Source of the DNA: Thermococcus piezophilus | GTDB lineage: Archaea > Methanobacteriota_B > Thermococci > Thermococcales > Thermococcaceae | Direction: 5' to 3' | DNA: 64,000 nt | Assembly: GCF_001647085.1 (NCBI RefSeq) | Contig: NZ_CP015520.1 | Location: 682,001 to 746,000 of the forward strand | Shown: positions 1 to 64,000 of the stretch, piece after piece | How the letters are laid out: every line of letters begins with the position of its first letter | Numbering within the stretch: the stretch's first letter is position 1 | Position numbers and translations under genes: made by a program | The notes under the pieces: model-generated | What the model was told of the DNA's origin: nothing | Database searches by the model: none | Seen by the model: only the letters and a program-made list of their open reading frames with translations

Positions 1-270
1 GGCGTCTATGCTCGACTTAAGGGCAAGTTTTATGCCGTCCGTTGGATCCAGACCTTTAATGGTTCTCGTATTGTTTGCGCTTGTTATTATGAGAGACCAC
101 TGGAAGATACCATCTTTGAGAAGTCGGCTCTGAAACATAGCTATAAACTTCTGCTCATCCTTCGAGACCTCAAGGATCTCAATGTCTGTGCCTCCAAGCT
201 TTGTGGCGTAAACCTCCTTGATCTGGAGATCCCTATACTCCTCCTGGAGTCTATCTGAGAGATGTCCCAT
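1..270 (-). CDS. Hypothetical protein, 3' end outside window
   Basis: The frame opens at ATG 270 on the minus strand and runs off the left edge, leaving 90 visible residues. The protein begins MGHLSDRLQEEYRDLQIKEV and is hydrophilic, with no signal peptide or membrane segment. I recognise no family. A TATA-like run (303-313, minus strand) lies about 35 bases upstream. The gene is divergent from the FKBP gene, so the two share a 134-bp control region. That it is real rests on the long clean frame and the promoter; its function is unknown. Confidence 0.6.
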   Translation of the reverse strand, partial: MGHLSDRLQEEYRDLQIKEVYATKLGGTDIEILEVSKDEQKFIAMFQSRLLKDGIFQWSLIITSANNTRTIKGLDPTDGIKLALKSSIDA

Positions 271-299
271 TTCCTATACCTCATTAGAATTAACTCGCT

Positions 300-365
300 T
301 ATTCCATATATACATTATCTCGCTTCTTTACTAAAATTACAACCAAAACCATTATAAAGGATGTA
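300..365. promoter_or_regulatory. Divergent promoter region
   Basis: This AT-rich stretch lies between two divergent genes. Plus-strand TATA-like sequence is ATTATAAAGG at 351-360, about 45 bases before the FKBP start. On the minus strand the run near 303-313 reads as a TATA box for the leftward gene. Boxes were placed by eye. Confidence 0.5.
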
Positions 366-404
366 AGTCCACTCCCCCTGAAGGCACTTTTGGAGTTGAA
401 AGAA

Positions 405-896
405 ATGAAAGTAGAAGTTGGAGATTTTGTAGTGTTTAATTATATCGGAAGGTTTGAGGCTGGAGAGATTTTTGACACGAGTTACGAGGACGTTGCAAAG
501 GAAAATGGAATATATGTCGAGGATAGGGAATATGGACCCCTCGGCGTTAATGTCGGCGTCGGTGAGATAATTCCCGGCCTCGATGAGGCCCTTATTGGAA
601 TGGAAATCGGAGAAAAGAAAACCATCACGATACCGCCTGAGAAGGGCTACGGGATGCCGAACCCTGAACTTATCATAGAGGTGCCGATAACCGAGTTCTC
701 AAACGTGGGCATAGAACCAATTCAGGGAATGTATGTTATGACCGACTCGGGGATCGCCAAGATAACAAAGGTCAGCGAAGAAAACGTTACACTCGACTTC
801 AACCACCCGCTCGCGGGCAAAACCCTCATCTTTGAGGTCAAGATCGTGGACATACAAAAGGCAGAGGAATCAGAAACCTCCGAGCTGGAAGCTTGA
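405..896 (+). CDS. FKBP-type peptidyl-prolyl cis-trans isomerase (archaeal)
   Basis: Likely a cytosolic protein-folding catalyst that isomerises X-Pro bonds and acts as a chaperone. The N-terminal FKBP core has the DTSYEDVAKENGIY segment, GVGEIIPGLDEALIGM and KTITIPPEKGYG, interrupted by the insert-in-flap region typical of short archaeal FKBPs. At 163 residues the length fits the roughly 18-kDa class. An upstream TTG at 390 is in frame, but ATG 405 is preferred because GGAG at 392-395 is a suitable ribosome site. The 3' end overlaps the convergent pilus-operon gene by 27 bases. Confidence 0.9.
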   Translation: MKVEVGDFVVFNYIGRFEAGEIFDTSYEDVAKENGIYVEDREYGPLGVNVGVGEIIPGLDEALIGMEIGEKKTITIPPEKGYGMPNPELIIEVPITEFSNVGIEPIQGMYVMTDSGIAKITKVSEENVTLDFNHPLAGKTLIFEVKIVDIQKAEESETSELEA

Positions 897-1775
897 AGCT
901 CCCTTGAAGACCACAACACCCATGACCACGAGCAGCAGGCTGTACTTCAGGCCTGCTGAAAACGTTCCTTCTCGTATGACGCCTATTCCCAGGCCGGAAA
1001 CTATCGCCTGAAGGATAACAAATCCAAGCAGTATCGTTTGTATAGTATCTATCGGAAATGTGACCTCCCCAATGCTCATGGCTTTCATTACCTGCGAGAC
1101 TATTCCGAGGATCAGCGGGCCTATCGCTCCGCTGGTAATTATGAAAAACATCACCTGCATGCCAGTTGATGCCTTGCGCTCTTGCTTGATTCTGAGTATT
1201 TCCCTGACGTCGTTTCCAACAAAGACCAAGACATCGCTCATCGGGGCACCCCTTTCAAGGGCCTCAATTATAATCATTATGGATCTGTATATAACCGTGG
1301 ACTTCCTGTTCCTTACGGCAAAGGCCCTGAGGGCGTCGGCCGTGGAGCGGCCCTTCTTTATTTCTGCCACTGTCTTTTTGAATTCCTCAGTTAGTGCCCC
1401 GAGTTTGGTAGTAGTAAGCTCTTCAAGGGCCTCAGAGAAGGATATACCAGCCTTCAGAGAGCTGGCAAGATAGAAGAAGGCATCTGGAAGCATCCTCTCC
1501 ATTTCTTCAATGCGCTTGTTTATCTTCCAGTGGGGATAGCCAAACGCCATTCCAAAAAACAGCGCCAAAAACGCAACGGCCGCGTATGCTGCGGTGAAGA
1601 ACATGTCAACTATGAGGGCAACGATTATCCCAACAAGAAACGAAACAACGAGGTACTCAGCAGCTAGGAAGTTTATTCCAGCGGAGTATACGAGCACCTC
1701 ATAACGCTTCAGCCACTTCTCTGGAAGAAGCTTTTCAACGAGTTTAGTTGAAATTGAAGATATACCTCGGGGCAT
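870..1775 (-). CDS. GspF/TadC-like inner-membrane protein of the pilus/secretion operon
   Basis: A type II secretion F-domain protein: the polytopic platform that sits above the assembly ATPase in type IV pilus, archaellum and Tad systems. Hydrophobic segments cluster near residues 40-80 and at the C-terminal half, flanking a cytoplasmic helical region with ERMLPDAFFYLASSLKAG and later RGAPMSDVLVFVGNDVREIL, the usual F-domain landmarks. The ATG at 1775 follows GAGGTGA and lies just after the stop of the upstream gene. It is the last gene of the operon and partner of the larger F-domain protein before it. The substrate is unknown. Confidence 0.8.
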   Translation of the reverse strand: MPRGISSISTKLVEKLLPEKWLKRYEVLVYSAGINFLAAEYLVVSFLVGIIVALIVDMFFTAAYAAVAFLALFFGMAFGYPHWKINKRIEEMERMLPDAFFYLASSLKAGISFSEALEELTTTKLGALTEEFKKTVAEIKKGRSTADALRAFAVRNRKSTVIYRSIMIIIEALERGAPMSDVLVFVGNDVREILRIKQERKASTGMQVMFFIITSGAIGPLILGIVSQVMKAMSIGEVTFPIDTIQTILLGFVILQAIVSGLGIGVIREGTFSAGLKYSLLLVVMGVVVFKGASSFQLGGF

Positions 1776-1780
1776 TGCTT

Positions 1781-2851
1781 TCACCTCGGCTCGCCCTTCT
1801 TAATCATGTTGACTATTATGAAAGACAGTGTTGGGAAGGCGAACAGCAGAATCACCGCAAGGGTTTCTATCGGCATTATGAGAGCCTGAGCCATCACCGA
1901 ACCCGCCAGTATTCCAACAACGAACATCGTCGGCATAACTATCGTCATGAACATGTAAATGAACGCTATACCATTGACCTTCTGGACGTACTCTACCAGC
2001 TTCATTCTGTACTCAAAGGCAAAATCTTCGGCCAGCTTGTATAGGATCTCCGAGAGGTTTCCACCGAACTTTACAGCCCTAAGTATCTGCTTAACAACTC
2101 TACTAACGGTTTCCGAACCCATCTTCTCATCGAACTTGGAAAGTGCCTCCTCAAAAGAGGAGCCGGTTCTCATATCCCTGATTATAAGCTCAAATTCTTC
2201 AGAGATAACACCGTAATTAGCACGAGCAACGGAGAGTATCGCTTCGGAGATGCCAACACCAGCACTCAGGAGGGAAGCCATGTGCCTGAGCGCGTACGGC
2301 ATTGCCCTCTCAACCTCAATTACCCTACGCTTCCAGACCATTTTTGGATACTGCCTCATGTATATGAATCCACCGACAAAACCCAAGAGACCCACCAGTA
2401 GGGAAGTATCTACCGGTATGTACAAGAGATACGCGAAGAGAAATCCGAATATTCCCGCGAATACCGCAACACTGAGCATGAGGGCGACATACTTATCCTT
2501 GGGCATAAGAATGTTGGCACGGTAGAGATCCTGATCCAGGCCCTTGAGGGAGTTGGTGAGAGATTCAACTGGACCCGTGAAATAGCGGAGCACAGCCTCT
2601 GCGAGCCTCTCCGAGAAGGGATTCCGAATTTCCTGCTTTCTCCACTCGAGGATTTCTTCTATTTCTTCCTCTGTCTCTACGAATTCTCTCTCCATTTTAA
2701 GTTCTTTTTGAAGCTGTTTGAGTACCCTCAATCGTTCCTGAACGCTCTTTCCCTCGGGAACCCTTCTAATGGGCTTCTCCGCAACCTCTATGGTCTTTCC
2801 ACCCAGTCTTTCCAGAAAGTCAGCGAAAGCCCTAACAATGCCCACGATCAT
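1781..2851 (-). CDS. GspF/TadB-FlaJ-like inner-membrane protein of the pilus/secretion operon
   Basis: The second F-domain platform protein, 357 residues. It has a charged N-terminal cytoplasmic part (about residues 1-110, rich in E and K), membrane segments near 125-165, an F domain with ERAMPYALRHMASLLSAGVG, and a C-terminal pair of membrane helices. Two dissimilar F-domain proteins side by side resemble the TadB/TadC arrangement. The ATPase gene is immediately upstream, its stop only a few bases before this start. ATG 2851 follows GGGTGA. The class assignment is firm; which filament or cargo it serves is not. Confidence 0.8.
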   Translation of the reverse strand: MIVGIVRAFADFLERLGGKTIEVAEKPIRRVPEGKSVQERLRVLKQLQKELKMEREFVETEEEIEEILEWRKQEIRNPFSERLAEAVLRYFTGPVESLTNSLKGLDQDLYRANILMPKDKYVALMLSVAVFAGIFGFLFAYLLYIPVDTSLLVGLLGFVGGFIYMRQYPKMVWKRRVIEVERAMPYALRHMASLLSAGVGISEAILSVARANYGVISEEFELIIRDMRTGSSFEEALSKFDEKMGSETVSRVVKQILRAVKFGGNLSEILYKLAEDFAFEYRMKLVEYVQKVNGIAFIYMFMTIVMPTMFVVGILAGSVMAQALIMPIETLAVILLFAFPTLSFIIVNMIKKGEPR

Positions 2852-2855
2852 CACC

Positions 2856-4154
2856 CTAAATCAGATTCCTAATCTGCCTGCTAGTTTCGACGTTACTATC
2901 GGATTCAATCTTCTTGAACAGAGCTTCTTCGTCAATGTAAAACTGCCTTAGGTAGTACCCTACCTTCTCAATGCTCCTGATGCCTTTTTCAATCATCCAG
3001 TCAAGGATTATCTTCCTCTTCTCTTTCTCCAACTCAAGCTCAGATATGCTCATTCCAGTATGGTGGGCCAAGTCGTTCAGAGTCCTGCTCGGAACCCCAG
3101 TTGGGACGAGGTCGTCCTTTGCGGGGTCGTACTTGTAGAGCTTGTTGAGCTGAACGTTTTCTCCTTCGATACCAGTGACCTCGGCTATCTCAGTAATTCT
3201 CCTGAGGGTTCCCTTCTTCCTGCTGTGAAACCTAACCTGCATTAGGATGATGTCAAGGGCTGGAATCATGATCCTCGGAACGTTCATCGGAGGACTTTCC
3301 AGACGTATTATGGTTTCCCTCGCGGAGTTGGAGTGGATAGTTCCCATACATCCATCATGACCCGTGTTCATTGCAGTAAACATAGTTCTCGCTTCGGGAC
3401 CACGAACCTCACCGACGATAATCCTGTCCGGACGCATACGGAGGGTGTTCTTGACGAGGTCATCCATTGTTACCTCTCCCCTGCCCTCGAGGTTCGGTGG
3501 TCTGGTCTCAAGCCTGACCCAGTGCTCAACCGGGAGCTGAAGTTCCGCGGTATCCTCAATCGTGATGACGCGCTCGCTCGGCGGGATGAACATTCCAATG
3601 GCGTTCAGGGTAGTGGTCTTACCCGAGCCAGTTCCACCGGCGACGAGTACGTTGGCCGGCTTGACCCCAAGGCCATCAACGAATATCCATAGCAGAGCTG
3701 CTATGTCAGTGTTCATAGTTCCGTACTTGATGAGGTCTATAATCGTGAGTGGATCTTTCTTAAACTTACGGATGGTTATGGTGGGTCCATCGAGACTTAT
3801 GGGGGGTATGGTAGCGTTCACACGGCTTCCATCAGGCAGGCGGGCATCTAGAAGCGGGCTCTGCTGGTCTATCCTCCTACCAACCTCTCTAGCAATGCGC
3901 TCGATTATGTTGAGTATCTCCTTGTCTGTGGGGAACACTATGTTGGTCTTACACATGTTAAAACGTCTGTGCCAGACGTAAACGGGTCTGTTGGTTCCGA
4001 TTACCATTATCTCCTCAAGATTGTCGTCGCGGACAAGCGGATCGAGTTTATCATAGCCTATCATCGACTGGACGATCATCTCAGTGAGTATCTCGATCTT
4101 ACCCTCAGAGAAGTGAGGTGCCACCTCCCTTATTATCTTCCTAACGGCGTTCAT
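2856..4154 (-). CDS. Type II/IV secretion ATPase (VirB11/TadA/GspE superfamily)
   Basis: A hexameric cytoplasmic motor that hydrolyses ATP to drive pilus assembly or secretion. The Walker A motif GGTGSGKT is at residues 173-180, followed by an Asp box ([10 protein letters not shown]), a Walker B-like [12 protein letters not shown] and a His box ([10 protein letters not shown]). The N-terminal domain before residue 140 is the usual NTD of this superfamily. A C-terminal extension of about 90 residues after the ATPase core is rich in charged helices. The start ATG overlaps the stop of the preceding gene by four bases, indicating translational coupling. Confidence 0.92.
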
Positions 4155-4708
4155 GAATACCCGCCGGCGCTCTTCGAGGTCTGGGAATGCGTGGGGTCTA
4201 TCTGAAGCTCCGTTATTGCCCTTTCCCTTACCTGCCTGAGAAGCTCTTCCTCCTCACGACTTAGTTTGGGCAGCTTTATCTCATATATTGGGACAGCTTC
4301 ACCCTTAACCTTGAGGATACGAACGTTACCGTAGGCGTCAAGGACTTTAGCCCTTCCTGCATAGGTGTTCTCTTCAATACGGGCCGATGTCCCCAGTATA
4401 TCCTGAAGGGTCGACGGAACCTTAGGTTTTGCTTTCTCTAGGGACTTGGGTTTCTCTGGTGGAGTCTCTTTAGCCAGTATCTCACCCAAAACTTCGGCGC
4501 CGGTTGGTCTATTTTCTACTGCTTCCTCCGGAGTGGGGGTACTGAGAATCTCCCCTAAGTCTACTCCTCCCCCTTCCTTAATAAAGGGGGGAGATTCTTT
4601 CTCATCTTCTTTCTTATTTCCCCCAAGAACGTGTTCTAGGAGATCATCCTCCTCGTTAAGTATCTCATCTATCCATGAGAGGCCTTTCTTCTTTTTCTCC
4701 CCCAGCAC
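4151..4708 (-). CDS. Uncharacterised hydrophilic protein of the pilus operon
   Basis: About 185 residues, cytoplasmic by composition: no signal peptide or membrane segment. The first 110 residues are acidic, low-complexity and proline/glutamate-rich. A more ordered C-terminal part contains VKGEAVPIYEIKLPKLSREE. I recognise no family. It overlaps the ATPase start by four bases and follows the secreted 327-residue protein by a few bases, so it is very probably a dedicated cytosolic partner of the motor, for example a regulator or adaptor. That role is inferred from position only. The start is GTG 4708. Confidence 0.7.
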   Translation of the reverse strand: MLGEKKKKGLSWIDEILNEEDDLLEHVLGGNKKEDEKESPPFIKEGGGVDLGEILSTPTPEEAVENRPTGAEVLGEILAKETPPEKPKSLEKAKPKVPSTLQDILGTSARIEENTYAGRAKVLDAYGNVRILKVKGEAVPIYEIKLPKLSREEEELLRQVRERAITELQIDPTHSQTSKSAGGYS

Positions 4709-4714
4709 CAACTC

Positions 4715-5698
4715 TCACCGTCCCTCGTTCTTCCAGCTAACGTGATAGGTTATATCAATATTACTGCTCATGAAGATTATCCACACAGGGAAGTCAAACT
4801 CCTCGGACTGTGGAACGGTGACCTGGGGAGCCCAAACTGAGACTCCACTTATGAGAGTGTTTGAGAGCTGGAACATTCCTGGCATAGGAGGAAGGGGCTG
4901 TGGCTGTGAAGTCCTCTGGGGAGGATTAAGACCCCTGTACTCCCAGATAAACTTCTCCAAGTATTCCTTGTAGGTCATGGTATAGTTAGGAACAAAATCG
5001 TACATTTCAGCACCATCAAAGATAACTGGTATCGATGCGGCAAAGAACGTGTTAAACAGCCCCGCCTGATTCGGAACGTTGGTGAGGCGGAAAGTGACCG
5101 TTCCATCGTACTTAAGGATCCTGATATGTCCATCAACCATTGGGAACATGCTCCTCAGGTATAAGACCTTGGGAGTGTTTATGAGTTGCGGGTACATGAC
5201 ACCACAGCTCAACACCGAGATGTCATCCAAGTCCTCTATGACCCCGGTAACCTGGCTTCCATTGTACTCAACGGATGTTATTTTAGCCCGATCTCCGCAG
5301 ATAGTCTGATAGTCTGTGGTGGGAACAATGTAGGGATAGTGAGAGGTTATCCTAAAATTCACGACGACCGTCTCATAGGGGAGTATCCAGAAGCCGGTAT
5401 AGTAGTTGAGGGTTGTCTTTTGGATGTTTGATAGGTTGTGAACCACATTACCCCCCAGGAGGAACGCGTTCATCGTTTCGGTATTGTCGAGCCTGTAGAC
5501 CGTGAATTCATAGCGCGGGTTGAGTATAATGAACTTCGGGAAGGGAGCAGTGTTGACAATAGTAACGTTCAGATTTATCGTGACTTCGCCCATTATGCCG
5601 ATGTTATTGTAGTTGTCCCCGGGAAGATCGTAGGTCGCTGCACTGACTAGAGACGAAGCTAACAAAAGAATAAAGAGAGGCACTGCGAGGCGCTTCAT
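4715..5698 (-). CDS. Secreted or membrane-tethered protein of the pilus operon
   Basis: Begins with a clear signal peptide (MKRLAVPLFILLLASSLVSA) and continues as a beta-rich extracytoplasmic protein of about 327 residues without other strong hydrophobic segments. There are several N-x-S/T sites suited to archaeal N-glycosylation. ATG 5698 follows GAGGTGAGG. It sits between the DUF515-like gene and the cytosolic partner gene within the operon. It could be an external scaffold or minor component of the filament or secretion channel. I do not recognise the family. Confidence 0.75.
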   Translation of the reverse strand: MKRLAVPLFILLLASSLVSAATYDLPGDNYNNIGIMGEVTINLNVTIVNTAPFPKFIILNPRYEFTVYRLDNTETMNAFLLGGNVVHNLSNIQKTTLNYYTGFWILPYETVVVNFRITSHYPYIVPTTDYQTICGDRAKITSVEYNGSQVTGVIEDLDDISVLSCGVMYPQLINTPKVLYLRSMFPMVDGHIRILKYDGTVTFRLTNVPNQAGLFNTFFAASIPVIFDGAEMYDFVPNYTMTYKEYLEKFIWEYRGLNPPQRTSQPQPLPPMPGMFQLSNTLISGVSVWAPQVTVPQSEEFDFPVWIIFMSSNIDITYHVSWKNEGR

Positions 5699-5708
5699 GT
5701 TCCTCACC

Positions 5709-7154
5709 TCAGGTCGCGACCTTCGCGATGTAGATATACTGCTGGTTGGAGAGGATGTCGGGCACGAAGATGGATGGGACCCTCACGATGACGAGGAACT
5801 GGGTGTTTGGATCGAGCACGAGCATGCCCGATTCTTTCTCGAGGTCTACTATCTCCCACCCATAGTTCCTCAGCTGCTCCTTGACGTCCTCGCTGGCCTG
5901 TATCTTTCCTGCCGCTATTGCCTTGAGGATCTCAGTGAGGTCAACGGTATAGCTGTAGCTGGCTGAAGCACTCTGGCTAGCGGTCTGAGTGTTGCTGTAA
6001 ACGTCGCTGATGGCCTGTCCATTGGTTATAGAGGTGTCTCCTGGAGTGTAAGTAGTGGTGTGGTCCTCAGTGTACTGGGTAGACGAGGAAGTGCTCGAGG
6101 AGCTGGTCTGGGTCTGGGCCTCGTTGACGGATATGGCTCCAGCCTCTGTTGGCAAGAGGACGAGTTCGACATAACCCTCGTCTACAATCTCCTGGAACAG
6201 TGTGCTGGTGCTGTTCTTGGCGAATATCATTATTTTGTCGCCCGGAGCTAGGAAGGCACCGTTTATCCTATCCCTCGAGAGGACAAGAGCGATATCAACG
6301 AACTCAACCTTGTAAATTTTGTACTGAATGAGCTCCTTGTAATCCCGTATTCCACCAAGAATGGACTTGGCCTCGGCCTTTGTAACGATTTTCTTTGTAG
6401 TACCTTTCTCCAGTATGACACTCTGGGTCGGTATAGTGTCGATTATGTAGTAGTAATAATCTTTCCATAGTTCAAGGAGATACGGAGCCACTGTGATAGA
6501 ATCAACCTGCTCTATCGTGGTGGAGATCGCAACCTGCTCTTCGAGGCTCTTCATGGAATCCACAACTTTCTTTTTGAGGTCATCCGGAAGAGGCATCGAA
6601 AGAAGTGGCTGGAACTCGAGCTCTATCTGCCTTATTTTCTCTTGCTTGGTCTGGTTGAGTTGCATCTCATACTCCAAGCGCCGCTGCTCCTCCAGGTAGG
6701 CTTGATATCCCTGCCAAGCTTTCTGATAGGCAGCTGCAACGTCTATAGCATTTACTTCATCAACCGACTGGGCAGAATTAATCTCGTTTATCAGCTGTTG
6801 CTTGGTCTGCTGACCAATAGTGCTGTTCATTATTTCCCCCTGGAAGTACTGGTTGACCTCCGCCAGTTTCTCATTCTTCGCCTGAGCAAGCTTCTCCGCG
6901 GCACGGTTTTGAATATAGACGTAAGCTCCCACAGAGAGTACAAGAATAACAATTATAACAATAGCCGCACCAGTGAGAATTTTTTTCCTCTTCTCCCTTT
7001 CTCTAATGCTCCCGATGGAGCGGGGCTTTTTAGGGGGTTTTTTGATTGGGGGTTTAGCTACCTTTGGAGCATCGGGCTCTGCACTGGCCTTGCCCAGCTC
7101 TCTCAAACGGCGAATCTTCGCCTCAATATCCTCGGACACGTTGAGCACCACCAT
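5709..7154 (-). CDS. DUF515-like membrane-anchored coiled-coil protein, first gene of the pilus operon
   Basis: About 480 residues. A basic, proline-rich cytoplasmic N-terminus (about 1-60) precedes one transmembrane helix around residues 60-82 (ILTGAAIVIIVILVLSVG). A long charged external region with coiled-coil character (about 90-230) follows, then a Ser/Thr/Gln-rich linker (about 345-400) and a C-terminal domain ending in VRVPSIFVPDILSNQQYIY. I recall DUF515 as a Thermococcales family of this shape, but the match is from memory. It is probably the membrane anchor or stalk of the machine encoded downstream. Confidence 0.65.
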   Translation of the reverse strand: MVVLNVSEDIEAKIRRLRELGKASAEPDAPKVAKPPIKKPPKKPRSIGSIREREKRKKILTGAAIVIIVILVLSVGAYVYIQNRAAEKLAQAKNEKLAEVNQYFQGEIMNSTIGQQTKQQLINEINSAQSVDEVNAIDVAAAYQKAWQGYQAYLEEQRRLEYEMQLNQTKQEKIRQIELEFQPLLSMPLPDDLKKKVVDSMKSLEEQVAISTTIEQVDSITVAPYLLELWKDYYYYIIDTIPTQSVILEKGTTKKIVTKAEAKSILGGIRDYKELIQYKIYKVEFVDIALVLSRDRINGAFLAPGDKIMIFAKNSTSTLFQEIVDEGYVELVLLPTEAGAISVNEAQTQTSSSSTSSSTQYTEDHTTTYTPGDTSITNGQAISDVYSNTQTASQSASASYSYTVDLTEILKAIAAGKIQASEDVKEQLRNYGWEIVDLEKESGMLVLDPNTQFLVIVRVPSIFVPDILSNQQYIYIAKVAT

Positions 7155-7164
7155 CAACCGTTAT

Positions 7165-7220
7165 CATAAGCTTCTCCTATCAGATAGTTTTTTGAACCCC
7201 AAGCTTTATTTAGATTTCGG
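7165..7220 (-). promoter_or_regulatory. Promoter region of the pilus operon with small palindrome
   Basis: On the minus strand a TATA-like AATCTAAATAAAGC precedes the operon start. A short palindrome CTATCTGATAG (7174-7184) lies between it and the start codon, where an operator could sit. The divergent TIGR04076-like gene starts at 7228. Confidence 0.4.
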
Positions 7221-7227
7221 TGGTAGT

Positions 7228-7516
7228 ATGGAGCAGTTAGGGATTCTAGTAGTGGAAATTCGGGGAAATGTCCCGTTTTTAGTTCCGGAGACAAAATCGT
7301 GATTGACGGCCCAACCATCAACCTAGAGGAGACCGATGCTGTGTGCACGCATGCTCTTGCCTCGCTACTGCCGTACATAGTTGTACTACGAAAGGGCATT
7401 AAGCCCAAGGAACTTGGCCTCGGTAAGGGGGAGAAAGCCTACGTGCAGTGCCCTGACCCCGGCCGCCGTACACGATGGTGGAACCGTGATTTTCGAGATG
7501 ACGGTGGTGCGAGATG
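7228..7516 (+). pseudogene. TIGR04076-like small protein gene, frameshifted
   Basis: Three reading frames together spell a TIGR04076-type protein: MEQLGILVVE, then SGKCPVFSSGDKIVIDGP continuing to KAYVQCPDPG, then DGGTVIFEMTVV. Restoring single bases in short runs (an A near 7258 and Gs near 7460 and 7470) would rejoin them. ATG 7228 follows GGTGG, and the 3' end abuts the GTPase start at 7514. The gene is therefore either freshly inactivated or carries three single-base sequencing errors. The family function is unknown; its conserved Cys residues are present. Confidence 0.65.
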
Positions 7517-8587
7517 AAACAGAGGAAAGCGTGGAGGGTTGTGAGAGAAGTAATAGGTGAGGCCGACATAATCATCGAGGTAGTAGATGCCCGAGACCCG
7601 ATAGGAACGAGGAACAGAAAGCTGGAAAAGCTCGTCCAGGAGGAAGGCAAAAAGCTCCTCATCGTTATGAACAAGGCTGATTTGGTTCCCAAAGAATGGG
7701 CCGAAGAATATAAGCGGAAGAGCGAGCTTCCGATGGTCTTTATATCAGCCCGCGATAGGAAAGGAACTGGGATACTCAGGAGAGAGATCAAAAAACTTGC
7801 GAAAGAGCTTTTGGACGAGCAGGAAAGGGTAAAGGTGGCCCTAATAGGTTACCCAAACGTCGGGAAGAGCACGATAATCAACACACTAAAGGGAAAGAAA
7901 GCTGTAGGAACCGCGCCCATTCCCGGCTACACGAAGGGGAAGCAGCTGATAAGGCTCAGCAAGAAAATATGGCTCCTAGATTCTCCGGGCGTCGTGCCGA
8001 TAGACGACTTCGACGAGCTAGTCATCAAAGGAGGCTTTCCGGCAGATAAGATAGAGGAACCCGTTAAGCCGGCACTGAAGCTCATCGGCAGAATCCTGGA
8101 GACGAGAAAGGAGGCGCTAACGGAGAAGTTTGGCATTGAAGACTTTTCCAGCGAAGAAGACATCCTTAGGGCGGTAGGAAAGCGCAAGGGTATAATCAGG
8201 AAGGGTGGCGAGATTGACCTTGAGGAAACTGCCCGCTGGCTCCTCCGCGAGTGGCAGACAGGAAGGTTCACCCTCTTTGGAAAGGAGGAAGAGAAAGGCC
8301 AAGAGTTCGTCTGGGACTTCAAGGATGTCCTTGACGGCATCGAGAAGGATTTGCTCCTCGACCCAAGGAGGATACTCTGGAAATACGGCGAAGAGCTGAG
8401 GGAAAAGCTCGACAACACGAAGCGCGTTGGGGTAAAGGAGATAGAGGGCTTCACCGTTGGAATAGCGACGGGCTTCAAGAAGTGCGACGTCGGAATAAAG
8501 CTCCTTGAAAAGCTCACAGGAAATCAAGTCATAGCGAGCGAGTGCTTCGGAAAGAAGTGGAAGGGTGTTGTTGTGATAATGGAGTGA
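7514..8587 (+). CDS. Circularly permuted GTPase (YlqF/YawG/NOG family)
   Basis: A ribosome-assembly type GTPase in which the G motifs are permuted. G4 (MNKADLVP, about residue 54) and G5 (ISARDRKGTG) come before G1 (GYPNVGKST, about residue 116), followed by G2 (PGYTKG) and G3 (LLDSPGVVP). A C-terminal domain of about 170 residues follows. At 357 residues it has the length of archaeal members. The family matures ribosomal subunits; a role here in large-subunit assembly is inference. It overlaps the TIGR04076-like remnant by three bases and is followed by the tRNA methyltransferase, a plausible two-gene RNA-processing operon. Confidence 0.9.
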   Translation: MKQRKAWRVVREVIGEADIIIEVVDARDPIGTRNRKLEKLVQEEGKKLLIVMNKADLVPKEWAEEYKRKSELPMVFISARDRKGTGILRREIKKLAKELLDEQERVKVALIGYPNVGKSTIINTLKGKKAVGTAPIPGYTKGKQLIRLSKKIWLLDSPGVVPIDDFDELVIKGGFPADKIEEPVKPALKLIGRILETRKEALTEKFGIEDFSSEEDILRAVGKRKGIIRKGGEIDLEETARWLLREWQTGRFTLFGKEEEKGQEFVWDFKDVLDGIEKDLLLDPRRILWKYGEELREKLDNTKRVGVKEIEGFTVGIATGFKKCDVGIKLLEKLTGNQVIASECFGKKWKGVVVIME

Positions 8588-8590
8588 TGA

Positions 8591-9691
<1,101 letters not shown>

Positions 9692-9784
9692 CTATCCCCA
9701 ATCTTTCTAAAGAGCCAAAACCACCCACAGCTTTTTGCTCCCAAAAAGGACATAAATAACAGCTAAGAAGAAGAGGAAAGAGAG

Positions 9785-10216
9785 TCAGACCCTCAGGCTC
9801 TTGATAGCCTGAAGGGTCCCCTTCAGATCCTCGTAGCCAAAGCGCAGGTACTTCCTTCCCTCCTCATAGCCGTCGGCGAAGGCGCTCCAGGCTCTGTTGA
9901 GGGCCCTCTCACCCCTGCTGAAGACCGTCATTATGGTTCCATAGGTCATGAGGCCCTCTATCCTGAGAGGCTGGGCCTTCTCCGCGAACTCTTCGAGTTC
10001 CTCCAGTATGGCGGTGAGTTCACTGAGAACCTTCTCCCTTGGGCCGTCTATTATGGCCTCGAGCCTTGAGAGACTCTCGGTGAGGAGTCTTTCAAGCTCC
10101 TTGACGCCGCCAGTTCCGCTCTGGGCAGCTCTGTGGAGCTCCTCTTTGGCACCCTGCCTTCTCAGGACTATGCCAATGGCCATGACGCCGAGCGAAACCG
10201 CCAGGCTACTCAACAT
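9785..10216 (-). CDS. Small membrane-anchored protein downstream of the OPT transporter
   Basis: 143 residues. One N-terminal hydrophobic segment (MLSSLAVSLGVMAIGIVL) is followed by a basic patch and a long amphipathic helical region rich in E, L and R, consistent with a coiled coil on the cytoplasmic side. The start ATG overlaps the end of the OPT transporter frame by seven bases, so the two are co-translated. I recognise no family. The arrangement suggests an accessory subunit of the transporter, by position only. Confidence 0.65.
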   Translation of the reverse strand: MLSSLAVSLGVMAIGIVLRRQGAKEELHRAAQSGTGGVKELERLLTESLSRLEAIIDGPREKVLSELTAILEELEEFAEKAQPLRIEGLMTYGTIMTVFSRGERALNRAWSAFADGYEEGRKYLRFGYEDLKGTLQAIKSLRV

Positions 10217-11929
10217 TGGCGGTATCCTGGCAGCCGTGATAGCTCCCCAACGAGACCAATGATGAGTATGACGTTGCCTATGAGCTTCTTCATTTCCATC
10301 ACCTCATGGGTGAAGGACCCCAGCACGGTGAGGACCGCGAACAGGAGGGTCATCGCGGCCTCTCCCACCATCAGACCTGCTGCAACTGGGAGGACCTTCT
10401 CCGTAATGAACTCGTGTCCCTTCTTCCTCTTGGCGACCTCGTGGACTATACAGCCGATTCCGTAGGGGATGATGTAAAGCATCAGCAGGTACATCGAGAG
10501 TCCAACGAGGACTCCAAGTCCTAGAATGCCGCTCATCGAAAGGGCGAAGCCGAGGATTCCACCGGCGATGAACTTGTCCACCGGAACGTTTCCTCCGAGG
10601 ATGGCCTCGACCATCGACTTGAGGGCCATTGCCTGTGGCGCCGGAACCATCTCGTTTCCTATTCCGTAAGCCTTCCAGATGAGACCAACGACGGTCAGGG
10701 CTATTATCGGCCCTATCCCTGCTGTGAGGAGCTCGACCTTCTGCTGCTTTGATGGAATGCCTCCGAAGAGGTGGCCCGTCTTGAGGTCCTGCATCATGTC
10801 AGCTGCTCCGGAGATGGCAACTCCGACGGTGGCGCCAAGGAGTATTGTGAGCGGGACGTTCTTGTTAGTCAGGTAGAGGAGTATCATGACCAACACGAGC
10901 GAGAGGCCGGAAACCGGGCTCCAGTCGGTCATTCCAGTAGACATTACAACGAGGAGCGAAGCGACGAAAATCCACGCGACGCCGACGAGTGCTGTGAGCA
11001 GGCTCCTGCCCAAGCCGAGGTCTCCAAGCTGGTAGGTCGTCACCAGCAGGAGGGGGAACGCCAGGACAATCCCAGCGTAGAGGTAGCTTATCGGAAGCTC
11101 CTCGTTCCTAGCCCTTGAGCCCAGCTTGCTGCTCCAGCAATGCTCTTGATGGCGACGACTATGATTGGAAGCGAGAGTATGAGGCCAGCTATGGAGCCTC
11201 CAAGGAGCATTCCGATACCGAGGGGCCTTGTCATGTTGGCGTAGACGAAGGAGCTTATCGCACCGTCGGTGACATCACTTGGAATCCATCCAAGGGCCTT
11301 GACGAGTGGGGTGATGATGTAGTAGGAGAGCACTCCACCGGCAAGGACTATGATACCATTCCTTCCGGTTATGAGTCCCATTCCGAGGACCATAAGGGAG
11401 AGCGCTATTGTGAAGTTGACCCAGGAGGGCAGGTGAAGGATAGAGCCGAGGTCGACGTACTCCGGGATTATCTCCGGAAGGCCGAGGATGGGAAACTGCT
11501 GGACGAGAACTGCAGTTCCCGTCGGGAACCTGAGGCGGTCTATCTCGATCGTCTGCTTCCTCAGTGGGATTATGAAGGTGATTCCCAGTATCGCTCCGGC
11601 AGCCGCCGCGATGAAAAAGTAGGGCATATTGATTTCCTCGTTGAGACCCATTATGTAGAGCGCCGGTATGGTGAATATGACTCCGGAGACAGAGAAGTTG
11701 ACTGCGAAGGCTATTGTCTGGACAATGTTGTTCTCGACGATGGTTCCCTTCTTGAGCAGTCCTTTGAGGTTCCCCAGCCGACTATAGCGGCTATTGCAGA
11801 GCCGCCGGAGGTGAATCCCATAATCATTCCGGCGTAGGTGAAGCTCGCAGCCATGAATGCGCCCCAGATCACGCCGAGTACTATCGCAGCGGGCGTGACT
11901 TCGCGATAGGTTCCCTTTTCTCCACCCAT
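10210..11929 (-). pseudogene. Oligopeptide (OPT-family) transporter, two frameshifts
   Basis: A polytopic permease of the OPT family, expected to import peptides or metal chelates. Three consecutive frames reconstruct one protein. Residues 1-60 (MGGEKGTYREVTPAAIVLG onward) come from ATG 11929. A middle part contains NMPYFFIAAAAGAILG and RFPTGTAVLVQQFP, and the C-terminal half contains MMQDLKTGHLFGGIPSKQQ. The frame breaks in the GGGGAACC context at about 11771-11776 and again at about 11122-11135, each fixed by adding one base. SD GGAGGTTGGG precedes the ATG. Either recent inactivation or base-call errors; every OPT landmark is otherwise preserved. Confidence 0.8.
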
Positions 11930-11968
11930 TTCCCAACCTCCTGCACAGTTATGAACATCCATGTTCAC

Positions 11969-12292
11969 ATTGGTACGAAGAGTTTAAGGAAAAGATATTG
12001 CTTTTTTTGAAATATAAAGTTTGTCAGAACGCTAAAATTCAAAGACGAGAATTTAAAAACAATAAACAGCTATATTAAGCCTTCATGGCAGTTTTTGGTA
12101 TTTTAGAAATAAGGATTCACCAGTGGCATGTTCAAATAGACACCGGCGCACATTGCGTCATGGAGTATCGAATAACATTTGAGCAATGAAGAAAACAAAC
12201 GAATGATAGTCAGTTGGAGGGACAGAACCGAAATAAAATCGGGCGGAATTCAAAAAGTCACGAAGGAAGTTCGATACATACCTCCTATTTTA
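11969..12292. other. Intergenic region, OPT promoter and no gene seen
   Basis: A 320-bp AT-rich stretch upstream of the OPT gene. Near 11985-12050 several A/T runs could serve as its minus-strand TATA box. I see no conserved frame, tRNA-like fold or repeat array here. Confidence 0.5.
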
Positions 12293-12606
12293 TCACCATG
12301 TCGAGGAAGTCGTCTTATCTCCCGGGTTATGAATCACCACGAACCACTTTCTCCCGAGGAGTTCCACAACGGTATCGACGTGGTTCGGGTTCCAAAGTCC
12401 TTTAGAAACCTGCCGTTTTCCGAAACTAACCTCAACTGGGGCTGGAGTATAGATTCATGCTCAGATTCAGGGAGCCAGAGAAGACGTACTTTTTGGTGCC
12501 CTCTGGCGAGGGTCTTTCCCTTGACGTAGACGAAGTTTCTGCCCTTGAGGCATCCAGATGCCAGAACAGTGAGGATGAACAGAAAGGCAAGGCGCGCTTC
12601 ATTCAC
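12293..12606 (-). pseudogene. Small lipoprotein, one frameshift
   Basis: Starts at ATG 12606 with a lipoprotein signal (LAFLFILTVLASGC, the Cys being the expected lipid site). The first frame reads well to SEHESIL. It then fits better in the +1 frame as PAPVEVSFGKRQVSKGLWNP and onward to TTSSTW, stop at 12293. Adding one base near 12455 joins the parts into about 105 residues. Hypothetical surface protein; I know no function. Like its neighbours it is broken by a single missing base. Confidence 0.6.
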
Positions 12607-12640
12607 ACCATCAGAAAGGTAAGAAAAAACAAAAAGTTTC

Positions 12641-13318
12641 TCAGCACAGTACCGAGCCCTCGCTTATCACATCTTCCTCCAGTGTTCCGATGCCCTCTAT
12701 CCAGGCCTCGACTTTATCCCCGTGCCTCAGGGGGCCAACGCCAGCTGGGGTCCCCGTGGCTATTATGTCGCCCGGTTCGAGTGTCATCACGCTTGAAATG
12801 TACTCTATCAGCTCTGGGATCTTGAAAACCATCTCGCTCGTCCTTCCGAGCTGCCTAACTTCGCCGTTGACCTTCAGGCCTATTTCCAGGTCGCTCGGGT
12901 CGAGCTCTCTCTTATCGACCACACTTGGCCCTACCGGGGCGAAGGTGTCAAAGCCCTTAGCTATTGTCCATGGAAGGCCCTTCTTCCTCGCTTCGGCCTG
13001 AATGTCGCGAGCGGTTATGTCGAGCAGTACCGTGTAGCCGAGGACGTAGTCCATGGCTTTCTTAGCTGGAACGTTCTTCGCCCTCTTGCCGATGATCACC
13101 GCCAGTTCTACCTCGTGGTCAACGCGCTTGCTCATCCGAGGGAGGAGTATCATCGAGTTCGGACCGATGAGCGCGGAGGGCGGTTTTAGGAAGAAGACTG
13201 GCTTCTCTGGGACGTCGCTCCCCATTTCCTTGGCGTGCTCGGCGTAGTTTTTGGCCAGAGCAACTATCTTAGTAGGATTTACCTCGTAAAACCCGTCTCG
13301 GAATGGAAGGCGAAGCAC
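12641..13318 (-). CDS. Fumarylacetoacetate hydrolase-family protein
   Basis: A metal-dependent enzyme of the FAH fold, which acts on 2-keto or acylpyruvate-like substrates (hydratase, decarboxylase or acylpyruvase). Recognisable are KIVALAKNYAEHAKEM, FFLKPPSALIGP, the metal-site DHEVELAVIIGK and LEPGDIIATGTPAGVG near the C-terminus. I chose GTG 13318, giving 226 residues, because GGTGG lies just upstream and the longer in-frame extension has no family similarity. The true substrate is not visible. Monocistronic, with a minus-strand TATA-like CCTTAAATTCC upstream. Confidence 0.85.
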   Translation of the reverse strand: MLRLPFRDGFYEVNPTKIVALAKNYAEHAKEMGSDVPEKPVFFLKPPSALIGPNSMILLPRMSKRVDHEVELAVIIGKRAKNVPAKKAMDYVLGYTVLLDITARDIQAEARKKGLPWTIAKGFDTFAPVGPSVVDKRELDPSDLEIGLKVNGEVRQLGRTSEMVFKIPELIEYISSVMTLEPGDIIATGTPAGVGPLRHGDKVEAWIEGIGTLEEDVISEGSVLC

Positions 13319-13502
13319 TGTGGTCCACCGGCGGGAGTTATACGAAGGGAATTTAAGGCTTCCCAAGGAATTCACCAGCACACCGTGATATGACTCCAAG
13401 TCATCAAAGTCATGCCCGCAAAAGCCACATCCCCCGTATCGGGATTCCAGGCTAGAAGCTCACGGTAGGGCTTGAAAAAAGAGAATGGAGTTTGAAAGTA
13501 TT

Positions 13503-14549
13503 TTAGCCGTATCTAGCCTCCGCTTCTCTCTCGATTGACGCCAGACCAAGCCTGTCGGCTATGTATATGGCCATAGGCAGCACGATGAAGGCCATCAGGT
13601 CACCAGTGTCTCCGGCGATTCCAAGAACGCTCACGAAGTCACCAACGCCCGAAAGGTAAACCGCCAGCGGCGGAATAACCGTCAGGGCCCAGGCAAGCTT
13701 CCTGTCCATCCTCAGGTACTCCTCAACGTTGCTCAGCTGGGCGAGTCCTATTCCAATGTAGCTGGTCGTTATTGCGAAGAGAGGTATAAGGTTGCCGATT
13801 ATAAGCCCAGTTCTCCCGTAGATGCTCTCAAGAGCCTGCGTGGCTATCTGGGGCGTTTCGGTGCCAAAGACCAGCAGGAAAGATGCCATGAAGAGTGCGT
13901 AGATAGCCGTTGGGATCACGAAGGCCCAGTTAAGGAGCTTCTTCGTCTCTTCGTAGCTCCCGAGACCCTTGTAGACATCGGGGATGACGGTATGGCAGCC
14001 AAGGGCGAAGATTGAAACACCCACAATCGCCCACAGACCGCTGTCGCTCATGTATAGGGCGTTCTCAAGCCTTCCACGGGGCAGGAGCATAACCGCGACC
14101 GCGAGAAAGAGGAAGAGCATGACGAGACTCATGACAAGCTCGCTCTTTCCACTCGCCTCGAGACCAAGGTATATTACCAGGGAGGCAAGAACCCAGAATA
14201 TTAGTGCTCCCAGAGTCTCACTAACCCCGAAGAGGCTCGCGAAGACGCTACCCATGCCGGCGATGTATGCCAAGAGCGCGCCGAAGCTCATCACCGTGAC
14301 GCTCACAAACATGAGCAGACCGCCGCCACGCCCGAGGGTTCTTTTGGCTATCGTGCTAAGCTGGGCACCCTTCATCCTAGCCGAGAAGTCGAGAACGACC
14401 CTCGCGGTGAAAAGCATGAGCACCATTACCGAGATGAGCACAACTACAGCGGGAATCAAACCAACGCTCTTGGCGGCATATGGCAGGCCGAGGACGCCGG
14501 CACCTATCTGAGTACCGATAAGCACGGCGAGGGCTTCACTTTTCTTCAT
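13503..14549 (-). CDS. Amino-acid permease (APC superfamily, aromatic/AAAP-like)
   Basis: 348 residues with about eleven hydrophobic helices. The N-terminus MKKSEALAVLIGTQIGAGVL carries the unwound-helix motif GTQIGAGVLGLP typical of aromatic and hydroxy amino-acid permeases. The short C-terminus is charged and cytoplasmic. It probably imports aromatic amino acids by cation symport, but the substrate is inferred. ATG 14549 follows GGAGGTG. Single-gene unit; an imperfect palindrome lies upstream at 14677-14709. Confidence 0.8.
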   Translation of the reverse strand: MKKSEALAVLIGTQIGAGVLGLPYAAKSVGLIPAVVVLISVMVLMLFTARVVLDFSARMKGAQLSTIAKRTLGRGGGLLMFVSVTVMSFGALLAYIAGMGSVFASLFGVSETLGALIFWVLASLVIYLGLEASGKSELVMSLVMLFLFLAVAVMLLPRGRLENALYMSDSGLWAIVGVSIFALGCHTVIPDVYKGLGSYEETKKLLNWAFVIPTAIYALFMASFLLVFGTETPQIATQALESIYGRTGLIIGNLIPLFAITTSYIGIGLAQLSNVEEYLRMDRKLAWALTVIPPLAVYLSGVGDFVSVLGIAGDTGDLMAFIVLPMAIYIADRLGLASIEREAEARYG

Positions 14550-14676
14550 CTCACACCACCTCCGTTAGATGATAGATCTTCGGACCTAATACGTTTTGTC
14601 GTTAGAAAAATCAAGACTCGGATGAATTTTATCCCAGCGTTCAACTGCACACATGAACACGAATGGACAGAGAAAT

Positions 14677-14709
14677 GCATTTCTTTGTGAAAAAATTTTC
14701 ATGAAATGC
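14677..14709. repeat. Imperfect inverted repeat upstream of the amino-acid permease
   Basis: Outer arms GCATTTC (14677-14683) and GAAATGC (14703-14709) enclose an inner palindrome TGAAAA-AA-TTTTCA. The element lies between the permease promoter and the end of the gluzincin-like remnant. It could be an operator or a terminator; nothing decides between them. Confidence 0.5.
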
Positions 14710-14779
14710 CAAAAGTCCCGAAAATATGCGGCTCTTTGATGGAAGAAAAAGACAAAAGGAGAGAATAGCGCCTACTAAA

Positions 14780-15979
14780 TCATAGCTTCAGAGGCTCGGA
14801 AATAGTCGGTCTGGATGTGCCGTATTCGGCAACGAAGTCTTCTATGTGGTCAAATATGGTAATGTAGCTCGCAAGCGCGTAGTGGGTGGTGGCAAGCATC
14901 TGGAAGTAAGTGGCGAAGCTCTCGTCGAGGTAGCCGAGCTTTACGTAGCCGGCGAACCACATGTGGGCAATCGTAGAACACAAATGCCAGGTTGCAGTGG
15001 ACAAGGTCGCCAAAACCCTCTCTGACACCCAGAACAACCGAATTGACCTCCGGCATCTCCATGCCGTGCCCGATGTTGTAGTAGGGCTCAAACACCACAG
15101 ATAAATTCTCAAGCGGTGCAACGCCGGTGACGTTGATGTACAGTCCGAGGGAGAGTGCTATTAAGCGCTTCATCTTCCGCCAGATAACCGGGTCGTACTT
15201 CTCATGCGGAATGTAGGCCGTAACTTCGATGCCTGCCGTTGTGAAGTTCTCGGTAACGATGTCCCAGCGGTAGATAAACGCCTCACCGAAGGCATACAGG
15301 AGCTTAGGGCCGCTGAGCCGGCCGGTGGAGTTGAAGAAGCCGTAGCCAGGTAAGACAAGGGTGTATCCATCGGGCAGAGAGTATGAGAGGTTCAGACCGG
15401 TGGAAACCGCGTTTATCTCCCACCAAGTAAGCGGCGAGCCGGTGTAGTGGTAGGTTAATTCCACGAAGGCGCTATAGTTCAGCACGTAGGTGAGCTCCCC
15501 GCGAAGGGTTTCCTCCGAGGAGTTGAACCTCACCGCGTAGATGGACAGATAGCCATGCTTCTCAACTATCCTGTGCTCGTCAAGCCGTGAGAAGTCAATG
15601 GAGATGCCTTCAATCGTGAGGTTGACCCTCAGGAAGCCCGGGTTGTCATTGAGGTGGGAGAGCATGAAATAAATCACCTTCTCCGAGAGATTGCTCAGCA
15701 CGAACTCGTAGTGCCCGCGTATCAGTTCCCCATCGTACTCAATGCTCAGGTTGCCGCGCTGAACCAAGTTGATGAGATGAGCTCATCCCACAGGGGATCG
15801 TCGCTCACGGGTGTCAGGTTTTCGATCCTAGGATTTTCCGGATATAGCACCGCGAAATTGGAGGCTCTACTGGAAGGGGTAAGGCTGGAAGTGCTCGTTG
15901 ACGTGCCGCTTTCCCCGAGACAGCCGCTCACTATGACCATGAAGACTACAAGAGGGACCAAAAGCGATGCCCTCTGCAT
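14780..15979 (-). pseudogene. Lipoprotein with M1/gluzincin-like peptidase domain, frameshifted
   Basis: The product would be a surface-anchored metallopeptidase-like lipoprotein. ATG 15979 opens a signal with lipobox IVSGC and a Ser/Thr linker. The frame shifts near 15770 into LVQRGNLSIEYDGEL and on to EVNSVVLGVREGFGDL, then shifts again near 14970 into IAHMWFAGYVKLGYLDES. The last block resembles the end of HEXXH plus the downstream glutamate region (DESFATYF) of M1 peptidases, but the first His-Glu of the motif falls exactly at the break. The frame ends early at 14780. Probably dead. Confidence 0.6.
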
Positions 15980-16050
15980 TTTACCCACTAGTAAAATTCA
16001 AACCCAAAGAAGTACAAAAAACTTTAGAAAAGGAAGTAAAAACTGGGGCC

Positions 16051-17205
16051 TCAACCCTTCAGCGGCTCCGGGATGCTCCTCTCCCACTGCTCCCTAGCAA
16101 GCTCACCGGTGTACTTGAACTTCTCTACCTGCTTTTCGGCCTCCTTGCGCTTTTTTTGGTGGTCAATGAGGAACTCCTGCACCTTCTTGATGAGGTAGCG
16201 CTTGCACTCCCCACAAGTCAGCTCTCCGGCCTTACAGGCGTGGTAGCGCTCCATTAGCTTTTTGTCGTCCTCCTCGAAGAATATCTCCAGCCATTTGAAG
16301 ACGACGCACTTCTCGGGGTTTCCTCCCTTTTCGCGTTGCTCTTTGAGCGTCGGCTGACCACCGGTCAGGGTGTACTTCCAGATTTTTTTGCCGGCCTCCT
16401 CCGGATCGTCGGTGAGGTAAACCGCTGTTTCAGGCTTGCTGGCGCTCATCTTGCCTTCGAGACCCATCAGACCGGGCACGAACTTGCTGTGCAAAGCTGC
16501 CGTCTTGTAGTAGCCAAGGCTTTCAGCGAAGTCTCTCTGCAGTCTCCAGTAGGGGTCCTGGTCTATTGCCGCTGGAATCAGACAGCGCTTCTTCTCGAAG
16601 AAGGTCGGAGCGGCTTGTATTGCAGGATAAAAAATCATTCCAATCTTGCTCTGCTCGGTAAAGCCGAACACTGCCCTCGCCATCGAGAAGTTTATCTTCT
16701 TGGCTATCGGAATGGCCATCTCGTAAATCTGGGTGAACTCACTGTCCTGAAAGATGAAGGTCCTGTCCGGATCGAAGCCGACCGCTATTATATCAAGGAT
16801 GTTCTGGTAGGCCCAGTACCTGGTGTCCTCAAAGGTGAGCTTGTCCTTGAACAGAAACTTCTCGTCGTCGGTTATCTGGATGTAGAGGTTCACCTTGAAC
16901 TTCTCCTGGAGCCACTTCGTCGCGAAGAAGGGTATGATGTGGCCTATGTGCATCGGCCCGCTCGGACCCCTCCCGGTGTAGAGGAAGAAGCCCTTTCCGC
17001 TCTCATAGTCCTGGAGAACCTTATCGTAGTCCCTGTGGGAGAAGAAGAACCTCCTCCTGAAGTAGAGCGGTAGCTCGCTCTTGGTCAGCTGGGCGGTCTT
17101 CTCAAGCAGCTCGTCCGTCAAAGGACTCGTTCCAAACTCCTCTATCAGCTTGTTGTAGTCCACCAAACCCTCAACGTCCCATGGGGTAACCTTAAACTCG
17201 TCCAT
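16051..17205 (-). CDS. trpS: Tryptophanyl-tRNA synthetase
   Basis: Class I synthetase that charges tRNA-Trp. The Rossmann domain has the HIGH-type motif GPSGPMHIGH (about residues 84-93) and the KMSKS-type GKMSASKPE (about residues 253-261). At 384 residues it has the archaeal/eukaryotic-type length, with an N-terminal extension before the catalytic core and a lysine-rich C-terminal helix. ATG 17205 starts a protein with the expected N-terminus. An ORB-like origin element lies only 16 bases upstream of this start. Confidence 0.95.
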   Translation of the reverse strand: MDEFKVTPWDVEGLVDYNKLIEEFGTSPLTDELLEKTAQLTKSELPLYFRRRFFFSHRDYDKVLQDYESGKGFFLYTGRGPSGPMHIGHIIPFFATKWLQEKFKVNLYIQITDDEKFLFKDKLTFEDTRYWAYQNILDIIAVGFDPDRTFIFQDSEFTQIYEMAIPIAKKINFSMARAVFGFTEQSKIGMIFYPAIQAAPTFFEKKRCLIPAAIDQDPYWRLQRDFAESLGYYKTAALHSKFVPGLMGLEGKMSASKPETAVYLTDDPEEAGKKIWKYTLTGGQPTLKEQREKGGNPEKCVVFKWLEIFFEEDDKKLMERYHACKAGELTCGECKRYLIKKVQEFLIDHQKKRKEAEKQVEKFKYTGELAREQWERSIPEPLKG

Positions 17206-17220
17206 TCAAAGCACCTCCAG

Positions 17221-17244
17221 TTCCAGTGGAAACGAAACTCAGGG
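17221..17244 (+). promoter_or_regulatory. ORB-like element at the trpS promoter
   Basis: TTCCAGTGGAAACGAAACTC followed by AGGG matches the dyad and downstream G-string layout of the oriC ORB at 39501-39526. It lies 16 bp upstream of the trpS start codon and about 22 kb from oriC. Confidence 0.6.
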
Positions 17245-17325
17245 CTAAGCTCAACCAGAAGAGGAAGGCTTCACCAAGGCCAAAAACAATCACCGGGCAT
17301 GGGAATGGAAAGGGAAGAAGAGAAT

Positions 17326-18735
17326 TTAAAGTTTTCCATTCTCCCTCAGCCACTCGCCGTACCTGACAAGGGCATAGACGGCATCAACTCCGTCCTCAAC
17401 GGTCTCGTAGACCGGGACGCCCTTCTGCTCGATGTTCCTTGCCATCTTGTGCGGGTAGTCTCCTCCCGGAGCGACGAAGACTATAGGCTTGCCGTATTCC
17501 TGCATCTTTGCAACAGCATCAACAATTCCCTCGTCGAGAGCGGGACTCTGGAAGAGTGCGATAACGACAAGAACGTCAACGTTCGGGTCCTCAAGGGCGT
17601 AGCGCATGGCCCTCTCGTACCTGCTGGACGGGGCGTCGCCAATGACGTCTATCGGGTTCTTGTAGCTCATGTGGTGCGGGAGCTTGCCCTCTTCTATGTC
17701 CTTCCTAAAGCGCTCATTAGTCTGCTCGGTGAACTCGGCAAGCTCCATTCCACGCTCAAGCAGGCCATCGCTCATCATGACTCCGGCACCGCCGCCGTTT
17801 GTGACTATAGCGACGCGGTTGCCTTTAGCGGGCTTCTGCATGGCTAAAGCTTTGGCGTAGTTGAAAAGCTGCCTCATGCTCTTGGCCGAGAGAACCCCGG
17901 TCTGCTCAAAGACAGCCTCGTATATCTTGTATGAACCTGCGAGCGAGCCGGTGTGGGAAGCCGCCGCCTTAGCGCCGGCCTCGGTCCTTCCGGCCTTAAG
18001 GATTATGACGGGCTTCCTGAGAGTAACCTCCTTAGCCGTCTCGAAGAACTTCCTTCCGTCTTTGACGCCCTCGATGTAACCGGTGATAACTCCGGTCTTG
18101 GGGTCCTCGCCGAGATAAGCCATGAAGTCGCTCTCATCTAAGTCAGCCATGTTTCCAAGGCTGATGAACTTGCTCATACCTATCCTGTGGTTGGCAGCCC
18201 AGTCGAGAATAGCGGCTCCAAAGGCACCGCTCTGGCTCATGAAGGCGATTTTTCCGAAGGGTGGCCTCGCCTGCCTCTCCGGCGGGTTAAAGTTGCAATC
18301 GAAGCCGTTCTCAAGGTTGGTAACACCAAGACAGTTGGGGCCAACCAAGCGAATGTCCCACTTCTTAGCCCTCTTAACGAGCTCTTCTTCAAGCTCTATG
18401 TTTCCAGCCTCTTTGAAGCCGGCGGAAATAACAACCACACCCTTGACGCCCTTCTCGCCACACTCATCGAGGACATCAGGAGCAAACTTGGCCGGAACGG
18501 CTATGACCGCGACGTCAACCTCGTCGGGAATTTCTTTAATGCTCCTGTAAACGGGGAACTTCCTCCCGTTGACCTCAACCTCACCACCTTTGACGTTGAC
18601 GGCGTAGACATTACCATCGAAGTTGAGGGTTATCGAGCGCATTATCGAGTTTCCAACCTTTCCTGGAACATTTGAAGCGCCTATAACAGCCACGCTTTTC
18701 GGGTAAAACATGAAGTCCAGTTTTGGTGCTCCCAT
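17326..18735 (-). CDS. Acyl-CoA synthetase (ADP-forming) alpha chain
   Basis: The alpha subunit of ADP-forming acyl-CoA synthetase, which conserves energy by converting acyl-CoA, ADP and phosphate to the acid, CoA and ATP. The N-terminal CoA-binding domain has FYPKSVAVIGASNVPGKVG. Two succinyl-CoA-ligase-like domains follow, with the phosphorylated-histidine segment AAASHTGSLAGSYKI (His near residue 257). ATG 18735 is preferred over GTG 18744 because GGAGGTGA lies before it. At 470 residues it is the usual alpha-only length. No beta-chain gene is adjacent, as usual in Thermococcales. Confidence 0.88.
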   Translation of the reverse strand: MGAPKLDFMFYPKSVAVIGASNVPGKVGNSIMRSITLNFDGNVYAVNVKGGEVEVNGRKFPVYRSIKEIPDEVDVAVIAVPAKFAPDVLDECGEKGVKGVVVISAGFKEAGNIELEEELVKRAKKWDIRLVGPNCLGVTNLENGFDCNFNPPERQARPPFGKIAFMSQSGAFGAAILDWAANHRIGMSKFISLGNMADLDESDFMAYLGEDPKTGVITGYIEGVKDGRKFFETAKEVTLRKPVIILKAGRTEAGAKAAASHTGSLAGSYKIYEAVFEQTGVLSAKSMRQLFNYAKALAMQKPAKGNRVAIVTNGGGAGVMMSDGLLERGMELAEFTEQTNERFRKDIEEGKLPHHMSYKNPIDVIGDAPSSRYERAMRYALEDPNVDVLVVIALFQSPALDEGIVDAVAKMQEYGKPIVFVAPGGDYPHKMARNIEQKGVPVYETVEDGVDAVYALVRYGEWLRENGKL

Positions 18736-18786
18736 CTCATTCACCTCCGAAATTTTTTCGGTCAGTTCTATTTAAGTTTTCCCTCT

Positions 18787-20109
18787 CTAAAAATCAAATG
18801 GATAGAGGAAGATTATCATGAGGTAGAGCGCTATGAAGAGAGGAATTTCTATTATTGCTCCCGCCCTTATGTAGTCCATGAAGCTATATTCCCCAGGGCC
18901 GAAGACTATTGTGTTGGGTGGCGTTGAAACCGGCGTCCAGAACCCTATTGATGAGGTCATTGCTATCGCCATTAGGAGCGGGTAGGGGCTTATACCAGCA
19001 GACTGGGAAATGCTCACAGCTAAAGGTGATAGTATGGCTGTTGTAGCCGTGTGGGACATGCTGTTGCCGAGAAGGAAGGCTATAACCATTATCGCCAGCA
19101 GGAGAATATAATGAGAGTGAATATAGCCGGTGACGGCCTTTCCTACCATCTCCGCTGCCCCAGTTACTTCCATCGCCTTACTCAGTGGGAGCATTCCAGC
19201 GAAGAGGAAGACAGTTGTCCAACTGACGGAGTTGAAGGCCTCTTTAGCAGAGATTATACCAAAGGCCACCATAAGGACGGCCCCAAGTGCTGCAGCCGTC
19301 TGATACGGAAGGAGCTTGAGCATCATGGCAAGTATGGTCAGTACGAAGATGACTATCGCCATCCACATTCTGTCCTCCCGGACCTCTTCGAGTTCTGAGA
19401 TAGCTCTCCCACTGAATGACGCTTCTGAACTCGGCAGAAACCTCCTTCCAACTGTTACCGCCAGGGCTATACCGAGTATCGTCAGAGGAAGTCCTATTTT
19501 TCCAAACTCAAAGAAGCCAAAAGGCTGAAGGCTCATCTCTTCTAAAACGCTATTGACTATTCCATTGGGTGGTGTTCCAATGACCGTGAGAGTTCCGCCT
19601 AGCGAAGCAGCCCAGGCCAGCGGAAGAAGCATTCGCTTGGGACTTATTCCAGCCGAGCGAGAGGCAGCAACGACAATTGGCAGTAAGGCGACGGTGGTTG
19701 CGGTGTTGCTGAGAAAACCGCTGAGGATTGCCGTAACTATCATAATGAAGAGCATAAGACGAACCTCGCTTGTTCCGGAGATTCTGACGACAAGCTCACC
19801 GATTTTTTGAGCCGCGCCTGTCCTGAAGAGGCCTTCCCCTACCATGAACATAAAGAGGAACACTATGACCCATTTGTAACCGAAATAGGAGAAGGCCGTA
19901 TTTGCGTCAAGAATTCCTGTTACGGAGAGCACCACAGGGACGAGGACGGCGGTAAATGCAATAGGGATTATCTCAGTGAAGAACAGAACAAAAGCCACAC
20001 CAAGTAGAAGGAGAGACATTTGAGCAGACATTAAAACCCTCGAGAGAACATAAAAACCCAAAACAACCGCCGAAATTATGATCCCATGGACAAGTTCCTT
20101 GCGCTCCAT
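18787..20109 (-). CDS. SLC13/DASS-family anion permease
   Basis: About 440 residues with roughly twelve hydrophobic helices in two repeated halves. Each half has an SNT-type signature: LSGFLSNTATTVALLPIV in the first and GNSMSHTATTAILSPL in the second, with GTPPNGI and STPPNTI as the paired substrate/cation loops. Expected to transport dicarboxylates, sulfate or another anion with Na+; the ligand cannot be told. ATG 20109 follows GGTGAG. Divergent from the HTH regulator at 20253, which may control it. Confidence 0.85.
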   Translation of the reverse strand: MERKELVHGIIISAVVLGFYVLSRVLMSAQMSLLLLGVAFVLFFTEIIPIAFTAVLVPVVLSVTGILDANTAFSYFGYKWVIVFLFMFMVGEGLFRTGAAQKIGELVVRISGTSEVRLMLFIMIVTAILSGFLSNTATTVALLPIVVAASRSAGISPKRMLLPLAWAASLGGTLTVIGTPPNGIVNSVLEEMSLQPFGFFEFGKIGLPLTILGIALAVTVGRRFLPSSEASFSGRAISELEEVREDRMWMAIVIFVLTILAMMLKLLPYQTAAALGAVLMVAFGIISAKEAFNSVSWTTVFLFAGMLPLSKAMEVTGAAEMVGKAVTGYIHSHYILLLAIMVIAFLLGNSMSHTATTAILSPLAVSISQSAGISPYPLLMAIAMTSSIGFWTPVSTPPNTIVFGPGEYSFMDYIRAGAIIEIPLFIALYLMIIFLYPFDF

Positions 20110-20165
20110 GCCACTCACCCATTGGATATTTTATCCGCAAATCTTTCAAGTGGAGGGCAGCCTTG

Positions 20166-20252
20166 ACATATATAAACCTACCGCCGAAAGCAAAAGGGTT
20201 ATATGCCAGAACGTTCAAAGAACCGTTAGAACGTTTAAATTGGGTGGGAGCG
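20166..20252 (+). promoter_or_regulatory. Promoter with triple GAAC(C)GTT repeat before the HTH regulator
   Basis: TATA-like CATATATAAACC occurs near 20166-20177. Three copies of a GAAC(C)GTT motif lie at 20209-20215, 20220-20227 and 20229-20235, roughly one helical turn apart, directly before SD GGTGGGAG and ATG 20253. The layout fits a regulator binding site, possibly autoregulatory. Confidence 0.5.
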
Positions 20253-20828
20253 ATGGCAAAGATTAAAGTCATAACTGACCCAGAGATAATAAAATTGATG
20301 CTTGAAGATACTCGGAGGAAGATATTAGGACTGTTAAGGAACAGGGAAATGACGATTTCCCAGCTCAGCGAGATTCTGGGAAAGACACCCCAGACAATTT
20401 ACCATCATATCGAGAAGCTCAAAGAGGCTGGCCTCGTTGAGGTCAAGAGGACCGAAATGAAGGGAAACCTTGTGGAGAAGTACTACGGCAGGACGGCGGA
20501 TGCCTTCTACATAAACCTCTACCTCGGCGACGAGGAGCTCCGCTACTTAGCCAGGTCACGGCTCAAAACGAAGCTTGAGATATTCAAGACCCTTGGTTAT
20601 GAGTTCAACGACGAGGAGCTGCTGGATGTAATGGACCAACTCCTCAGGAAGGAGCACGAATACAAGACAGATATATCCAACGAAATAGAAGCCAACGAAG
20701 AGAGGCTGAAGGAGTTCTCCAACGAGGACATAATCCACGCTATAGAGTGGCTGGCAATGTCCAAGATGGGTAGGGACGAGGAAGCCATTGAGCTTCTCAA
20801 GAAACTCGGGAAAATACTTAAAAAGTAA
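20253..20828 (+). CDS. Winged-helix HTH regulator, ArsR-like (PH1932 type)
   Basis: A 191-residue DNA-binding protein. The winged helix spans about residues 20-85 with REMTISQLSEILGKTPQTIY and HHIEKLKEAGLVEVKR. A C-terminal helical region probably dimerises. It closely resembles what I remember of Pyrococcus horikoshii PH1932, a structurally solved regulator of unknown ligand. I chose ATG 20253 over the upstream in-frame ATG because of SD GGTGGGAG and because the promoter and repeats lie between them. Followed by DUF211 and a second HTH gene. Confidence 0.85.
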   Translation: MAKIKVITDPEIIKLMLEDTRRKILGLLRNREMTISQLSEILGKTPQTIYHHIEKLKEAGLVEVKRTEMKGNLVEKYYGRTADAFYINLYLGDEELRYLARSRLKTKLEIFKTLGYEFNDEELLDVMDQLLRKEHEYKTDISNEIEANEERLKEFSNEDIIHAIEWLAMSKMGRDEEAIELLKKLGKILKK

Positions 20829-20852
20829 GAGTGAAACTGGAAGCGATGAACT

Positions 20853-21158
20853 ATGGCAAGGGGAATAAGGCTTCTCGTTTTGGACGTGCTTAAACCACAC
20901 CAGCCGATAGTGACTGAGCTAGCCCTGGGACTCAGTGAACTTGAGGGAGTCGATGGGGTCAACATAACCCTCGTGGAAATAGACAAAGAGACCGAAAACG
21001 TCAAGATAACAATGGTCGGTGACAACCTGGACTACGAGGAGATAGTCAGAACCATCGAGGAATTCGGCGGGGTCGTACACAGCATAGACATGGTCGCGGC
21101 CGGAAAGAAAATTGTCGAAGAAGGCGAAACGCCTCAGGACAAGCTGGAGGAGTATTAA
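20853..21158 (+). CDS. DUF211 family protein
   Basis: 101 residues with the ferredoxin-like pattern of DUF211: MARGIRLLVLDVLKPHQPIV, then LSELEGVDGVNITLVEID and FGGVVHSIDMVAAG. Cytosolic, function unknown; I recall the family as probably ligand- or metal-binding. It lies between two HTH regulators, 24 bases after the first and directly abutting the second (TAA then GTG), so it may act as their sensor partner. That is inference from gene order. Confidence 0.85.
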   Translation: MARGIRLLVLDVLKPHQPIVTELALGLSELEGVDGVNITLVEIDKETENVKITMVGDNLDYEEIVRTIEEFGGVVHSIDMVAAGKKIVEEGETPQDKLEEY

Positions 21159-21716
21159 GTGAGGGAAGTCCTCATTATCACGGAACCTGAAAAGGTCAAA
21201 GTACTCTCGGAGGAAACCCGATTCAGGATTCTGCAACTCCTCAAGGAGCACCCAATGACGATTAACGAACTCAGCGAGGCCCTTGGAAAGGACAGGACAA
21301 CCGTCTATCGACATGTGAAGATGCTCGAGAACGCAGGACTCATCGAGGAGCTCAACAGTGACGGAAACGAGAGGATTTACACTAGGGTGGCGAGGCTGTT
21401 CCTCATAAAGTCAGACCTGGACGAGAGTGTGGAGGAGTTCAGAGAGGCCTATCTCCAGGTGGAGGCCGAGAAGCTCGTCCAGATCCTCGAGAAGGCAGGA
21501 GTCAGAATAAAGGATCGAGAAAAGCTGAAGCGCCTCATCAAAGTAGTACTCAACGAAATCGAACTCAACTCCCAGCCCATAATCAAGAGGGTATCTCAAG
21601 CTGGGGTGGATCTGACGGAAATAGAGCTCTTCCACCTTCTCAACATGCTCGTCTTCCTTCAAAGCTGCGAGCTCTGCGAGAAAGCCAAGGAAGTAAAGAA
21701 GCTCGTGGAGTTCTGA
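21159..21716 (+). CDS. Winged-helix HTH transcriptional regulator
   Basis: 185 residues starting at GTG 21159, directly after the DUF211 stop. The HTH is residues 10-75: VLSEETRFRILQLLKEHP and KDRTTVYRHVKMLENAGLI. A C-terminal helical dimerisation region ends with a CELC pair (about residue 174) that could bind metal or sense redox. It resembles the first regulator of the operon in layout but not closely in sequence. Target genes are unknown; the dead amylase and the SLC13 permease are the nearest candidates. Confidence 0.85.
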   Translation: MREVLIITEPEKVKVLSEETRFRILQLLKEHPMTINELSEALGKDRTTVYRHVKMLENAGLIEELNSDGNERIYTRVARLFLIKSDLDESVEEFREAYLQVEAEKLVQILEKAGVRIKDREKLKRLIKVVLNEIELNSQPIIKRVSQAGVDLTEIELFHLLNMLVFLQSCELCEKAKEVKKLVEF

Positions 21717-21802
21717 AGCTTCTTTTTATCCTCCCGATAAAACATGAAGTTTCATTGTCATCGTCAGTGAGTGAGCAATTACGTTCACTAATGCACATTG
21801 GT

Positions 21803-21865
21803 GGCAAAGCTTAAATATTTCACCATCAGTGATATATTGTGACCAGTCTTACTTGGGGTGATATC
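21803..21865 (+). promoter_or_regulatory. Promoter with Thermococcales glycolytic motif upstream of the amylase remnant
   Basis: TTTCAC-CATCA-GTGATA at 21818-21834 matches the TATCAC-N5-GTGATA motif bound by the sugar-responsive TrmB-type regulator (TGM) at 11 of 12 positions. A TATA-like GCTTAAATA lies just before it, and ATG 21866 follows about 30 bases later. The control region looks intact although the gene is not. Confidence 0.7.
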
Positions 21866-22531
21866 ATGGCCAGAAAAGCAGCCGTTGCAGTTTTGATAGC
21901 TGTTCTGATTTCCATGAGCCTGTTTGAAGTCCAGCCAGGGGGAAACACTGGAAAACGGCAGAGTCATAATGCAGGCCTTCTACTGAGATGTGCCCATGGG
22001 TGGAATCTAGTGGGATACAATAAGGGCTAAAGTGCCTGAGTGGTCTCAAGCAGGCATAGCCGCAATATGGCTGCCGCCGGCGAGTAAAGACATGAGCGGC
22101 AGCTATTCCGTGGACTATGGTCCATACGACCACTTCGACCTCGGCGAATATGGCCAAAAGGAGACGGTAGAAACGAGGTTCGGCTCAAAGCAGGAGCTCA
22201 TAGCTCTAATCAATAACCCCCGCCAACGGCAGGAATGTTTGAGGGACCTCATTAAAACCCGCTAAAAAGTTGGCGCAGAAAGGGCAGGATTGCGAAGTGA
22301 AAACTACAAGATGGATGAGGCTTTTGATAACAATAATCAAGCAAAACCGGCAGGTGGGTCTACGTTCCGAAGTTTGCTGGCTCATGCATACACGAGTACA
22401 CAGGCAATCAGGGGGATTGGGTGGACAGGCACGTTCAGTACGACGGATGGGTTGAGCTTACTGCTCTACCTCATGACTCTGCCAATGGCTACTACGGCTA
22501 CTCCGTCTAGAGCTACTGTGGGGTTAGGTAA
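21866..22531 (+). pseudogene. Secreted GH13 alpha-amylase, degenerate
   Basis: Remnant of an extracellular alpha-amylase. Recognisable pieces in order are a signal peptide (MARKAAVAVLIAVLISMSL), VIMQAFY followed by TGA where Trp is expected (21984-21986), [28 protein letters not shown], then YKMDEAFDN and a C-terminal [17 protein letters not shown] ending GYYGYSV-stop-SYCGV. Two large internal deletions remove the catalytic TIM-barrel core, and several Trp codons have become stops. It cannot make an active enzyme. Promoter and TGM remain upstream. Confidence 0.88.
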
Positions 22532-22547
22532 ATTTTTCCTCATCTCA

Positions 22548-22868
22548 TTATTCTCTCGGCCTCTTCAGGCCGAGCGTTTCTTCGGATCCTAATGCCAACC
22601 CGGCCCTGAACAGTAGAAACGTCCGGATCAAAAATACTGAAAGTCCTCCCAAAGCGCAAGGTGAACAGGACTTCTTCCCGATGCTCAATCCTCTACCCAG
22701 CAGTGGCATAGCGGGGATTAACCCTATCATTAGAGCTATCTGCTCCACGATTATCCTAAAAGGCACCTAACCATTGTAGAAAAGCCTTAGTATTGATCCA
22801 GTCATGCCAGCTAATGCGAGTGGCATAGTTGATTCAAAGTAGGTTTCCAAACTCGGTAGAGCCTTTAG
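22548..22868 (-). pseudogene. Possible remnant of a small membrane protein
   Basis: A hydrophobic frame of 72 codons (22548-22766) and a further hydrophobic stretch in the same direction up to about 22868 (LETYFESTMPLALAGMTGS) are separated by a stop codon. Together they look like a decayed membrane protein. I recognise no family. It lies between the dead amylase and the cluster of small membrane proteins and could be part of that cluster. Confidence 0.3.
22555..22574. terminator. Perfect 8-bp hairpin after the amylase remnant
   Basis: CTCGGCCT-CTTC-AGGCCGAG, a perfect stem of eight pairs with a four-base loop, 24 bases after the amylase stop. It may be the old terminator. It also lies within the end of a short minus-strand frame. 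Confidence 0.5.
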
Positions 22869-22904
22869 GATTAGTTTAAGAGGATAACAATTTACTGACC
22901 GTCC

Positions 22905-23351
22905 TCATTGGTATCCCTCCGAGTTTCTTTGTATTTTTGAAAACCCGCCCTCGGTATCCCAATCACAGATGCCCCGAATAACAACGCTGGAATCCACAAT
23001 TTTATGCCAATCAACATGGTAGTTAATCTCCTGAAGAAGTCCACCAAGCCAAAAATTTGTCACCCAGTAGAAGATATCCGAAAGGTGCTCCAAATACTCT
23101 CCAAGCAAAAAGGCCACGCTTGTACTCAAAGCTGAAGAATATGGGTACTTAATTTTATTGACATGTACCACTATTCCAACCAGCAGGACAGTCCAGGGGG
23201 TTACGGCGGCCATAGCCCCAAAAAATAAAAAGATATCGTTCATCCCAACTTCCACACCCAATACTGAAATATCCAGTAGCTGCCAAAGCACTTTCACTAC
23301 CCCAACCATCAGCAGTCCAATGAGAACTGCCATCAATGGTTTCCATTTCAT
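22905..23351 (-). CDS. Small membrane protein with shared leader
   Basis: 148 residues with about three hydrophobic segments. The first 18 residues (MKWKPLMAVLIGLLMVGV) are almost the same as the leader of the protein at 24163-24825. ATG 23351 follows GGGGTGA. The frame then departs from the leader pattern (no AGSALA cleavage region), so either it keeps the leader as a membrane anchor or a small indel has changed the frame. No family recognised. It belongs to a cluster of short membrane and secreted proteins on the same strand. Confidence 0.5.
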   Translation of the reverse strand: MKWKPLMAVLIGLLMVGVVKVLWQLLDISVLGVEVGMNDIFLFFGAMAAVTPWTVLLVGIVVHVNKIKYPYSSALSTSVAFLLGEYLEHLSDIFYWVTNFWLGGLLQEINYHVDWHKIVDSSVVIRGICDWDTEGGFSKIQRNSEGYQ

Positions 23352-23433
23352 GAAGTTCACCCCTAGGGAGTTTTGTATTGAATATTGAGGTAATCATACT
23401 GAATGGTCGTATGTTCATTGTCATGAGGCTTTA

Positions 23434-23877
23434 TCACAGAACAGGAGGAAAAATAAATAGCATTAACACACCAGACAAAGCAACATTAATGTGCAGTCCC
23501 AGTGGCAATTTCTCTACAAGCCTGTTAGATATGCTCCTAGCTAACAAAAAATATGAGCAAATCCATCCAATTAGCATTACAATTTCTCTTAAAAGAAATG
23601 AAGCTTCCATAAAGTATAAGACAAAGTTTAAAAGGCCCGCAATACCCAGGGGGTAAAAAGAAACAACATGTTCAGTCCATGAAGTGATTTTTATCCTGTA
23701 CAAGACCACTAATCCTATTGATATTAAAATCATCGAACCTCCATACACAATAAACAATTTCAAGAGAGCACCGATTATTGCGGCAAATACTAGAACAGCA
23801 GAAGTCAGCCAGTCATTATTAGCCATGCTCCAAGTAGCAATAACAAATATGTTCTTAAGTGAGAAAGCGCTTCCCAA
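23434..23877 (-). CDS. Polytopic small membrane protein
   Basis: Up to 147 residues, starting at TTG 23877 or at an internal ATG 23826. Four hydrophobic helices are visible, for example LTSAVLVFAAIIGALLKLF and REIVMLIGWICSYFLLA. It has no recognisable family and few charged residues. Its size and setting next to a secreted peptide-like protein would suit an immunity or export helper, but this is only inference from the neighbourhood. Confidence 0.5.
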   Translation of the reverse strand: MGSAFSLKNIFVIATWSMANNDWLTSAVLVFAAIIGALLKLFIVYGGSMILISIGLVVLYRIKITSWTEHVVSFYPLGIAGLLNFVLYFMEASFLLREIVMLIGWICSYFLLARSISNRLVEKLPLGLHINVALSGVLMLFIFPPVL

Positions 23878-23935
23878 AATAAAGGAATGAAATTTATAAA
23901 CTTCCGGAAAGTTTCCACATTAACACCCCCACAAT

Positions 23936-24160
23936 CTAAGATGACCCCAAGTACCACCCCACTAAACTCGCTGTGGAGATCAGCAGGATATCGATAAACA
24001 AAGATTTTAATTCAGATTTAGGGGATGTACATTTTAGATAGAGCCAATATACAAAAAGTGGAACAACAACATTCGGCATAATAAAGCCACCAAAAGATGC
24101 ACCTACAATAAAATTGAACAAAAAAGAAAATGAGACGATAATGACTTTTCCAAGCTTCAC
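23936..24160 (-). CDS. Two-to-three-helix small membrane protein
   Basis: 74 residues. Hydrophobic segments at about 4-20 (KVIIVSFSFLFNFIVGASFG), 28-42 and 56-72 are separated by short charged loops. It lies two bases after the stop of the 24163-24825 gene, so the two are surely co-transcribed. No family recognised. The tight coupling to a secreted precursor-like gene suggests a partner such as a self-protection or processing protein, which is a guess. Confidence 0.55.
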   Translation of the reverse strand: MKLGKVIIVSFSFLFNFIVGASFGGFIMPNVVVPLFVYWLYLKCTSPKSELKSLFIDILLISTASLVGWYLGSS

Positions 24161-24162
24161 CC

Positions 24163-24825
24163 CTATACCTCCTCGTATATTAAGGCATCCAAGGACGCTC
24201 CCGATGCCAATGTTAAAATTATACCTATTGCCTCAGAGAGAAGTGCGGTAGTTCCGGTTGCCATGAACCCTCCAATGATACCACCGGCACTAGCTAAACT
24301 CATTATATAGCTCTGAAGAACGGAAGCGCTCATATGCCCGATAACGAGTATCCCATGTTTTCCATATCCCGAATTGAAAGTTATTCCCATCCGGATATTG
24401 GAAGTAAATCTACTGTTTGTTTCGACAGTTATAACCTTATATCTGCCTTTATCCTCCACATTAATCAGATGGGCCCCATTCAATGAAGAAGTCCACACTT
24501 TGAGATTGGATGGTACATAAAAAGCTACAGCATATTTTGTCAGGGGAATAATGCGGTATATTTTCACAGCAATGCCACCAAGTTCATTATGCCTCACTTT
24601 ATAGTATCGCACCTTGGTAATGAAAGTTATAGGAGGTAATGGGATTGTTATTTCCGAAACAACTGCATGATAGCCATGTAAAGTGCTTTTTATATATGCA
24701 CCAATACCTATTGTATCATCTGGCTTTATTGGCTCCTTCTGGATTGGTACTGCCAAAGCACTCCCGGCAGTCACTCCAACCATCAGCAGTCCCAAGAGGA
24801 CTGCCGACAAAGGCTTACACTTCAA
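24163..24825 (-). CDS. Secreted protein with hydrophobic Gly/Ala/Ser-rich C-terminal domain (possible bacteriocin-like precursor)
   Basis: 220 residues from TTG 24825, preceded by GGAGGCGA. Three parts can be seen. A signal peptide MKCKPLSAVLLGLLMVGVTA ends in a GSALA cleavage site. A beta-rich region spans about 26-165. A C-terminal block of about 55 residues is almost wholly hydrophobic and small-residue-rich (SLASAGGIIGGFMATGTTAL and GIILTLASGASLDALI). The last block resembles in composition the hydrophobic cores of circular or membrane-active bacteriocins. No specific family was confirmed. The two tiny membrane genes downstream are on the same strand. Confidence 0.55.
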   Translation of the reverse strand: MKCKPLSAVLLGLLMVGVTAGSALAVPIQKEPIKPDDTIGIGAYIKSTLHGYHAVVSEITIPLPPITFITKVRYYKVRHNELGGIAVKIYRIIPLTKYAVAFYVPSNLKVWTSSLNGAHLINVEDKGRYKVITVETNSRFTSNIRMGITFNSGYGKHGILVIGHMSASVLQSYIMSLASAGGIIGGFMATGTTALLSEAIGIILTLASGASLDALIYEEV

Positions 24826-25002
24826 GTGGTTCGCCTCCGATAGTTTTCACTTGATTATTGAGGCTAAGTTTTTAAAAAGTTTTTTCTTCAATGGTAAATT
24901 ACAAACCAATATAAAAAATAATTTTTACGGACAAATACAACATAACTCAGCTAAAACAAGTTAAGTAAAAGAGATTTCCAGATAAATATTAAGAAATCAA
25001 AC

Positions 25003-25780
25003 TTAGAACTCCATCACTCTCTTCACAGCGTGCGGCACCTTGTTGGCCACCTCCAATGCCGTGAAGTTCTCGCCGAGCTCGTCCTTCACCATGTCTCCAG
25101 CGAGGCCGTTGAGAAAAGCACCAACTGAAGCGGCCCTTAGAGGCTCGTTGCCCAGAGCCAGCAATGCACCGACAAGGCCTGCAAGGACATCTCCGGTTCC
25201 CCCTGTTGTCATCCCCCTGTTGCCGGTTTTGTTGTACTTCCAAGTTTTCCCGTCGCTTATGACGTCGTAAGCACCTTTGAGCAAAATAACACCATCAATT
25301 TCCCTCGCTTTTTTCATAACGAGTTTAACTTTCCCCTGGAGGGAATCTCCGGGCTTAATGCCAAAGAGAGCCTTGAACTCACCGCCGTGGGGAGTTAGGA
25401 CGAAGGTCTTGCCCTTGAGAACGCTCAAGTCCTCAGCTATGGCTTTTAGTCCGTCAGCATCTACCACCAAAGGCTTTTCGCAGTGCTTTACAAATTCTCT
25501 AACAAACTCCTTGGTTTCTTCCTTCACTCCCATACCGGGTCCTATGAGGACGGCATCAGCCTTTTCTGCCAGTGCCAAGACTCCTTCAAGATGCACTTTT
25601 GTGAAGTTCTTTCCTTCGACTGGCCTTAGAATAATATCTGGATCGGTTATGCGCTTCGCAGGATATTCCGGCATCACCAGATACACTAAATCAACGATAT
25701 AGCTGGCAGCTTTTGCCGCCAAGTAAGGAGCACCGAAGTAGTCCTCACTTCCACCGATTATTAACAGCTTTCCGTTCTGA
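25003..25780 (-). pseudogene. nnr: nnr copy A, ADP-dependent NAD(P)H-hydrate dehydratase domain (3' part)
   Basis: Encodes the C-terminal NAXD domain of the two-domain NAD(P)HX repair enzyme, which uses ADP to dehydrate damaged NAD(P)H. The domain is clean from about residue M at 25722 to the stop at 25003. It contains AVLIGPGMGV, VVDADGLKAIAED, VLTPHGGEFKALFG and the catalytic TTGGTGDVLAGL. Upstream of 25780 the same frame is destroyed by regularly spaced deletions, so a full bifunctional enzyme cannot be read from here. An internal start at 25722 might still give a stand-alone dehydratase, shorter than the usual domain. Confidence 0.8.
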
Positions 25781-26335
25781 CGCCCCTCTTCCTTAAAGCG
25801 AACTTCGCATCACCGGGGCCAACTAGGTGATTGGATAACCAATTTTGGCAACGATTCTTTCAAAACCCTCAAACTCCTCCTGAATGTTACAGCAAAGTTG
25901 CACTTAACTTGAACTCTTGAGGGATAGCCACAACACTGACAATCCTAGCTTTTCCAGAATATTCGTTGATTTTCTCAATTGCGGCTCGCGCGGCTCGCCC
26001 TTTGTGCCGGCTCCAAGAAGGGCATCAACGAATCCTCAAGATTGAGAGCCTTTATCTGGCTTGAGTCCTTAAGGATTTTAAGTCAAGCTTCCTAAGGATT
26101 TCCCAGTTGTGCCTGGCTTCCTCACTTCTTTCATCACCCACCAAAAAGACCGTCACATCATTCTCGAAGCTTAAATGTCAAAGCCATCCCCACCGTTGTT
26201 TCCCGTCCCGCAGAATATTGCCACGTTACAAACTTTTCTTCTATTGCTCTTGCCACTCCAGCGCCGGCATTTTCCATGGTGAGATGCCAAGCCACTTGGC
26301 GTTGATATCCCAGATGTAAACGTCTTCAGCATCAC
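25781..26335 (-). pseudogene. nnr: nnr copy A, 5' part destroyed by eleven 10-bp deletions
   Basis: This stretch is nearly identical to 28539-29207 (copy B), but each roughly 60 bp of copy B is represented by 50 bp here. From 25631 to 26322 it is 692 bp, against 802 bp in copy B (28389-29190). The difference is 110 bp, exactly eleven gaps of 10 bp. Junctions lie near 25782, 25832, 25882, 25932, 25982, 26032, 26081, 26130, 26180, 26229 and 26279. The lost bases code for conserved epimerase-domain residues, so copy B is the ancestral form. The region encodes nothing now. Confidence 0.9.
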
Positions 26336-26413
26336 CATGGGAAAATCGGAAAAAGAGGGTTAAGACCTTTTCCATTCTTACTGCTGAAAAACAGAAAGTA
26401 ATCCCCGCTTGTC

Positions 26414-27379
26414 CTAGTCAGTTTGAGATTTATCACCTCTGCTCGGGAGTCTCCTCATGTAGAAATTCTCCCCCCTATATTCCAGTTTCATGAGCTTGCC
26501 TTCTTTTAAAAGTCCCTCGATGATACTCCAATTTGCATTGGCCTTATTTAGGAATTCTCTGACCGCGCTTTCCCTCATGGGATGAACGGCCGTGACGCTG
26601 AGCAGGTCCTCCACCACGTCCCCCGTTAATGCAAAAGCGTTCCCCTCATAGCCTATGAGGTACTCCACCCTGTCCTCGCCAAGGACTTTGGCAAAGGTCT
26701 GGAACACCCGGTTTATCGTCTCTTCTCTTGCTGGTTTAACCCATCTCTCACAAGGGGGTCTGGTCGGAACCGCTATGTATGCCTTATCCGGCCTAAGCTC
26801 CCCAAGAAACTCGGCTACCCTCTCAAACTCTTTCCCGTAGCCATCCCAGTCGATGAGCATCGTCTCAGTAACAAGTCTGCCTTTGAATTCCTTCCTGAGC
26901 TCAAGCATCCCTTCAAGTATCCGTTCGAGTTTTAACCTTCTATGGGGCCTGTTTATTCTCCTCCAAACTTCGTCGGTGACGGCATCAACTTTTAGTGATA
27001 TAAAATCGAACCCGAGAAGGTCTTCCCTAACCTCCTCCATCCACACCAGCGAGGAGTTGGTGAGAATCGCGAGGGGAATGTCGAGGCTTTTCAGAAGTTC
27101 TACTTCCTTCCCAAGGTTTACGTCCAGTGTTGGCTCTCCATCGGGGACGAACGTGAGGTAATCAATTGTTTCGTTTCGTATTTTTGCTTCTTCCACTTTT
27201 TTCTTGACTTCCTCAAAGATGAACTCGGTAGGATAAAACGGTCTTCTCTCGACATACATTTTAAGGGTTCTCCCTATCTGGCAGTAGACACAGGCGTAGG
27301 AGCAAACCTTGTCGGGGATATTGTTTATTCCCAGACTCCTGCCCAGCCGTCTTGAAGGAACCGGTCCAAAGGCAATCAT
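26414..27379 (-). CDS. Radical SAM protein
   Basis: About 321 residues from ATG 27379. The cluster-binding motif CSYACVYCQIG (CxxxCxxC) near residue 26 binds a 4Fe-4S cluster and SAM. It is followed by the glycine-rich VPDGEPTLDVN strand and a full TIM-barrel region, with SLKVDAVTDEVWRRINRPH near residue 130. The C-terminal 60 residues form a winged-helix-like region (LNKANANWSIIEGLLKEGKL). It resembles the COG0731-type radical SAM proteins; the substrate is unknown. The gene lies between the two partial nnr copies, so it may have arrived with or been trapped by that rearrangement. Confidence 0.85.
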   Translation of the reverse strand: MIAFGPVPSRRLGRSLGINNIPDKVCSYACVYCQIGRTLKMYVERRPFYPTEFIFEEVKKKVEEAKIRNETIDYLTFVPDGEPTLDVNLGKEVELLKSLDIPLAILTNSSLVWMEEVREDLLGFDFISLKVDAVTDEVWRRINRPHRRLKLERILEGMLELRKEFKGRLVTETMLIDWDGYGKEFERVAEFLGELRPDKAYIAVPTRPPCERWVKPAREETINRVFQTFAKVLGEDRVEYLIGYEGNAFALTGDVVEDLLSVTAVHPMRESAVREFLNKANANWSIIEGLLKEGKLMKLEYRGENFYMRRLPSRGDKSQTD

Positions 27380-27429
27380 AACTACACCAGGAATTAGATT
27401 CACCTAATCAGCCTTAAATCTTTCGGTTC

Positions 27430-27655
27430 ACTATTCAGCCCCAAGAAGTTGAAGGCAGTCTTGTATTAGCTTTTTCATCAACTGCGATGAGATTTCTTTG
27501 TTTTTTAACTGCGAGGAGTTTTGGCGGGTAACTCAACAATTTTTGTACTGTTGTGTGGCTGATCCCGAGGATTCTGGCGAGTTAGCGGGTAAGGCCTTTC
27601 AGGTATAATTCAACTGCCCTACTTTTCTTTTCTGCTGGTATTTTATTTCCGCGAA
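27430..27655 (-). pseudogene. Transposase N-terminal remnant
   Basis: Minus-strand translation gives KPFRGNKIPAEKKSRAVELY, LKGLTR-stop-LARILGISHTTVQKLL and then a short RNLIAVDEKA segment before a stop. This is a resolvase-like helix-turn-helix as at the start of IS transposases, with IAVDE resembling the first catalytic Asp region of IS6/IS240-type enzymes. It has an internal stop and lacks the rest of the gene. The IS family is a tentative guess; that it is transposase-derived is likely. Confidence 0.5.
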
Positions 27656-27692
27656 AGGGTTTTAAGGCTGAAATTACTTATTATTAAACGCA

Positions 27693-28259
27693 ATGCGAAT
27701 GATTGTAACTCTAGTAATAGGTATACTAATGGTAGCTATAACAGTAGCAATACTAATAAAGACAATCAGCCCTATATTTGAAATGTCTGAAAGAACGCTT
27801 GAAACTATAGAATCTGAAATAAATGAAACTATAAAATGTTCCATCTCAACGCCTACACCAGCGCCCAAAGTCATATTTGAAGATGACTTTAATGACGGAC
27901 CGGAAGATGGATGACAATACCCCTCCAAATTCTGCTCGGGCTGGAAGTTCACGGATGGCTATGTGGAGAGCACGGCCAATGCAGTTGGTGCGAAGGCGGT
28001 TATTTACAGAACTGTTACACTACGTTCGGATGGTTGGATAGAATTCGATTGGCTTTGCAGTGGTTCTGGAACTTGGTTCCACTTCTACGTTGATGGAAAA
28101 TTAAAGAAAATCTGTACGAAAGATGGGGAATGGCACCATGCAAAGGTTTCGCTAACAGCAGGCACTCACGAAATAAAATGGATTCATGAAGTAGGAGGAA
28201 TGATGGCCTACAATGAGAAAGCTTTGCTAGATAACGTTGTCGTCTATGAGGAAGGGTGA
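27693..28259 (+). pseudogene. Membrane-anchored beta-sandwich-like protein with an in-frame TGA
   Basis: One frame runs from ATG 27693 to TGA 28257-28259 with a single internal TGA at 27912-27914. The N-terminus is a transmembrane anchor (MIVTLVIGILMVAITVAILI) like archaeal pilin-like leaders. After the stop, the frame continues as QYPSKFCSGWKFTDGYVEST and WFHFYVDGKLKKICTKDGEW, which looks like a concanavalin-like or carbohydrate-binding domain. The C-terminal half has a normal codon pattern. A nonsense mutation (perhaps of Trp) or a sequencing error is likely; read-through cannot be excluded. Function unknown. Confidence 0.55.
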
Positions 28260-28388
28260 GAGCTGTTTTTGGAATTTCATTAAGAACATTAAAGCTCAAA
28301 TCTAACACCTAAATCAAAAGAGCATTGTAGTTAAATGTTTCAGGTAATACCCTTCGTTCTAATATGCTATACCTCATCTTCATACTAA

Positions 28389-29207
28389 ATAATATCTGGA
28401 TCGGTTATGCGCTTCGCAGGATATTCCGGCATCACCAGATACACTAAATCAACGATATAGCTGGCAGCTTTTGCCGCCAAGTAAGGAGCACCGAAGTAGT
28501 CCTCACTTCCACCGATTATTAACAGCTTTCCGTTCTGACCCTTGTGCTCGCCCCTCTTCCTTAAAGCGAACTTCGCATCACCGGGGCCAACTAGGTGATA
28601 AAGCTCCTTTGGATAACCAATTTTGGCAACGATTCTTTCAAAACCCTCAAACTCCTCCTTGTCCCACTGGAATGTTACAGCAAAGTTGCACTTAACTTGA
28701 ACTCTTGAGGGATAGCCACTTGGCAGGTCAACACTCACAATCCTAGCTTTTCCAGAATATTCGTTGATTTTCTCAATTGCGGAACGTATCGGCTCGCGCG
28801 GCTCGCCCTTTGTGCCGGCTCCAAGAAGGGCATCAACGATAACATCATAATCCTCAAGATTGAGAGCCTTTATCTGGCTTGAGTCCTTAAGGATTTTGAT
28901 CCTTACAAAGTCAAGCTTCCTAAGGATTTCCCAGTTGTGCCTGGCTTCCTCACTTCTAGATTTTTATTTCATCACCCACCAAAAAGACCGTCACATCATT
29001 CTCGAAGCTTAAATGTCTAGCAACAACAAAGCCATCCCCACCGTTGTTTCCCGTCCCGCAGAATATTGCCACGTTAAGGCCTTTTCCAAACTTTTCTTCT
29101 ATTGCTCTTGCCACTCCAGCGCCGGCATTTTCCATGAGCTGAAAGGGTGAGATGCCAAGCCACTTGGCGTTGATATCCCAGATGTAAACGACTTCAATGA
29201 TCACCAT
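28389..29207 (-). pseudogene. nnr: nnr copy B, NAD(P)HX epimerase domain and start of dehydratase domain
   Basis: Carries the N-terminal NAXE (epimerase) domain: [38 protein letters not shown], and after a break VDALLGAGTKGEPREPI and VSVDLPSG. It then runs into the start of the dehydratase domain and stops abruptly at 28389, where sequence identity with copy A (from 25631) also ends. One frameshift near 28962 (an extra T giving a TAG) splits the frame after GDEIKI. Joined to 25003-25630 it would rebuild a complete bifunctional enzyme, so the 2.76 kb between them looks inserted or duplicated. Confidence 0.85.
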
Positions 29208-29239
29208 TTTCAAACATCGCTCTGGTCTTATCACAGTCC

Positions 29240-29540
29240 CTATTCGGAATAGAGCACAAGATAAACCTCTTTAATACTCTTAGTCTCCTCTGAAAAGTCT
29301 TTCGCCGTTTCAAGGAACGTTCCCATAAGAAGCGCCGAAGGCTTCTAACTTTTAATTCATCGGCTTTTCTCAAAGCTCCGAGAATTCATACTGCCCCAGC
29401 GCCAAAGCTGGTGTTACAACGACTTCACCATGCCCACTTTGCTCTCTCATAGCTTCCTTACCTATCCTTATAGTTGGGCTGTATTGACTATCGCCTCAGC
29501 AGGAAAGCGGATGATATTCCCTATAACAACCCCAAAGGAA
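29240..29540 (-). pseudogene. Macro-domain (ADP-ribose-binding) protein remnant
   Basis: Pieces in different frames of the minus strand spell a macro domain: RIGKEAMREQSGHGEVVVTP, then ALRKADELKV, then [20 protein letters not shown] and VLYSE. The middle part is heavily deleted and interrupted by stops. Intact relatives hydrolyse or bind ADP-ribose derivatives. It directly follows nnr copy B, and both genes concern NAD-derived metabolites, but this one is dead. Confidence 0.55.
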
Positions 29541-29552
29541 ACCATACTCCTC

Positions 29553-30512
29553 TCAGTCGAAAAGTTTCCTAAGAATCTGCCTCTCCCTCTCATCAAGAAA
29601 AGAGTCGTCACCAATCAATATTACCGTTGCCCCATTCAGAAGTGAGTAATCCCTCAGCGCGGACAAAAACTTCATCACCGGAACAAAACCATTCTCTAAG
29701 ATCAGGTACTCAAGCCCGTCTATGACTATGACAGCATTCTTTCCCAGATCAGATGCACTTTTCATGAACTTAACGGCCATATCAAGCATCCTGGCCAGGT
29801 TCGTAGGGCTTATTGCACGCTCTTCTGACAACTTGGTTATCCAGAACCAGTTCGATCTGTCCTTACGTACCCTAGAAAATACGAGTGCTCCTTCCAAGAT
29901 GTCATCGGGAACAGAAGGCATCATTGTAAGGCCGTGTTTGAGCTCGAGTTTAACATCAGAGAGCTCAAATTCACCTATAAAAGAACTATCGAGGAACGTC
30001 TTTATTGAAACGTATGCTAGAACAACAGCAAAGACAGCAGTAACGAGACCTATGTACTGGTTAGTAAAGTAGTAGCCCCTCAAAAAGACGATGACGGCAA
30101 AAGCCATCTCCAAGATACCCATTAGTCTGAGAGATTCGTTTCTGGTAAGGAGGAGGTAAATCCCTGAAAAAGCCACACTTCCTGCCAAAACAACCATGGA
30201 GTACGTCATATGCTCAGGAAACAGGAATATCAGCCCTGCGAGAGGGACAGCAGAAAAATATCTTAGCTCACGGACATAGGAGATATTACAGAGGAGCTCT
30301 TCCGAGGCGCGGAGATTCCCAAGCCAAACGAGGAACGCAAAAAATGCCAGACCTACGATGTACACAGATTTCTCCGGGACAAAGAAGTGAACAGAAAGGC
30401 TGAACCATGCGAGCGCGTAGTAAGCTAATGCCTTCCGCCCAGTAGCGTGGTAATTATAGAAAAGGAGAACATATGAAACGATAAGGGCAACCCCAAAGAC
30501 GAACTCAATCAT
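29553..30512 (-). CDS. DUF835 membrane protein
   Basis: 319 residues. About six hydrophobic helices occupy residues 1-185 and are followed by a cytoplasmic DUF835 domain with RKDRSNWFWITKLSEERAIS, a Walker-B-like NAVIVIDGLEYLILENGF and a C-terminal ATVILIGDDSFLDERERQIL. The DUF835 domain resembles a degenerate nucleotide-binding fold that lacks a P-loop. The start ATG overlaps the stop of the MTA deaminase gene by four bases, so they are co-translated. Family function unknown; a paralogue is at 56298-57089. Confidence 0.8.
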   Translation of the reverse strand: MIEFVFGVALIVSYVLLFYNYHATGRKALAYYALAWFSLSVHFFVPEKSVYIVGLAFFAFLVWLGNLRASEELLCNISYVRELRYFSAVPLAGLIFLFPEHMTYSMVVLAGSVAFSGIYLLLTRNESLRLMGILEMAFAVIVFLRGYYFTNQYIGLVTAVFAVVLAYVSIKTFLDSSFIGEFELSDVKLELKHGLTMMPSVPDDILEGALVFSRVRKDRSNWFWITKLSEERAISPTNLARMLDMAVKFMKSASDLGKNAVIVIDGLEYLILENGFVPVMKFLSALRDYSLLNGATVILIGDDSFLDERERQILRKLFD

Positions 30513-31783
30513 GTTAGCTCACCGATCACCCGTTCGGTATCATTAAGGATTTTCTCCTCATCCAAAGTGAGTAATTCCCGATCCAGCATTAAAACTTTTC
30601 CATCCACTATAGTTGTCTCGACATCATTGCCGTTTGCCGAATAAACGAGGTGGCTGATGACGTTATTAATTGGCCTCAGGTGAGGCTTGTTGAAGTCGAT
30701 TATCGCGATGTCGGCCAAGTAGCTCTCCCTGATCATGCCTGCCTTGAGCCCGAGTGCCCTCGCACCGTTCTGAGTTGCCATTTTAAACACCGTCCTTGCA
30801 TCTGCAACCGTTGGATTGAGGTTGTGAACCTTATGGAGGAGAGCCGCAAGCTTCATCTCCTCAAGCATGTCGAGGTTGTTGTTGCTCGCTGAACCGTCAG
30901 TACCAAGGCCGACGTTAACGCCCGCATTAAGAAGCCTCTGAAGGGGCATAACGCCGCTGGCGAGCTTCATGTTGCTCGCAGGGTTGTGGGCGACGGTAAC
31001 GCCGTGTCTCGCCAGAATCTGTATGTCTCTGCTGTCAAGCCATACGCCGTGAGCTATTATAACATCATCAGCTAGGAATCCGATATCATCAAGCAAAACA
31101 ACTGGGCTCTTTCCATAGCGTTCAGCTATCTGACCTATCTCGGCCATTGTTTCGCTGACGTGGATGGTTATGAGCTTGCCGTGTTCGTTCGCGAGTCTCC
31201 TGACCTCTTTAAGGAGGGCTATCGAGCAGGTATATGGGGCGTGGGGCCCGAATACGAAGTGAACCCTGTCTGAGTCAAGTTCATCTATGAATTTCATTAT
31301 CCTGAGAGCTTCATTTACCTCCTTCTCCGTCTTCTCGGGGTCGCCCAGGTCGATCATGCCGTAGCTCAGATAACCCCTCAGACCGCTTTCGAGGGTTACC
31401 TCTGCAACGGCATCCATGAAGAAGTACATATCCACAAACGTCGTCGTCCCGCTTTTTATCATCTCCAGCGCGCCAAGATAAGCGCCGACTTTGGTGTACT
31501 CCCTTGTCAGCTTAGCCTCTTTCGGCCAGATGTGCTCTCGAAGCCAGTCCATCAATGGCAGATCGTCGGCCAAGCCCCTAAAGAGTCCCATTGGAGAGTG
31601 GGTGTGCAAATTTACGAATCCCGGAGAAACAACTTTTCCCTTGGCGTCTATGACAGTGTCGGCGCTCTTGTTGATGTTTTTGGCAACCTCCACTATTTTA
31701 TTACTCTCGATGAGGACGTCCGCTTTGATAACTTCAAGGTTCTCGCCGTAAACCACGTAGCCGTTCTTGATTAGAATGCTCAT
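30509..31783 (-). CDS. 5-methylthioadenosine/S-adenosylhomocysteine deaminase
   Basis: Amidohydrolase that deaminates MTA or SAH to the inosyl form. Metal ligands are visible: GFVNLHTHSPMG (first His pair), FGPHAPYTCS, HVSETMAEIGQ, IAHGVWL and the late Asp in VGLGTDGSASNNN. At about 424 residues it has the usual length. ATG 31783 follows GGGTGG. MTA phosphorylase is encoded about 2.3 kb away (34057-34830), so this genome has two alternative fates for MTA. It heads a two-gene operon with the DUF835 gene. Confidence 0.9.
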   Translation of the reverse strand: MSILIKNGYVVYGENLEVIKADVLIESNKIVEVAKNINKSADTVIDAKGKVVSPGFVNLHTHSPMGLFRGLADDLPLMDWLREHIWPKEAKLTREYTKVGAYLGALEMIKSGTTTFVDMYFFMDAVAEVTLESGLRGYLSYGMIDLGDPEKTEKEVNEALRIMKFIDELDSDRVHFVFGPHAPYTCSIALLKEVRRLANEHGKLITIHVSETMAEIGQIAERYGKSPVVLLDDIGFLADDVIIAHGVWLDSRDIQILARHGVTVAHNPASNMKLASGVMPLQRLLNAGVNVGLGTDGSASNNNLDMLEEMKLAALLHKVHNLNPTVADARTVFKMATQNGARALGLKAGMIRESYLADIAIIDFNKPHLRPINNVISHLVYSANGNDVETTIVDGKVLMLDRELLTLDEEKILNDTERVIGELT

Positions 31784-31855
31784 AACTACCACCCTCTTTT
31801 TTAAGAGGAGGTATTTAGAAGATAAGTTAAAAAGATGTCGGGAAAGAGAGAAAAG

Positions 31856-32226
31856 TCAAAGGGGAACCCAGAGAGCCCATTCGTATGGGTTGAACTCGTT
31901 ATAGTGATCCCAAATGTAGGCGTAGCCGTTCTCAACCAGCCACTCATTGACGTTGAGAGCATAACCGTCGTCCCAGTAGGGAAGATAAACGACAGCGACA
32001 ACACGGTCGTATGGGTCGGTTTCGTATATATCATCGACATCGATGTAAACGTACTCTCCAAGTATCAACCGGGTAAGGGCACGCCATGCCTTTTTGCCAT
32101 CGCTTGTGTAAATTTCCGGCGCGTTTATGTCCGCAAGGCGTATCTTGAACAGCTCTCCAGCATGATAGCCTCTATAAGACTAAAACCAGACAGTATTGCT
32201 GTCAACAACATCAATCACCCCCCATA
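31856..32226 (-). pseudogene. Staphylococcal-nuclease-like (thermonuclease) gene, decayed
   Basis: The frame reads VIDVVDSNTVWF, a TAG stop, then GELFKIRLADINAPEIYTSD, GKKAWRALTRLILGEYVYID and a C-terminal part containing LNVNEWLVENGYAYIWDH. These are the hallmarks of the SNase fold: the VxxVxDxDTV strand, RLADINAPE with the active Arg and Asp, and the WLVENGYA helix. The internal stop and the missing 5' end (no signal peptide or start) indicate a pseudogene. Intact relatives are secreted or surface nucleases. Confidence 0.7.
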
Positions 32227-32331
32227 GGCCTCAAACTCGCAGGCACGGTAAAGCCCGAAGAGTCAAAAACTGTTTAAAATTGATTGGATAGCCATAAACT
32301 GGAAGTTCACCGTCAACAGTTTACGGGCTAA

Positions 32332-32660
32332 CTAGTCTTCACCTCTACATCCATGTACTCCACCATAAAACCTGTTTAATTGTGATGCTCTTCGGAAGTT
32401 TTCCTTTTAGCTTAACTTCATAGACAGGTTTTTCAGTATCGTTGGGCTTGAGAATCAAGGTGTCACCTTCCATTGTAACGTTGAATCGTTCAGTTCAGTA
32501 TGGCCGCAAATGGGTCAAGGGCACTGACATCATCAACCGTGGTGTTAAGCACGAAAGTGTCGTTTGAGGATATCACTTTCTGTGTGCCGTTTTCTATGAT
32601 GATTTTCTTGGCCAAGGAGCCGTTGATGTAATCTTCCCTAATTATTTTGTCCGGTTTCAT
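32332..32660 (-). pseudogene. LolA-like secreted protein fragment, frameshifted
   Basis: A 56-codon frame (32490-32660, MKPDKIIREDYINGSLAKKI onward) ends at TGA. The sense continues in another frame with ERFNVTMEGDTLILKPNDTE, KPVYEVKLKGKLPKSITIKQ. The pattern of alternating strands and the N-terminal part resemble outer-membrane lipoprotein carrier (LolA/RseB-like) domains found in archaeal surface proteins. The signal peptide is missing. A weak family call; a dead surface-protein fragment is likely. Confidence 0.4.
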
Positions 32661-32685
32661 AAAAATCACGTGGCTCTCAAAAGAC

Positions 32686-33018
32686 TTAACGGATAGCCAT
32701 GTGTTTTCTGATACCCATCAAATACGTAAAAATAATGAAAAGCATCCAGAGATAAATGGGGCCACAATCATGGGGACGTACAGATTGAATAATTCTCATA
32801 CCCACGTATCCATCTACAATAACTGATAAGGTATATTCAGCTATTGATTTAATTTTGTTATTCTTTAAATAATAAGAAATGACCCCCGATATTGTGACAT
32901 ATAAAACCAATAGTATTAAAATTTCAGTGATAGACAAAAAATGCTTCCATACCAAACCAATCGCTAAGAGGAAATGTAAAAAAACAAGAGATAGGACAAC
33001 ATATCTATTTCTTTCCAA
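32686..33018 (-). CDS. Small polytopic membrane protein
   Basis: 110 residues starting at TTG 33018. Three to four hydrophobic helices are visible (VVLSLVFLHFLLAIGLVW; TEILILLVLYVTISGVIS; YLWMLFIIFTYLMGI). No family recognised. With the next two upstream frames it forms a second cluster of tiny membrane and signal-peptide proteins like that at 22.9-24.8 kb. It may be a partner of the short secreted peptide encoded at 33436-33564. Confidence 0.45.
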   Translation of the reverse strand: MERNRYVVLSLVFLHFLLAIGLVWKHFLSITEILILLVLYVTISGVISYYLKNNKIKSIAEYTLSVIVDGYVGMRIIQSVRPHDCGPIYLWMLFIIFTYLMGIRKHMAIR

Positions 33019-33136
33019 TTCCGCTCAACCCCCATTATGTTATGGTTTCTGATACTTGTTCCCAAAAATACCAGCAAACAATAACATATTTAGTTCCACA
33101 GCCACCACCCAAAATGTTAATCCAACGTACAAATGA

Positions 33137-33361
33137 TTATCTCTTGAGAATTAAATGTCTAAGTTTATAATACCTACTAAAATACTCGGAGAGTATATCT
33201 GTATTTTTTAATTGGGAGTACTCGTAAATGCTACCCACCACAAGTACCAATACAATCAAAAACTTTCCCTTTAACGTATAAACTTTCTCAATTCCGTACA
33301 CAAATAATGCAAAGAGGACAAAATAAAGGGCAAAATCCTGAAACTTCGATCCAATCTTCAT
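33137..33361 (-). CDS. Small membrane protein
   Basis: 74 residues with two hydrophobic helices (FALYFVLFALFVYGIEKVYT and FLIVLVLVVGSIYEYSQ) and a basic C-terminal tail (YYKLRHLILKR). No family recognised. The A/T-rich base composition differs from the housekeeping genes nearby, as for its neighbours, suggesting accessory or acquired DNA. Confidence 0.45.
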   Translation of the reverse strand: MKIGSKFQDFALYFVLFALFVYGIEKVYTLKGKFLIVLVLVVGSIYEYSQLKNTDILSEYFSRYYKLRHLILKR

Positions 33362-33564
33362 ATTGCATCACCCACATATCTCTACTACCCCACATATTCT
33401 GTGAGCCCCATATGATTAGACATATTTCCAGAGTATCAGGAGCATCCTGGTGTTCTGGGAGCCTTTGTTTCCAACATTGAAACAGCATCTACGCTTGCCA
33501 AGGCCGGGCTGACTGCCAAACCCATCACCAGCACCAGCATCACAAGGTCCAGCAACTTCTTCAT
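33288..33564 (-). pseudogene. Short signal-peptide protein, probably frameshifted
   Basis: ATG 33564 opens MKKLLDLVMLVLVMGLAVSP followed by an ALA cleavage site, and stops after 42 codons at 33436. An overlapping frame continues with APDTLEICLIIWGSQNMWGS and a Cys-rich end (CPLFCPLCIICVRN) to 33288. One small indel near 33445 would join them into a secreted peptide of about 85 residues. Alternatively the 42-residue product is the real one. A TATA-like CATATTTAAG lies upstream at about 33597-33606. Confidence 0.4.
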
Positions 33565-33606
33565 GAATGCCCCCTTGAAAGCTAAGGGGTGTTATTCATA
33601 TTTAAG

Positions 33607-34056
33607 TTTTACTCTTTAATGACGTTTTTATATTTCTCCTATATGTCAGATTAAAAAATTAAAAGAGTAGAACATCAAAACTATAAAAACAAAAACTTGT
33701 CCAAAACTATTCTGCAGAACCTTTTCTGAAGGAAGAATCAGCCCCCCTTACAATCCCCAACAAAAAACCTGCACTCTCTCCGCTTGTACTCTTTGGCTTA
33801 TCCCCCAGGCTTTTTTAAATTCCGCTCACACATCTTTTCTGCTGTAGAGAGTCAAAAGGCCGCGAGTAGAACGCCCCAATAGCTCAAAAAAGGAACCTGT
33901 GTTCCTCTGGAAGGAGGACAGTGTAACCCGCAAAAATGAATATGGCGAGCACATCAAACCCTCGTCTTATACCCACTTCACTCATGAGGCAGATTCCAAC
34001 ATTCTTAAATCCTTCGGCCATGCCACAGGCATAAAGAAAGAAACAGGGAAGGTTAC
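33607..34056. other. Intergenic region without a recognisable gene
   Basis: About 450 bp. A short minus-strand frame reads MSEVGIRRGFDVLAIFIFAG but soon meets a stop, and I do not recognise it. A small palindrome AGGAAC-CTGT-GTTCCT lies near 33891-33906. No RNA gene or repeat array was seen. Confidence 0.4.
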
Positions 34057-34830
34057 TCATACAAACATGCTCTTCAACACATCAGCACAGCCACACTTCC
34101 TCTCCTTCGGTATGCGCGGAATTCCCTTCTTGAGAAGCTCCTGAACCTTATAGTTGTTCTCAGCCATGACTTTGAGAACCTCTTGGGCATCGACGGGCTT
34201 GTCAGCCCAGACGTCGTAGTCGGTAACGGTTGCAATGTTCACGTAGCACATTCCGAGTTCTCTCGCTAAAACTACTTCAGGAACGAGAGTCATGCCGATT
34301 ATGTGAGCGTACTGTCTGAACATGAAGCTCTCGGCCCTCGTTGAAAACCTTGGACCCTCTATACAAACATAGGTGCCCTTCTCATGGACAGGGAAGCCGA
34401 GCTCTTTAGCCGTCTCGTAGAAAATTTTCCTCATTTCCGGACAGAAGGGGTCGGCCATGCTGACGTGGGCTACCCTTGGCCCGTTGTAGAAGGTGTATTC
34501 CCTCTTCTTCGTGAAGTCAATGAACTGGTCAGTAATTACAATGTCCCCGGGCTTATACTCTTCTCTAAGGGAGCCAACAGCCGTTACGCCGATGACGCGC
34601 TCGACGCCAAGCTCCTTGAGAGCCCAGATGTTCGCCCTATATGGAACCTCGTGCGGCGGGAACTCGTGGTGCTTGCCGTGGCGCGGTATGAAGGCGACCT
34701 CGACGCCCCCAATCTTCCCGATTTCCACTGGAGCCGAAGGCCTGCCATAGGGAGTGTGAACCTTGACGGTCTCTTCTGGATCAAAAACGCCGTAAACACC
34801 GGAACCGCCTATGATACCTATCCTCGGCAT
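34057..34830 (-). CDS. mtnP: S-methyl-5'-thioadenosine phosphorylase
   Basis: Phosphorolyses MTA, a polyamine by-product, to adenine and methylthioribose-1-phosphate. It has [11 protein letters not shown] at the N-terminus (phosphate loop), [36 protein letters not shown] (substrate pocket) and a C-terminal CGCADVL. The CxC pair matches the redox/disulfide motif known in the Pyrococcus furiosus enzyme. At 257 residues it is full length. Divergent from the PAC2 gene; an ORB-like sequence lies in the shared promoter. Confidence 0.95.
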
Positions 34831-34878
34831 TTGGACATCACCCTGTAAAAATCAGGCTTGAGTTATTTAAGACTTGCC

Positions 34879-34900
34879 TTTCCAGTGGAAATAGAGCTCC
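34879..34900 (+). promoter_or_regulatory. ORB-like dyad between mtnP and the PAC2 gene
   Basis: TTTCCAGTGGAAATAGAGCT contains the complete TTCCAGTGGAA dyad but lacks the G-string. It lies in the divergent promoter, between the minus-strand TATA of mtnP (CTTAAATAAC) and the plus-strand TATA of the next gene (ACTTTAATAACC). Confidence 0.55.
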
Positions 34901-34947
34901 GAAACTTTAATAACCTTTAGAAACTAAAAATTTCCTTGGGTGAGAAC

Positions 34948-35676
34948 ATGGAGAACGGGAAGCCAGTCAAGATAGTTCTACCAGAGATAAAGGACCCCAT
35001 TCTCATCGAGGGATATCCCGGAATAGGCCTAGTAGGTCATATAGCGGCCAACTTCTTAGCAAAGGAACTCGGAATGGAGATGGTAGGCTACGTGGAGAGT
35101 CCATTCATTCCGCCGATGGCGCTCATCCTTGAGGGGAAGCCCAATCCACCACTAAGGTTCTACGGAAAAGACAACATAATCCTCGCCGTTGCCGATATCT
35201 ACGTGCCTCCAACCCTGGTAAGCGAAATAGCTAATGAACTAGTGAGGTATCTGAAAGATATGAACGCAGCGAAGGTAATTTCTCTTGGAGGCATTGGTAT
35301 TGGCCTATTCAAGGAGAAAATGGACGTCTGGGGCGTCGGTGCGCGCGAAGAGCTCAACAAGGAGCTGGAAAACTTCGGCGTCAAGATACTCCAGTACGGC
35401 TCAATAATGGGCATGAGTGGCAAGCTCCTATGGGAGGCAAGCAAAGAAGGTTTGGACGCCTACGTTCTCCTCGGCGAGACCTTTGGGGACAGACCAGACC
35501 CGAGGGCAGCAGCCAACGTTGTTGAGGTTCTCAAGAAGCTGACGCCCATAGAGGTCCCCACGGAGCCTCTTATCAAGGAGGCAGAGATGATAGAGGAACA
35601 GCTCAGAAAAATGCATGAGCAGATGGAGCAGGCGAGGAGAAAGACCGAGAAGCAGTACGAGAGCATCTACCTGTGA
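34948..35676 (+). CDS. PAC2-family protein (proteasome assembly chaperone-like)
   Basis: 242 residues. Alpha/beta PAC2 fold: ILIEGYPGIGLVGHIAANFL near the N-terminus, YVPPTLVSEIANELVRYLKD, and AKVISLGGIGIGLF. The C-terminal 60 residues form a charged helix (EEQLRKMHEQMEQARRKTEK) likely to be a coiled coil. Relatives are called proteasome-assembly chaperones or ATP-grasp-like proteins; no archaeal role is established for this member. ATG 34948 follows GGGTGAG. The DUF61 gene starts nine bases after its stop. Confidence 0.85.
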   Translation: MENGKPVKIVLPEIKDPILIEGYPGIGLVGHIAANFLAKELGMEMVGYVESPFIPPMALILEGKPNPPLRFYGKDNIILAVADIYVPPTLVSEIANELVRYLKDMNAAKVISLGGIGIGLFKEKMDVWGVGAREELNKELENFGVKILQYGSIMGMSGKLLWEASKEGLDAYVLLGETFGDRPDPRAAANVVEVLKKLTPIEVPTEPLIKEAEMIEEQLRKMHEQMEQARRKTEKQYESIYL

Positions 35677-35685
35677 GGTGAGAGC

Positions 35686-36066
35686 ATGGAGGCAGTGACC
35701 TTAGCTGGAATCGCAAGACGCGTTCTGGATGAACTCCTAAGAAGCCCCTACAAGACGCTGGAAATCAGAAGCGCGAGGAATGTCGTAGCCCTCGAAAGGG
35801 CGCGCGAGCTGGGAAGGGTCTTTCTCACATACGAAACCTACCAGGATATAACCATCGGAACGGAAGGACTCCTCGCCGAGTTGCTAAAACTCGAGAGCAT
35901 GGAGCAGCGCATTCCATGGGAGGAGAGCGACGAAAGAGAAATCACAGTCTGCAGGGCGCAGGTGAGGCTGCTGGGACTGGGAAGAATCGTAGAGATAAGG
36001 AAGAAGAATACACTTCTGCTCGTCAGGGTCAGGGAGATGCTCCCGCAGGAGATGGACATTGGCTAA
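35686..36066 (+). CDS. DUF61 (UPF0216) protein
   Basis: 126 residues with the DUF61 pattern: LLRSPYKTLEIRSARNVVAL near the N-terminus and a C-terminal VRVREMLPQEM. Cytosolic, unknown function. GAGGTGAG sits before ATG 35686, nine bases after the PAC2 stop, so both are in one operon. The stop overlaps that of the convergent nucS gene by four bases. Confidence 0.8.
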   Translation: MEAVTLAGIARRVLDELLRSPYKTLEIRSARNVVALERARELGRVFLTYETYQDITIGTEGLLAELLKLESMEQRIPWEESDEREITVCRAQVRLLGLGRIVEIRKKNTLLLVRVREMLPQEMDIG

Positions 36067-36815
36067 AACAGCGTCGTTTGCCTGCCCTTAGCTACGCTTT
36101 CCCTCTTGGGCGGCTGAACCCGTCTGAATTCCAGACCTTCTTTTTCAAGGAGCTTCTTAGCGCCAGAGGTAAGCGAAGGTGCGACGAGAATTCCCCTGAC
36201 GGCTGGGTGCTCAGCCCTCAAAGCCTCAACGTAGCGCTTGAGCTGACTCACCGCGTGGAGGTCTGCCCTCCTGCGCTTGAGCTCCAGAACCACGAGGTTG
36301 CCCTCCCTATCCCTTCCAAGGATGTCCACTATGCCGTGGCCAATGGACTTCTCGCGGAAGAGGGGCCTGAAGCCAGGCTCAATTAGCTCGGGGTTTTTGA
36401 ATATCATCTCCGCCATCTCAGCCTCGCTGCCGGTTAATGCCAGCTCCTCGTAGTCCTCGGCCTTAAAGAGAGAGGCGAGGTAAACCTCCTCCAGCTCGAC
36501 TTCAAGGATTTCTTTGGGCTTCCTTCTTACGGATCGGAGGACGATAATCCCATCGCGCTCCTCGACGGTTACGAAGCTTCCGGGCGGTTGCCAGTTGACA
36601 GGCTCACGCTTCTTGCTCTGGTGAATGAGAAAAGCACCGTCGGGCTTGACAAGTATAACCCTGTCGCCAGAACCGAGCTCGCTCTTAGCCCTGCCGTCGT
36701 AGTGAACCTTACACCGGGCAAAAATCGTCAGCATGGCCTCCTTTGATAGCGCGGAATCGATTATCCCTAGAAGCTCCTCGCGGGAGGGGTTCGTCACTGC
36801 CTTAACTTTTGACAT
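36063..36815 (-). CDS. nucS: Mismatch-specific endonuclease NucS/EndoMS
   Basis: Cuts double-stranded DNA at mismatches in a restriction-like manner, giving non-canonical mismatch repair. The N-terminal beta-sandwich (about 1-120) binds DNA. The C-terminal RecB-like nuclease domain has GHGIVDILGRDREGNLVVLE followed by LKRRRA (Asp, Glu and Lys catalytic set, about residues 162-185). The extreme C-terminus QTTLF is a PCNA-interacting peptide. At 250 residues it is full length. It is downstream of radA with a gap of about 35 bases on the same strand, an operon linking recombination and mismatch removal. Confidence 0.95.
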   Translation of the reverse strand: MSKVKAVTNPSREELLGIIDSALSKEAMLTIFARCKVHYDGRAKSELGSGDRVILVKPDGAFLIHQSKKREPVNWQPPGSFVTVEERDGIIVLRSVRRKPKEILEVELEEVYLASLFKAEDYEELALTGSEAEMAEMIFKNPELIEPGFRPLFREKSIGHGIVDILGRDREGNLVVLELKRRRADLHAVSQLKRYVEALRAEHPAVRGILVAPSLTSGAKKLLEKEGLEFRRVQPPKRESVAKGRQTTLF

Positions 36816-36850
36816 GGGAAGAGGTAAAGAAGAGGGGTTAAAAAGCTAAC

Positions 36851-37912
36851 TCAGTCCTCGACGCCCTTGTCGGTGATGCGGAATATAGCCTCTCCCTCGG
36901 GCAGGTGCGGGCTGTCTATAAGCCTGGCGACGCGCTTTCCAGCCTTGCCCTTCCTGAGGTATATCCTCAGCGTCGCGGAGTGTGCGAGTATATGACCTCC
37001 AACGGGCCTCGTCGGATCGCCGAAAAAGGCGTCAGGTTTCGCCTGGACCTGGTTGGTGACGAAGACTGCTATGTCGTAGAGGTCAGCGATGCGGTGAAGG
37101 TCTGCTAAGTGCTTTGCCAGCTTCTGCTGCCTCTCGGCAAGAGTTCCCCTTCCAATGTACTCACTTCTGAAGTGGGCCATAAGCGAATCTATGACGATCA
37201 GCTTGACGGGCCTCTCAGTCTCGGCTTTCTCCTTGATTATCTCCTCTGCCCTCTCGACAAGAAGCATCTGGTGGTTGCTGTTGAATGCCCTTGCAACATA
37301 GATGTTCTTGAGGACCTCCTCCGGATCGAGACCGCGGTTTTCAGCAATCTGCCGTATTCTCTCGGGCCTGAAAGTGTTCTCCGTGTCTATCCAGATGACT
37401 GAACCTTGAAGTCCACCTTCCTCTGGCGGAAGCTGAACCATTACTGCCAGAGTGTGGGCCAGCTGGGTCTTACCGCTTCCAAACTCACCGAAGACCTCGG
37501 TTATGGCCTGGGTTTCTATACCACCTCCGACCAGCTTATCGAGGCTCTTGCTTCCGGTGGATATCTTGCCTATGGTCCTCCGCTTTTCCATGTACTCGTC
37601 AGCGCGCATGAAGGTTCCTATGTTAGCTGCCTCTCTGGCAGCTTGGATTATCTTAAGTGCCGCCCCCTCGCTTATACCGGCTATCTCCTTAAGCTCCATC
37701 GGAGATGCAACGGCTATAGCCTCAATGCTGTCGTAGCCAGCCTCGCGGAGCTTCTCGGCAGTAGCGGGACCAACGCCAGGAAGATCCTCTAACGTTTTAA
37801 TCTCTTTCTGCTTCTTCTTGGTTGAGCTTGATGATGACTCTCCAACAACGTCGAGCTCCTCAAACTCCTCGAGCTCTTTTATTTCATCCTCAGCCTTCTT
37901 TTTCTTCGGCAT
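36851..37912 (-). CDS. radA: DNA recombinase RadA
   Basis: RecA/Rad51-family filament-forming ATPase for homologous recombination. A lysine/glutamate-rich N-terminus (about 1-40) precedes a helix-hairpin-helix domain ([20 protein letters not shown], about 45-65). The core has Walker [10 protein letters not shown], Walker [12 protein letters not shown] and the L1/L2 region [16 protein letters not shown]. No intein is present at the usual insertion site. ATG 37912 follows GGGTGAGTGGG. About 354 residues. Divergently placed relative to no gene; the potassium-channel gene lies upstream on the same strand. Confidence 0.97.
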
Positions 37913-37949
37913 CCCACTCACCCGCTACGACTACCTTCCATAGGGGTAA

Positions 37950-37985
37950 AAACTAGAGGGTTATATACTTTTCTCAGGGAAATGA
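37950..37985 (-). promoter_or_regulatory. radA promoter
   Basis: Minus-strand sequence GTATATAACCC (about 37959-37969) is a strong archaeal TATA box, roughly 50 bases upstream of the radA start. A purine-rich BRE-like run (GAGAAAA) precedes it. Confidence 0.65.
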
Positions 37986-38087
37986 ACTTTTAAGATTTTG
38001 GTTCTAAAGCCAAAAGACCATCAAATTAGCCAAATTTAGCGGAGTAAGCACAGGACAATAAAGTAAAAGCCCAGAAATCCCAGGAGT

Positions 38088-39104
38088 TCAGCCTTTTCCA
38101 GTGGAAACAACACTCCTTATCACGAGCAGTTTTGCCCCTTCCGGGATGGGTTCATTGAGATTCGGTCCGAGGATAGCCCTATCAGTGTAGTAACCGACGA
38201 GGAAGTAGCCCTCCGAATAAAGCTTCTGAAACGCCTCGATGTATGGAACACCCCAGAGGTTCTTCCTTACAATAGTGGATATGTCATAGCCCCTGGAGGT
38301 GGTCGTCAGGTCATCTATGACATCAACGACTTCTGGTTCGAAGACTGAACTCGCTAAAAGTCTGCCCGCGAGGCTCCTGCTTGTTATAACCCTGTCGGCA
38401 CCTGCCTGCTTAAGCAGCTCGACGCTCTCTGGCTTCAGTGCTTCCACGAAGACTTTTGCATCAGATATGCGCTTTATCATTAGGGTTGTGAAGACAGACT
38501 TCGAGTCGTCCTCGAGGGAAAGTATCACATAGGACGCATCCCCTACCTTGGCCCTCTCAAGAGTCTCTCTATTCGTGGGATCCCCGATGAGAACCTCCAC
38601 CTCTTCCGGAAGTTCCAGTTTTTTGCGCTCCTCTTCACAGGGGAGAACAACGACTATTGGTCTTGCATCAGCATCTCCAGAGGAAATCGCCGACATGAGC
38701 TCACTCACACAGCTGGGAACGCTACTTCCCTGACCTATGATAACGTAATGTCCAGAATACCTTACGCGATGCATGCCCGTCATCCTCCTCAAAGACGATG
38801 AAATGAAATATTCAGCTAGAATGGAAACCAGGGCGGTGAAAGTCGAGATTCCAGCGACAGCGGCTATCATAGCTACTATCCGGCCGGCTTCGGTTTGGGG
38901 GATTATGTCCCCATAGCCGATCGTGGCCATGGTTATTATTGCCCAGTAGAACGCAGTAAAGAAGTCCACACCCTCCAAATACATGAACAGACCCGCAAAA
39001 GCTAACGCCAGTCCCAGAACCACAGTAGCAATTAGGAGAAGCTTGTTCCTGCTCACCCGAATCTTGAGCTTCAAGAGTCTTCTAACGAGGGGTACTGGAA
39101 TCAT
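38088..39104 (-). CDS. Potassium channel with TrkA-N (RCK) domain
   Basis: Two transmembrane helices flank a pore loop: LLLIATVVLGLALAFAGLF (about 24-42), the selectivity filter TIGYGD (about residue 66) and the second helix VAMIAAVAGISTFTALVSIL. The RCK/TrkA-N nucleotide-binding domain begins at YVIIGQGSS (about 128), and a C-terminal TrkA-C-like region follows. This is a ligand-gated K+ channel like MthK. The C-terminal residues VSTGKG are encoded by an ORB-like sequence (38095-38116). The gene flanks the replication origin, reading away from it. Confidence 0.9.
   Translation of the reverse strand: MIPVPLVRRLLKLKIRVSRNKLLLIATVVLGLALAFAGLFMYLEGVDFFTAFYWAIITMATIGYGDIIPQTEAGRIVAMIAAVAGISTFTALVSILAEYFISSSLRRMTGMHRVRYSGHYVIIGQGSSVPSCVSELMSAISSGDADARPIVVVLPCEEERKKLELPEEVEVLIGDPTNRETLERAKVGDASYVILSLEDDSKSVFTTLMIKRISDAKVFVEALKPESVELLKQAGADRVITSRSLAGRLLASSVFEPEVVDVIDDLTTTSRGYDISTIVRKNLWGVPYIEAFQKLYSEGYFLVGYYTDRAILGPNLNEPIPEGAKLLVIRSVVSTGKG
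38095..38116 (+). promoter_or_regulatory. ORB-like element at the 3' end of the potassium-channel gene
   Basis: TTTCCAGTGGAAACAACACT followed by CC: full dyad plus the AAAC extension seen in oriC elements, here inside the last codons of the channel gene, about 1.1 kb from oriC. Confidence 0.55.
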
Positions 39105-39175
39105 GTTGTACACTATCGTTGGCAGGTTTAAAAAAGTATCATTAATGCTTTGTGGTGTCCAGTAATGGAGTTAGA

Positions 39176-39194
39176 TTTCCACTGGAAACAAAGG
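39176..39194 (+). promoter_or_regulatory. Mini-ORB with short G run
   Basis: TTTCCACTGGAAACAAAGG, plus-strand orientation. Complete dyad and AAAC extension, weak G-string. Outermost element of oriC on the radA side. Confidence 0.7.
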
Positions 39195-39219
39195 TCTTTT
39201 TCGATGATTATTTGAAAGA

Positions 39220-39247
39220 CCCCCCAGAGTTTCATTTCCACTGGAAC
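39220..39247 (-). promoter_or_regulatory. Full ORB, minus orientation
   Basis: Read on the minus strand: TTCCAGTGGAAATGAAACTC then TGGGGGG. Dyad, spacer and G-string as in Orc1/Cdc6 footprints. The G-string points away from the AT-rich element. Confidence 0.85.
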
Positions 39248-39391
39248 CCAATTTTGGAGAATGGATGGATTACATGCCCGAAAAAACAGAAAGCTCCATT
39301 TATAAAGAACATTACAAACATAAAATCAACAGATTTTAAATCTGCTCTTTGAATATTTAGACTAATTTTCATGATCTTTATGAGTTTGAGA

Positions 39392-39420
39392 TTTTTTTAT
39401 GAACATTGTTCATGAAAAAA
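39392..39420. repeat. AT-rich palindrome in the unwinding element
   Basis: ATGAACA-T-TGTTCAT (39399-39413) is a perfect inverted repeat with a one-base centre, extended by seven T on the left and six A on the right with one mismatch. It lies midway between the two inverted ORBs. Confidence 0.75.
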
Positions 39421-39500
39421 TATAAATATTGGTAATTGTAAAAAGAACGGGAGAGTTTCACCAAAGATCAAGGGATAATATGGGAGTAGCCAAAGTCCGC

Positions 39501-39526
39501 CTCCACTGGAAACAGAACTCTGGGGG
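39501..39526 (+). promoter_or_regulatory. Full ORB, plus orientation
   Basis: CTCCACTGGAAACAGAACTC then TGGGGG. Same spacer and G-string as the minus-strand ORB at 39220-39247, in inverted orientation across the AT-rich region. Confidence 0.85.
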
Positions 39527-39782
39527 ACTACGAAACCGTTTAATGTTCTGTCTTGTGTTTAGTATATATGTTTACCAAAATAGTACGATTTGGAGCATTA
39601 GTGTACATTATTTTCTGCCCAAAAATGTTCATTCTGCTTTCAGTGGAAATGCCCACTTGGATGCTATTGTTCATTTTCGAATGTAAATGTTTGATGCACT
39701 ATTATGTTCTTTGACTCCTTCAGTTTCCGCTGGAACGATACCGTTATTAAGTTTCGAATCGAAAGTTCCCTTGGTGATTCCA

Positions 39783-40409
39783 GTGGAAGATATTGAGAAT
39801 CAAGTTCTCAGCTGGCTTAGGGATGGTGACGACAACGCTAAGGACATTGTGGATCTTCCCTGGGTCATAAAAAACGTCGGTCAGAACGCTTACGTTGCTG
39901 AGCATCCCCATATGCCATTTGGCCTTATCGTGATGTTCTCTAATGACTTTGTCCATCTGATAGTTCCTCTTCGTCTTGAGACCATTTCCATGACGAAAGA
40001 CGAGCGCTTGAAGATTTACCACACACTTCTCCTGCTCAATGATAGAGTCAACCTAATGAAATTCACACTCTCCGGGATGAACGATGAGATATACCTCCGT
40101 GTGGACCTCGACAAGAAATCCCTGGGTAAGGCCGAGTTCAATGATGCCTTGACGTCACTTCTGGTAGGTCTTCAATCGGCCGTCGAGGCCCTTGGCTTAG
40201 AGGAGGCCTTTGCCAGGGATGTGTTTGATCGCATTGTCTGGATGATCTTCGAGAGGCTTCAGAAAGGGGCTACACGGGAAGAACTTCTCCGCTTCCTGGT
40301 GGTTAAAGTCGGAATGCCTGAAGCCGATGCCAAACGGCTGCTCAAAGAGATATTCGAGGCCCAGGAAGAGGCTAACTCTCGTGAACTGGACAACACAATA
40401 TATCTCTGA
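39783..40409 (+). CDS. Conserved hypothetical protein between oriC and cdc6
   Basis: About 208 residues starting at GTG 39783 (SD GGTGAT at 39773-39778); a longer frame from 39687 would run through two mini-ORBs and is less likely. The protein has an alpha/beta N-terminal part (LPWVIKNVGQNAYVAEHPHM, PFGLIVMFSNDFVHLIVPLR) like a type III secretion chaperone or YbjN-like fold, and a helical C-terminus (LRFLVVKVGMPEADAKRLLK). No firm family. A mini-ORB overlaps its start, suggesting initiator-linked expression. The position between oriC and cdc6 suggests a replication link by context only. Confidence 0.7.
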   Translation: MEDIENQVLSWLRDGDDNAKDIVDLPWVIKNVGQNAYVAEHPHMPFGLIVMFSNDFVHLIVPLRLETISMTKDERLKIYHTLLLLNDRVNLMKFTLSGMNDEIYLRVDLDKKSLGKAEFNDALTSLLVGLQSAVEALGLEEAFARDVFDRIVWMIFERLQKGATREELLRFLVVKVGMPEADAKRLLKEIFEAQEEANSRELDNTIYL

Positions 40410-40449
40410 CGATTTTTCTGTTGGCCCTCTATTCTTTTTACATCCCTCT

Positions 40450-40540
40450 GTTCAACAAGGCATATAAACCCCTGAAGCTCACTACCTACGCTTTCCTCTG
40501 TATCCGGTGCTTCCTGTGGAGCACATGTTTAGCGTTCATG
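40450..40540 (+). promoter_or_regulatory. Strong orphan promoter and hairpin upstream of cdc6
   Basis: AAGGCATATAAAC (about 40457-40469) is a good BRE/TATA pair on the plus strand, about 200 bases before the cdc6 start. A hairpin with a bulged stem (GTGCTTCC / GGAGCAC, about 40509-40527) follows the expected start site. It would make either a long cdc6 leader or a small RNA. I recognise no RNA family. Confidence 0.4.
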
Positions 40541-40644
40541 ATCACAATGATGAAGTCGTATGATTTACAGTTATTGTCTTTAAAATTGTCATATGTTCCA
40601 ACTGTGATTCGGAGCTCTGTACAATAATCACGGCTGGAGCTGGA

Positions 40645-40656
40645 TTTCCAGTGGAA
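40645..40656 (+). promoter_or_regulatory. Mini-ORB at the cdc6 start
   Basis: TTTCCAGTGGAA, the complete dyad, ends 12 bases before the cdc6 start codon and overlaps the ribosome-site region. Placed to let the initiator bind its own gene. Confidence 0.65.
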
Positions 40657-40668
40657 TGGGTGGTGCTG

Positions 40669-41916
40669 ATGGACGACAATTACCTTGATTCAATCTTCGA
40701 GAAGTATCTTCATGCCAAGAAGATTTTCAAAAATAAGGAGGTTTTAAGGCATAGCTATACGCCCAGAGAGCTTCCTCACAGGCGTGAACAGATTGAGAAC
40801 CTTGCGCACATTCTCGTTCCGGTTCTTAGAGGTGAAACTCCTTCCAACGTTTTCGTCTACGGCAAAACCGGTACTGGTAAGACCGTCACCATAAAGTTCG
40901 TCACAGAGGAGCTGAAGAAGATATCCCAAAAGTACAACGTTCCCGTTGATGTTATCTATGTCAACTGTGAGATAGTCGACACACAGTACCGTGTTCTTGC
41001 CAACATAGTGAACCACTTCCGCGAGGAGAGTGGCGTTGAAGTTCCGCTCGTAGGATGGCCGACCGATGAGGTGTACTCCAAGCTCAAGGTGGTCATAGAT
41101 GCCAAAGAGCGCTTCGTCATCATAGTCCTCGATGAGATTGACAAACTCATCAAAAAGAGCGGTGACGATATTCTTTACTCTCTCACGAGGATAAACACCG
41201 AACTTCACCGGGCGAAGGTTAGCATAATTGGCATATCCAACGACCTCAAGTTCAAGGACTACCTGGACCCGCGCGTTCTTTCAAGTCTAAGCGAGGAGGA
41301 GGTTGTCTTCCCACCTTACGACGCCAATCAGCTGCGGGATATACTCATGCAGCGTGCTAAGGATGCCTTTAACGAAGGTGTTCTCGATGACAGTGTAGTT
41401 CCCCTCTGTGCTGCCTTGGCAGCCCGCGAGCACGGTGATGCAAGGCGCGCCCTTGACCTGCTCCGCGTCGCTGGAGAAATAGCCGAGCGCGAAGGGGCGA
41501 GCAAGGTAACCGAGCGCCACGTCTGGAAGGCCCAAGAGAAGATAGAGCAGGACACCATGGAGGAGGTCATAAAGACCCTTCCGCTCCACTCAAAGGTTCT
41601 CCTCTATGCTATCGTTCTCCTGGACGAGAACGGCGAGCTGCCCGCAAACACTGGCGACGTCTATTCTGTCTACAAGTCCCTCTGCGACCACATAGACCTT
41701 GAACCGCTAACTCAGAGGCGCGTGAGTGATTTAATAAATGAACTAGATATGCTCGGCATCATAAACGCCAAGGTCGTCAGCAAGGGCCGCTATGGTAGAA
41801 CCAAGGAGATAAGGCTCAACGTAACTCCTTATAAGGTCAAGAACATATACCGTCATGATCACCAGCTCCAGACGGTGCTCACTATAAGCATGTCCCGCCA
41901 GAGGAGGTTGCTCTGA
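40669..41916 (+). CDS. cdc6: Origin-recognition/initiator protein Orc1/Cdc6
   Basis: AAA+ ATPase that binds ORB elements and loads MCM. The N-terminal segment HSYTPRELPHRREQIENLA is the initiator-specific motif. Walker A is GKTGTGKTVT (about 69-78), Walker B is FVIIVLDEIDKL, sensor 1 is SIIGISNDL and sensor 2 is GDARRALDLLRVAGEI. The C-terminal winged helix (about 320-400) binds ORB. I chose ATG 40669, preceded by GGTGGTG, over GTG 40651; this gives 415 residues, the expected length. The stop overlaps the DP1 start (TGATG), so cdc6, DP1 and DP2 form one operon. Confidence 0.96.
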   Translation: MDDNYLDSIFEKYLHAKKIFKNKEVLRHSYTPRELPHRREQIENLAHILVPVLRGETPSNVFVYGKTGTGKTVTIKFVTEELKKISQKYNVPVDVIYVNCEIVDTQYRVLANIVNHFREESGVEVPLVGWPTDEVYSKLKVVIDAKERFVIIVLDEIDKLIKKSGDDILYSLTRINTELHRAKVSIIGISNDLKFKDYLDPRVLSSLSEEEVVFPPYDANQLRDILMQRAKDAFNEGVLDDSVVPLCAALAAREHGDARRALDLLRVAGEIAEREGASKVTERHVWKAQEKIEQDTMEEVIKTLPLHSKVLLYAIVLLDENGELPANTGDVYSVYKSLCDHIDLEPLTQRRVSDLINELDMLGIINAKVVSKGRYGRTKEIRLNVTPYKVKNIYRHDHQLQTVLTISMSRQRRLL

Positions 41917-44021
41917 TGGGTCTGATTGAGGATTTAATGGCTAACAACTATCTAATCACTCCGTCGGCCTATTACCTCCTTGTTGATGGCTATAAGAAGG
42001 ACTTTACTCTCGCTGAGCTCATCAAGTTCGCCAAGACAAGGGGTACCTTTGTAATAGACTCCACCGTCGCCAGGGAGTTTCTCATGGAGAAGGGCATGGC
42101 TCCATTGGAAAGTTCGATCTCTTCTTCTGCAGAATTCCACCCCCATGTTGAAGAGCAAACTTCAGAAGATATGGCTTCTGAAGCTGAAATGCTTGTTGAA
42201 ACGCCTGGAACTATCGACTCGTCTGCTGTGGATGGAGAAATACTCGAACTGACAACTGTGGCTGCTGTTCATAGTGCTGACGAAGGAACGTCTATTTCCA
42301 CTGGAACCTCCTCTGAAAGCGGGGGTGATATGTCTGAAATGGGCCTGTTGGGGCAAGAAGAGCCCAACTTTTCTGGGGGGGAGAGTTATATTTCCACTGG
42401 AACTCTGGGGGAATCCCCCTTTATAGGTGACTCTGAATCTGAAACCGAAGTCATGGAGGCCTCCATTTCTGAGGTTGCTGATGAAACCCTTCCAGTGGAA
42501 GGGGGGCTTTCAGTCGAAGAGGCTCCGACTGGAAACGACAATGGCAATGTCCCCAGCTACGTGAGCAGTGAGGAGGCCGATAACGGCGTCAAGCCGGGGA
42601 TAGTCTACGGTGACTATGGTGTTCCGATAGCCTACGTCGAGGAGGTTCCTGAAGAAGAGAAGAGCTATTCAGTCTATTCTGCCTTTAGGATATCTCCAAA
42701 GGAAGGCTTCTACTACAGGGCCAAAGAGATTCCAGAGGATTATGAAATTGCCTTCGATGTCAAGGACGCCAAGTTCACCATTCCGAAGGCCAAGGACGCC
42801 CGGGGCAAGGAGGGGGAGATAATAATCAAGGTCTATGCGGACTACTTCAGGAGCAGGCTCAAGAAGATGCGCCGTATTCTTCGCGAGAATCCGGAGATAG
42901 GCAGTGTAATAGACATAGCCAAGCTAAGTTACGTTAGAACCGATGATGACGTCACGATAATCGGCCTCGTGAACTCTAAAAGGGAGACTGCTAAGGGTTT
43001 CATGTTCGAGGTTGAGGACAACACGGGAATAATCAAGGTCTTCATAAACCGCAACAACGAGGACTCGAAGAAGTTCTTCGAGATAATGCCCGACGCTGTG
43101 GTGGCCTTCAAGGGTCGCTACTCTGGAATGGGCATCTTCTTCGCGGATAAGATTTACCTGCCGGACGTTCCAAAGTTCAAGCGCGAAAAGCCTCCCCTTG
43201 AGGAAAAGGTCTACGCTGTTCTGCTCAGTGACGTCCACGTCGGAAGCAATAAGTTCTGCGAGAAAGCCTTTATGCGCTTCCTCGAGTGGCTCAACGGAGA
43301 TGTCAACAACAGGGCCGAGGAGGAGCTCGTGAGCCGGATTAAGTACATGATAATCGCTGGCGACGTCGTTGATGGCATAGGCATCTATCCCGGCCAGTAC
43401 AACGAGCTTGCTATTCCTGACATTTTCGATCAGTACGAGGCTTTGGCGAACCTCCTCTCCAACGTGCCGGACCATATAACAATGTTTATTGGCCCGGGCA
43501 ACCACGATGCGGCCAGAACGGCCCTTCCTCAGCCGGGCTTTTACGAAGAATATGCCAGACCTCTCCTTAAGCTCAAGAACGCGGTCATAATAAGCAATCC
43601 TGCGGTGGTAAGGCTTCATGGCAGGGACTTTCTCATAGCTCACGGAAGGGGGATAGAGGACGTCGTCAGCTTTATCCCGAACAGAACCCATCACAGGCCT
43701 GCGGAGGCAATGCTCGACCTCCTCAAGCTCCGCCACCTTGCACCAACCTTCGGTGAGAAGGTGCCAATAGCTCCGGATCCGGAAGATACCCTTGTCATAG
43801 AGAGCGTTCCAGACCTCTTCCAGGCTGGCCACGTCCATGTTATGCAGTATAAGATTTACAACGGCGTCTTTTTGATAAACACCGGCACATGGCAGGCCCA
43901 GACGGAGTTCCAGAAGATGGTGAACATCGTTCCTACCCCGGCAAGGGTTCCAATAATCGATGTGGAAACCGCCCGTTTGAGGGCCGTTGTGAACTTTGAC
44001 CAGTACTGTGAGGGTGTTTGA
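41916..44021 (+). CDS. polB: DNA polymerase D small subunit DP1 (3'-5' exonuclease)
   Basis: Proofreading subunit of the archaeal replicative polymerase PolD, 701 residues. The N-terminal domain (about 1-65) is followed by an acidic, Ser/Glu-rich linker (about 70-215), an OB-fold region (about 325-395) and a calcineurin-like phosphoesterase domain with LLSDVHVGS, IAGDVVDGIG, GPGNHDAAR and IAHGRG as metal-binding motifs. It overlaps cdc6 and ends two bases before the DP2 start. The linker coding sequence contains three ORB-like elements (42295-42507), which is unusual. Confidence 0.96.
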   Translation: MGLIEDLMANNYLITPSAYYLLVDGYKKDFTLAELIKFAKTRGTFVIDSTVAREFLMEKGMAPLESSISSSAEFHPHVEEQTSEDMASEAEMLVETPGTIDSSAVDGEILELTTVAAVHSADEGTSISTGTSSESGGDMSEMGLLGQEEPNFSGGESYISTGTLGESPFIGDSESETEVMEASISEVADETLPVEGGLSVEEAPTGNDNGNVPSYVSSEEADNGVKPGIVYGDYGVPIAYVEEVPEEEKSYSVYSAFRISPKEGFYYRAKEIPEDYEIAFDVKDAKFTIPKAKDARGKEGEIIIKVYADYFRSRLKKMRRILRENPEIGSVIDIAKLSYVRTDDDVTIIGLVNSKRETAKGFMFEVEDNTGIIKVFINRNNEDSKKFFEIMPDAVVAFKGRYSGMGIFFADKIYLPDVPKFKREKPPLEEKVYAVLLSDVHVGSNKFCEKAFMRFLEWLNGDVNNRAEEELVSRIKYMIIAGDVVDGIGIYPGQYNELAIPDIFDQYEALANLLSNVPDHITMFIGPGNHDAARTALPQPGFYEEYARPLLKLKNAVIISNPAVVRLHGRDFLIAHGRGIEDVVSFIPNRTHHRPAEAMLDLLKLRHLAPTFGEKVPIAPDPEDTLVIESVPDLFQAGHVHVMQYKIYNGVFLINTGTWQAQTEFQKMVNIVPTPARVPIIDVETARLRAVVNFDQYCEGV
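42295..42306. promoter_or_regulatory. ORB-like dyad inside DP1 (element 1)
   Basis: TTTCCACTGGAA within the linker coding region, read as Ile-Ser-Thr-Gly. Complete dyad, no G-string. Confidence 0.5.
42391..42412 (+). promoter_or_regulatory. ORB-like element inside DP1 (element 2)
   Basis: TTTCCACTGGAACTCTGGGG then GA: dyad followed by the same CTCTGGGGGA end as the oriC ORB at 39501, with a shortened spacer. A second G run (TTCTGGGGGG) lies just upstream. Confidence 0.6.
42490..42507 (+). promoter_or_regulatory. ORB-like element inside DP1 (element 3)
   Basis: TTCCAGTGGAAGGGGGGC: dyad joined directly to a run of six G. A partial dyad (CCGACTGGAAAC) follows at about 42525-42536. Confidence 0.55.
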
Positions 44022-44023
44022 CA

Positions 44024-47000
44024 ATGGCCGAGCTGTATTCTGAAGAAATGAAAGCTTACTTTGAATCTCTCCAGCGCGAGATTGACAGGGCCTACGAGAT
44101 AGCGAGAAAGGCCCGCGCTCAGGGTAAGGACCCGAGCACCGATGTTGAGGTTCCTCAAGCTACTGACATGGCCGGTCGTGTCGAAAGCCTTGTTGGCCCT
44201 CCAGGCGTTGCCGAGAGGATTAGGGCGCTCGTCAAAGAGTATGGAAAGGAACTGGCCGCCCTTAAGGTCGTTGACGAGATAATAGACGGCAAATTCGGTG
44301 ACCTTGGGGGCAAGGAGAAATACGCAGAGCAGGCGGTAAGGACGGCCCTTGCTATTCTCACTGAGGGCATCGTCTCCGCCCCGCTGGAAGGAATAGCCGA
44401 CGTTAAAATCAAGCGCAACGAGTGGGCTGATAGGAGTGAGTACTTGGCCCTCTACTATGCCGGGCCAATAAGAAGCTCTGGTGGAACGGCCCAGGCTTTG
44501 AGTGTTCTCGTTGGCGATTACGTGAGAAAAAAGCTCGGCCTCGACAGGTTCAAGCCGAGCGAGAAACACATTGAGAGAATGGTTGAGGAGATAGACCTCT
44601 ACCACCGGGCAGTTACGAGGCTCCAGTATCATCCGGAGGCAGACGAAGTAAGACTTGCCATGAAGAACATCCCCATAGAGATAACCGGCGAAGAGACCGA
44701 CAAGGTTGAAGTTTCCCACCGCGATGTTCCTGGAGTGGAGACCAACCACCTGCGCGGCGGTGCAATCCTCGTTCTTGCTGAAGGTGTCCTCCAGAAGGCC
44801 AAGAAGCTCGTCAAGTACATTGACAAGATGGGCATAGAGGGCTGGGACTGGATAAAGGAGTTCGTCGAGGCGAAGGAGAAAGGCAAAGCTGAGGTCAAGG
44901 AAGAGACGGTCGAGAGCGCCGGTGAAGAAGCTCCCACTGAGAAAGTTGAGGAGAAAATTGAGAAGGGCTTCTACTACGAACTCTACGAGAAGTTCAGGGC
45001 CAATATCGCTCCCAACAAGAAGTACACGAAGGAGATAATCGGTGGCAGGCCGCTCTTCGCCGAACCCTCCACTAACGGTGGCTTCAGGCTTAGATACGGC
45101 CGTTCGAGGGTTAGTGGCTTCGCAACCTGGAGCGTCAATCCTGCAACCATGCTCATCCTCGACGAGTTCATAGCCATAGGCACGCAGATGAAGACTGAAC
45201 GCCCCGGAAAGGGCTGTATCGTAACCCCCGCAACCACCGTCGAAGGCCCGATAGTCAAGCTCAAGGATGGCTCGGTTATCCGAGTTGACGACTATCAAAC
45301 CGCCCTCAAAATCCGCGACAAAATCGAGGAGATACTCTACGTCGGCGACGCCCTTGTCAACTTTGGCGACTTTGTTGAGAACAATCAGACTCTCTTGCCT
45401 GCCAACTACGCTGAAGAATGGTGGATTCAGGAGTTTGCTAAAGCTATCGCGGATATCTACGAGGTCGAGCTGAAGCCCTTCGAGGACAACCCACGCGAGG
45501 CGGTAGAAGAGGCCGCTGAATACGTCGAGCTTGATCCTGACTTCCTTGAAAGGCTCCTTAAAGACCCTCTCCGCGTCAGGCCGAGCATTGAAGAAGCCAT
45601 ACACATCTCCAAGGTTCTCGACATTCCCTTCCACCCCAACTACACCCTCTACTGGAACACACTAAAGCCGGAGGAAGTTGAGGATCTCCAGAGGGCCCTT
45701 CTCGGCGCTCAAATCGAGTGGGACGAGCACATGAAAAACAAGTTCGCGAGAAAAGTCGTCCTCGACAACGACTCGAAGATAAAGCGCTACCTCGAGCTTT
45801 TGGGCCTTCCGCACCGATTGGAGCGGACGGAAGATCGGAAGAAGGTTATCGTAATCGAATATCCCTGGAGTGCCGCATTACTGACTCCCCTCGGCAACCT
45901 CGAGTGGGAATTCAAGGCCAAGCCCTTTCACACAGTAATTGACATCATCAACAAGGGCAATAGGATTAAGCTCCGCGATCGGGGTATAAGCTGGATCGGC
46001 GCGAGAATGGGCAGGCCCGAGAAGGCCAAAGAGAGGAAGATGAAGCCACCCGTTCAGGTGCTTTTCCCGATCGGTCTCGCCGGTGGAAGCTCCCGTGACA
46101 TAAAGAAGGCCGCCGAAGAAGGTAAGACTACGGAGGTGGAGATAGCCTTCTTCAAGTGTCCAAAATGCGGTCACGTTGGGTTAGAACATATATGTCCGAG
46201 CTGCGGAACGAGGAAAGAGCTTCTCTGGCACTGCCCGAAGTGCAGCACTGATTATCGTGAGGGTGAGGCCGATAACTTCGACTTCCGGTGTCCGAGGTGT
46301 GGGATCGAGCTCAAGCCCTACGCCAGGCGGAGGATAAAACCCTCTGCGCTTCTCCGCGCTGCCATGGAGAACGTTAAGGTCTACGGCATAGACAAGCTCA
46401 AGGGTGTCCAGGGAATGACCTCCGGCTACAAGATGGCCGAGCCTTTAGAGAAAGGCCTCCTCCGGACCAAGAACGACGTCTACGTCTTTAAAGATGGTAC
46501 AATCCGTTTCGACGCCACCGATGCCCCAATAACCCACTTCAAGCCGCGGGAGATAGGCGTAAGCGTTGAGAAGCTCCGCGAGCTCGGCTACACCCACGAC
46601 TTCGAGGGTAAACCGTTAGAGCGGGACGATCAGATAGTCGAGCTCAAGGTGCAGGACGTAATCCTTTCCTACGAGGCTGGCAGATATCTCCTCAAAGTCG
46701 CACGCTTCATAGATGACCTGCTTGAGAAGTTCTACGGACTGCCGAGGTTCTACAACGCCGAGAAGATGGAGGATTTGATAGGCCACCTCGTCATCGGTCT
46801 TGCCCCCCACACGTCTGCCGGAATCATTGGCAGGATAATAGGCTTTTCCGACGTGCTGGTTGGTTATGCCCACCCGTATTATCATGCCGCGAAGAGAAGG
46901 AACTGCTTCCCGGGTGACACAAGGATACTTGTCCAGATTGATGGAATGCCAATGAGAATAACGCTTAGAGAGCTCTACGAGCTCTTCGAGGATGAACACT

Positions 47001-49342
47001 ACGAGAACATGGTTTACGTCAGGAAGAGACCGAAGGTTGACGTTAATGTCTACTCCTTCGATCCGGAGAGCGGAAAGGTCGTTCTGACAGATATCGAGGA
47101 TGTCATCAAAGCTCCAAGCACTGACCACACCATTCGCTTCGAGCTTGAGTTGGGAAGGTCCTTTGAGACAACCGTCGACCATCCGGTTCTTGTCTACGAA
47201 AACGGGAAATTCATAGAGAAGAGGGCATTTGAGGTCAAGGAGGGCGACAGGATACTCGTTCCCCGGTTTGAATTTGAAGAGTATGACATTGAAAGCTTTG
47301 ACTTGCTTAGGGCATTTTCAGATGAGCGGTTTAAGAGTCTGTGGGACGTCATCATGGTTCGTGGGCTCTCAAGCTGGCTCTCCTCACTTGGTACTGATGT
47401 TAAAGGGGATTATATACGCAGGGACTCCATACCATTGGGAGAACTTTTGAGAATTCTAAAAGAAAATGGGCTTTCGATTGAAGATGTTCCAGACTGCTGG
47501 ATGGCTTTCAAGCGCGATAGGGTTCGGATAAAGAGGTTCGTACCGATAAGACCCCTTATGAGGGTTCTTGGCTATTACTTGGCCGAGGGTTACGCTAGGA
47601 AGAGCAACAGCGTTTATCAGATAAGCTTCTCGATAGCGGACGAAGAGGCTAGGGAAGACCTCAAGAAAGCTTTAAGGGAGGCCTTCGGCGAGGGCTTTGG
47701 AATTCATGAGAGGGGCGAGAAGGTTACTGTCGGCTCACGCATCCTGTACCTTCTCTTCACGGAGGTGCTGAAAGCTGGAAGAAACGCACACACGAAGAGA
47801 GTTCCTGCCTTTGTTTTCACGTTAACTCCAGAACTTGTGGCCGAGATGCTGAGGGCCTACTTTGAGGGAGATGGAACTGTAATAGGTTCAAAGCCAATGG
47901 TTGTCGTGTATAGTGTGAATAAGGCACTTCTTGAGGATATTGACACTCTGCTGATTTCCAAGTTCGGTCTCTACGCAAGCTGGAGGGTTGATAAGAACGC
48001 AAACTCCCACTCTGGAAACGTGGTTCAGGAGTATCACAGGAGAAATGGCAGTGAAATCCCAATTTCAAAGGTCTACCTCCTAAACCTCTACGGTATCCAG
48101 GCTAGAAAGTTCATGGAGCTCGTAGGTTTCATAAGTGGAAGGAAGAACTCTGTTAAGAAGGAATGGGAGGGTCACAAGTTCCAGCCCTACAGAAGGGCCA
48201 CTGAGATGGGAGTTCTTGCCAAGGTGCGCTCTGTGGAGTACATTGACCCATCAGATGAATTCGTTTATTCGCTCAGTGCCTCGAAGTATCATACTATAAT
48301 AATTAGTAATAATATTACTACAGCAAATTGTGATGGTGACGAAGATGCAGTAATGCTCCTCCTCGATGCCCTCCTGAACTTCAGCAAGTACTACCTCCCT
48401 GAGAAGCGCGGTGGGAAGATGGACGCGCCGCTGGTTGTTACCACCCGCCTTGACCCGCGCGAGGTAGACAGTGAGGTCCACAACATGGACGTTGTCAGGT
48501 ATTATCCGCTCGAGTTCTACGCGGCGACTTACGAGATGAAATCGCCTAAGGAGGTAAAGTTCATCGAGCGCGTTGAGGACCGCCTAGGAAAGCCCGAGAT
48601 GTACGAGGGCATAAAGTTCACCCACGACACTGATGACATCGGCCTCGGCCCGAAGATGAGCCTGTACAAACAACTCAGCGACATGGAGGAGAAGGTCGCC
48701 CGTCAGCTGGCTTTGGCGGAGCGTATTCGCGCGGTTGACGAGCACCACGTTGCCGAGACGATAATCAACTCCCACCTCGTTCCAGACCTGAGGGGCAACC
48801 TCAGGAGCTTCACCAGACAGGAGTTCCGCTGCGTCAAGTGCAATACGAAGTACCGGAGACCACCGCTCACCGGCAAGTGCCCCAAGTGTGGCGGCAAAAT
48901 CGTCCTGACCGTCAGTAAAGGTGCAATTGAGAAGTACCTGCCGACGGCCAAGATGTTGGTTACGCGGTACAACGTGCTGGACTACACGAGGCAGAGGATA
49001 TGCATGACAGAAAAGGACATCAAGAGCCTCTTTGAGAAAGTCTTCCCAGAGAGGCAGAGGACTTTGATGGGCTTCTCCGCCGACATCTGCGAGAAGATGA
49101 TAAAGGCCAGAACAGGCAAGTCCAACGGCAGGAACGGCTACCTTGACGAGCTTAAGGCCAACGGGAAGCTCAAGAAAAAGGCTGAGAGGTCAAAGGCCGA
49201 GACGAAAGCTGAAAAGAAGTCTAAAAAAGCTGAGAAAAAGACCAAGCCTTCTGAAGGTCTTGAGAATAACATTAGGAAGGAGAAGTCCAAGATGAAGAAG
49301 CCCAAGAAGGGCATAAGTCTGGACGAGTTTTTTGGTTCCTAA
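44024..49342 (+). CDS. polC: DNA polymerase D large subunit DP2 with intein
   Basis: Catalytic subunit of PolD, related in its core to RNA-polymerase double-psi barrels. Of 1772 residues, 475 (961-1435) are an intein and about 1297 are extein, the usual DP2 size. Zinc-ribbon motifs are CPKCGHVG, CPSCG, CPKCSTDY and CPRCG before the core, and CVKCNTKY/CPKCGG after it. The catalytic block CDGDEDAVML follows the intein directly. The basic C-terminal tail ends in KKGISLDEFFGS, a PCNA-binding peptide. ATG 44024 is preferred to TTG 44018, with GAGGGTG upstream and only two bases from the DP1 stop. Confidence 0.96.
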   Translation: MAELYSEEMKAYFESLQREIDRAYEIARKARAQGKDPSTDVEVPQATDMAGRVESLVGPPGVAERIRALVKEYGKELAALKVVDEIIDGKFGDLGGKEKYAEQAVRTALAILTEGIVSAPLEGIADVKIKRNEWADRSEYLALYYAGPIRSSGGTAQALSVLVGDYVRKKLGLDRFKPSEKHIERMVEEIDLYHRAVTRLQYHPEADEVRLAMKNIPIEITGEETDKVEVSHRDVPGVETNHLRGGAILVLAEGVLQKAKKLVKYIDKMGIEGWDWIKEFVEAKEKGKAEVKEETVESAGEEAPTEKVEEKIEKGFYYELYEKFRANIAPNKKYTKEIIGGRPLFAEPSTNGGFRLRYGRSRVSGFATWSVNPATMLILDEFIAIGTQMKTERPGKGCIVTPATTVEGPIVKLKDGSVIRVDDYQTALKIRDKIEEILYVGDALVNFGDFVENNQTLLPANYAEEWWIQEFAKAIADIYEVELKPFEDNPREAVEEAAEYVELDPDFLERLLKDPLRVRPSIEEAIHISKVLDIPFHPNYTLYWNTLKPEEVEDLQRALLGAQIEWDEHMKNKFARKVVLDNDSKIKRYLELLGLPHRLERTEDRKKVIVIEYPWSAALLTPLGNLEWEFKAKPFHTVIDIINKGNRIKLRDRGISWIGARMGRPEKAKERKMKPPVQVLFPIGLAGGSSRDIKKAAEEGKTTEVEIAFFKCPKCGHVGLEHICPSCGTRKELLWHCPKCSTDYREGEADNFDFRCPRCGIELKPYARRRIKPSALLRAAMENVKVYGIDKLKGVQGMTSGYKMAEPLEKGLLRTKNDVYVFKDGTIRFDATDAPITHFKPREIGVSVEKLRELGYTHDFEGKPLERDDQIVELKVQDVILSYEAGRYLLKVARFIDDLLEKFYGLPRFYNAEKMEDLIGHLVIGLAPHTSAGIIGRIIGFSDVLVGYAHPYYHAAKRRNCFPGDTRILVQIDGMPMRITLRELYELFEDEHYENMVYVRKRPKVDVNVYSFDPESGKVVLTDIEDVIKAPSTDHTIRFELELGRSFETTVDHPVLVYENGKFIEKRAFEVKEGDRILVPRFEFEEYDIESFDLLRAFSDERFKSLWDVIMVRGLSSWLSSLGTDVKGDYIRRDSIPLGELLRILKENGLSIEDVPDCWMAFKRDRVRIKRFVPIRPLMRVLGYYLAEGYARKSNSVYQISFSIADEEAREDLKKALREAFGEGFGIHERGEKVTVGSRILYLLFTEVLKAGRNAHTKRVPAFVFTLTPELVAEMLRAYFEGDGTVIGSKPMVVVYSVNKALLEDIDTLLISKFGLYASWRVDKNANSHSGNVVQEYHRRNGSEIPISKVYLLNLYGIQARKFMELVGFISGRKNSVKKEWEGHKFQPYRRATEMGVLAKVRSVEYIDPSDEFVYSLSASKYHTIIISNNITTANCDGDEDAVMLLLDALLNFSKYYLPEKRGGKMDAPLVVTTRLDPREVDSEVHNMDVVRYYPLEFYAATYEMKSPKEVKFIERVEDRLGKPEMYEGIKFTHDTDDIGLGPKMSLYKQLSDMEEKVARQLALAERIRAVDEHHVAETIINSHLVPDLRGNLRSFTRQEFRCVKCNTKYRRPPLTGKCPKCGGKIVLTVSKGAIEKYLPTAKMLVTRYNVLDYTRQRICMTEKDIKSLFEKVFPERQRTLMGFSADICEKMIKARTGKSNGRNGYLDELKANGKLKKKAERSKAETKAEKKSKKAEKKTKPSEGLENNIRKEKSKMKKPKKGISLDEFFGS
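46904..48328 (+). other. Intein with LAGLIDADG (DOD) homing endonuclease in DP2
   Basis: A self-splicing element of 475 residues, N-terminal Cys (CFPGDTRILV), block B TVDH at intein residues 90-93 and C-extein Cys. The endonuclease region has two DOD motifs: LGYYLAEGYA and LRAYFEGDGT. The insertion lies directly before the polymerase catalytic CDGDED motif. The last two residues are Ala-Asn rather than the common His-Asn. The junction DNA (48295-48328) is markedly AT-rich compared with the extein. Related PolII inteins in Pyrococcus occupy the same site. Confidence 0.93.
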
Positions 49343-49344
49343 CG

Positions 49345-49379
49345 TTAATCATATATATTATTATGTCGCCCTTTTTTTG
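49345..49379 (+). promoter_or_regulatory. Terminator T-run and promoter between DP2 and the next gene
   Basis: TCATATATATTATTATG near 49349-49365 is a TATA-type sequence. CCCTTTTTTT (49367-49376) may end transcription of the cdc6-DP1-DP2 operon just before the next start codon at 49380. Confidence 0.4.
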
Positions 49380-50066
49380 ATGTACGACCAGTTCAAACTG
49401 CTCCCCAGCGTCGCCTACCTCCGCGTGCAGAAGCAGGTCTTCCTCGGCTATTCCATGCCCCTGGCCGGATGGGTGGGGGAGTATCTGATAAACTACCAGA
49501 AGCTCCCGCGGCCGAACTTCCTAAACCGTGCAATGGCCAAGCTGGGCTTTTCTCTGGCGGGTGAAGAAAGGGACGACGGTTATATCACTCAATTCTTTAC
49601 GAAGGGTAGCGTCTCGATAAGCGCGAGCTGGGACGTCGAGCGGGAAAATCTCTTCCTTCAGATTATTCCCCTCCGCTCAAGGCTCTCCCGCGGCTTAACG
49701 ATCCGCGCGGAGCACATCGAGTTCTACGATCAGTACGTGGTCAGTATAGAACCGACAGGAAAGCTCCCGCCTGGTGTTAAGAGCATTGGAATAAACGCCC
49801 TGATTTTGGAGGACTTTTATCCCATCGAAACGCCCTACTGGGGCATGCTCCACGAGGACTGGGGGACAGAACTCAACCTCCTTGTGATGAAGGATGAGGT
49901 CTATGATTCCCTCCAGCGCGAGGAGTACCGCTGTCCGGTCTGCTTCTCTCCGCTGAGTGAGGAGAACGGCGTTCTTAAGTGCACCCGTTGCGGCTTCGTT
50001 TACGCTCCTGAAAACGACTTCGAGCGTGTCATGGAGAGCTTCAGCGTGGACGAGTTTGCCTTCTAG
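49380..50066 (+). CDS. Conserved hypothetical protein with C-terminal zinc ribbon
   Basis: 228 residues from ATG 49380 (an upstream in-frame GTG at 49332 lies before the promoter and is rejected). The body is alpha/beta with YLRVQKQVFLGYSMPLAGWV. The C-terminus has CPVCFSPLSEENGVLKCTRC, a four-Cys zinc ribbon (about residues 194-213). Cytosolic. No known function; the position directly after DP2 suggests a nucleic-acid role, by context only. Confidence 0.75.
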   Translation: MYDQFKLLPSVAYLRVQKQVFLGYSMPLAGWVGEYLINYQKLPRPNFLNRAMAKLGFSLAGEERDDGYITQFFTKGSVSISASWDVERENLFLQIIPLRSRLSRGLTIRAEHIEFYDQYVVSIEPTGKLPPGVKSIGINALILEDFYPIETPYWGMLHEDWGTELNLLVMKDEVYDSLQREEYRCPVCFSPLSEENGVLKCTRCGFVYAPENDFERVMESFSVDEFAF

Positions 50067-50533
50067 CAAATTTTCTGGCGAAAAGAATGCCCTCCTCATC
50101 AAACTGGTAGAAAAATTAGTCGTGCACTATTCAAGGGCAACTTTGGCTGGGGTTTAACACTAAATGAAGCCTTCTACGTAGTTTCAATTTGTTACTGGTG
50201 TCCACCGGACGCCGTTTGTAGAGTGAAACACTCGCAGAAGGGCAATTTGAGCGTAAACCCTTTTCAAAATCAAACCTTTAGAAAAGGCCCTAATACAGGA
50301 TTTTCTATCCGAGAGTGCTCATTTTCTAAGCGAGAATTCCCTGAAAAAGCTTTTAAAGGATTTAACCCTCCCTTGACGCCCTCGGGGCGTTGATTTTTAG
50401 TTAAACCGGAGCCAATGGGGATAATTTGGGGAGTTCTCACTTTAAAAACGACTACTCAAAAAGAAAATCACGCAGAATTAGCCTTTTAAATGGACTACAA
50501 ACTTTGATGAAACTTTGCGAAGGCAAATTTCTA
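50067..50533. other. Intergenic region, nothing recognised
   Basis: About 465 bp between the zinc-ribbon gene and tRNA-Gln. It holds a small hairpin ACGCCC-TCG-GGGCGT (about 50379-50393) and several short A/T runs, but no convincing frame or RNA fold. Confidence 0.4.
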
Positions 50534-50608
50534 TGGTAGCCCCGCCGGGATTCGAACCCGGTCGCGGGATCCAAAGTCCCGCATGCTTGGCCGCTACACC
50601 ACGGGGCT
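50534..50608 (-). tRNA. tRNA-Gln (anticodon UUG)
   Basis: Reads AGCCCCG ... CGGGGCT on the minus strand as the acceptor stem, discriminator A and encoded CCA (50534-50536). The anticodon arm CGGGA-CTTTGGA-TCCCG gives anticodon UUG, and the T arm contains GGTTCGAATCC. All stems are intact. A TATA box (TTTATAAG, about 50634-50642 minus) lies upstream at the usual distance. No intron. Confidence 0.95.
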
Positions 50609-50683
50609 GCCCGATAAAAAGAGTTCCCCAGGACTTATAAATCTTAAGCTGGTCGATGTCAGAAATAGTTGAAGAAGGAAAAC

Positions 50684-51682
<999 letters not shown>

Positions 51683-52165
51683 TTACGGTGAATCTCTCTT
51701 CCTAGGGTTTCCGAGCGGGTCGATGAGACCTGCCCTGATCAGGGAGGAGCTTATCTTCGCCCCGAGGCTGCTCCTTACGATCCCGATGGTCACTATCTCG
51801 AGGGGCTTCAGGCCCCTCTCTTCTCTGGCTCTGTTCACTATGAGTGCCCCTTTGTAGGTCTCCTCACTGACGACTATGGCGTCAAGGCTTTTCATCTTAT
51901 CCGCGAAGCCTATGGCTGTGTGTATCTTGATGACCCGGTAGTTGGAGTAGCCGTTAACCTCGAAGAACTTGAGCAGATCCCTCAGGCGGAGCTCGTAGGG
52001 AAGGATTTTATCTGCGTGGGGCTTGTTTCTCACCATCTCGTCGGCAGTCAGTCCAACATAGACGTACTTTCCCACCTCGAAGGCCTTCCTCAGCAACGCT
52101 TTATGTCCGAGGTGGAGCCTGTCAAAGGTTCCTCCGACGACCACTTTGAGGTACTTTTTCCTCAT
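51683..52165 (-). CDS. coaD: Phosphopantetheine adenylyltransferase (archaeal)
   Basis: Transfers AMP from ATP to 4'-phosphopantetheine, the penultimate step of coenzyme A synthesis. Nucleotidyltransferase of 160 residues with GGTFDRLHLGHKALL (HxGH motif) at the N-terminus and a C-terminal GIVRSSLGAKISSSLIRAGL (ISSS motif). Full length. ATG 52165 begins MRKKYLKVVVGGTFD. Monocistronic, divergent from the gene at 52238. Confidence 0.92.
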   Translation of the reverse strand: MRKKYLKVVVGGTFDRLHLGHKALLRKAFEVGKYVYVGLTADEMVRNKPHADKILPYELRLRDLLKFFEVNGYSNYRVIKIHTAIGFADKMKSLDAIVVSEETYKGALIVNRAREERGLKPLEIVTIGIVRSSLGAKISSSLIRAGLIDPLGNPRKRDSP

Positions 52166-52237
52166 GGGCTGAAATTAGGCTGAGGGACCAATAAGCTTTT
52201 TTATCAACTTCCGGAGATTTTTCCCGGAGGTGGTAGA

Positions 52238-53404
52238 ATGAGAAGGCTCATCGTACTCATCTTGACTCTTCTCCTGATTGGCTCACCCCTTGCTCACATG
52301 GCAGCGGCCGAAAAGCCCCAGCCCCTTTTCAATATAGACATGATGATTCAGGTGTCCCCCGACGGGGTGGCCCAGTTCAGGATATACGCCACGCTCAAGG
52401 ATCCGTTTTACAGGGCGTACTTTAATAAACTCGCTGTTAACAACACCACCTTGGCTGAGGAGCAGTTCCAGTCCTTCGTGAAGGGCTTGATCTACGACAA
52501 CCTGAAGGACAACTTCGAGAAGAGATTTGAGGCAAAGGGGCTCAACAGTACAATATACTGGCCTGAAGGGGGCCCGGTTAAGGTTCTTGACAACTGGTCT
52601 GCTGTGGTAACCTTTGCCATTGCCAACTTCCTCGTCAGCGATGGGAAAGTCCTTAGCTGTCCACTCAGTAGCCCCATGGAATTCGTCTTTAGAGGCCATG
52701 TTTTCGCCTACAGCTGGGATAAGCTGACCCTCCTCCTTCCCAAGGATTACGAAGTAAGGAACCTTGCCCCGACTCCAGACGCTTTCAGCAACAACGTCGC
52801 GGTCTGGACCAACGGAGACTTCATCCCCATAGTAGAGCTCTACACTCCGCAGTATTCCTATTGGAAGTTCCTGAACGCAACCTGGAGGGAAATCTCCATC
52901 AGGTACGACCCCCAGGAAGGTTACGTCCAGTTCAATGCCACCTTCAGCGGGGCGAATGCCACGCCTCTGATTATTAATCAGATAATCTCGAGCTTTAAGG
53001 CCAGGATGGAAGTAATTAGCATCGACGCCCGCCAGAAGAATGGCAGTTTGGTAGTCATCGGCGTCGCCAAGCCGGAGGTGTCCCATAGCGAGACCTCTTC
53101 AGAGGAGATGTGGAACGCCCTCGTCAAGCTACCTATGCCCTTCAACAAGGTGCTCGTTAAAGGCGGCTCCTATCAAGTTGGGCCCAACAATACAATAATT
53201 ATCACGGTAGTGGAGAAGAAGCCAAACTATTTCACCTACCTCTGGATTGGCCTTATTTTGGTGGTGGTCGTTGGGATAGCCTGGCTCAAGAAGCGCAGAA
53301 CCGCTTCGAAGGAGGTGGAAGAGCCAGCCGAAGAAGAGAAGGAAAGCTCTATCGAGAAAAGTGAGAGCCTCGATGGCGAGACCTCCGAATTCGGGGGTGA
53401 GTGA
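52238..53404 (+). CDS. Secreted, membrane-anchored surface protein
   Basis: 388 residues. Signal peptide MRRLIVLILTLLLIGSPLAH ends in MAAA. A large external beta-rich domain with many N-x-S/T sites follows, then one C-terminal transmembrane helix (FTYLWIGLILVVVVGIAWL, about 335-355) and a short charged cytoplasmic tail (KKRRTASKEVEEPAEEEK). No known family. GGAGGTGG precedes ATG 52238. The next gene starts at the base after its stop, giving an operon with the acyl-CoA synthetase chain. Confidence 0.8.
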   Translation: MRRLIVLILTLLLIGSPLAHMAAAEKPQPLFNIDMMIQVSPDGVAQFRIYATLKDPFYRAYFNKLAVNNTTLAEEQFQSFVKGLIYDNLKDNFEKRFEAKGLNSTIYWPEGGPVKVLDNWSAVVTFAIANFLVSDGKVLSCPLSSPMEFVFRGHVFAYSWDKLTLLLPKDYEVRNLAPTPDAFSNNVAVWTNGDFIPIVELYTPQYSYWKFLNATWREISIRYDPQEGYVQFNATFSGANATPLIINQIISSFKARMEVISIDARQKNGSLVVIGVAKPEVSHSETSSEEMWNALVKLPMPFNKVLVKGGSYQVGPNNTIIITVVEKKPNYFTYLWIGLILVVVVGIAWLKKRRTASKEVEEPAEEEKESSIEKSESLDGETSEFGGE

Positions 53405-54721
53405 ATGGACTTCTTCTTTTATCCCCGGAGCGTTGCCATCTTTGGCTCCTTCAAAGAAGGCGCCATAGCCTATGAAATCCTGCGCAACATAGTGGATGGT
53501 GGTTTTGAGGGCAGGATAATCCCCGTGAACCCGAAAGGGGGAACGGTCCAGGTTAGTGGAAAAACCTTTGAAATCCGGCCAAAGCTTGAGGAGCCGGTTG
53601 ATACTGCCATAATAGTCATTCCAGCCAAGTTCGTGCCTTCCCTCATAGACGAAATCGGTGACTTAATCGAGGGTGCCGTCGTTATAAGCGCTGGCTTTTC
53701 AGAGGTCGGAAACGTCGAGCTGGAGCGCGAGCTGGTAGAAAAAGCCAAGAGACACGGTGTCAGGCTCATTGGGCCCAACTGTGCAGGCATCTTCGGTGTT
53801 CACCGGAAGTTCTTTGGCTCCTTCGAAGTCCGCGTTAAGCCCGGGGGGCTTGCTCTGATAAGCCAGAGCGGGGCCTTTGGCGGCGCAGCTTTGGCAATGG
53901 GCAACGAGGAAGGAATCGGATTTTCGGCCTTCGTTTCCTATGGAAACGCCGCCGATCTGAACGAGAGCGACTTCCTGAGATACTTCGCTGATGATGAAAA
54001 CACTAAGGCCATAGCCCTTTACATCGAGGGCGTTAAAGACGGCCGACGCTTCATGGAGGCACTGCATTACGCCGCGAGCAGGAAGCCAGTTATAGTCCTC
54101 AAAGCCGGAAAGAGTGCGAGCGGCGCCAAAGCCGCGGCATCTCACACAGGTTCTCTCGCGGGAAGCTACGAGATTTACAGGGCCGCCTTCAAACAGACTA
54201 TGGCCATAGAGGTCGAGGAAATGGAGGAGCTGTTTGATGCTGCTAAGGCCTTTGAGATGTACCCTAAGGCTGGAAGGCGCGTCGCAGTAATCACGAACTC
54301 TGGAGGGCCTGGTGTTCTCGCGACAGACAAGCTCGAAAAGCTAGGCCTCGAAATTGCCAAACTGGGCGATGAAACCGTTGAAGAGCTCCGCTCCTTCCTT
54401 CCGCCTCAGTGCTCCGTCAAGAATCCCATAGACCTCATAGCAGATGCCGACTACAAGCGCTATAAGCGGACCATCGAGGTCGTTTGCAGGGACGAGAACG
54501 TTGATTCTCTCCTCGTAATCTGCGTTCCGCCGATATTCATCTCGAGCGAGGAGGTAGCGAGGGCGGTAATCGAGGCTGACTGCCCCAAACCCATCATCGT
54601 GAACTTCATGGCTGGGGAGCTTGTCAGGGATGGCGTCAATTTACTCGAGAAGCGCGGCCTGAAGAACTTTCCGACGCCGGAGAGAGCTGCTAAGGCTTTG
54701 GCTTGGCTTTCCCTTCGCTGA
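53405..54721 (+). CDS. Acyl-CoA synthetase (ADP-forming) alpha chain, paralogue
   Basis: 438 residues, homologous to the protein at 17326-18735. The CoA-binding domain has FYPRSVAIFGSFKEGA, followed by RLIGPNCAGIFGV, ALISQSGAFGGAAL and the phospho-histidine segment AAASHTGSLAGSYEI. It is shorter than the first copy. Both copies lack an adjacent beta subunit. Which acyl-CoA each prefers is not visible. It abuts the surface-protein gene. Confidence 0.85.
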   Translation: MDFFFYPRSVAIFGSFKEGAIAYEILRNIVDGGFEGRIIPVNPKGGTVQVSGKTFEIRPKLEEPVDTAIIVIPAKFVPSLIDEIGDLIEGAVVISAGFSEVGNVELERELVEKAKRHGVRLIGPNCAGIFGVHRKFFGSFEVRVKPGGLALISQSGAFGGAALAMGNEEGIGFSAFVSYGNAADLNESDFLRYFADDENTKAIALYIEGVKDGRRFMEALHYAASRKPVIVLKAGKSASGAKAAASHTGSLAGSYEIYRAAFKQTMAIEVEEMEELFDAAKAFEMYPKAGRRVAVITNSGGPGVLATDKLEKLGLEIAKLGDETVEELRSFLPPQCSVKNPIDLIADADYKRYKRTIEVVCRDENVDSLLVICVPPIFISSEEVARAVIEADCPKPIIVNFMAGELVRDGVNLLEKRGLKNFPTPERAAKALAWLSLR

Positions 54722-57072
<2,351 letters not shown>

Positions 57073-57089
<17 letters not shown>

Positions 57090-57909
57090 TCTTCATTGTG
57101 TACTTTGGGTACACCTCGTTCGAGAACCTCACAAACTTTGCCCTCCGTGGGGAGAGTTTTATGGTTATCTCAGTCTCTGGCTCTAGGTAGGTGTAGAACT
57201 GCCCATCGATCGCCAGTATTATCTCCCTGGTGAGGGCCATGTTCCTCACGTCTATCTTGCTGTACGACGGCACTATCATTGGCCTCGAGCTTAGCGCTAT
57301 CGGTGCGAGGGGTGCTATGACGATTACATCAAGCCTCGGATCCACGAAGGGCCCTCCCGAGGACATGGCGTAGCCCGTTGATCCTGTCGGTGTTGAGACT
57401 ATCAGCCCGTCGGCTCTGATTTCATCGGCGAGGCCTTCGTCTATGTAATACCTCAGATGGATTATCTTTCCGGGTATGCCCGTTAGAATGGCCACTTCGT
57501 TGAGGGCATCAGGGACTACATTCTCGCCATTTAGGTATGTTCTCAGCTTTATGCGTTCGTCTATATGATAATCACCCTCAATTAGCTTGCTCAGGGCAAA
57601 AAAAGCCTCGTGGGGTTCAACCTCTGTGAGAAAACCGAGCGTCCCCATGTTGATGCCCAACAAAGGTATCTCCTTCTTGGTTTTGTGTTCTACTCTGAGA
57701 ATCGTCCCATCTCCCCCGATAACGATAATAAAATCGACGTCGAAGTCCTCCAGCGGGAGGACATCTTCCTCCTGAAATTCGGCCAGGTATCTGTGTGTGT
57801 CGGTATCCACATACACCTCGTAACCGCTGACCTTGAGGAAGTCGTAGACCTTATATGCGAGCTTGAGGGCTGCCTCTTTATCTCTCCTAGCCACTATCCC
57901 AAACTTCAT
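57073..57909 (-). CDS. nadK: NAD kinase
   Basis: Phosphorylates NAD (possibly with polyphosphate or ATP) to NADP. Contains [17 protein letters not shown] (GGDGT motif), [20 protein letters not shown] and [17 protein letters not shown]. About 278 residues from ATG 57909. The start overlaps the end of the flippase-like gene by 23 bases. It is the last gene of a leftward string of membrane, RNA-modification and cofactor genes. Confidence 0.93.
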
Positions 57910-58957
57910 GGTTGTCAATTCTCCCTTCTTCAGTTAAACCTTTCTTTTTCTTATCTTCCCTGAGCTTAACGCCAAAGTGGGTTGTGAGGAAGCCGCCGAG
58001 AACCGTTGGTATCCAGTAAGATATCAGCCTATCTATGAGCGTTGCGGTAACGGCGAAGTTCTTATCTATGCCTAGGAGGATGTAGACACCCGAGTTTATG
58101 GCCTCTATAAATCCTGCACCGCCTGGAATAATGCTTATCAAACCTGCGACAACGCCTATCATCTGCACGACCATGATCTCCTCAAGGCCAACTGGGTATT
58201 TAATGCTCAGGAAGATGAAGTAGGAGCGGAGAAGGGTAAGGAACCAGAAAGCGAAGGAATACGCTAGGGCCAGTAAGAAGGCTTTTTTGTCTTTCAGGAG
58301 GAGTTTAAAGCCCTTCTGGAACTTGGGGACGTTTACCTCGATGTTGTGGATGAACTTCTCCTCGTACTTTTTTGCCTTCTTTGGCATCAGCCGGGAGATC
58401 AGCCCAAAGAACCAGTAGAGAATCCTCTTGGTTCTCCTCTCGTTCAGGAGTATAACAAGCGTTATTACGATCAAGGCGGCAAGGATTGCGTTGAGGACGA
58501 GCAGGGTTATCATCAGCGTCGTTGAGCCTAAGCGATAGACGTAAACCATAGAAAGGAACAGCATAACGATGACCGGAATGAGGTCGAGGATTCTGTCGGC
58601 CATTATTGTGGCAAAAACTGGGCCGTATGTCTCATTGGAGCGCTTTGAGAGGTAGTACATCCTCATAGGCTCACCGCCGCCGCGGGCCCCAGGTGTGACG
58701 TTGTTCACAAAAACGCCCACGAATATCGCGCCCAGAATCGTCCTAAAGGAGGCGTTTATGTTGAGGCTCTTGAGGAGCACCCCCCAGCGAAGGGCCCAGA
58801 GAACAACACCCGCAATGTAAACGAGCACGGCGAGTATGAAGTAGTCAAGCCTCGCTTTTTTTAGAACGCCTATTACATCCTCTACTCCCGCCCACCAGAT
58901 GAGCAGGATTATTATGAGGATTCCAAAGGTGAGGAAGCCGACCTTCTTCCAGTCCAT
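57887..58957 (-). CDS. Flippase-like integral membrane protein (UPF0104/LPG-synthase TM family)
   Basis: 356 residues with about eight or nine transmembrane helices. The family signature is [20 protein letters not shown], followed by [20 protein letters not shown] and [20 protein letters not shown]. The family includes lysyl-phosphatidylglycerol flippase domains and dolichol-linked sugar transporters; the lipid handled here is unknown. It starts two bases after the methyltransferase stop, in one operon with it. Confidence 0.85.
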
Positions 58958-58959
58958 GC

Positions 58960-60108
58960 CTACACCTTCCTCAGTTTTGCTATGAAGAAGCCCTGGGTAA
59001 GGTGTTTGTGGGGATAAAACCTCTGGACCTCGTCCATACCAATACCAGACGAGCCTATAAAGAGACCCTGCTCTTCAAGCTTTAAACCTTTGTGCACCAT
59101 GTAGCGCACGTTGGCCTCGTTCTCCTCGTAGCTCAGCGTGCAGGTGGAGTAAACGAGAATGCCTCCCTTCTTGAGGGACTTTATCGCTGCGTTGATGAAG
59201 TGCCTCTGATAGCGGGCGGTGGCTTCAATATCTTTAGGCGTCCTACCCTCCCAGAGCTTGGGTCTTATGCCGAGGGCTGTGCATGGAGCGTCGAGGAGTA
59301 TCTTATCCGCCTCTATTCCAAGCTCGGGTAGTTTTCGGGAGTCCATGTGGAGAAGCTTGACGTTCTTGACGCCGAGCCTCTTTAGCTCTTCTTCCATCTT
59401 CCTCAGTCTGTTCTTGGACTTGTCGATGGCAATTATCTCTCCGCGGTTTTCCATCAACTGGGCTATGTGGCTCGTCTTCCCGCCTGGAGCGGCGGCCATA
59501 TCGACTATCAGCTCCTCCTCGCTCGGCTCAAGAACCCTCGCCACCACCATTGAGGGCAGGCTCTGGGCATAGAAGAAGCCCTCTTTAAAGCTCTCCAGCT
59601 CGCTCAGGCTCGGTAACTTGAACTTCGGCAGGGTTACCTCCACGGCTATGCCTCTGGTCGAGGTTATCATCTCTTTGGCGCTCATCTTTGCTATGCCAAT
59701 CCCAACGAGAAGGCCTTTCGGATCGCGAATCTCGACCTCGTCACCGGGCTTTATCTTCTTGTCCGCCTGAAGGACTCCAGGGGCGTAGAGCATTGCTCCT
59801 TGATAAACGCTTTCCGCCGCGAACTTGTTGGCCCTTACGACGGGTAAGTCCGGCTCGTAATCATCTGGAAAGTTAGGGCCTTCCCTCTCGAAGTATATAC
59901 CCTCCTTGAGGTAGGGGCTTCGTTTTGGCTTCAGTCCCTCTTTCCTCAGGGTGGACATCAGCTTGGAGCGGCTCGTCTTGAGGGTATTGACTCTAATGTA
60001 GTACTTCTCCACGGGCCTCCTGAGGGAGGCCATTATCTCCTTGGCTTCACTCCCGAAGAGCTTTTGGTAGTACTCCCTGAGCTTGGGAGGAAACGCCTCC
60101 TCGTACAC
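58960..60108 (-). CDS. NSUN-type RNA cytosine-5 methyltransferase with PUA domain
   Basis: 382 residues. An N-terminal region and PUA domain (about 100-180, KIKPGDEVEIRDPKGLLVGI) are followed by a Rossmann methyltransferase: MAAAPGGKTSHIAQLM (SAM), LLDAPCTALGIRPKLW (catalytic PC motif) and YSTCTLSYEENEANV (TC motif). The PUA insertion matches NSUN6-like archaeal enzymes that methylate C72 of tRNA. GTG 60108 is the start, three bases after the stop of the DUF3201 gene. Confidence 0.88.
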   Translation of the reverse strand: MYEEAFPPKLREYYQKLFGSEAKEIMASLRRPVEKYYIRVNTLKTSRSKLMSTLRKEGLKPKRSPYLKEGIYFEREGPNFPDDYEPDLPVVRANKFAAESVYQGAMLYAPGVLQADKKIKPGDEVEIRDPKGLLVGIGIAKMSAKEMITSTRGIAVEVTLPKFKLPSLSELESFKEGFFYAQSLPSMVVARVLEPSEEELIVDMAAAPGGKTSHIAQLMENRGEIIAIDKSKNRLRKMEEELKRLGVKNVKLLHMDSRKLPELGIEADKILLDAPCTALGIRPKLWEGRTPKDIEATARYQRHFINAAIKSLKKGGILVYSTCTLSYEENEANVRYMVHKGLKLEEQGLFIGSSGIGMDEVQRFYPHKHLTQGFFIAKLRKV

Positions 60109-60110
60109 GA

Positions 60111-60623
60111 CTAAACCTCCAGGGCGCCGAGGGATTTGGCGAAGGCTATGAACTCCATAAGGCCCTTCTTGAGCTCATCAACACTCTTAAAATCGGCCTC
60201 GAACTGGAAAACCTCCTCGTCACTCTGGGCTATCCGCTCTATAATCTCATCGACGCTCGCCCTTTTAGTTGGTCCGTAGATGTCGTCGAGGAAGTTGGTT
60301 CCCCCGTAGATGAAGGCCTCGTCAAAGCTCTCCACGAACCTCTCAACGAGCTCCCTTCCCACTTTTTCCTTTGGGATCGCAAAGACGAAGTAGTATCCCT
60401 GAAGGGTAACGCCCACCTCTCCCTGCGGCTTTATCTCGAAGGCCGGGTGGGGATACTTCATCAGCTTCCATTCGCCGTCGAGGTAGATGTAGGCGCCAAA
60501 GACCTCCTCGACGTCCTCGACCTTGAAGCCAAGTCCGGGAAGTTCGGCCTTTAGCTCTTCGTTGAGCCTGAAGATGCTCTCCCACATCCCATTGAGGAAC
60601 TCGTGAACTTCTCTCACGTCCAT
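60111..60623 (-). CDS. DUF3201 protein
   Basis: 170 residues. Cytosolic alpha/beta protein with NGMWESIFRLNEELKAELPG, FEIKPQGEVGVTLQGYYFVF and a helical C-terminus (FKSVDELKKGLMEFIAFAKS). I recall it as DUF3201, a Thermococcales family solved structurally but of unknown role. ATG 60623 follows GGTGAGAGAA. It is co-transcribed with the methyltransferase gene three bases downstream. Confidence 0.75.
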   Translation of the reverse strand: MDVREVHEFLNGMWESIFRLNEELKAELPGLGFKVEDVEEVFGAYIYLDGEWKLMKYPHPAFEIKPQGEVGVTLQGYYFVFAIPKEKVGRELVERFVESFDEAFIYGGTNFLDDIYGPTKRASVDEIIERIAQSDEEVFQFEADFKSVDELKKGLMEFIAFAKSLGALEV

Positions 60624-60673
60624 TTCTCTCACCAGAAAAGGGAAAGGTGGGGGGCTTAAAAACTTTCATCCGT

Positions 60674-61573
60674 TCATTTAATCAGATTCTGGAGCATGTT
60701 GTTCAGCTCTCCCATTATATCGGTCTGGATGGTTTCGTCAACGGTCGCCAGCTCCATCTTGTAGTTCATATTCAGCACGGTGATGTCAAGGTATATCTCG
60801 GCCCTTACCCTGCTGACCTCGCCGTTCTTTATGTGTTCAGCCCAGACTCTAGGAAGGACCTTAATGTCAATTAACGTCTCAACGTCAACCGTTCCGTACC
60901 CCCTGGCCGGGAGAACCACGCTCTTGACTATGGTACCCTGGCCTATTTTGATGTCGTTGGCGTATATCGTGTATCCGACGCCACTTATGGGCAGCGGGAA
61001 CGGGTTGGGGTTGTAGAGCTTCAGGTGGTTAATTATCACGGCGTTGTCTCCCCGAGTTCCCGCCCAGTCTGTTGTCGTCTCGAGTAGTGCCGGGGTCTTG
61101 GCGATGCCTACGTCTCTGCTCTCGGCGGTTATGTTGAGATACTGAAGTATGTCCTCGCTTATCTGGGTGGTCACGTTCTCGTCTATCGGCACCACTCCAA
61201 AGAGCTTGCCCCGCAGGTGAAAGACGACGTAGCCCTTCTGTCCGTTGTCCATGTATCTCACGAGGGCATCGACGAGGTTTCTGTTGTCTATGGCTATGGC
61301 AAGGGTGATGTCCCTTTTCGTGGCCCCGTAGTCGAACTTCTCCACGCTCGCCACAGGGATACCTAGGAAGTCAAGGCTGGTGTTCTCCACCGACGCTGGA
61401 ACGAGCAGGGGCTTGTCGAGGTGCGCCGTTATCCATATCTCGGTCGTGTTCTGATCGACATAGCCCCATTGGGCCTGGATGCTGGGCTGGATCGTGAGCA
61501 CCGCGTAGGCGACGTAACCGAGCCACAGAATGATAGCGAGGAATATGCCTGCCATGGCTATTTTCCAGTTCAT
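60674..61573 (-). CDS. Membrane-anchored LEA14-like (WHy/LEA_2) protein
   Basis: 299 residues. One N-terminal transmembrane helix (IAMAGIFLAIILWLGYVAYA) anchors two successive LEA14-like beta-sandwich domains outside the membrane. The second has HLKLYNPNPFPLPISGVGYT, the family hallmark, and a similar pattern recurs in the first (ITLAIAIDNRNLVDALVRYM). Such domains are linked to desiccation or surface-stress tolerance in plants; in archaea the function is unknown. ATG 61573 follows GGTGAGAGAA. Confidence 0.8.
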   Translation of the reverse strand: MNWKIAMAGIFLAIILWLGYVAYAVLTIQPSIQAQWGYVDQNTTEIWITAHLDKPLLVPASVENTSLDFLGIPVASVEKFDYGATKRDITLAIAIDNRNLVDALVRYMDNGQKGYVVFHLRGKLFGVVPIDENVTTQISEDILQYLNITAESRDVGIAKTPALLETTTDWAGTRGDNAVIINHLKLYNPNPFPLPISGVGYTIYANDIKIGQGTIVKSVVLPARGYGTVDVETLIDIKVLPRVWAEHIKNGEVSRVRAEIYLDITVLNMNYKMELATVDETIQTDIMGELNNMLQNLIK

Positions 61574-61626
61574 TTCTCTCACCGTTTTTTGTTATGGTAT
61601 TTGTGAGTTTAAATGTTTTCAGGCCA

Positions 61627-63999
61627 TCAGGAGGCCCTGCCTTTCCGGTATGTGTAGATCACCGTCAGCACTACGAGGATTCCCACGACCACTGCAAGGT
61701 TCCTGAGGTTGGTGGAGGTCTTGGTGTTTTCCTGAACCGTTACGTCAATCGTCTTCTCAAAGATGTAGACGTTGTCATCTCCCTGGTTCGGGTCTCCAAC
61801 GGCCCTGATCCTTAGCTGGATCTTGTAATCCTTCGGGATGGCGTCACTGTCGACCCTCAGGATTATGACCCCTTCTCCCGTCGCCCCCGGTGCAAGGTCA
61901 CCGACGTAGTCCGTTCTCTTGTCGAGGGTGAAGGGCTGATCAGCCTTCACAACACCCTCCATGAGCACGCTCGTGGCCTTCTCTCCTCCCGTGTTCTTCA
62001 GGGTAATGTAGACCTTGACGCTCTCCCCCTGGAGGGGCTCGGGTTCAAATCTAACGTTTACGACCTCTATATTCGGCTTGGCGGCGATTATAACGGGGAC
62101 CCTTAGCGTAACGTTCTTCTCCATCCCGAGGTCGTTGGTATACGTTACTAAGAGCGGGATTTCGTAGATTCCCGAGGTGGCGTTCTCTGCAACGTCGACC
62201 CTGAAGGAGGCCTTTGCCGAGTCGCCCTTGCCGAGCGTTCCGAGGTTTATGAGCTGCTGGCTCGTTTCACTCAGCTTGAACGGCCACGACGGCTGGGGCT
62301 TCAGGATCACCGTCCTCGCGGTTCCGGTTCCAACGTTGTCCACCTGGAGGTCGATTTCCACGTTGCCCGTTCCAGGGAGGACCTTGCCAGGTGATGTTAA
62401 GACTTTCGACAGGAGAAGCTCCGCCTTTCCGGTGATGTCTATGCCGACCAACCTCTCGTCGCTTATCTCCTTATCGTCGGGTGCGCTCAGGTACTTCAGC
62501 TCCACCCGAAGGGGGTATATCCCGTTCTCGAGCTTGTCGTTGACCTTAATCCTGAACTCCAGCGTCGCTTCCTGGCCCGGTTCGAGCTCGGCAATGTACT
62601 TTACGTTGTCCTCCCCAACCGGCAGGAATGCCTCGACGTTCTGTCTGGCGAGCTCCCCCATTATCTGGTTAAGCGCCGTCTGAATGCTCTCGCTCAGCCC
62701 TTCACTCCCTTGAATGGGGATCTGGGAAAGGGCCGAGAGGTCGACGTTCTTGACCTCCCCCTGTATCGGCACCTGGTAGGGGATTATCTTGAGGCTCAGG
62801 GCTTTGACGGATTGGGCCCCGGTGTTCTTTATCGTGAATCTTACCGTGAACGTATCGCCGGGGCTTATCTCTTTCGGAATCGTCTTGACATTTGTTATCT
62901 CGATGAAGCCTTCCCTATTCCTGCTGACAGTCAGGGCAACGAAGTTGTAGCTCTGGACCATCTTCATGTTGGAGCCCAGCCCAGTGAAGTACACGACGCC
63001 GACGTAGAGGGGATACGTTCCCACATCCGCGTTGGGGTTTATCTTTATCCGGAAGGTAAGCGTGGCGTTCTCCTTCCCTTCCAAGTATTCGATGTACTGA
63101 ACCGCGCTTCCTTCGGGGTAGAAGACGCTCTGGGAAACTCCGCTCTGGCTCAGGGCCATCGATATGGCACTCGCTATCGAGGAACTCTCGTTGAAGCTCA
63201 TTGGTGTCGGGGAGACGAAGACGTTGAGGTAGCGGACCTTTAATGCGCCCTCGTTCTTGAGGTGGACCTTAATAGTTATCGTATCGCCGGGCTGAACTGT
63301 ATCGGGCATTTCAACGCTCGGGATCACAACTCCCGGGGCAGTGGCGGCCCTCCACTCCGGCGGCCCGCTTATACTTACCTTGATTCCATTGGGATAAACC
63401 TCCAGTACCGTTACGTAGACCTTCTCGTCGTCCACATCAACTTCTACCGTCTCGCCTTCCCTGACTGGAGTTATGTCGGGATAGGTTATCTGCATCAGAA
63501 CGTCTTCCTTCCTGATTCCGAGTTCTGGATGCTCCTCAATGGTCCGCATCACGGCATCGGCGATTTCCGTCGGAGATGCGCTCTGGAGCCACTGGTAGAA
63601 TCCAAAGGCATTGGCTATCAGGCAGGCGTTGAAAGCGGTGCTGTCATTGACGTACTGGGAACACGCCTCCACGTCGTAGCCCTGAGTTTCGGCGAGGGCC
63701 AGCAGGAACTCCGGATTGAGGAGGAGCCTCTGAATCTTCTCGGGGTCGGGCACGTATATCGTCTTGTACTCGGCGTTGAGTATCTTCCCGTTCTTTAGTA
63801 TCACAAGGAAGGCGTAGTACTCCCCGTTTCCGTAGTCCTTCTGTGTGTCCACCAGTGAGATCACGAGCGGTCCCACGAGTATGGCCTCCCCCTTGCTCAG
63901 GTAGCCCTCGAAGAGAGGGCTTCCCTGCGAGGCGCTTACGCCCGATGCGAACAGGCTTGTGATGAGGAGCAGGATAAGAGTTCCGGCTACTTTTTTCAT
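61627..63999 (-). CDS. Large surface protein with CARDB-like repeats (COG1361 type)
   Basis: 790 residues, complete within the window. Signal peptide MKKVAGTLILLLITSLFASG. At about 140-190 there is a domain with TPVREGETVEVDVDDEKVYV. Several tandem beta-sandwich repeats of the CARDB/NPCBM-like type follow (about 230-370, 375-530, 545-640, 645-750), each with a TFRIKI or TVRF strand and TGAQ/GT loops. One C-terminal transmembrane helix (LAVVVGILVVLTVIYTYRK) precedes a basic end. Likely a glycosylated cell-envelope or adhesion-like protein. The start ATG is at 63999, preceded by no more sequence, so the promoter is not visible. Confidence 0.8.
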   Translation of the reverse strand: MKKVAGTLILLLITSLFASGVSASQGSPLFEGYLSKGEAILVGPLVISLVDTQKDYGNGEYYAFLVILKNGKILNAEYKTIYVPDPEKIQRLLLNPEFLLALAETQGYDVEACSQYVNDSTAFNACLIANAFGFYQWLQSASPTEIADAVMRTIEEHPELGIRKEDVLMQITYPDITPVREGETVEVDVDDEKVYVTVLEVYPNGIKVSISGPPEWRAATAPGVVIPSVEMPDTVQPGDTITIKVHLKNEGALKVRYLNVFVSPTPMSFNESSSIASAISMALSQSGVSQSVFYPEGSAVQYIEYLEGKENATLTFRIKINPNADVGTYPLYVGVVYFTGLGSNMKMVQSYNFVALTVSRNREGFIEITNVKTIPKEISPGDTFTVRFTIKNTGAQSVKALSLKIIPYQVPIQGEVKNVDLSALSQIPIQGSEGLSESIQTALNQIMGELARQNVEAFLPVGEDNVKYIAELEPGQEATLEFRIKVNDKLENGIYPLRVELKYLSAPDDKEISDERLVGIDITGKAELLLSKVLTSPGKVLPGTGNVEIDLQVDNVGTGTARTVILKPQPSWPFKLSETSQQLINLGTLGKGDSAKASFRVDVAENATSGIYEIPLLVTYTNDLGMEKNVTLRVPVIIAAKPNIEVVNVRFEPEPLQGESVKVYITLKNTGGEKATSVLMEGVVKADQPFTLDKRTDYVGDLAPGATGEGVIILRVDSDAIPKDYKIQLRIRAVGDPNQGDDNVYIFEKTIDVTVQENTKTSTNLRNLAVVVGILVVLTVIYTYRKGRAS

Positions 64000-64000
64000 C

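What the first reader, a model, noticed from the sequence alone, without database searches (positions are those of the whole stretch)
22905..24825. Island of signal-peptide and tiny membrane proteins resembling a bacteriocin-type system
Two proteins share the leader MKxKPLxAVLxGLLMVGV. One ends in a 55-residue hydrophobic Gly/Ala/Ser block with SLASAGGIIGGFMATGTTAL, and two short polytopic membrane proteins are co-oriented, one two bases downstream. The set resembles precursor plus immunity/export genes of membrane-active or circular bacteriocins. No function is confirmed. The island is AT-rich and sits in a decayed accessory zone.
Basis: inference. Interest (0 to 1): 0.62.

Follow-up and report, generated by a model that had tools for sequence, protein, structure and literature searches.

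The report
Swappable secreted-effector and immunity-like gene cassettes
In heat-loving Thermococcus archaea, one nearly constant promoter and export signal is attached to about nineteen unrelated secreted proteins; the one found here travels with two matching membrane proteins that can persist without it, which looks like a toxin-and-immunity weapon whose warhead can be swapped.

Summary
C (147 aa) carries N-terminal indels. D (the second 'leader' protein) is a frameshifted remnant of a second, decayed module. A is a Sec-leader protein with a beta-rich middle and a small-residue C-terminal block. It has 27 near-full-length relatives in Thermococcaceae and none in the searched genomes outside that family. 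All 27 are followed by C, and nearly all by a recognisable B. A, B and C co-vary (Mantel r 0.82-0.86). B/C sets occur without intact A, but A never occurs without C: the pattern expected of toxin and immunity. The shared leader is wider than the finding: 65 of 94 family genomes carry it, on about 19 unrelated mature families, with no above-cutoff Pfam domain among 26 representatives scanned. It comes with a conserved promoter; in this genome that motif has four hits, all at leader genes. In three pairs of syntenic loci homology breaks inside the leader and resumes beyond unrelated genes. Best reading: a cassette-swapping secreted effector-immunity system, bacteriocin-like in logic. It is not a circular bacteriocin, and lacks the published VARTIG C-terminal motif. 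Toxicity is inferred, not shown.

The parts
24826..24900 (-). Promoter and 5' UTR of A: TATA-like AAAAACTTTTTAAAAA, GTGAAAACT, Shine-Dalgarno-like GGAGGCGAACC; member of the conserved promoter class
   Evidence: 82% identical to the promoter of an unrelated-mature leader gene (L064_6625, family C3)
24748..24825 (-). Constant leader (Sec-type signal peptide) of A, MKCKPLSAVLLGLLMVGVTAGSALAV
   Evidence: Leader profile A2 found in 65 of 94 Thermococcaceae genomes; 71% mean pairwise identity over 82 leaders
24163..24825 (-). Gene A, intact 220-aa secreted protein, proposed effector
   Evidence: 27 near-full-length copies including this one, all in Thermococcaceae; no Pfam/NCBIfam family above cutoff
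24166..24360 (-). C-terminal 65 residues of A: small-residue (40% Gly/Ala/Ser) helical segment plus conserved final segment SGASLDALIYEEV
   Evidence: conserved end; composition across 22 copies
23936..24160 (-). Gene B, 74 aa, two predicted TM helices, proposed cognate immunity protein
   Evidence: 2-bp gap after A; 93% identical in L045; a B-type gene follows A in nearly all copies (three with B+C fused); B also found without A
23434..23877 (-). Gene C, 147-aa remaining ORF, multi-TM, ends FIFPPVL; N-terminal part disrupted by 1-base and 7-base deletions
   Evidence: alignment with intact 168-aa copy L045:898-1404; C family found in 26 genomes
23298..23360 (-). Leader remnant of the second, decayed module (MNFMKWKPLMAVLIGLLMVGV), frameshifted downstream
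22895..23261 (-). Remnant of a B-type gene in three frame-broken pieces
   Evidence: 66-91% identity to L038 B
22626..22880 (-). Remnant of a C-type gene in two pieces, with an in-frame stop
21933..22525 (+). Decayed alpha-amylase-like gene that borders the module site, intact in relatives
   Evidence: tblastn of the L034 468-aa protein

Best explanation
A-B-C is one cassette of a Thermococcaceae-wide secreted effector-immunity system. A constant ~250-bp promoter-plus-leader segment drives co-regulated expression and Sec export of whatever mature protein lies behind it. Here that is A, a secreted protein predicted to act on the membrane of related cells through its small-residue C-terminal helical segment. 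B, and probably C, are membrane proteins of the producer that protect it from its own A. New specificities arise when cassettes are exchanged by recombination within the constant leader. Shown by sequence: the constant leader and promoter; obligate A-C linkage with B in nearly all copies; co-variation; B/C sets without A; swaps that break inside the leader. Inferred: that A kills or inhibits, that its target is the membrane, and that B/C are immunity rather than export factors. In the window the unit is probably degenerating, because C has lost its original start.
For: All 27 near-full-length A genes, in 21 genomes and including copies with other leaders, are followed by C within about 1.5 kb. 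B-type genes sit directly after A, often 2-4 bp apart or overlapping; in three copies B and C are fused. The gene after A has two or more TM segments in 22 of 22 copies against 104 of 432 for other close co-oriented pairs (p 1e-13). Distances of A, B and C correlate (Mantel r 0.86, 0.84, 0.82, p 2e-4), and two divergent copies in one genome each keep divergent partners. Intact B/C sets without intact A: L144 (no A anywhere in genome G015), L146, L148, and two sets in L044; plus a lone B in L042. Leader: 65 of 94 family genomes, about 19 mature families of 100 aa or more, no above-cutoff Pfam match among 26 representatives. Promoter motif: 4 hits in the own genome, reversed-pattern control 0, all four upstream of leader genes. 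Swaps: L087/L091, L049/L079, L053/L111 share flanks, diverge at +49 to +73 nt inside the leader, and match again after different genes.
Against: No toxicity, secretion or immunity data exist. A has no recognisable toxin domain and no reliable fold (pLDDT 37 and 39). The orphan counts are small (six against none, sign test p 0.03). The Mantel correlations do not correct for species relatedness apart from the same-genome pairs. For leader families other than A, the enrichment of multi-TM neighbours is not significant (17 of 53, p 0.24). B and C could be secretion or anchoring partners.
Confidence: 0.58

Rival explanations
1. A is a surface adhesin or recognition protein, and B/C are the membrane complex that exports or anchors it, analogous to the recognition hypothesis for the Thermococcales VARTIG islands.
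For: Invariant A-C linkage; a beta-rich middle, though only low-confidence models show it; VARTIG in the same archaea is likewise variable, shuffled and rich in membrane proteins (PMC8416519).
Against: Intact B/C sets persist where A is lost, and tandem B genes before one C occur (L145, L044). Export or anchoring parts without a client are not expected to be kept. The VARTIG C-terminal motif is absent from ORFs of 100 aa or more in the loci tested.
Confidence: 0.22
2. The leader-promoter cassette marks an ordinary stress or nutrient regulon of secreted proteins such as binding proteins or hydrolases; A-B-C is one metabolic or envelope member and cassette exchange is incidental.
For: Shared promoter with a palindrome-like TTACT-N-AGTAA element (28 of 92 against 8 of 1620 random stretches).
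Against: None of the 26 representatives matches a Pfam family above its cutoff. Distribution is patchy, up to nine copies per genome, with many truncated copies and swaps, unlike housekeeping secreted enzymes.
Confidence: 0.12
3. A true circular or leaderless class II bacteriocin cluster, with the C-terminal 55 residues released as the peptide.
For: Small-residue hydrophobic tail; small TM protein next door; Yip1-family proteins occur in such clusters (PMC8659200, PMC8534725, PMC10707071) and one C homologue matches Yip1 weakly (E 1.4e-4, below cutoff).
Against: No bacteriocin family match of the tails; no DUF95 or ABC gene in the unit; the conserved segment after the tail and co-variation of the rest of A with B/C suggest the whole mature protein acts; a profile-profile test of C against four Yip1 proteins fails.
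Confidence: 0.05
4. A decayed island with no function.
For: In the window C has lost its start, and the second module, the amylase-like gene and nnr are broken.
Against: A and B are intact and A is 84-92% identical in two other genomes; relatives of A with their partner genes exist in 20 other genomes.
Confidence: 0.03

Closest known systems
Polymorphic toxin systems (Zhang et al. 2012, PMC3482391) and E. coli CDI ionophore toxins with CdiI (PMC11630599)
   Same: Constant delivery part with swappable effector; adjacent cognate immunity. CDI ionophore immunity proteins are 72-100-residue hydrophobic two-helix proteins, as B is (74-146 aa, 2-4 TM); toxin and immunity diversify together.
   Different: The constant part here is only a signal peptide with its promoter, not a large delivery protein; no known toxin domain; two membrane partners; archaeal and, as far as searched, confined to one family.
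SitA/SitI lipoprotein toxins of myxobacteria (PMC5562445)
   Same: Signal-sequence toxins with unrelated C-terminal parts and adjacent immunity genes, used between relatives.
   Different: SitA shares a long N-terminal domain and a lipobox and is delivered by outer-membrane exchange; here only about 25 residues are shared and there is no lipobox.
VARTIG islands of Thermococcales (PMC8416519)
   Same: Same archaeal order, hypervariable, recombining, a first gene followed by small membrane proteins.
   Different: VARTIG centres on large Ig-domain proteins with a C-terminal D[ND]NxxxG[GD] motif; no ORF in the loci tested has it, and A is a different, smaller family.
Circular and leaderless bacteriocins with Yip1-type accessory proteins (PMC8659200, PMC11580447)
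   Same: Membrane-active candidate next to small polytopic proteins.
   Different: No family match, no DUF95 or ABC genes, Sec leader, 220-aa protein.

Membership tests
Circular bacteriocin cluster | Precursor core matches a known circular bacteriocin family | tested here: not met
   no match of A or its tail
Circular bacteriocin cluster | DUF95/SpoIIM membrane protein and ABC exporter in the cluster | tested here: not met
   window B and C have no Pfam/NCBIfam match; C set has no family above cutoff; no ABC gene seen in the A-B-C units
Circular bacteriocin cluster | Head-to-tail cyclised product | not testable with these tools
   needs mass spectrometry
Polymorphic toxin system | Constant N-terminal delivery region joined to unrelated C-terminal effectors by recombination | tested here: met
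   about 19 mature families, switch point inside the leader
Polymorphic toxin system | Cognate immunity gene directly downstream that diversifies with the effector | tested here: inconclusive
   linkage and co-variation of the downstream genes are shown; that they confer immunity is not
Polymorphic toxin system | Immunity genes occur without toxin, toxin not without immunity | tested here: met
   six against none, p 0.03
Polymorphic toxin system | Recognised toxin domain or shown toxicity | tested here: inconclusive
   no Pfam domain; structure unreliable; no assay
VARTIG | C-terminal D[ND]NxxxG[GD] motif | tested here: not met
   none in ORFs of 100 aa or more in the loci tested
VARTIG | arCOG07710 large Ig-domain protein first in the operon | tested here: inconclusive
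   leader proteins are about 500 aa or less; no Ig-domain Pfam hit in the 26 scanned; arCOG profiles not available
Yip1 family (gene C) | Match to PF04893 above cutoff | tested here: not met
   one member at E 1.4e-4 below cutoff; hhalign probability 0.2 against a four-sequence Yip1 alignment

The most novel reading that the evidence does not exclude
Thermococcaceae carry a family-wide arsenal of secreted effectors of at least 19 unrelated types, all read out through one constant promoter-leader cassette that also serves as the recombination handle for swapping effector-immunity sets at fixed chromosomal sites: an archaeal, Sec-exported polymorphic effector system with a signal peptide as its only constant part.
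Probability: 0.45. Interest if true: 0.85.

Novelty: new variant of a known kind. Interest (0 to 1): 0.68.

Why it matters
Antagonism weapons of hyperthermophilic archaea are largely unknown. If correct, this gives a defined, genetically tractable set of candidate effectors and immunity proteins in Thermococcus, explains a swath of secreted proteins without recognised domains by one simple rule (same leader and promoter), and shows effector switching through a signal-peptide-sized homology. Heat-stable membrane-active proteins would also be of practical use.

Tried and rejected
Circular bacteriocin identity: rejected. Yip1 membership of C: rejected as unproven. PDB profile search of A: only doubtful partial hits (3ct4, E 0.007). 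Phage, plasmid and viral-contig searches: no relatives. PADLOC: only an isolated weak hit, one of 16 members at E 0.014. VARTIG membership: motif absent. The second leader protein D as a real effector: rejected, it is a remnant. Paper search for the leader string: none in the held library; the 2019 mBio survey of archaeal polymorphic toxins was not held, so prior mention there cannot be excluded.

Full report
1. What is in the window. The island lies on the minus strand. Gene A (24825-24163, TTG start) encodes 220 aa: a Sec-type leader MKCKPLSAVLLGLLMVGVTAGSALA, a beta-rich middle, and a small-residue helical C-terminal block that ends SGASLDALIYEEV. Gene B (24160-23936, 74 aa, two TM segments) starts two bases after A's stop. 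The third ORF, C (23877-23434), is multi-TM and ends FIFPPVL. The region is 38-39% GC against mostly 46-50% around it. Compared with the intact copy in a Thermococcus paralvinellae MAG (L003/L045), C has lost one base at its start and seven bases shortly after, so the remaining ORF begins inside what was the first TM segment. ORF 22905-23360, the supposed second secreted protein, is a leader whose frame shifts just after GLLMVGV into three broken pieces of a B-type gene, followed by pieces of a C-type gene. The window therefore holds one nearly intact module and one dead one.

2. The family. The window lies in a 1.93-Mb Thermococcaceae genome. A profile of A finds 27 near-full-length copies (this one included) in 21 genomes of that family and none in the other genomes of a 115-genome phylum set. 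All 27 are followed by a C gene. B-type genes of 74-146 aa with 2-4 TM segments lie between A and C in nearly all copies; in L047-L049 B and C are fused, and the C gene of L056 and L057 is also longer. This holds even for A relatives that have exchanged the leader for another (L055-L057). The gene after A has two or more TM segments in 22 of 22 copies against 104 of 432 for other close co-oriented pairs in the same loci (Fisher p 1e-13). A, B and C of the window match no Pfam or NCBIfam model above its cutoff, nor do the A and C homologues scanned.

3. Cognate sets and orphans. Pairwise distances of A, B and C correlate strongly (Mantel r 0.86 A-B, 0.84 A-C, 0.82 B-C). In six genomes two divergent A copies each keep divergent B and C, so shared ancestry of the species alone does not explain it. 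Intact B/C sets without an intact A occur in L144 (B 97% identical to the B of L040, although its genome G015 has no A at all), L146, L148 and twice in L044; L042 carries a lone extra B; L145, L147 and L149 have damaged ones. The reverse, A without C, was not found among 27. The counts are small (six against none, sign test p 0.03), but the direction is what toxin-immunity predicts and what an export or anchoring role for B/C does not.

4. The leader is the larger finding. A leader profile is found in 65 of 94 family genomes, up to nine times in one genome. Among 94 leader genes that I read, the mature parts fall into about 19 unrelated families of at least 100 aa; of 26 representatives none has an above-cutoff Pfam hit. 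Several of these families have their own recurrent downstream partner, although multi-TM partners are not enriched outside the A family (17 of 53, p 0.24). Mean leader identity is 71% over 26 residues, far more than signal peptides need. Conservation continues upstream: a TTACT-N-AGTAA element, GGAAAA, TTATAA and GGAGGTGAACC. In the window's own genome the motif has four hits with up to three mismatches, none for the reversed control, and all four lie just upstream of leader genes. A's own promoter is a diverged class shared with genes of other mature families.

5. Cassette swapping. In three pairs of genomes the same chromosomal site carries different contents behind the same leader: flanks are homologous, homology stops at +49, +69 or +73 nt inside the leader, and resumes beyond unrelated genes. 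L049/L079 and L053/L111 exchange an A-B-C module for another family; L087/L091 share an identical 120-bp promoter. At unlinked sites only about -180 to +77 is shared (L062/L097, L050/L065). The window's site, between ArsR-type regulators and nnr and next to an amylase-like gene, also carries modules in relatives (L034, L044, L053; L045 shows the regulator and amylase side) with different content.

6. Interpretation. The simplest mechanism that fits all of this is a secreted effector (A) with membrane immunity (B, probably C), expressed from a constant promoter-leader cassette that doubles as the recombination handle. Membrane action is inferred from the tail and from the membrane location of the partners; CDI ionophore toxins with 72-100-residue two-helix immunity proteins are a documented precedent (PMC11630599), and SitA shows that signal-sequence toxins with unrelated C-termini exist (PMC5562445). 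Rivals are given separately; the strongest is a recognition or adhesion role akin to VARTIG.

7. Limits. Nothing here shows toxicity, secretion or immunity. Some family genomes are incomplete; loci at contig ends (L150, L151) were not counted as orphans. TM counts are hydropathy-based. The leader families were delimited by BLAST single linkage, so very remote homology between some of them is possible. The 2019 mBio survey of archaeal toxins could not be read, so earlier notice of A or its relatives there is possible.

Noticed in passing
window 25006-26338 and 28388-29198: nnr (NAD(P)H-hydrate repair, YjeF type) appears twice: one full-length-like copy with frame breaks (55% identity to the intact L034 protein) and a truncated copy at 80-85% identity with a radical-SAM-like gene between.
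   Followed up: partly
window 21933-22525: Remnants of an alpha-amylase-like gene that is intact (468 aa) at the same site in L034 and L044.
   Followed up: partly
L144 5500-7121: An intact B-C pair without A sits 31 bp behind what look like ABC-transporter genes in a genome that has no A, as if immunity had been recruited into another operon.
   Followed up: partly
G000:C1 881443, 1512330, 1515931, 1519876: Other leader genes of this genome, all with the promoter motif; those at 881.5 kb and 1515.9 kb look truncated.
   Followed up: partly
L077, L102, L106 (leader family C4): A leader family with a 267-aa mature part followed by a ~117-aa multi-TM gene in two of the three; one of the 26 scanned leader representatives has a Gly-zipper hit (E 4e-4), member not identified.
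   Followed up: no
L034 4865-5332 and 6313-6717, L038 6099-6494, L111: A further 131-140-aa TM family (MKLYGTEVPFILFLRWW...LGAEKTLGL) recurs downstream of different leader families; possibly a shared accessory or immunity gene.
   Followed up: no
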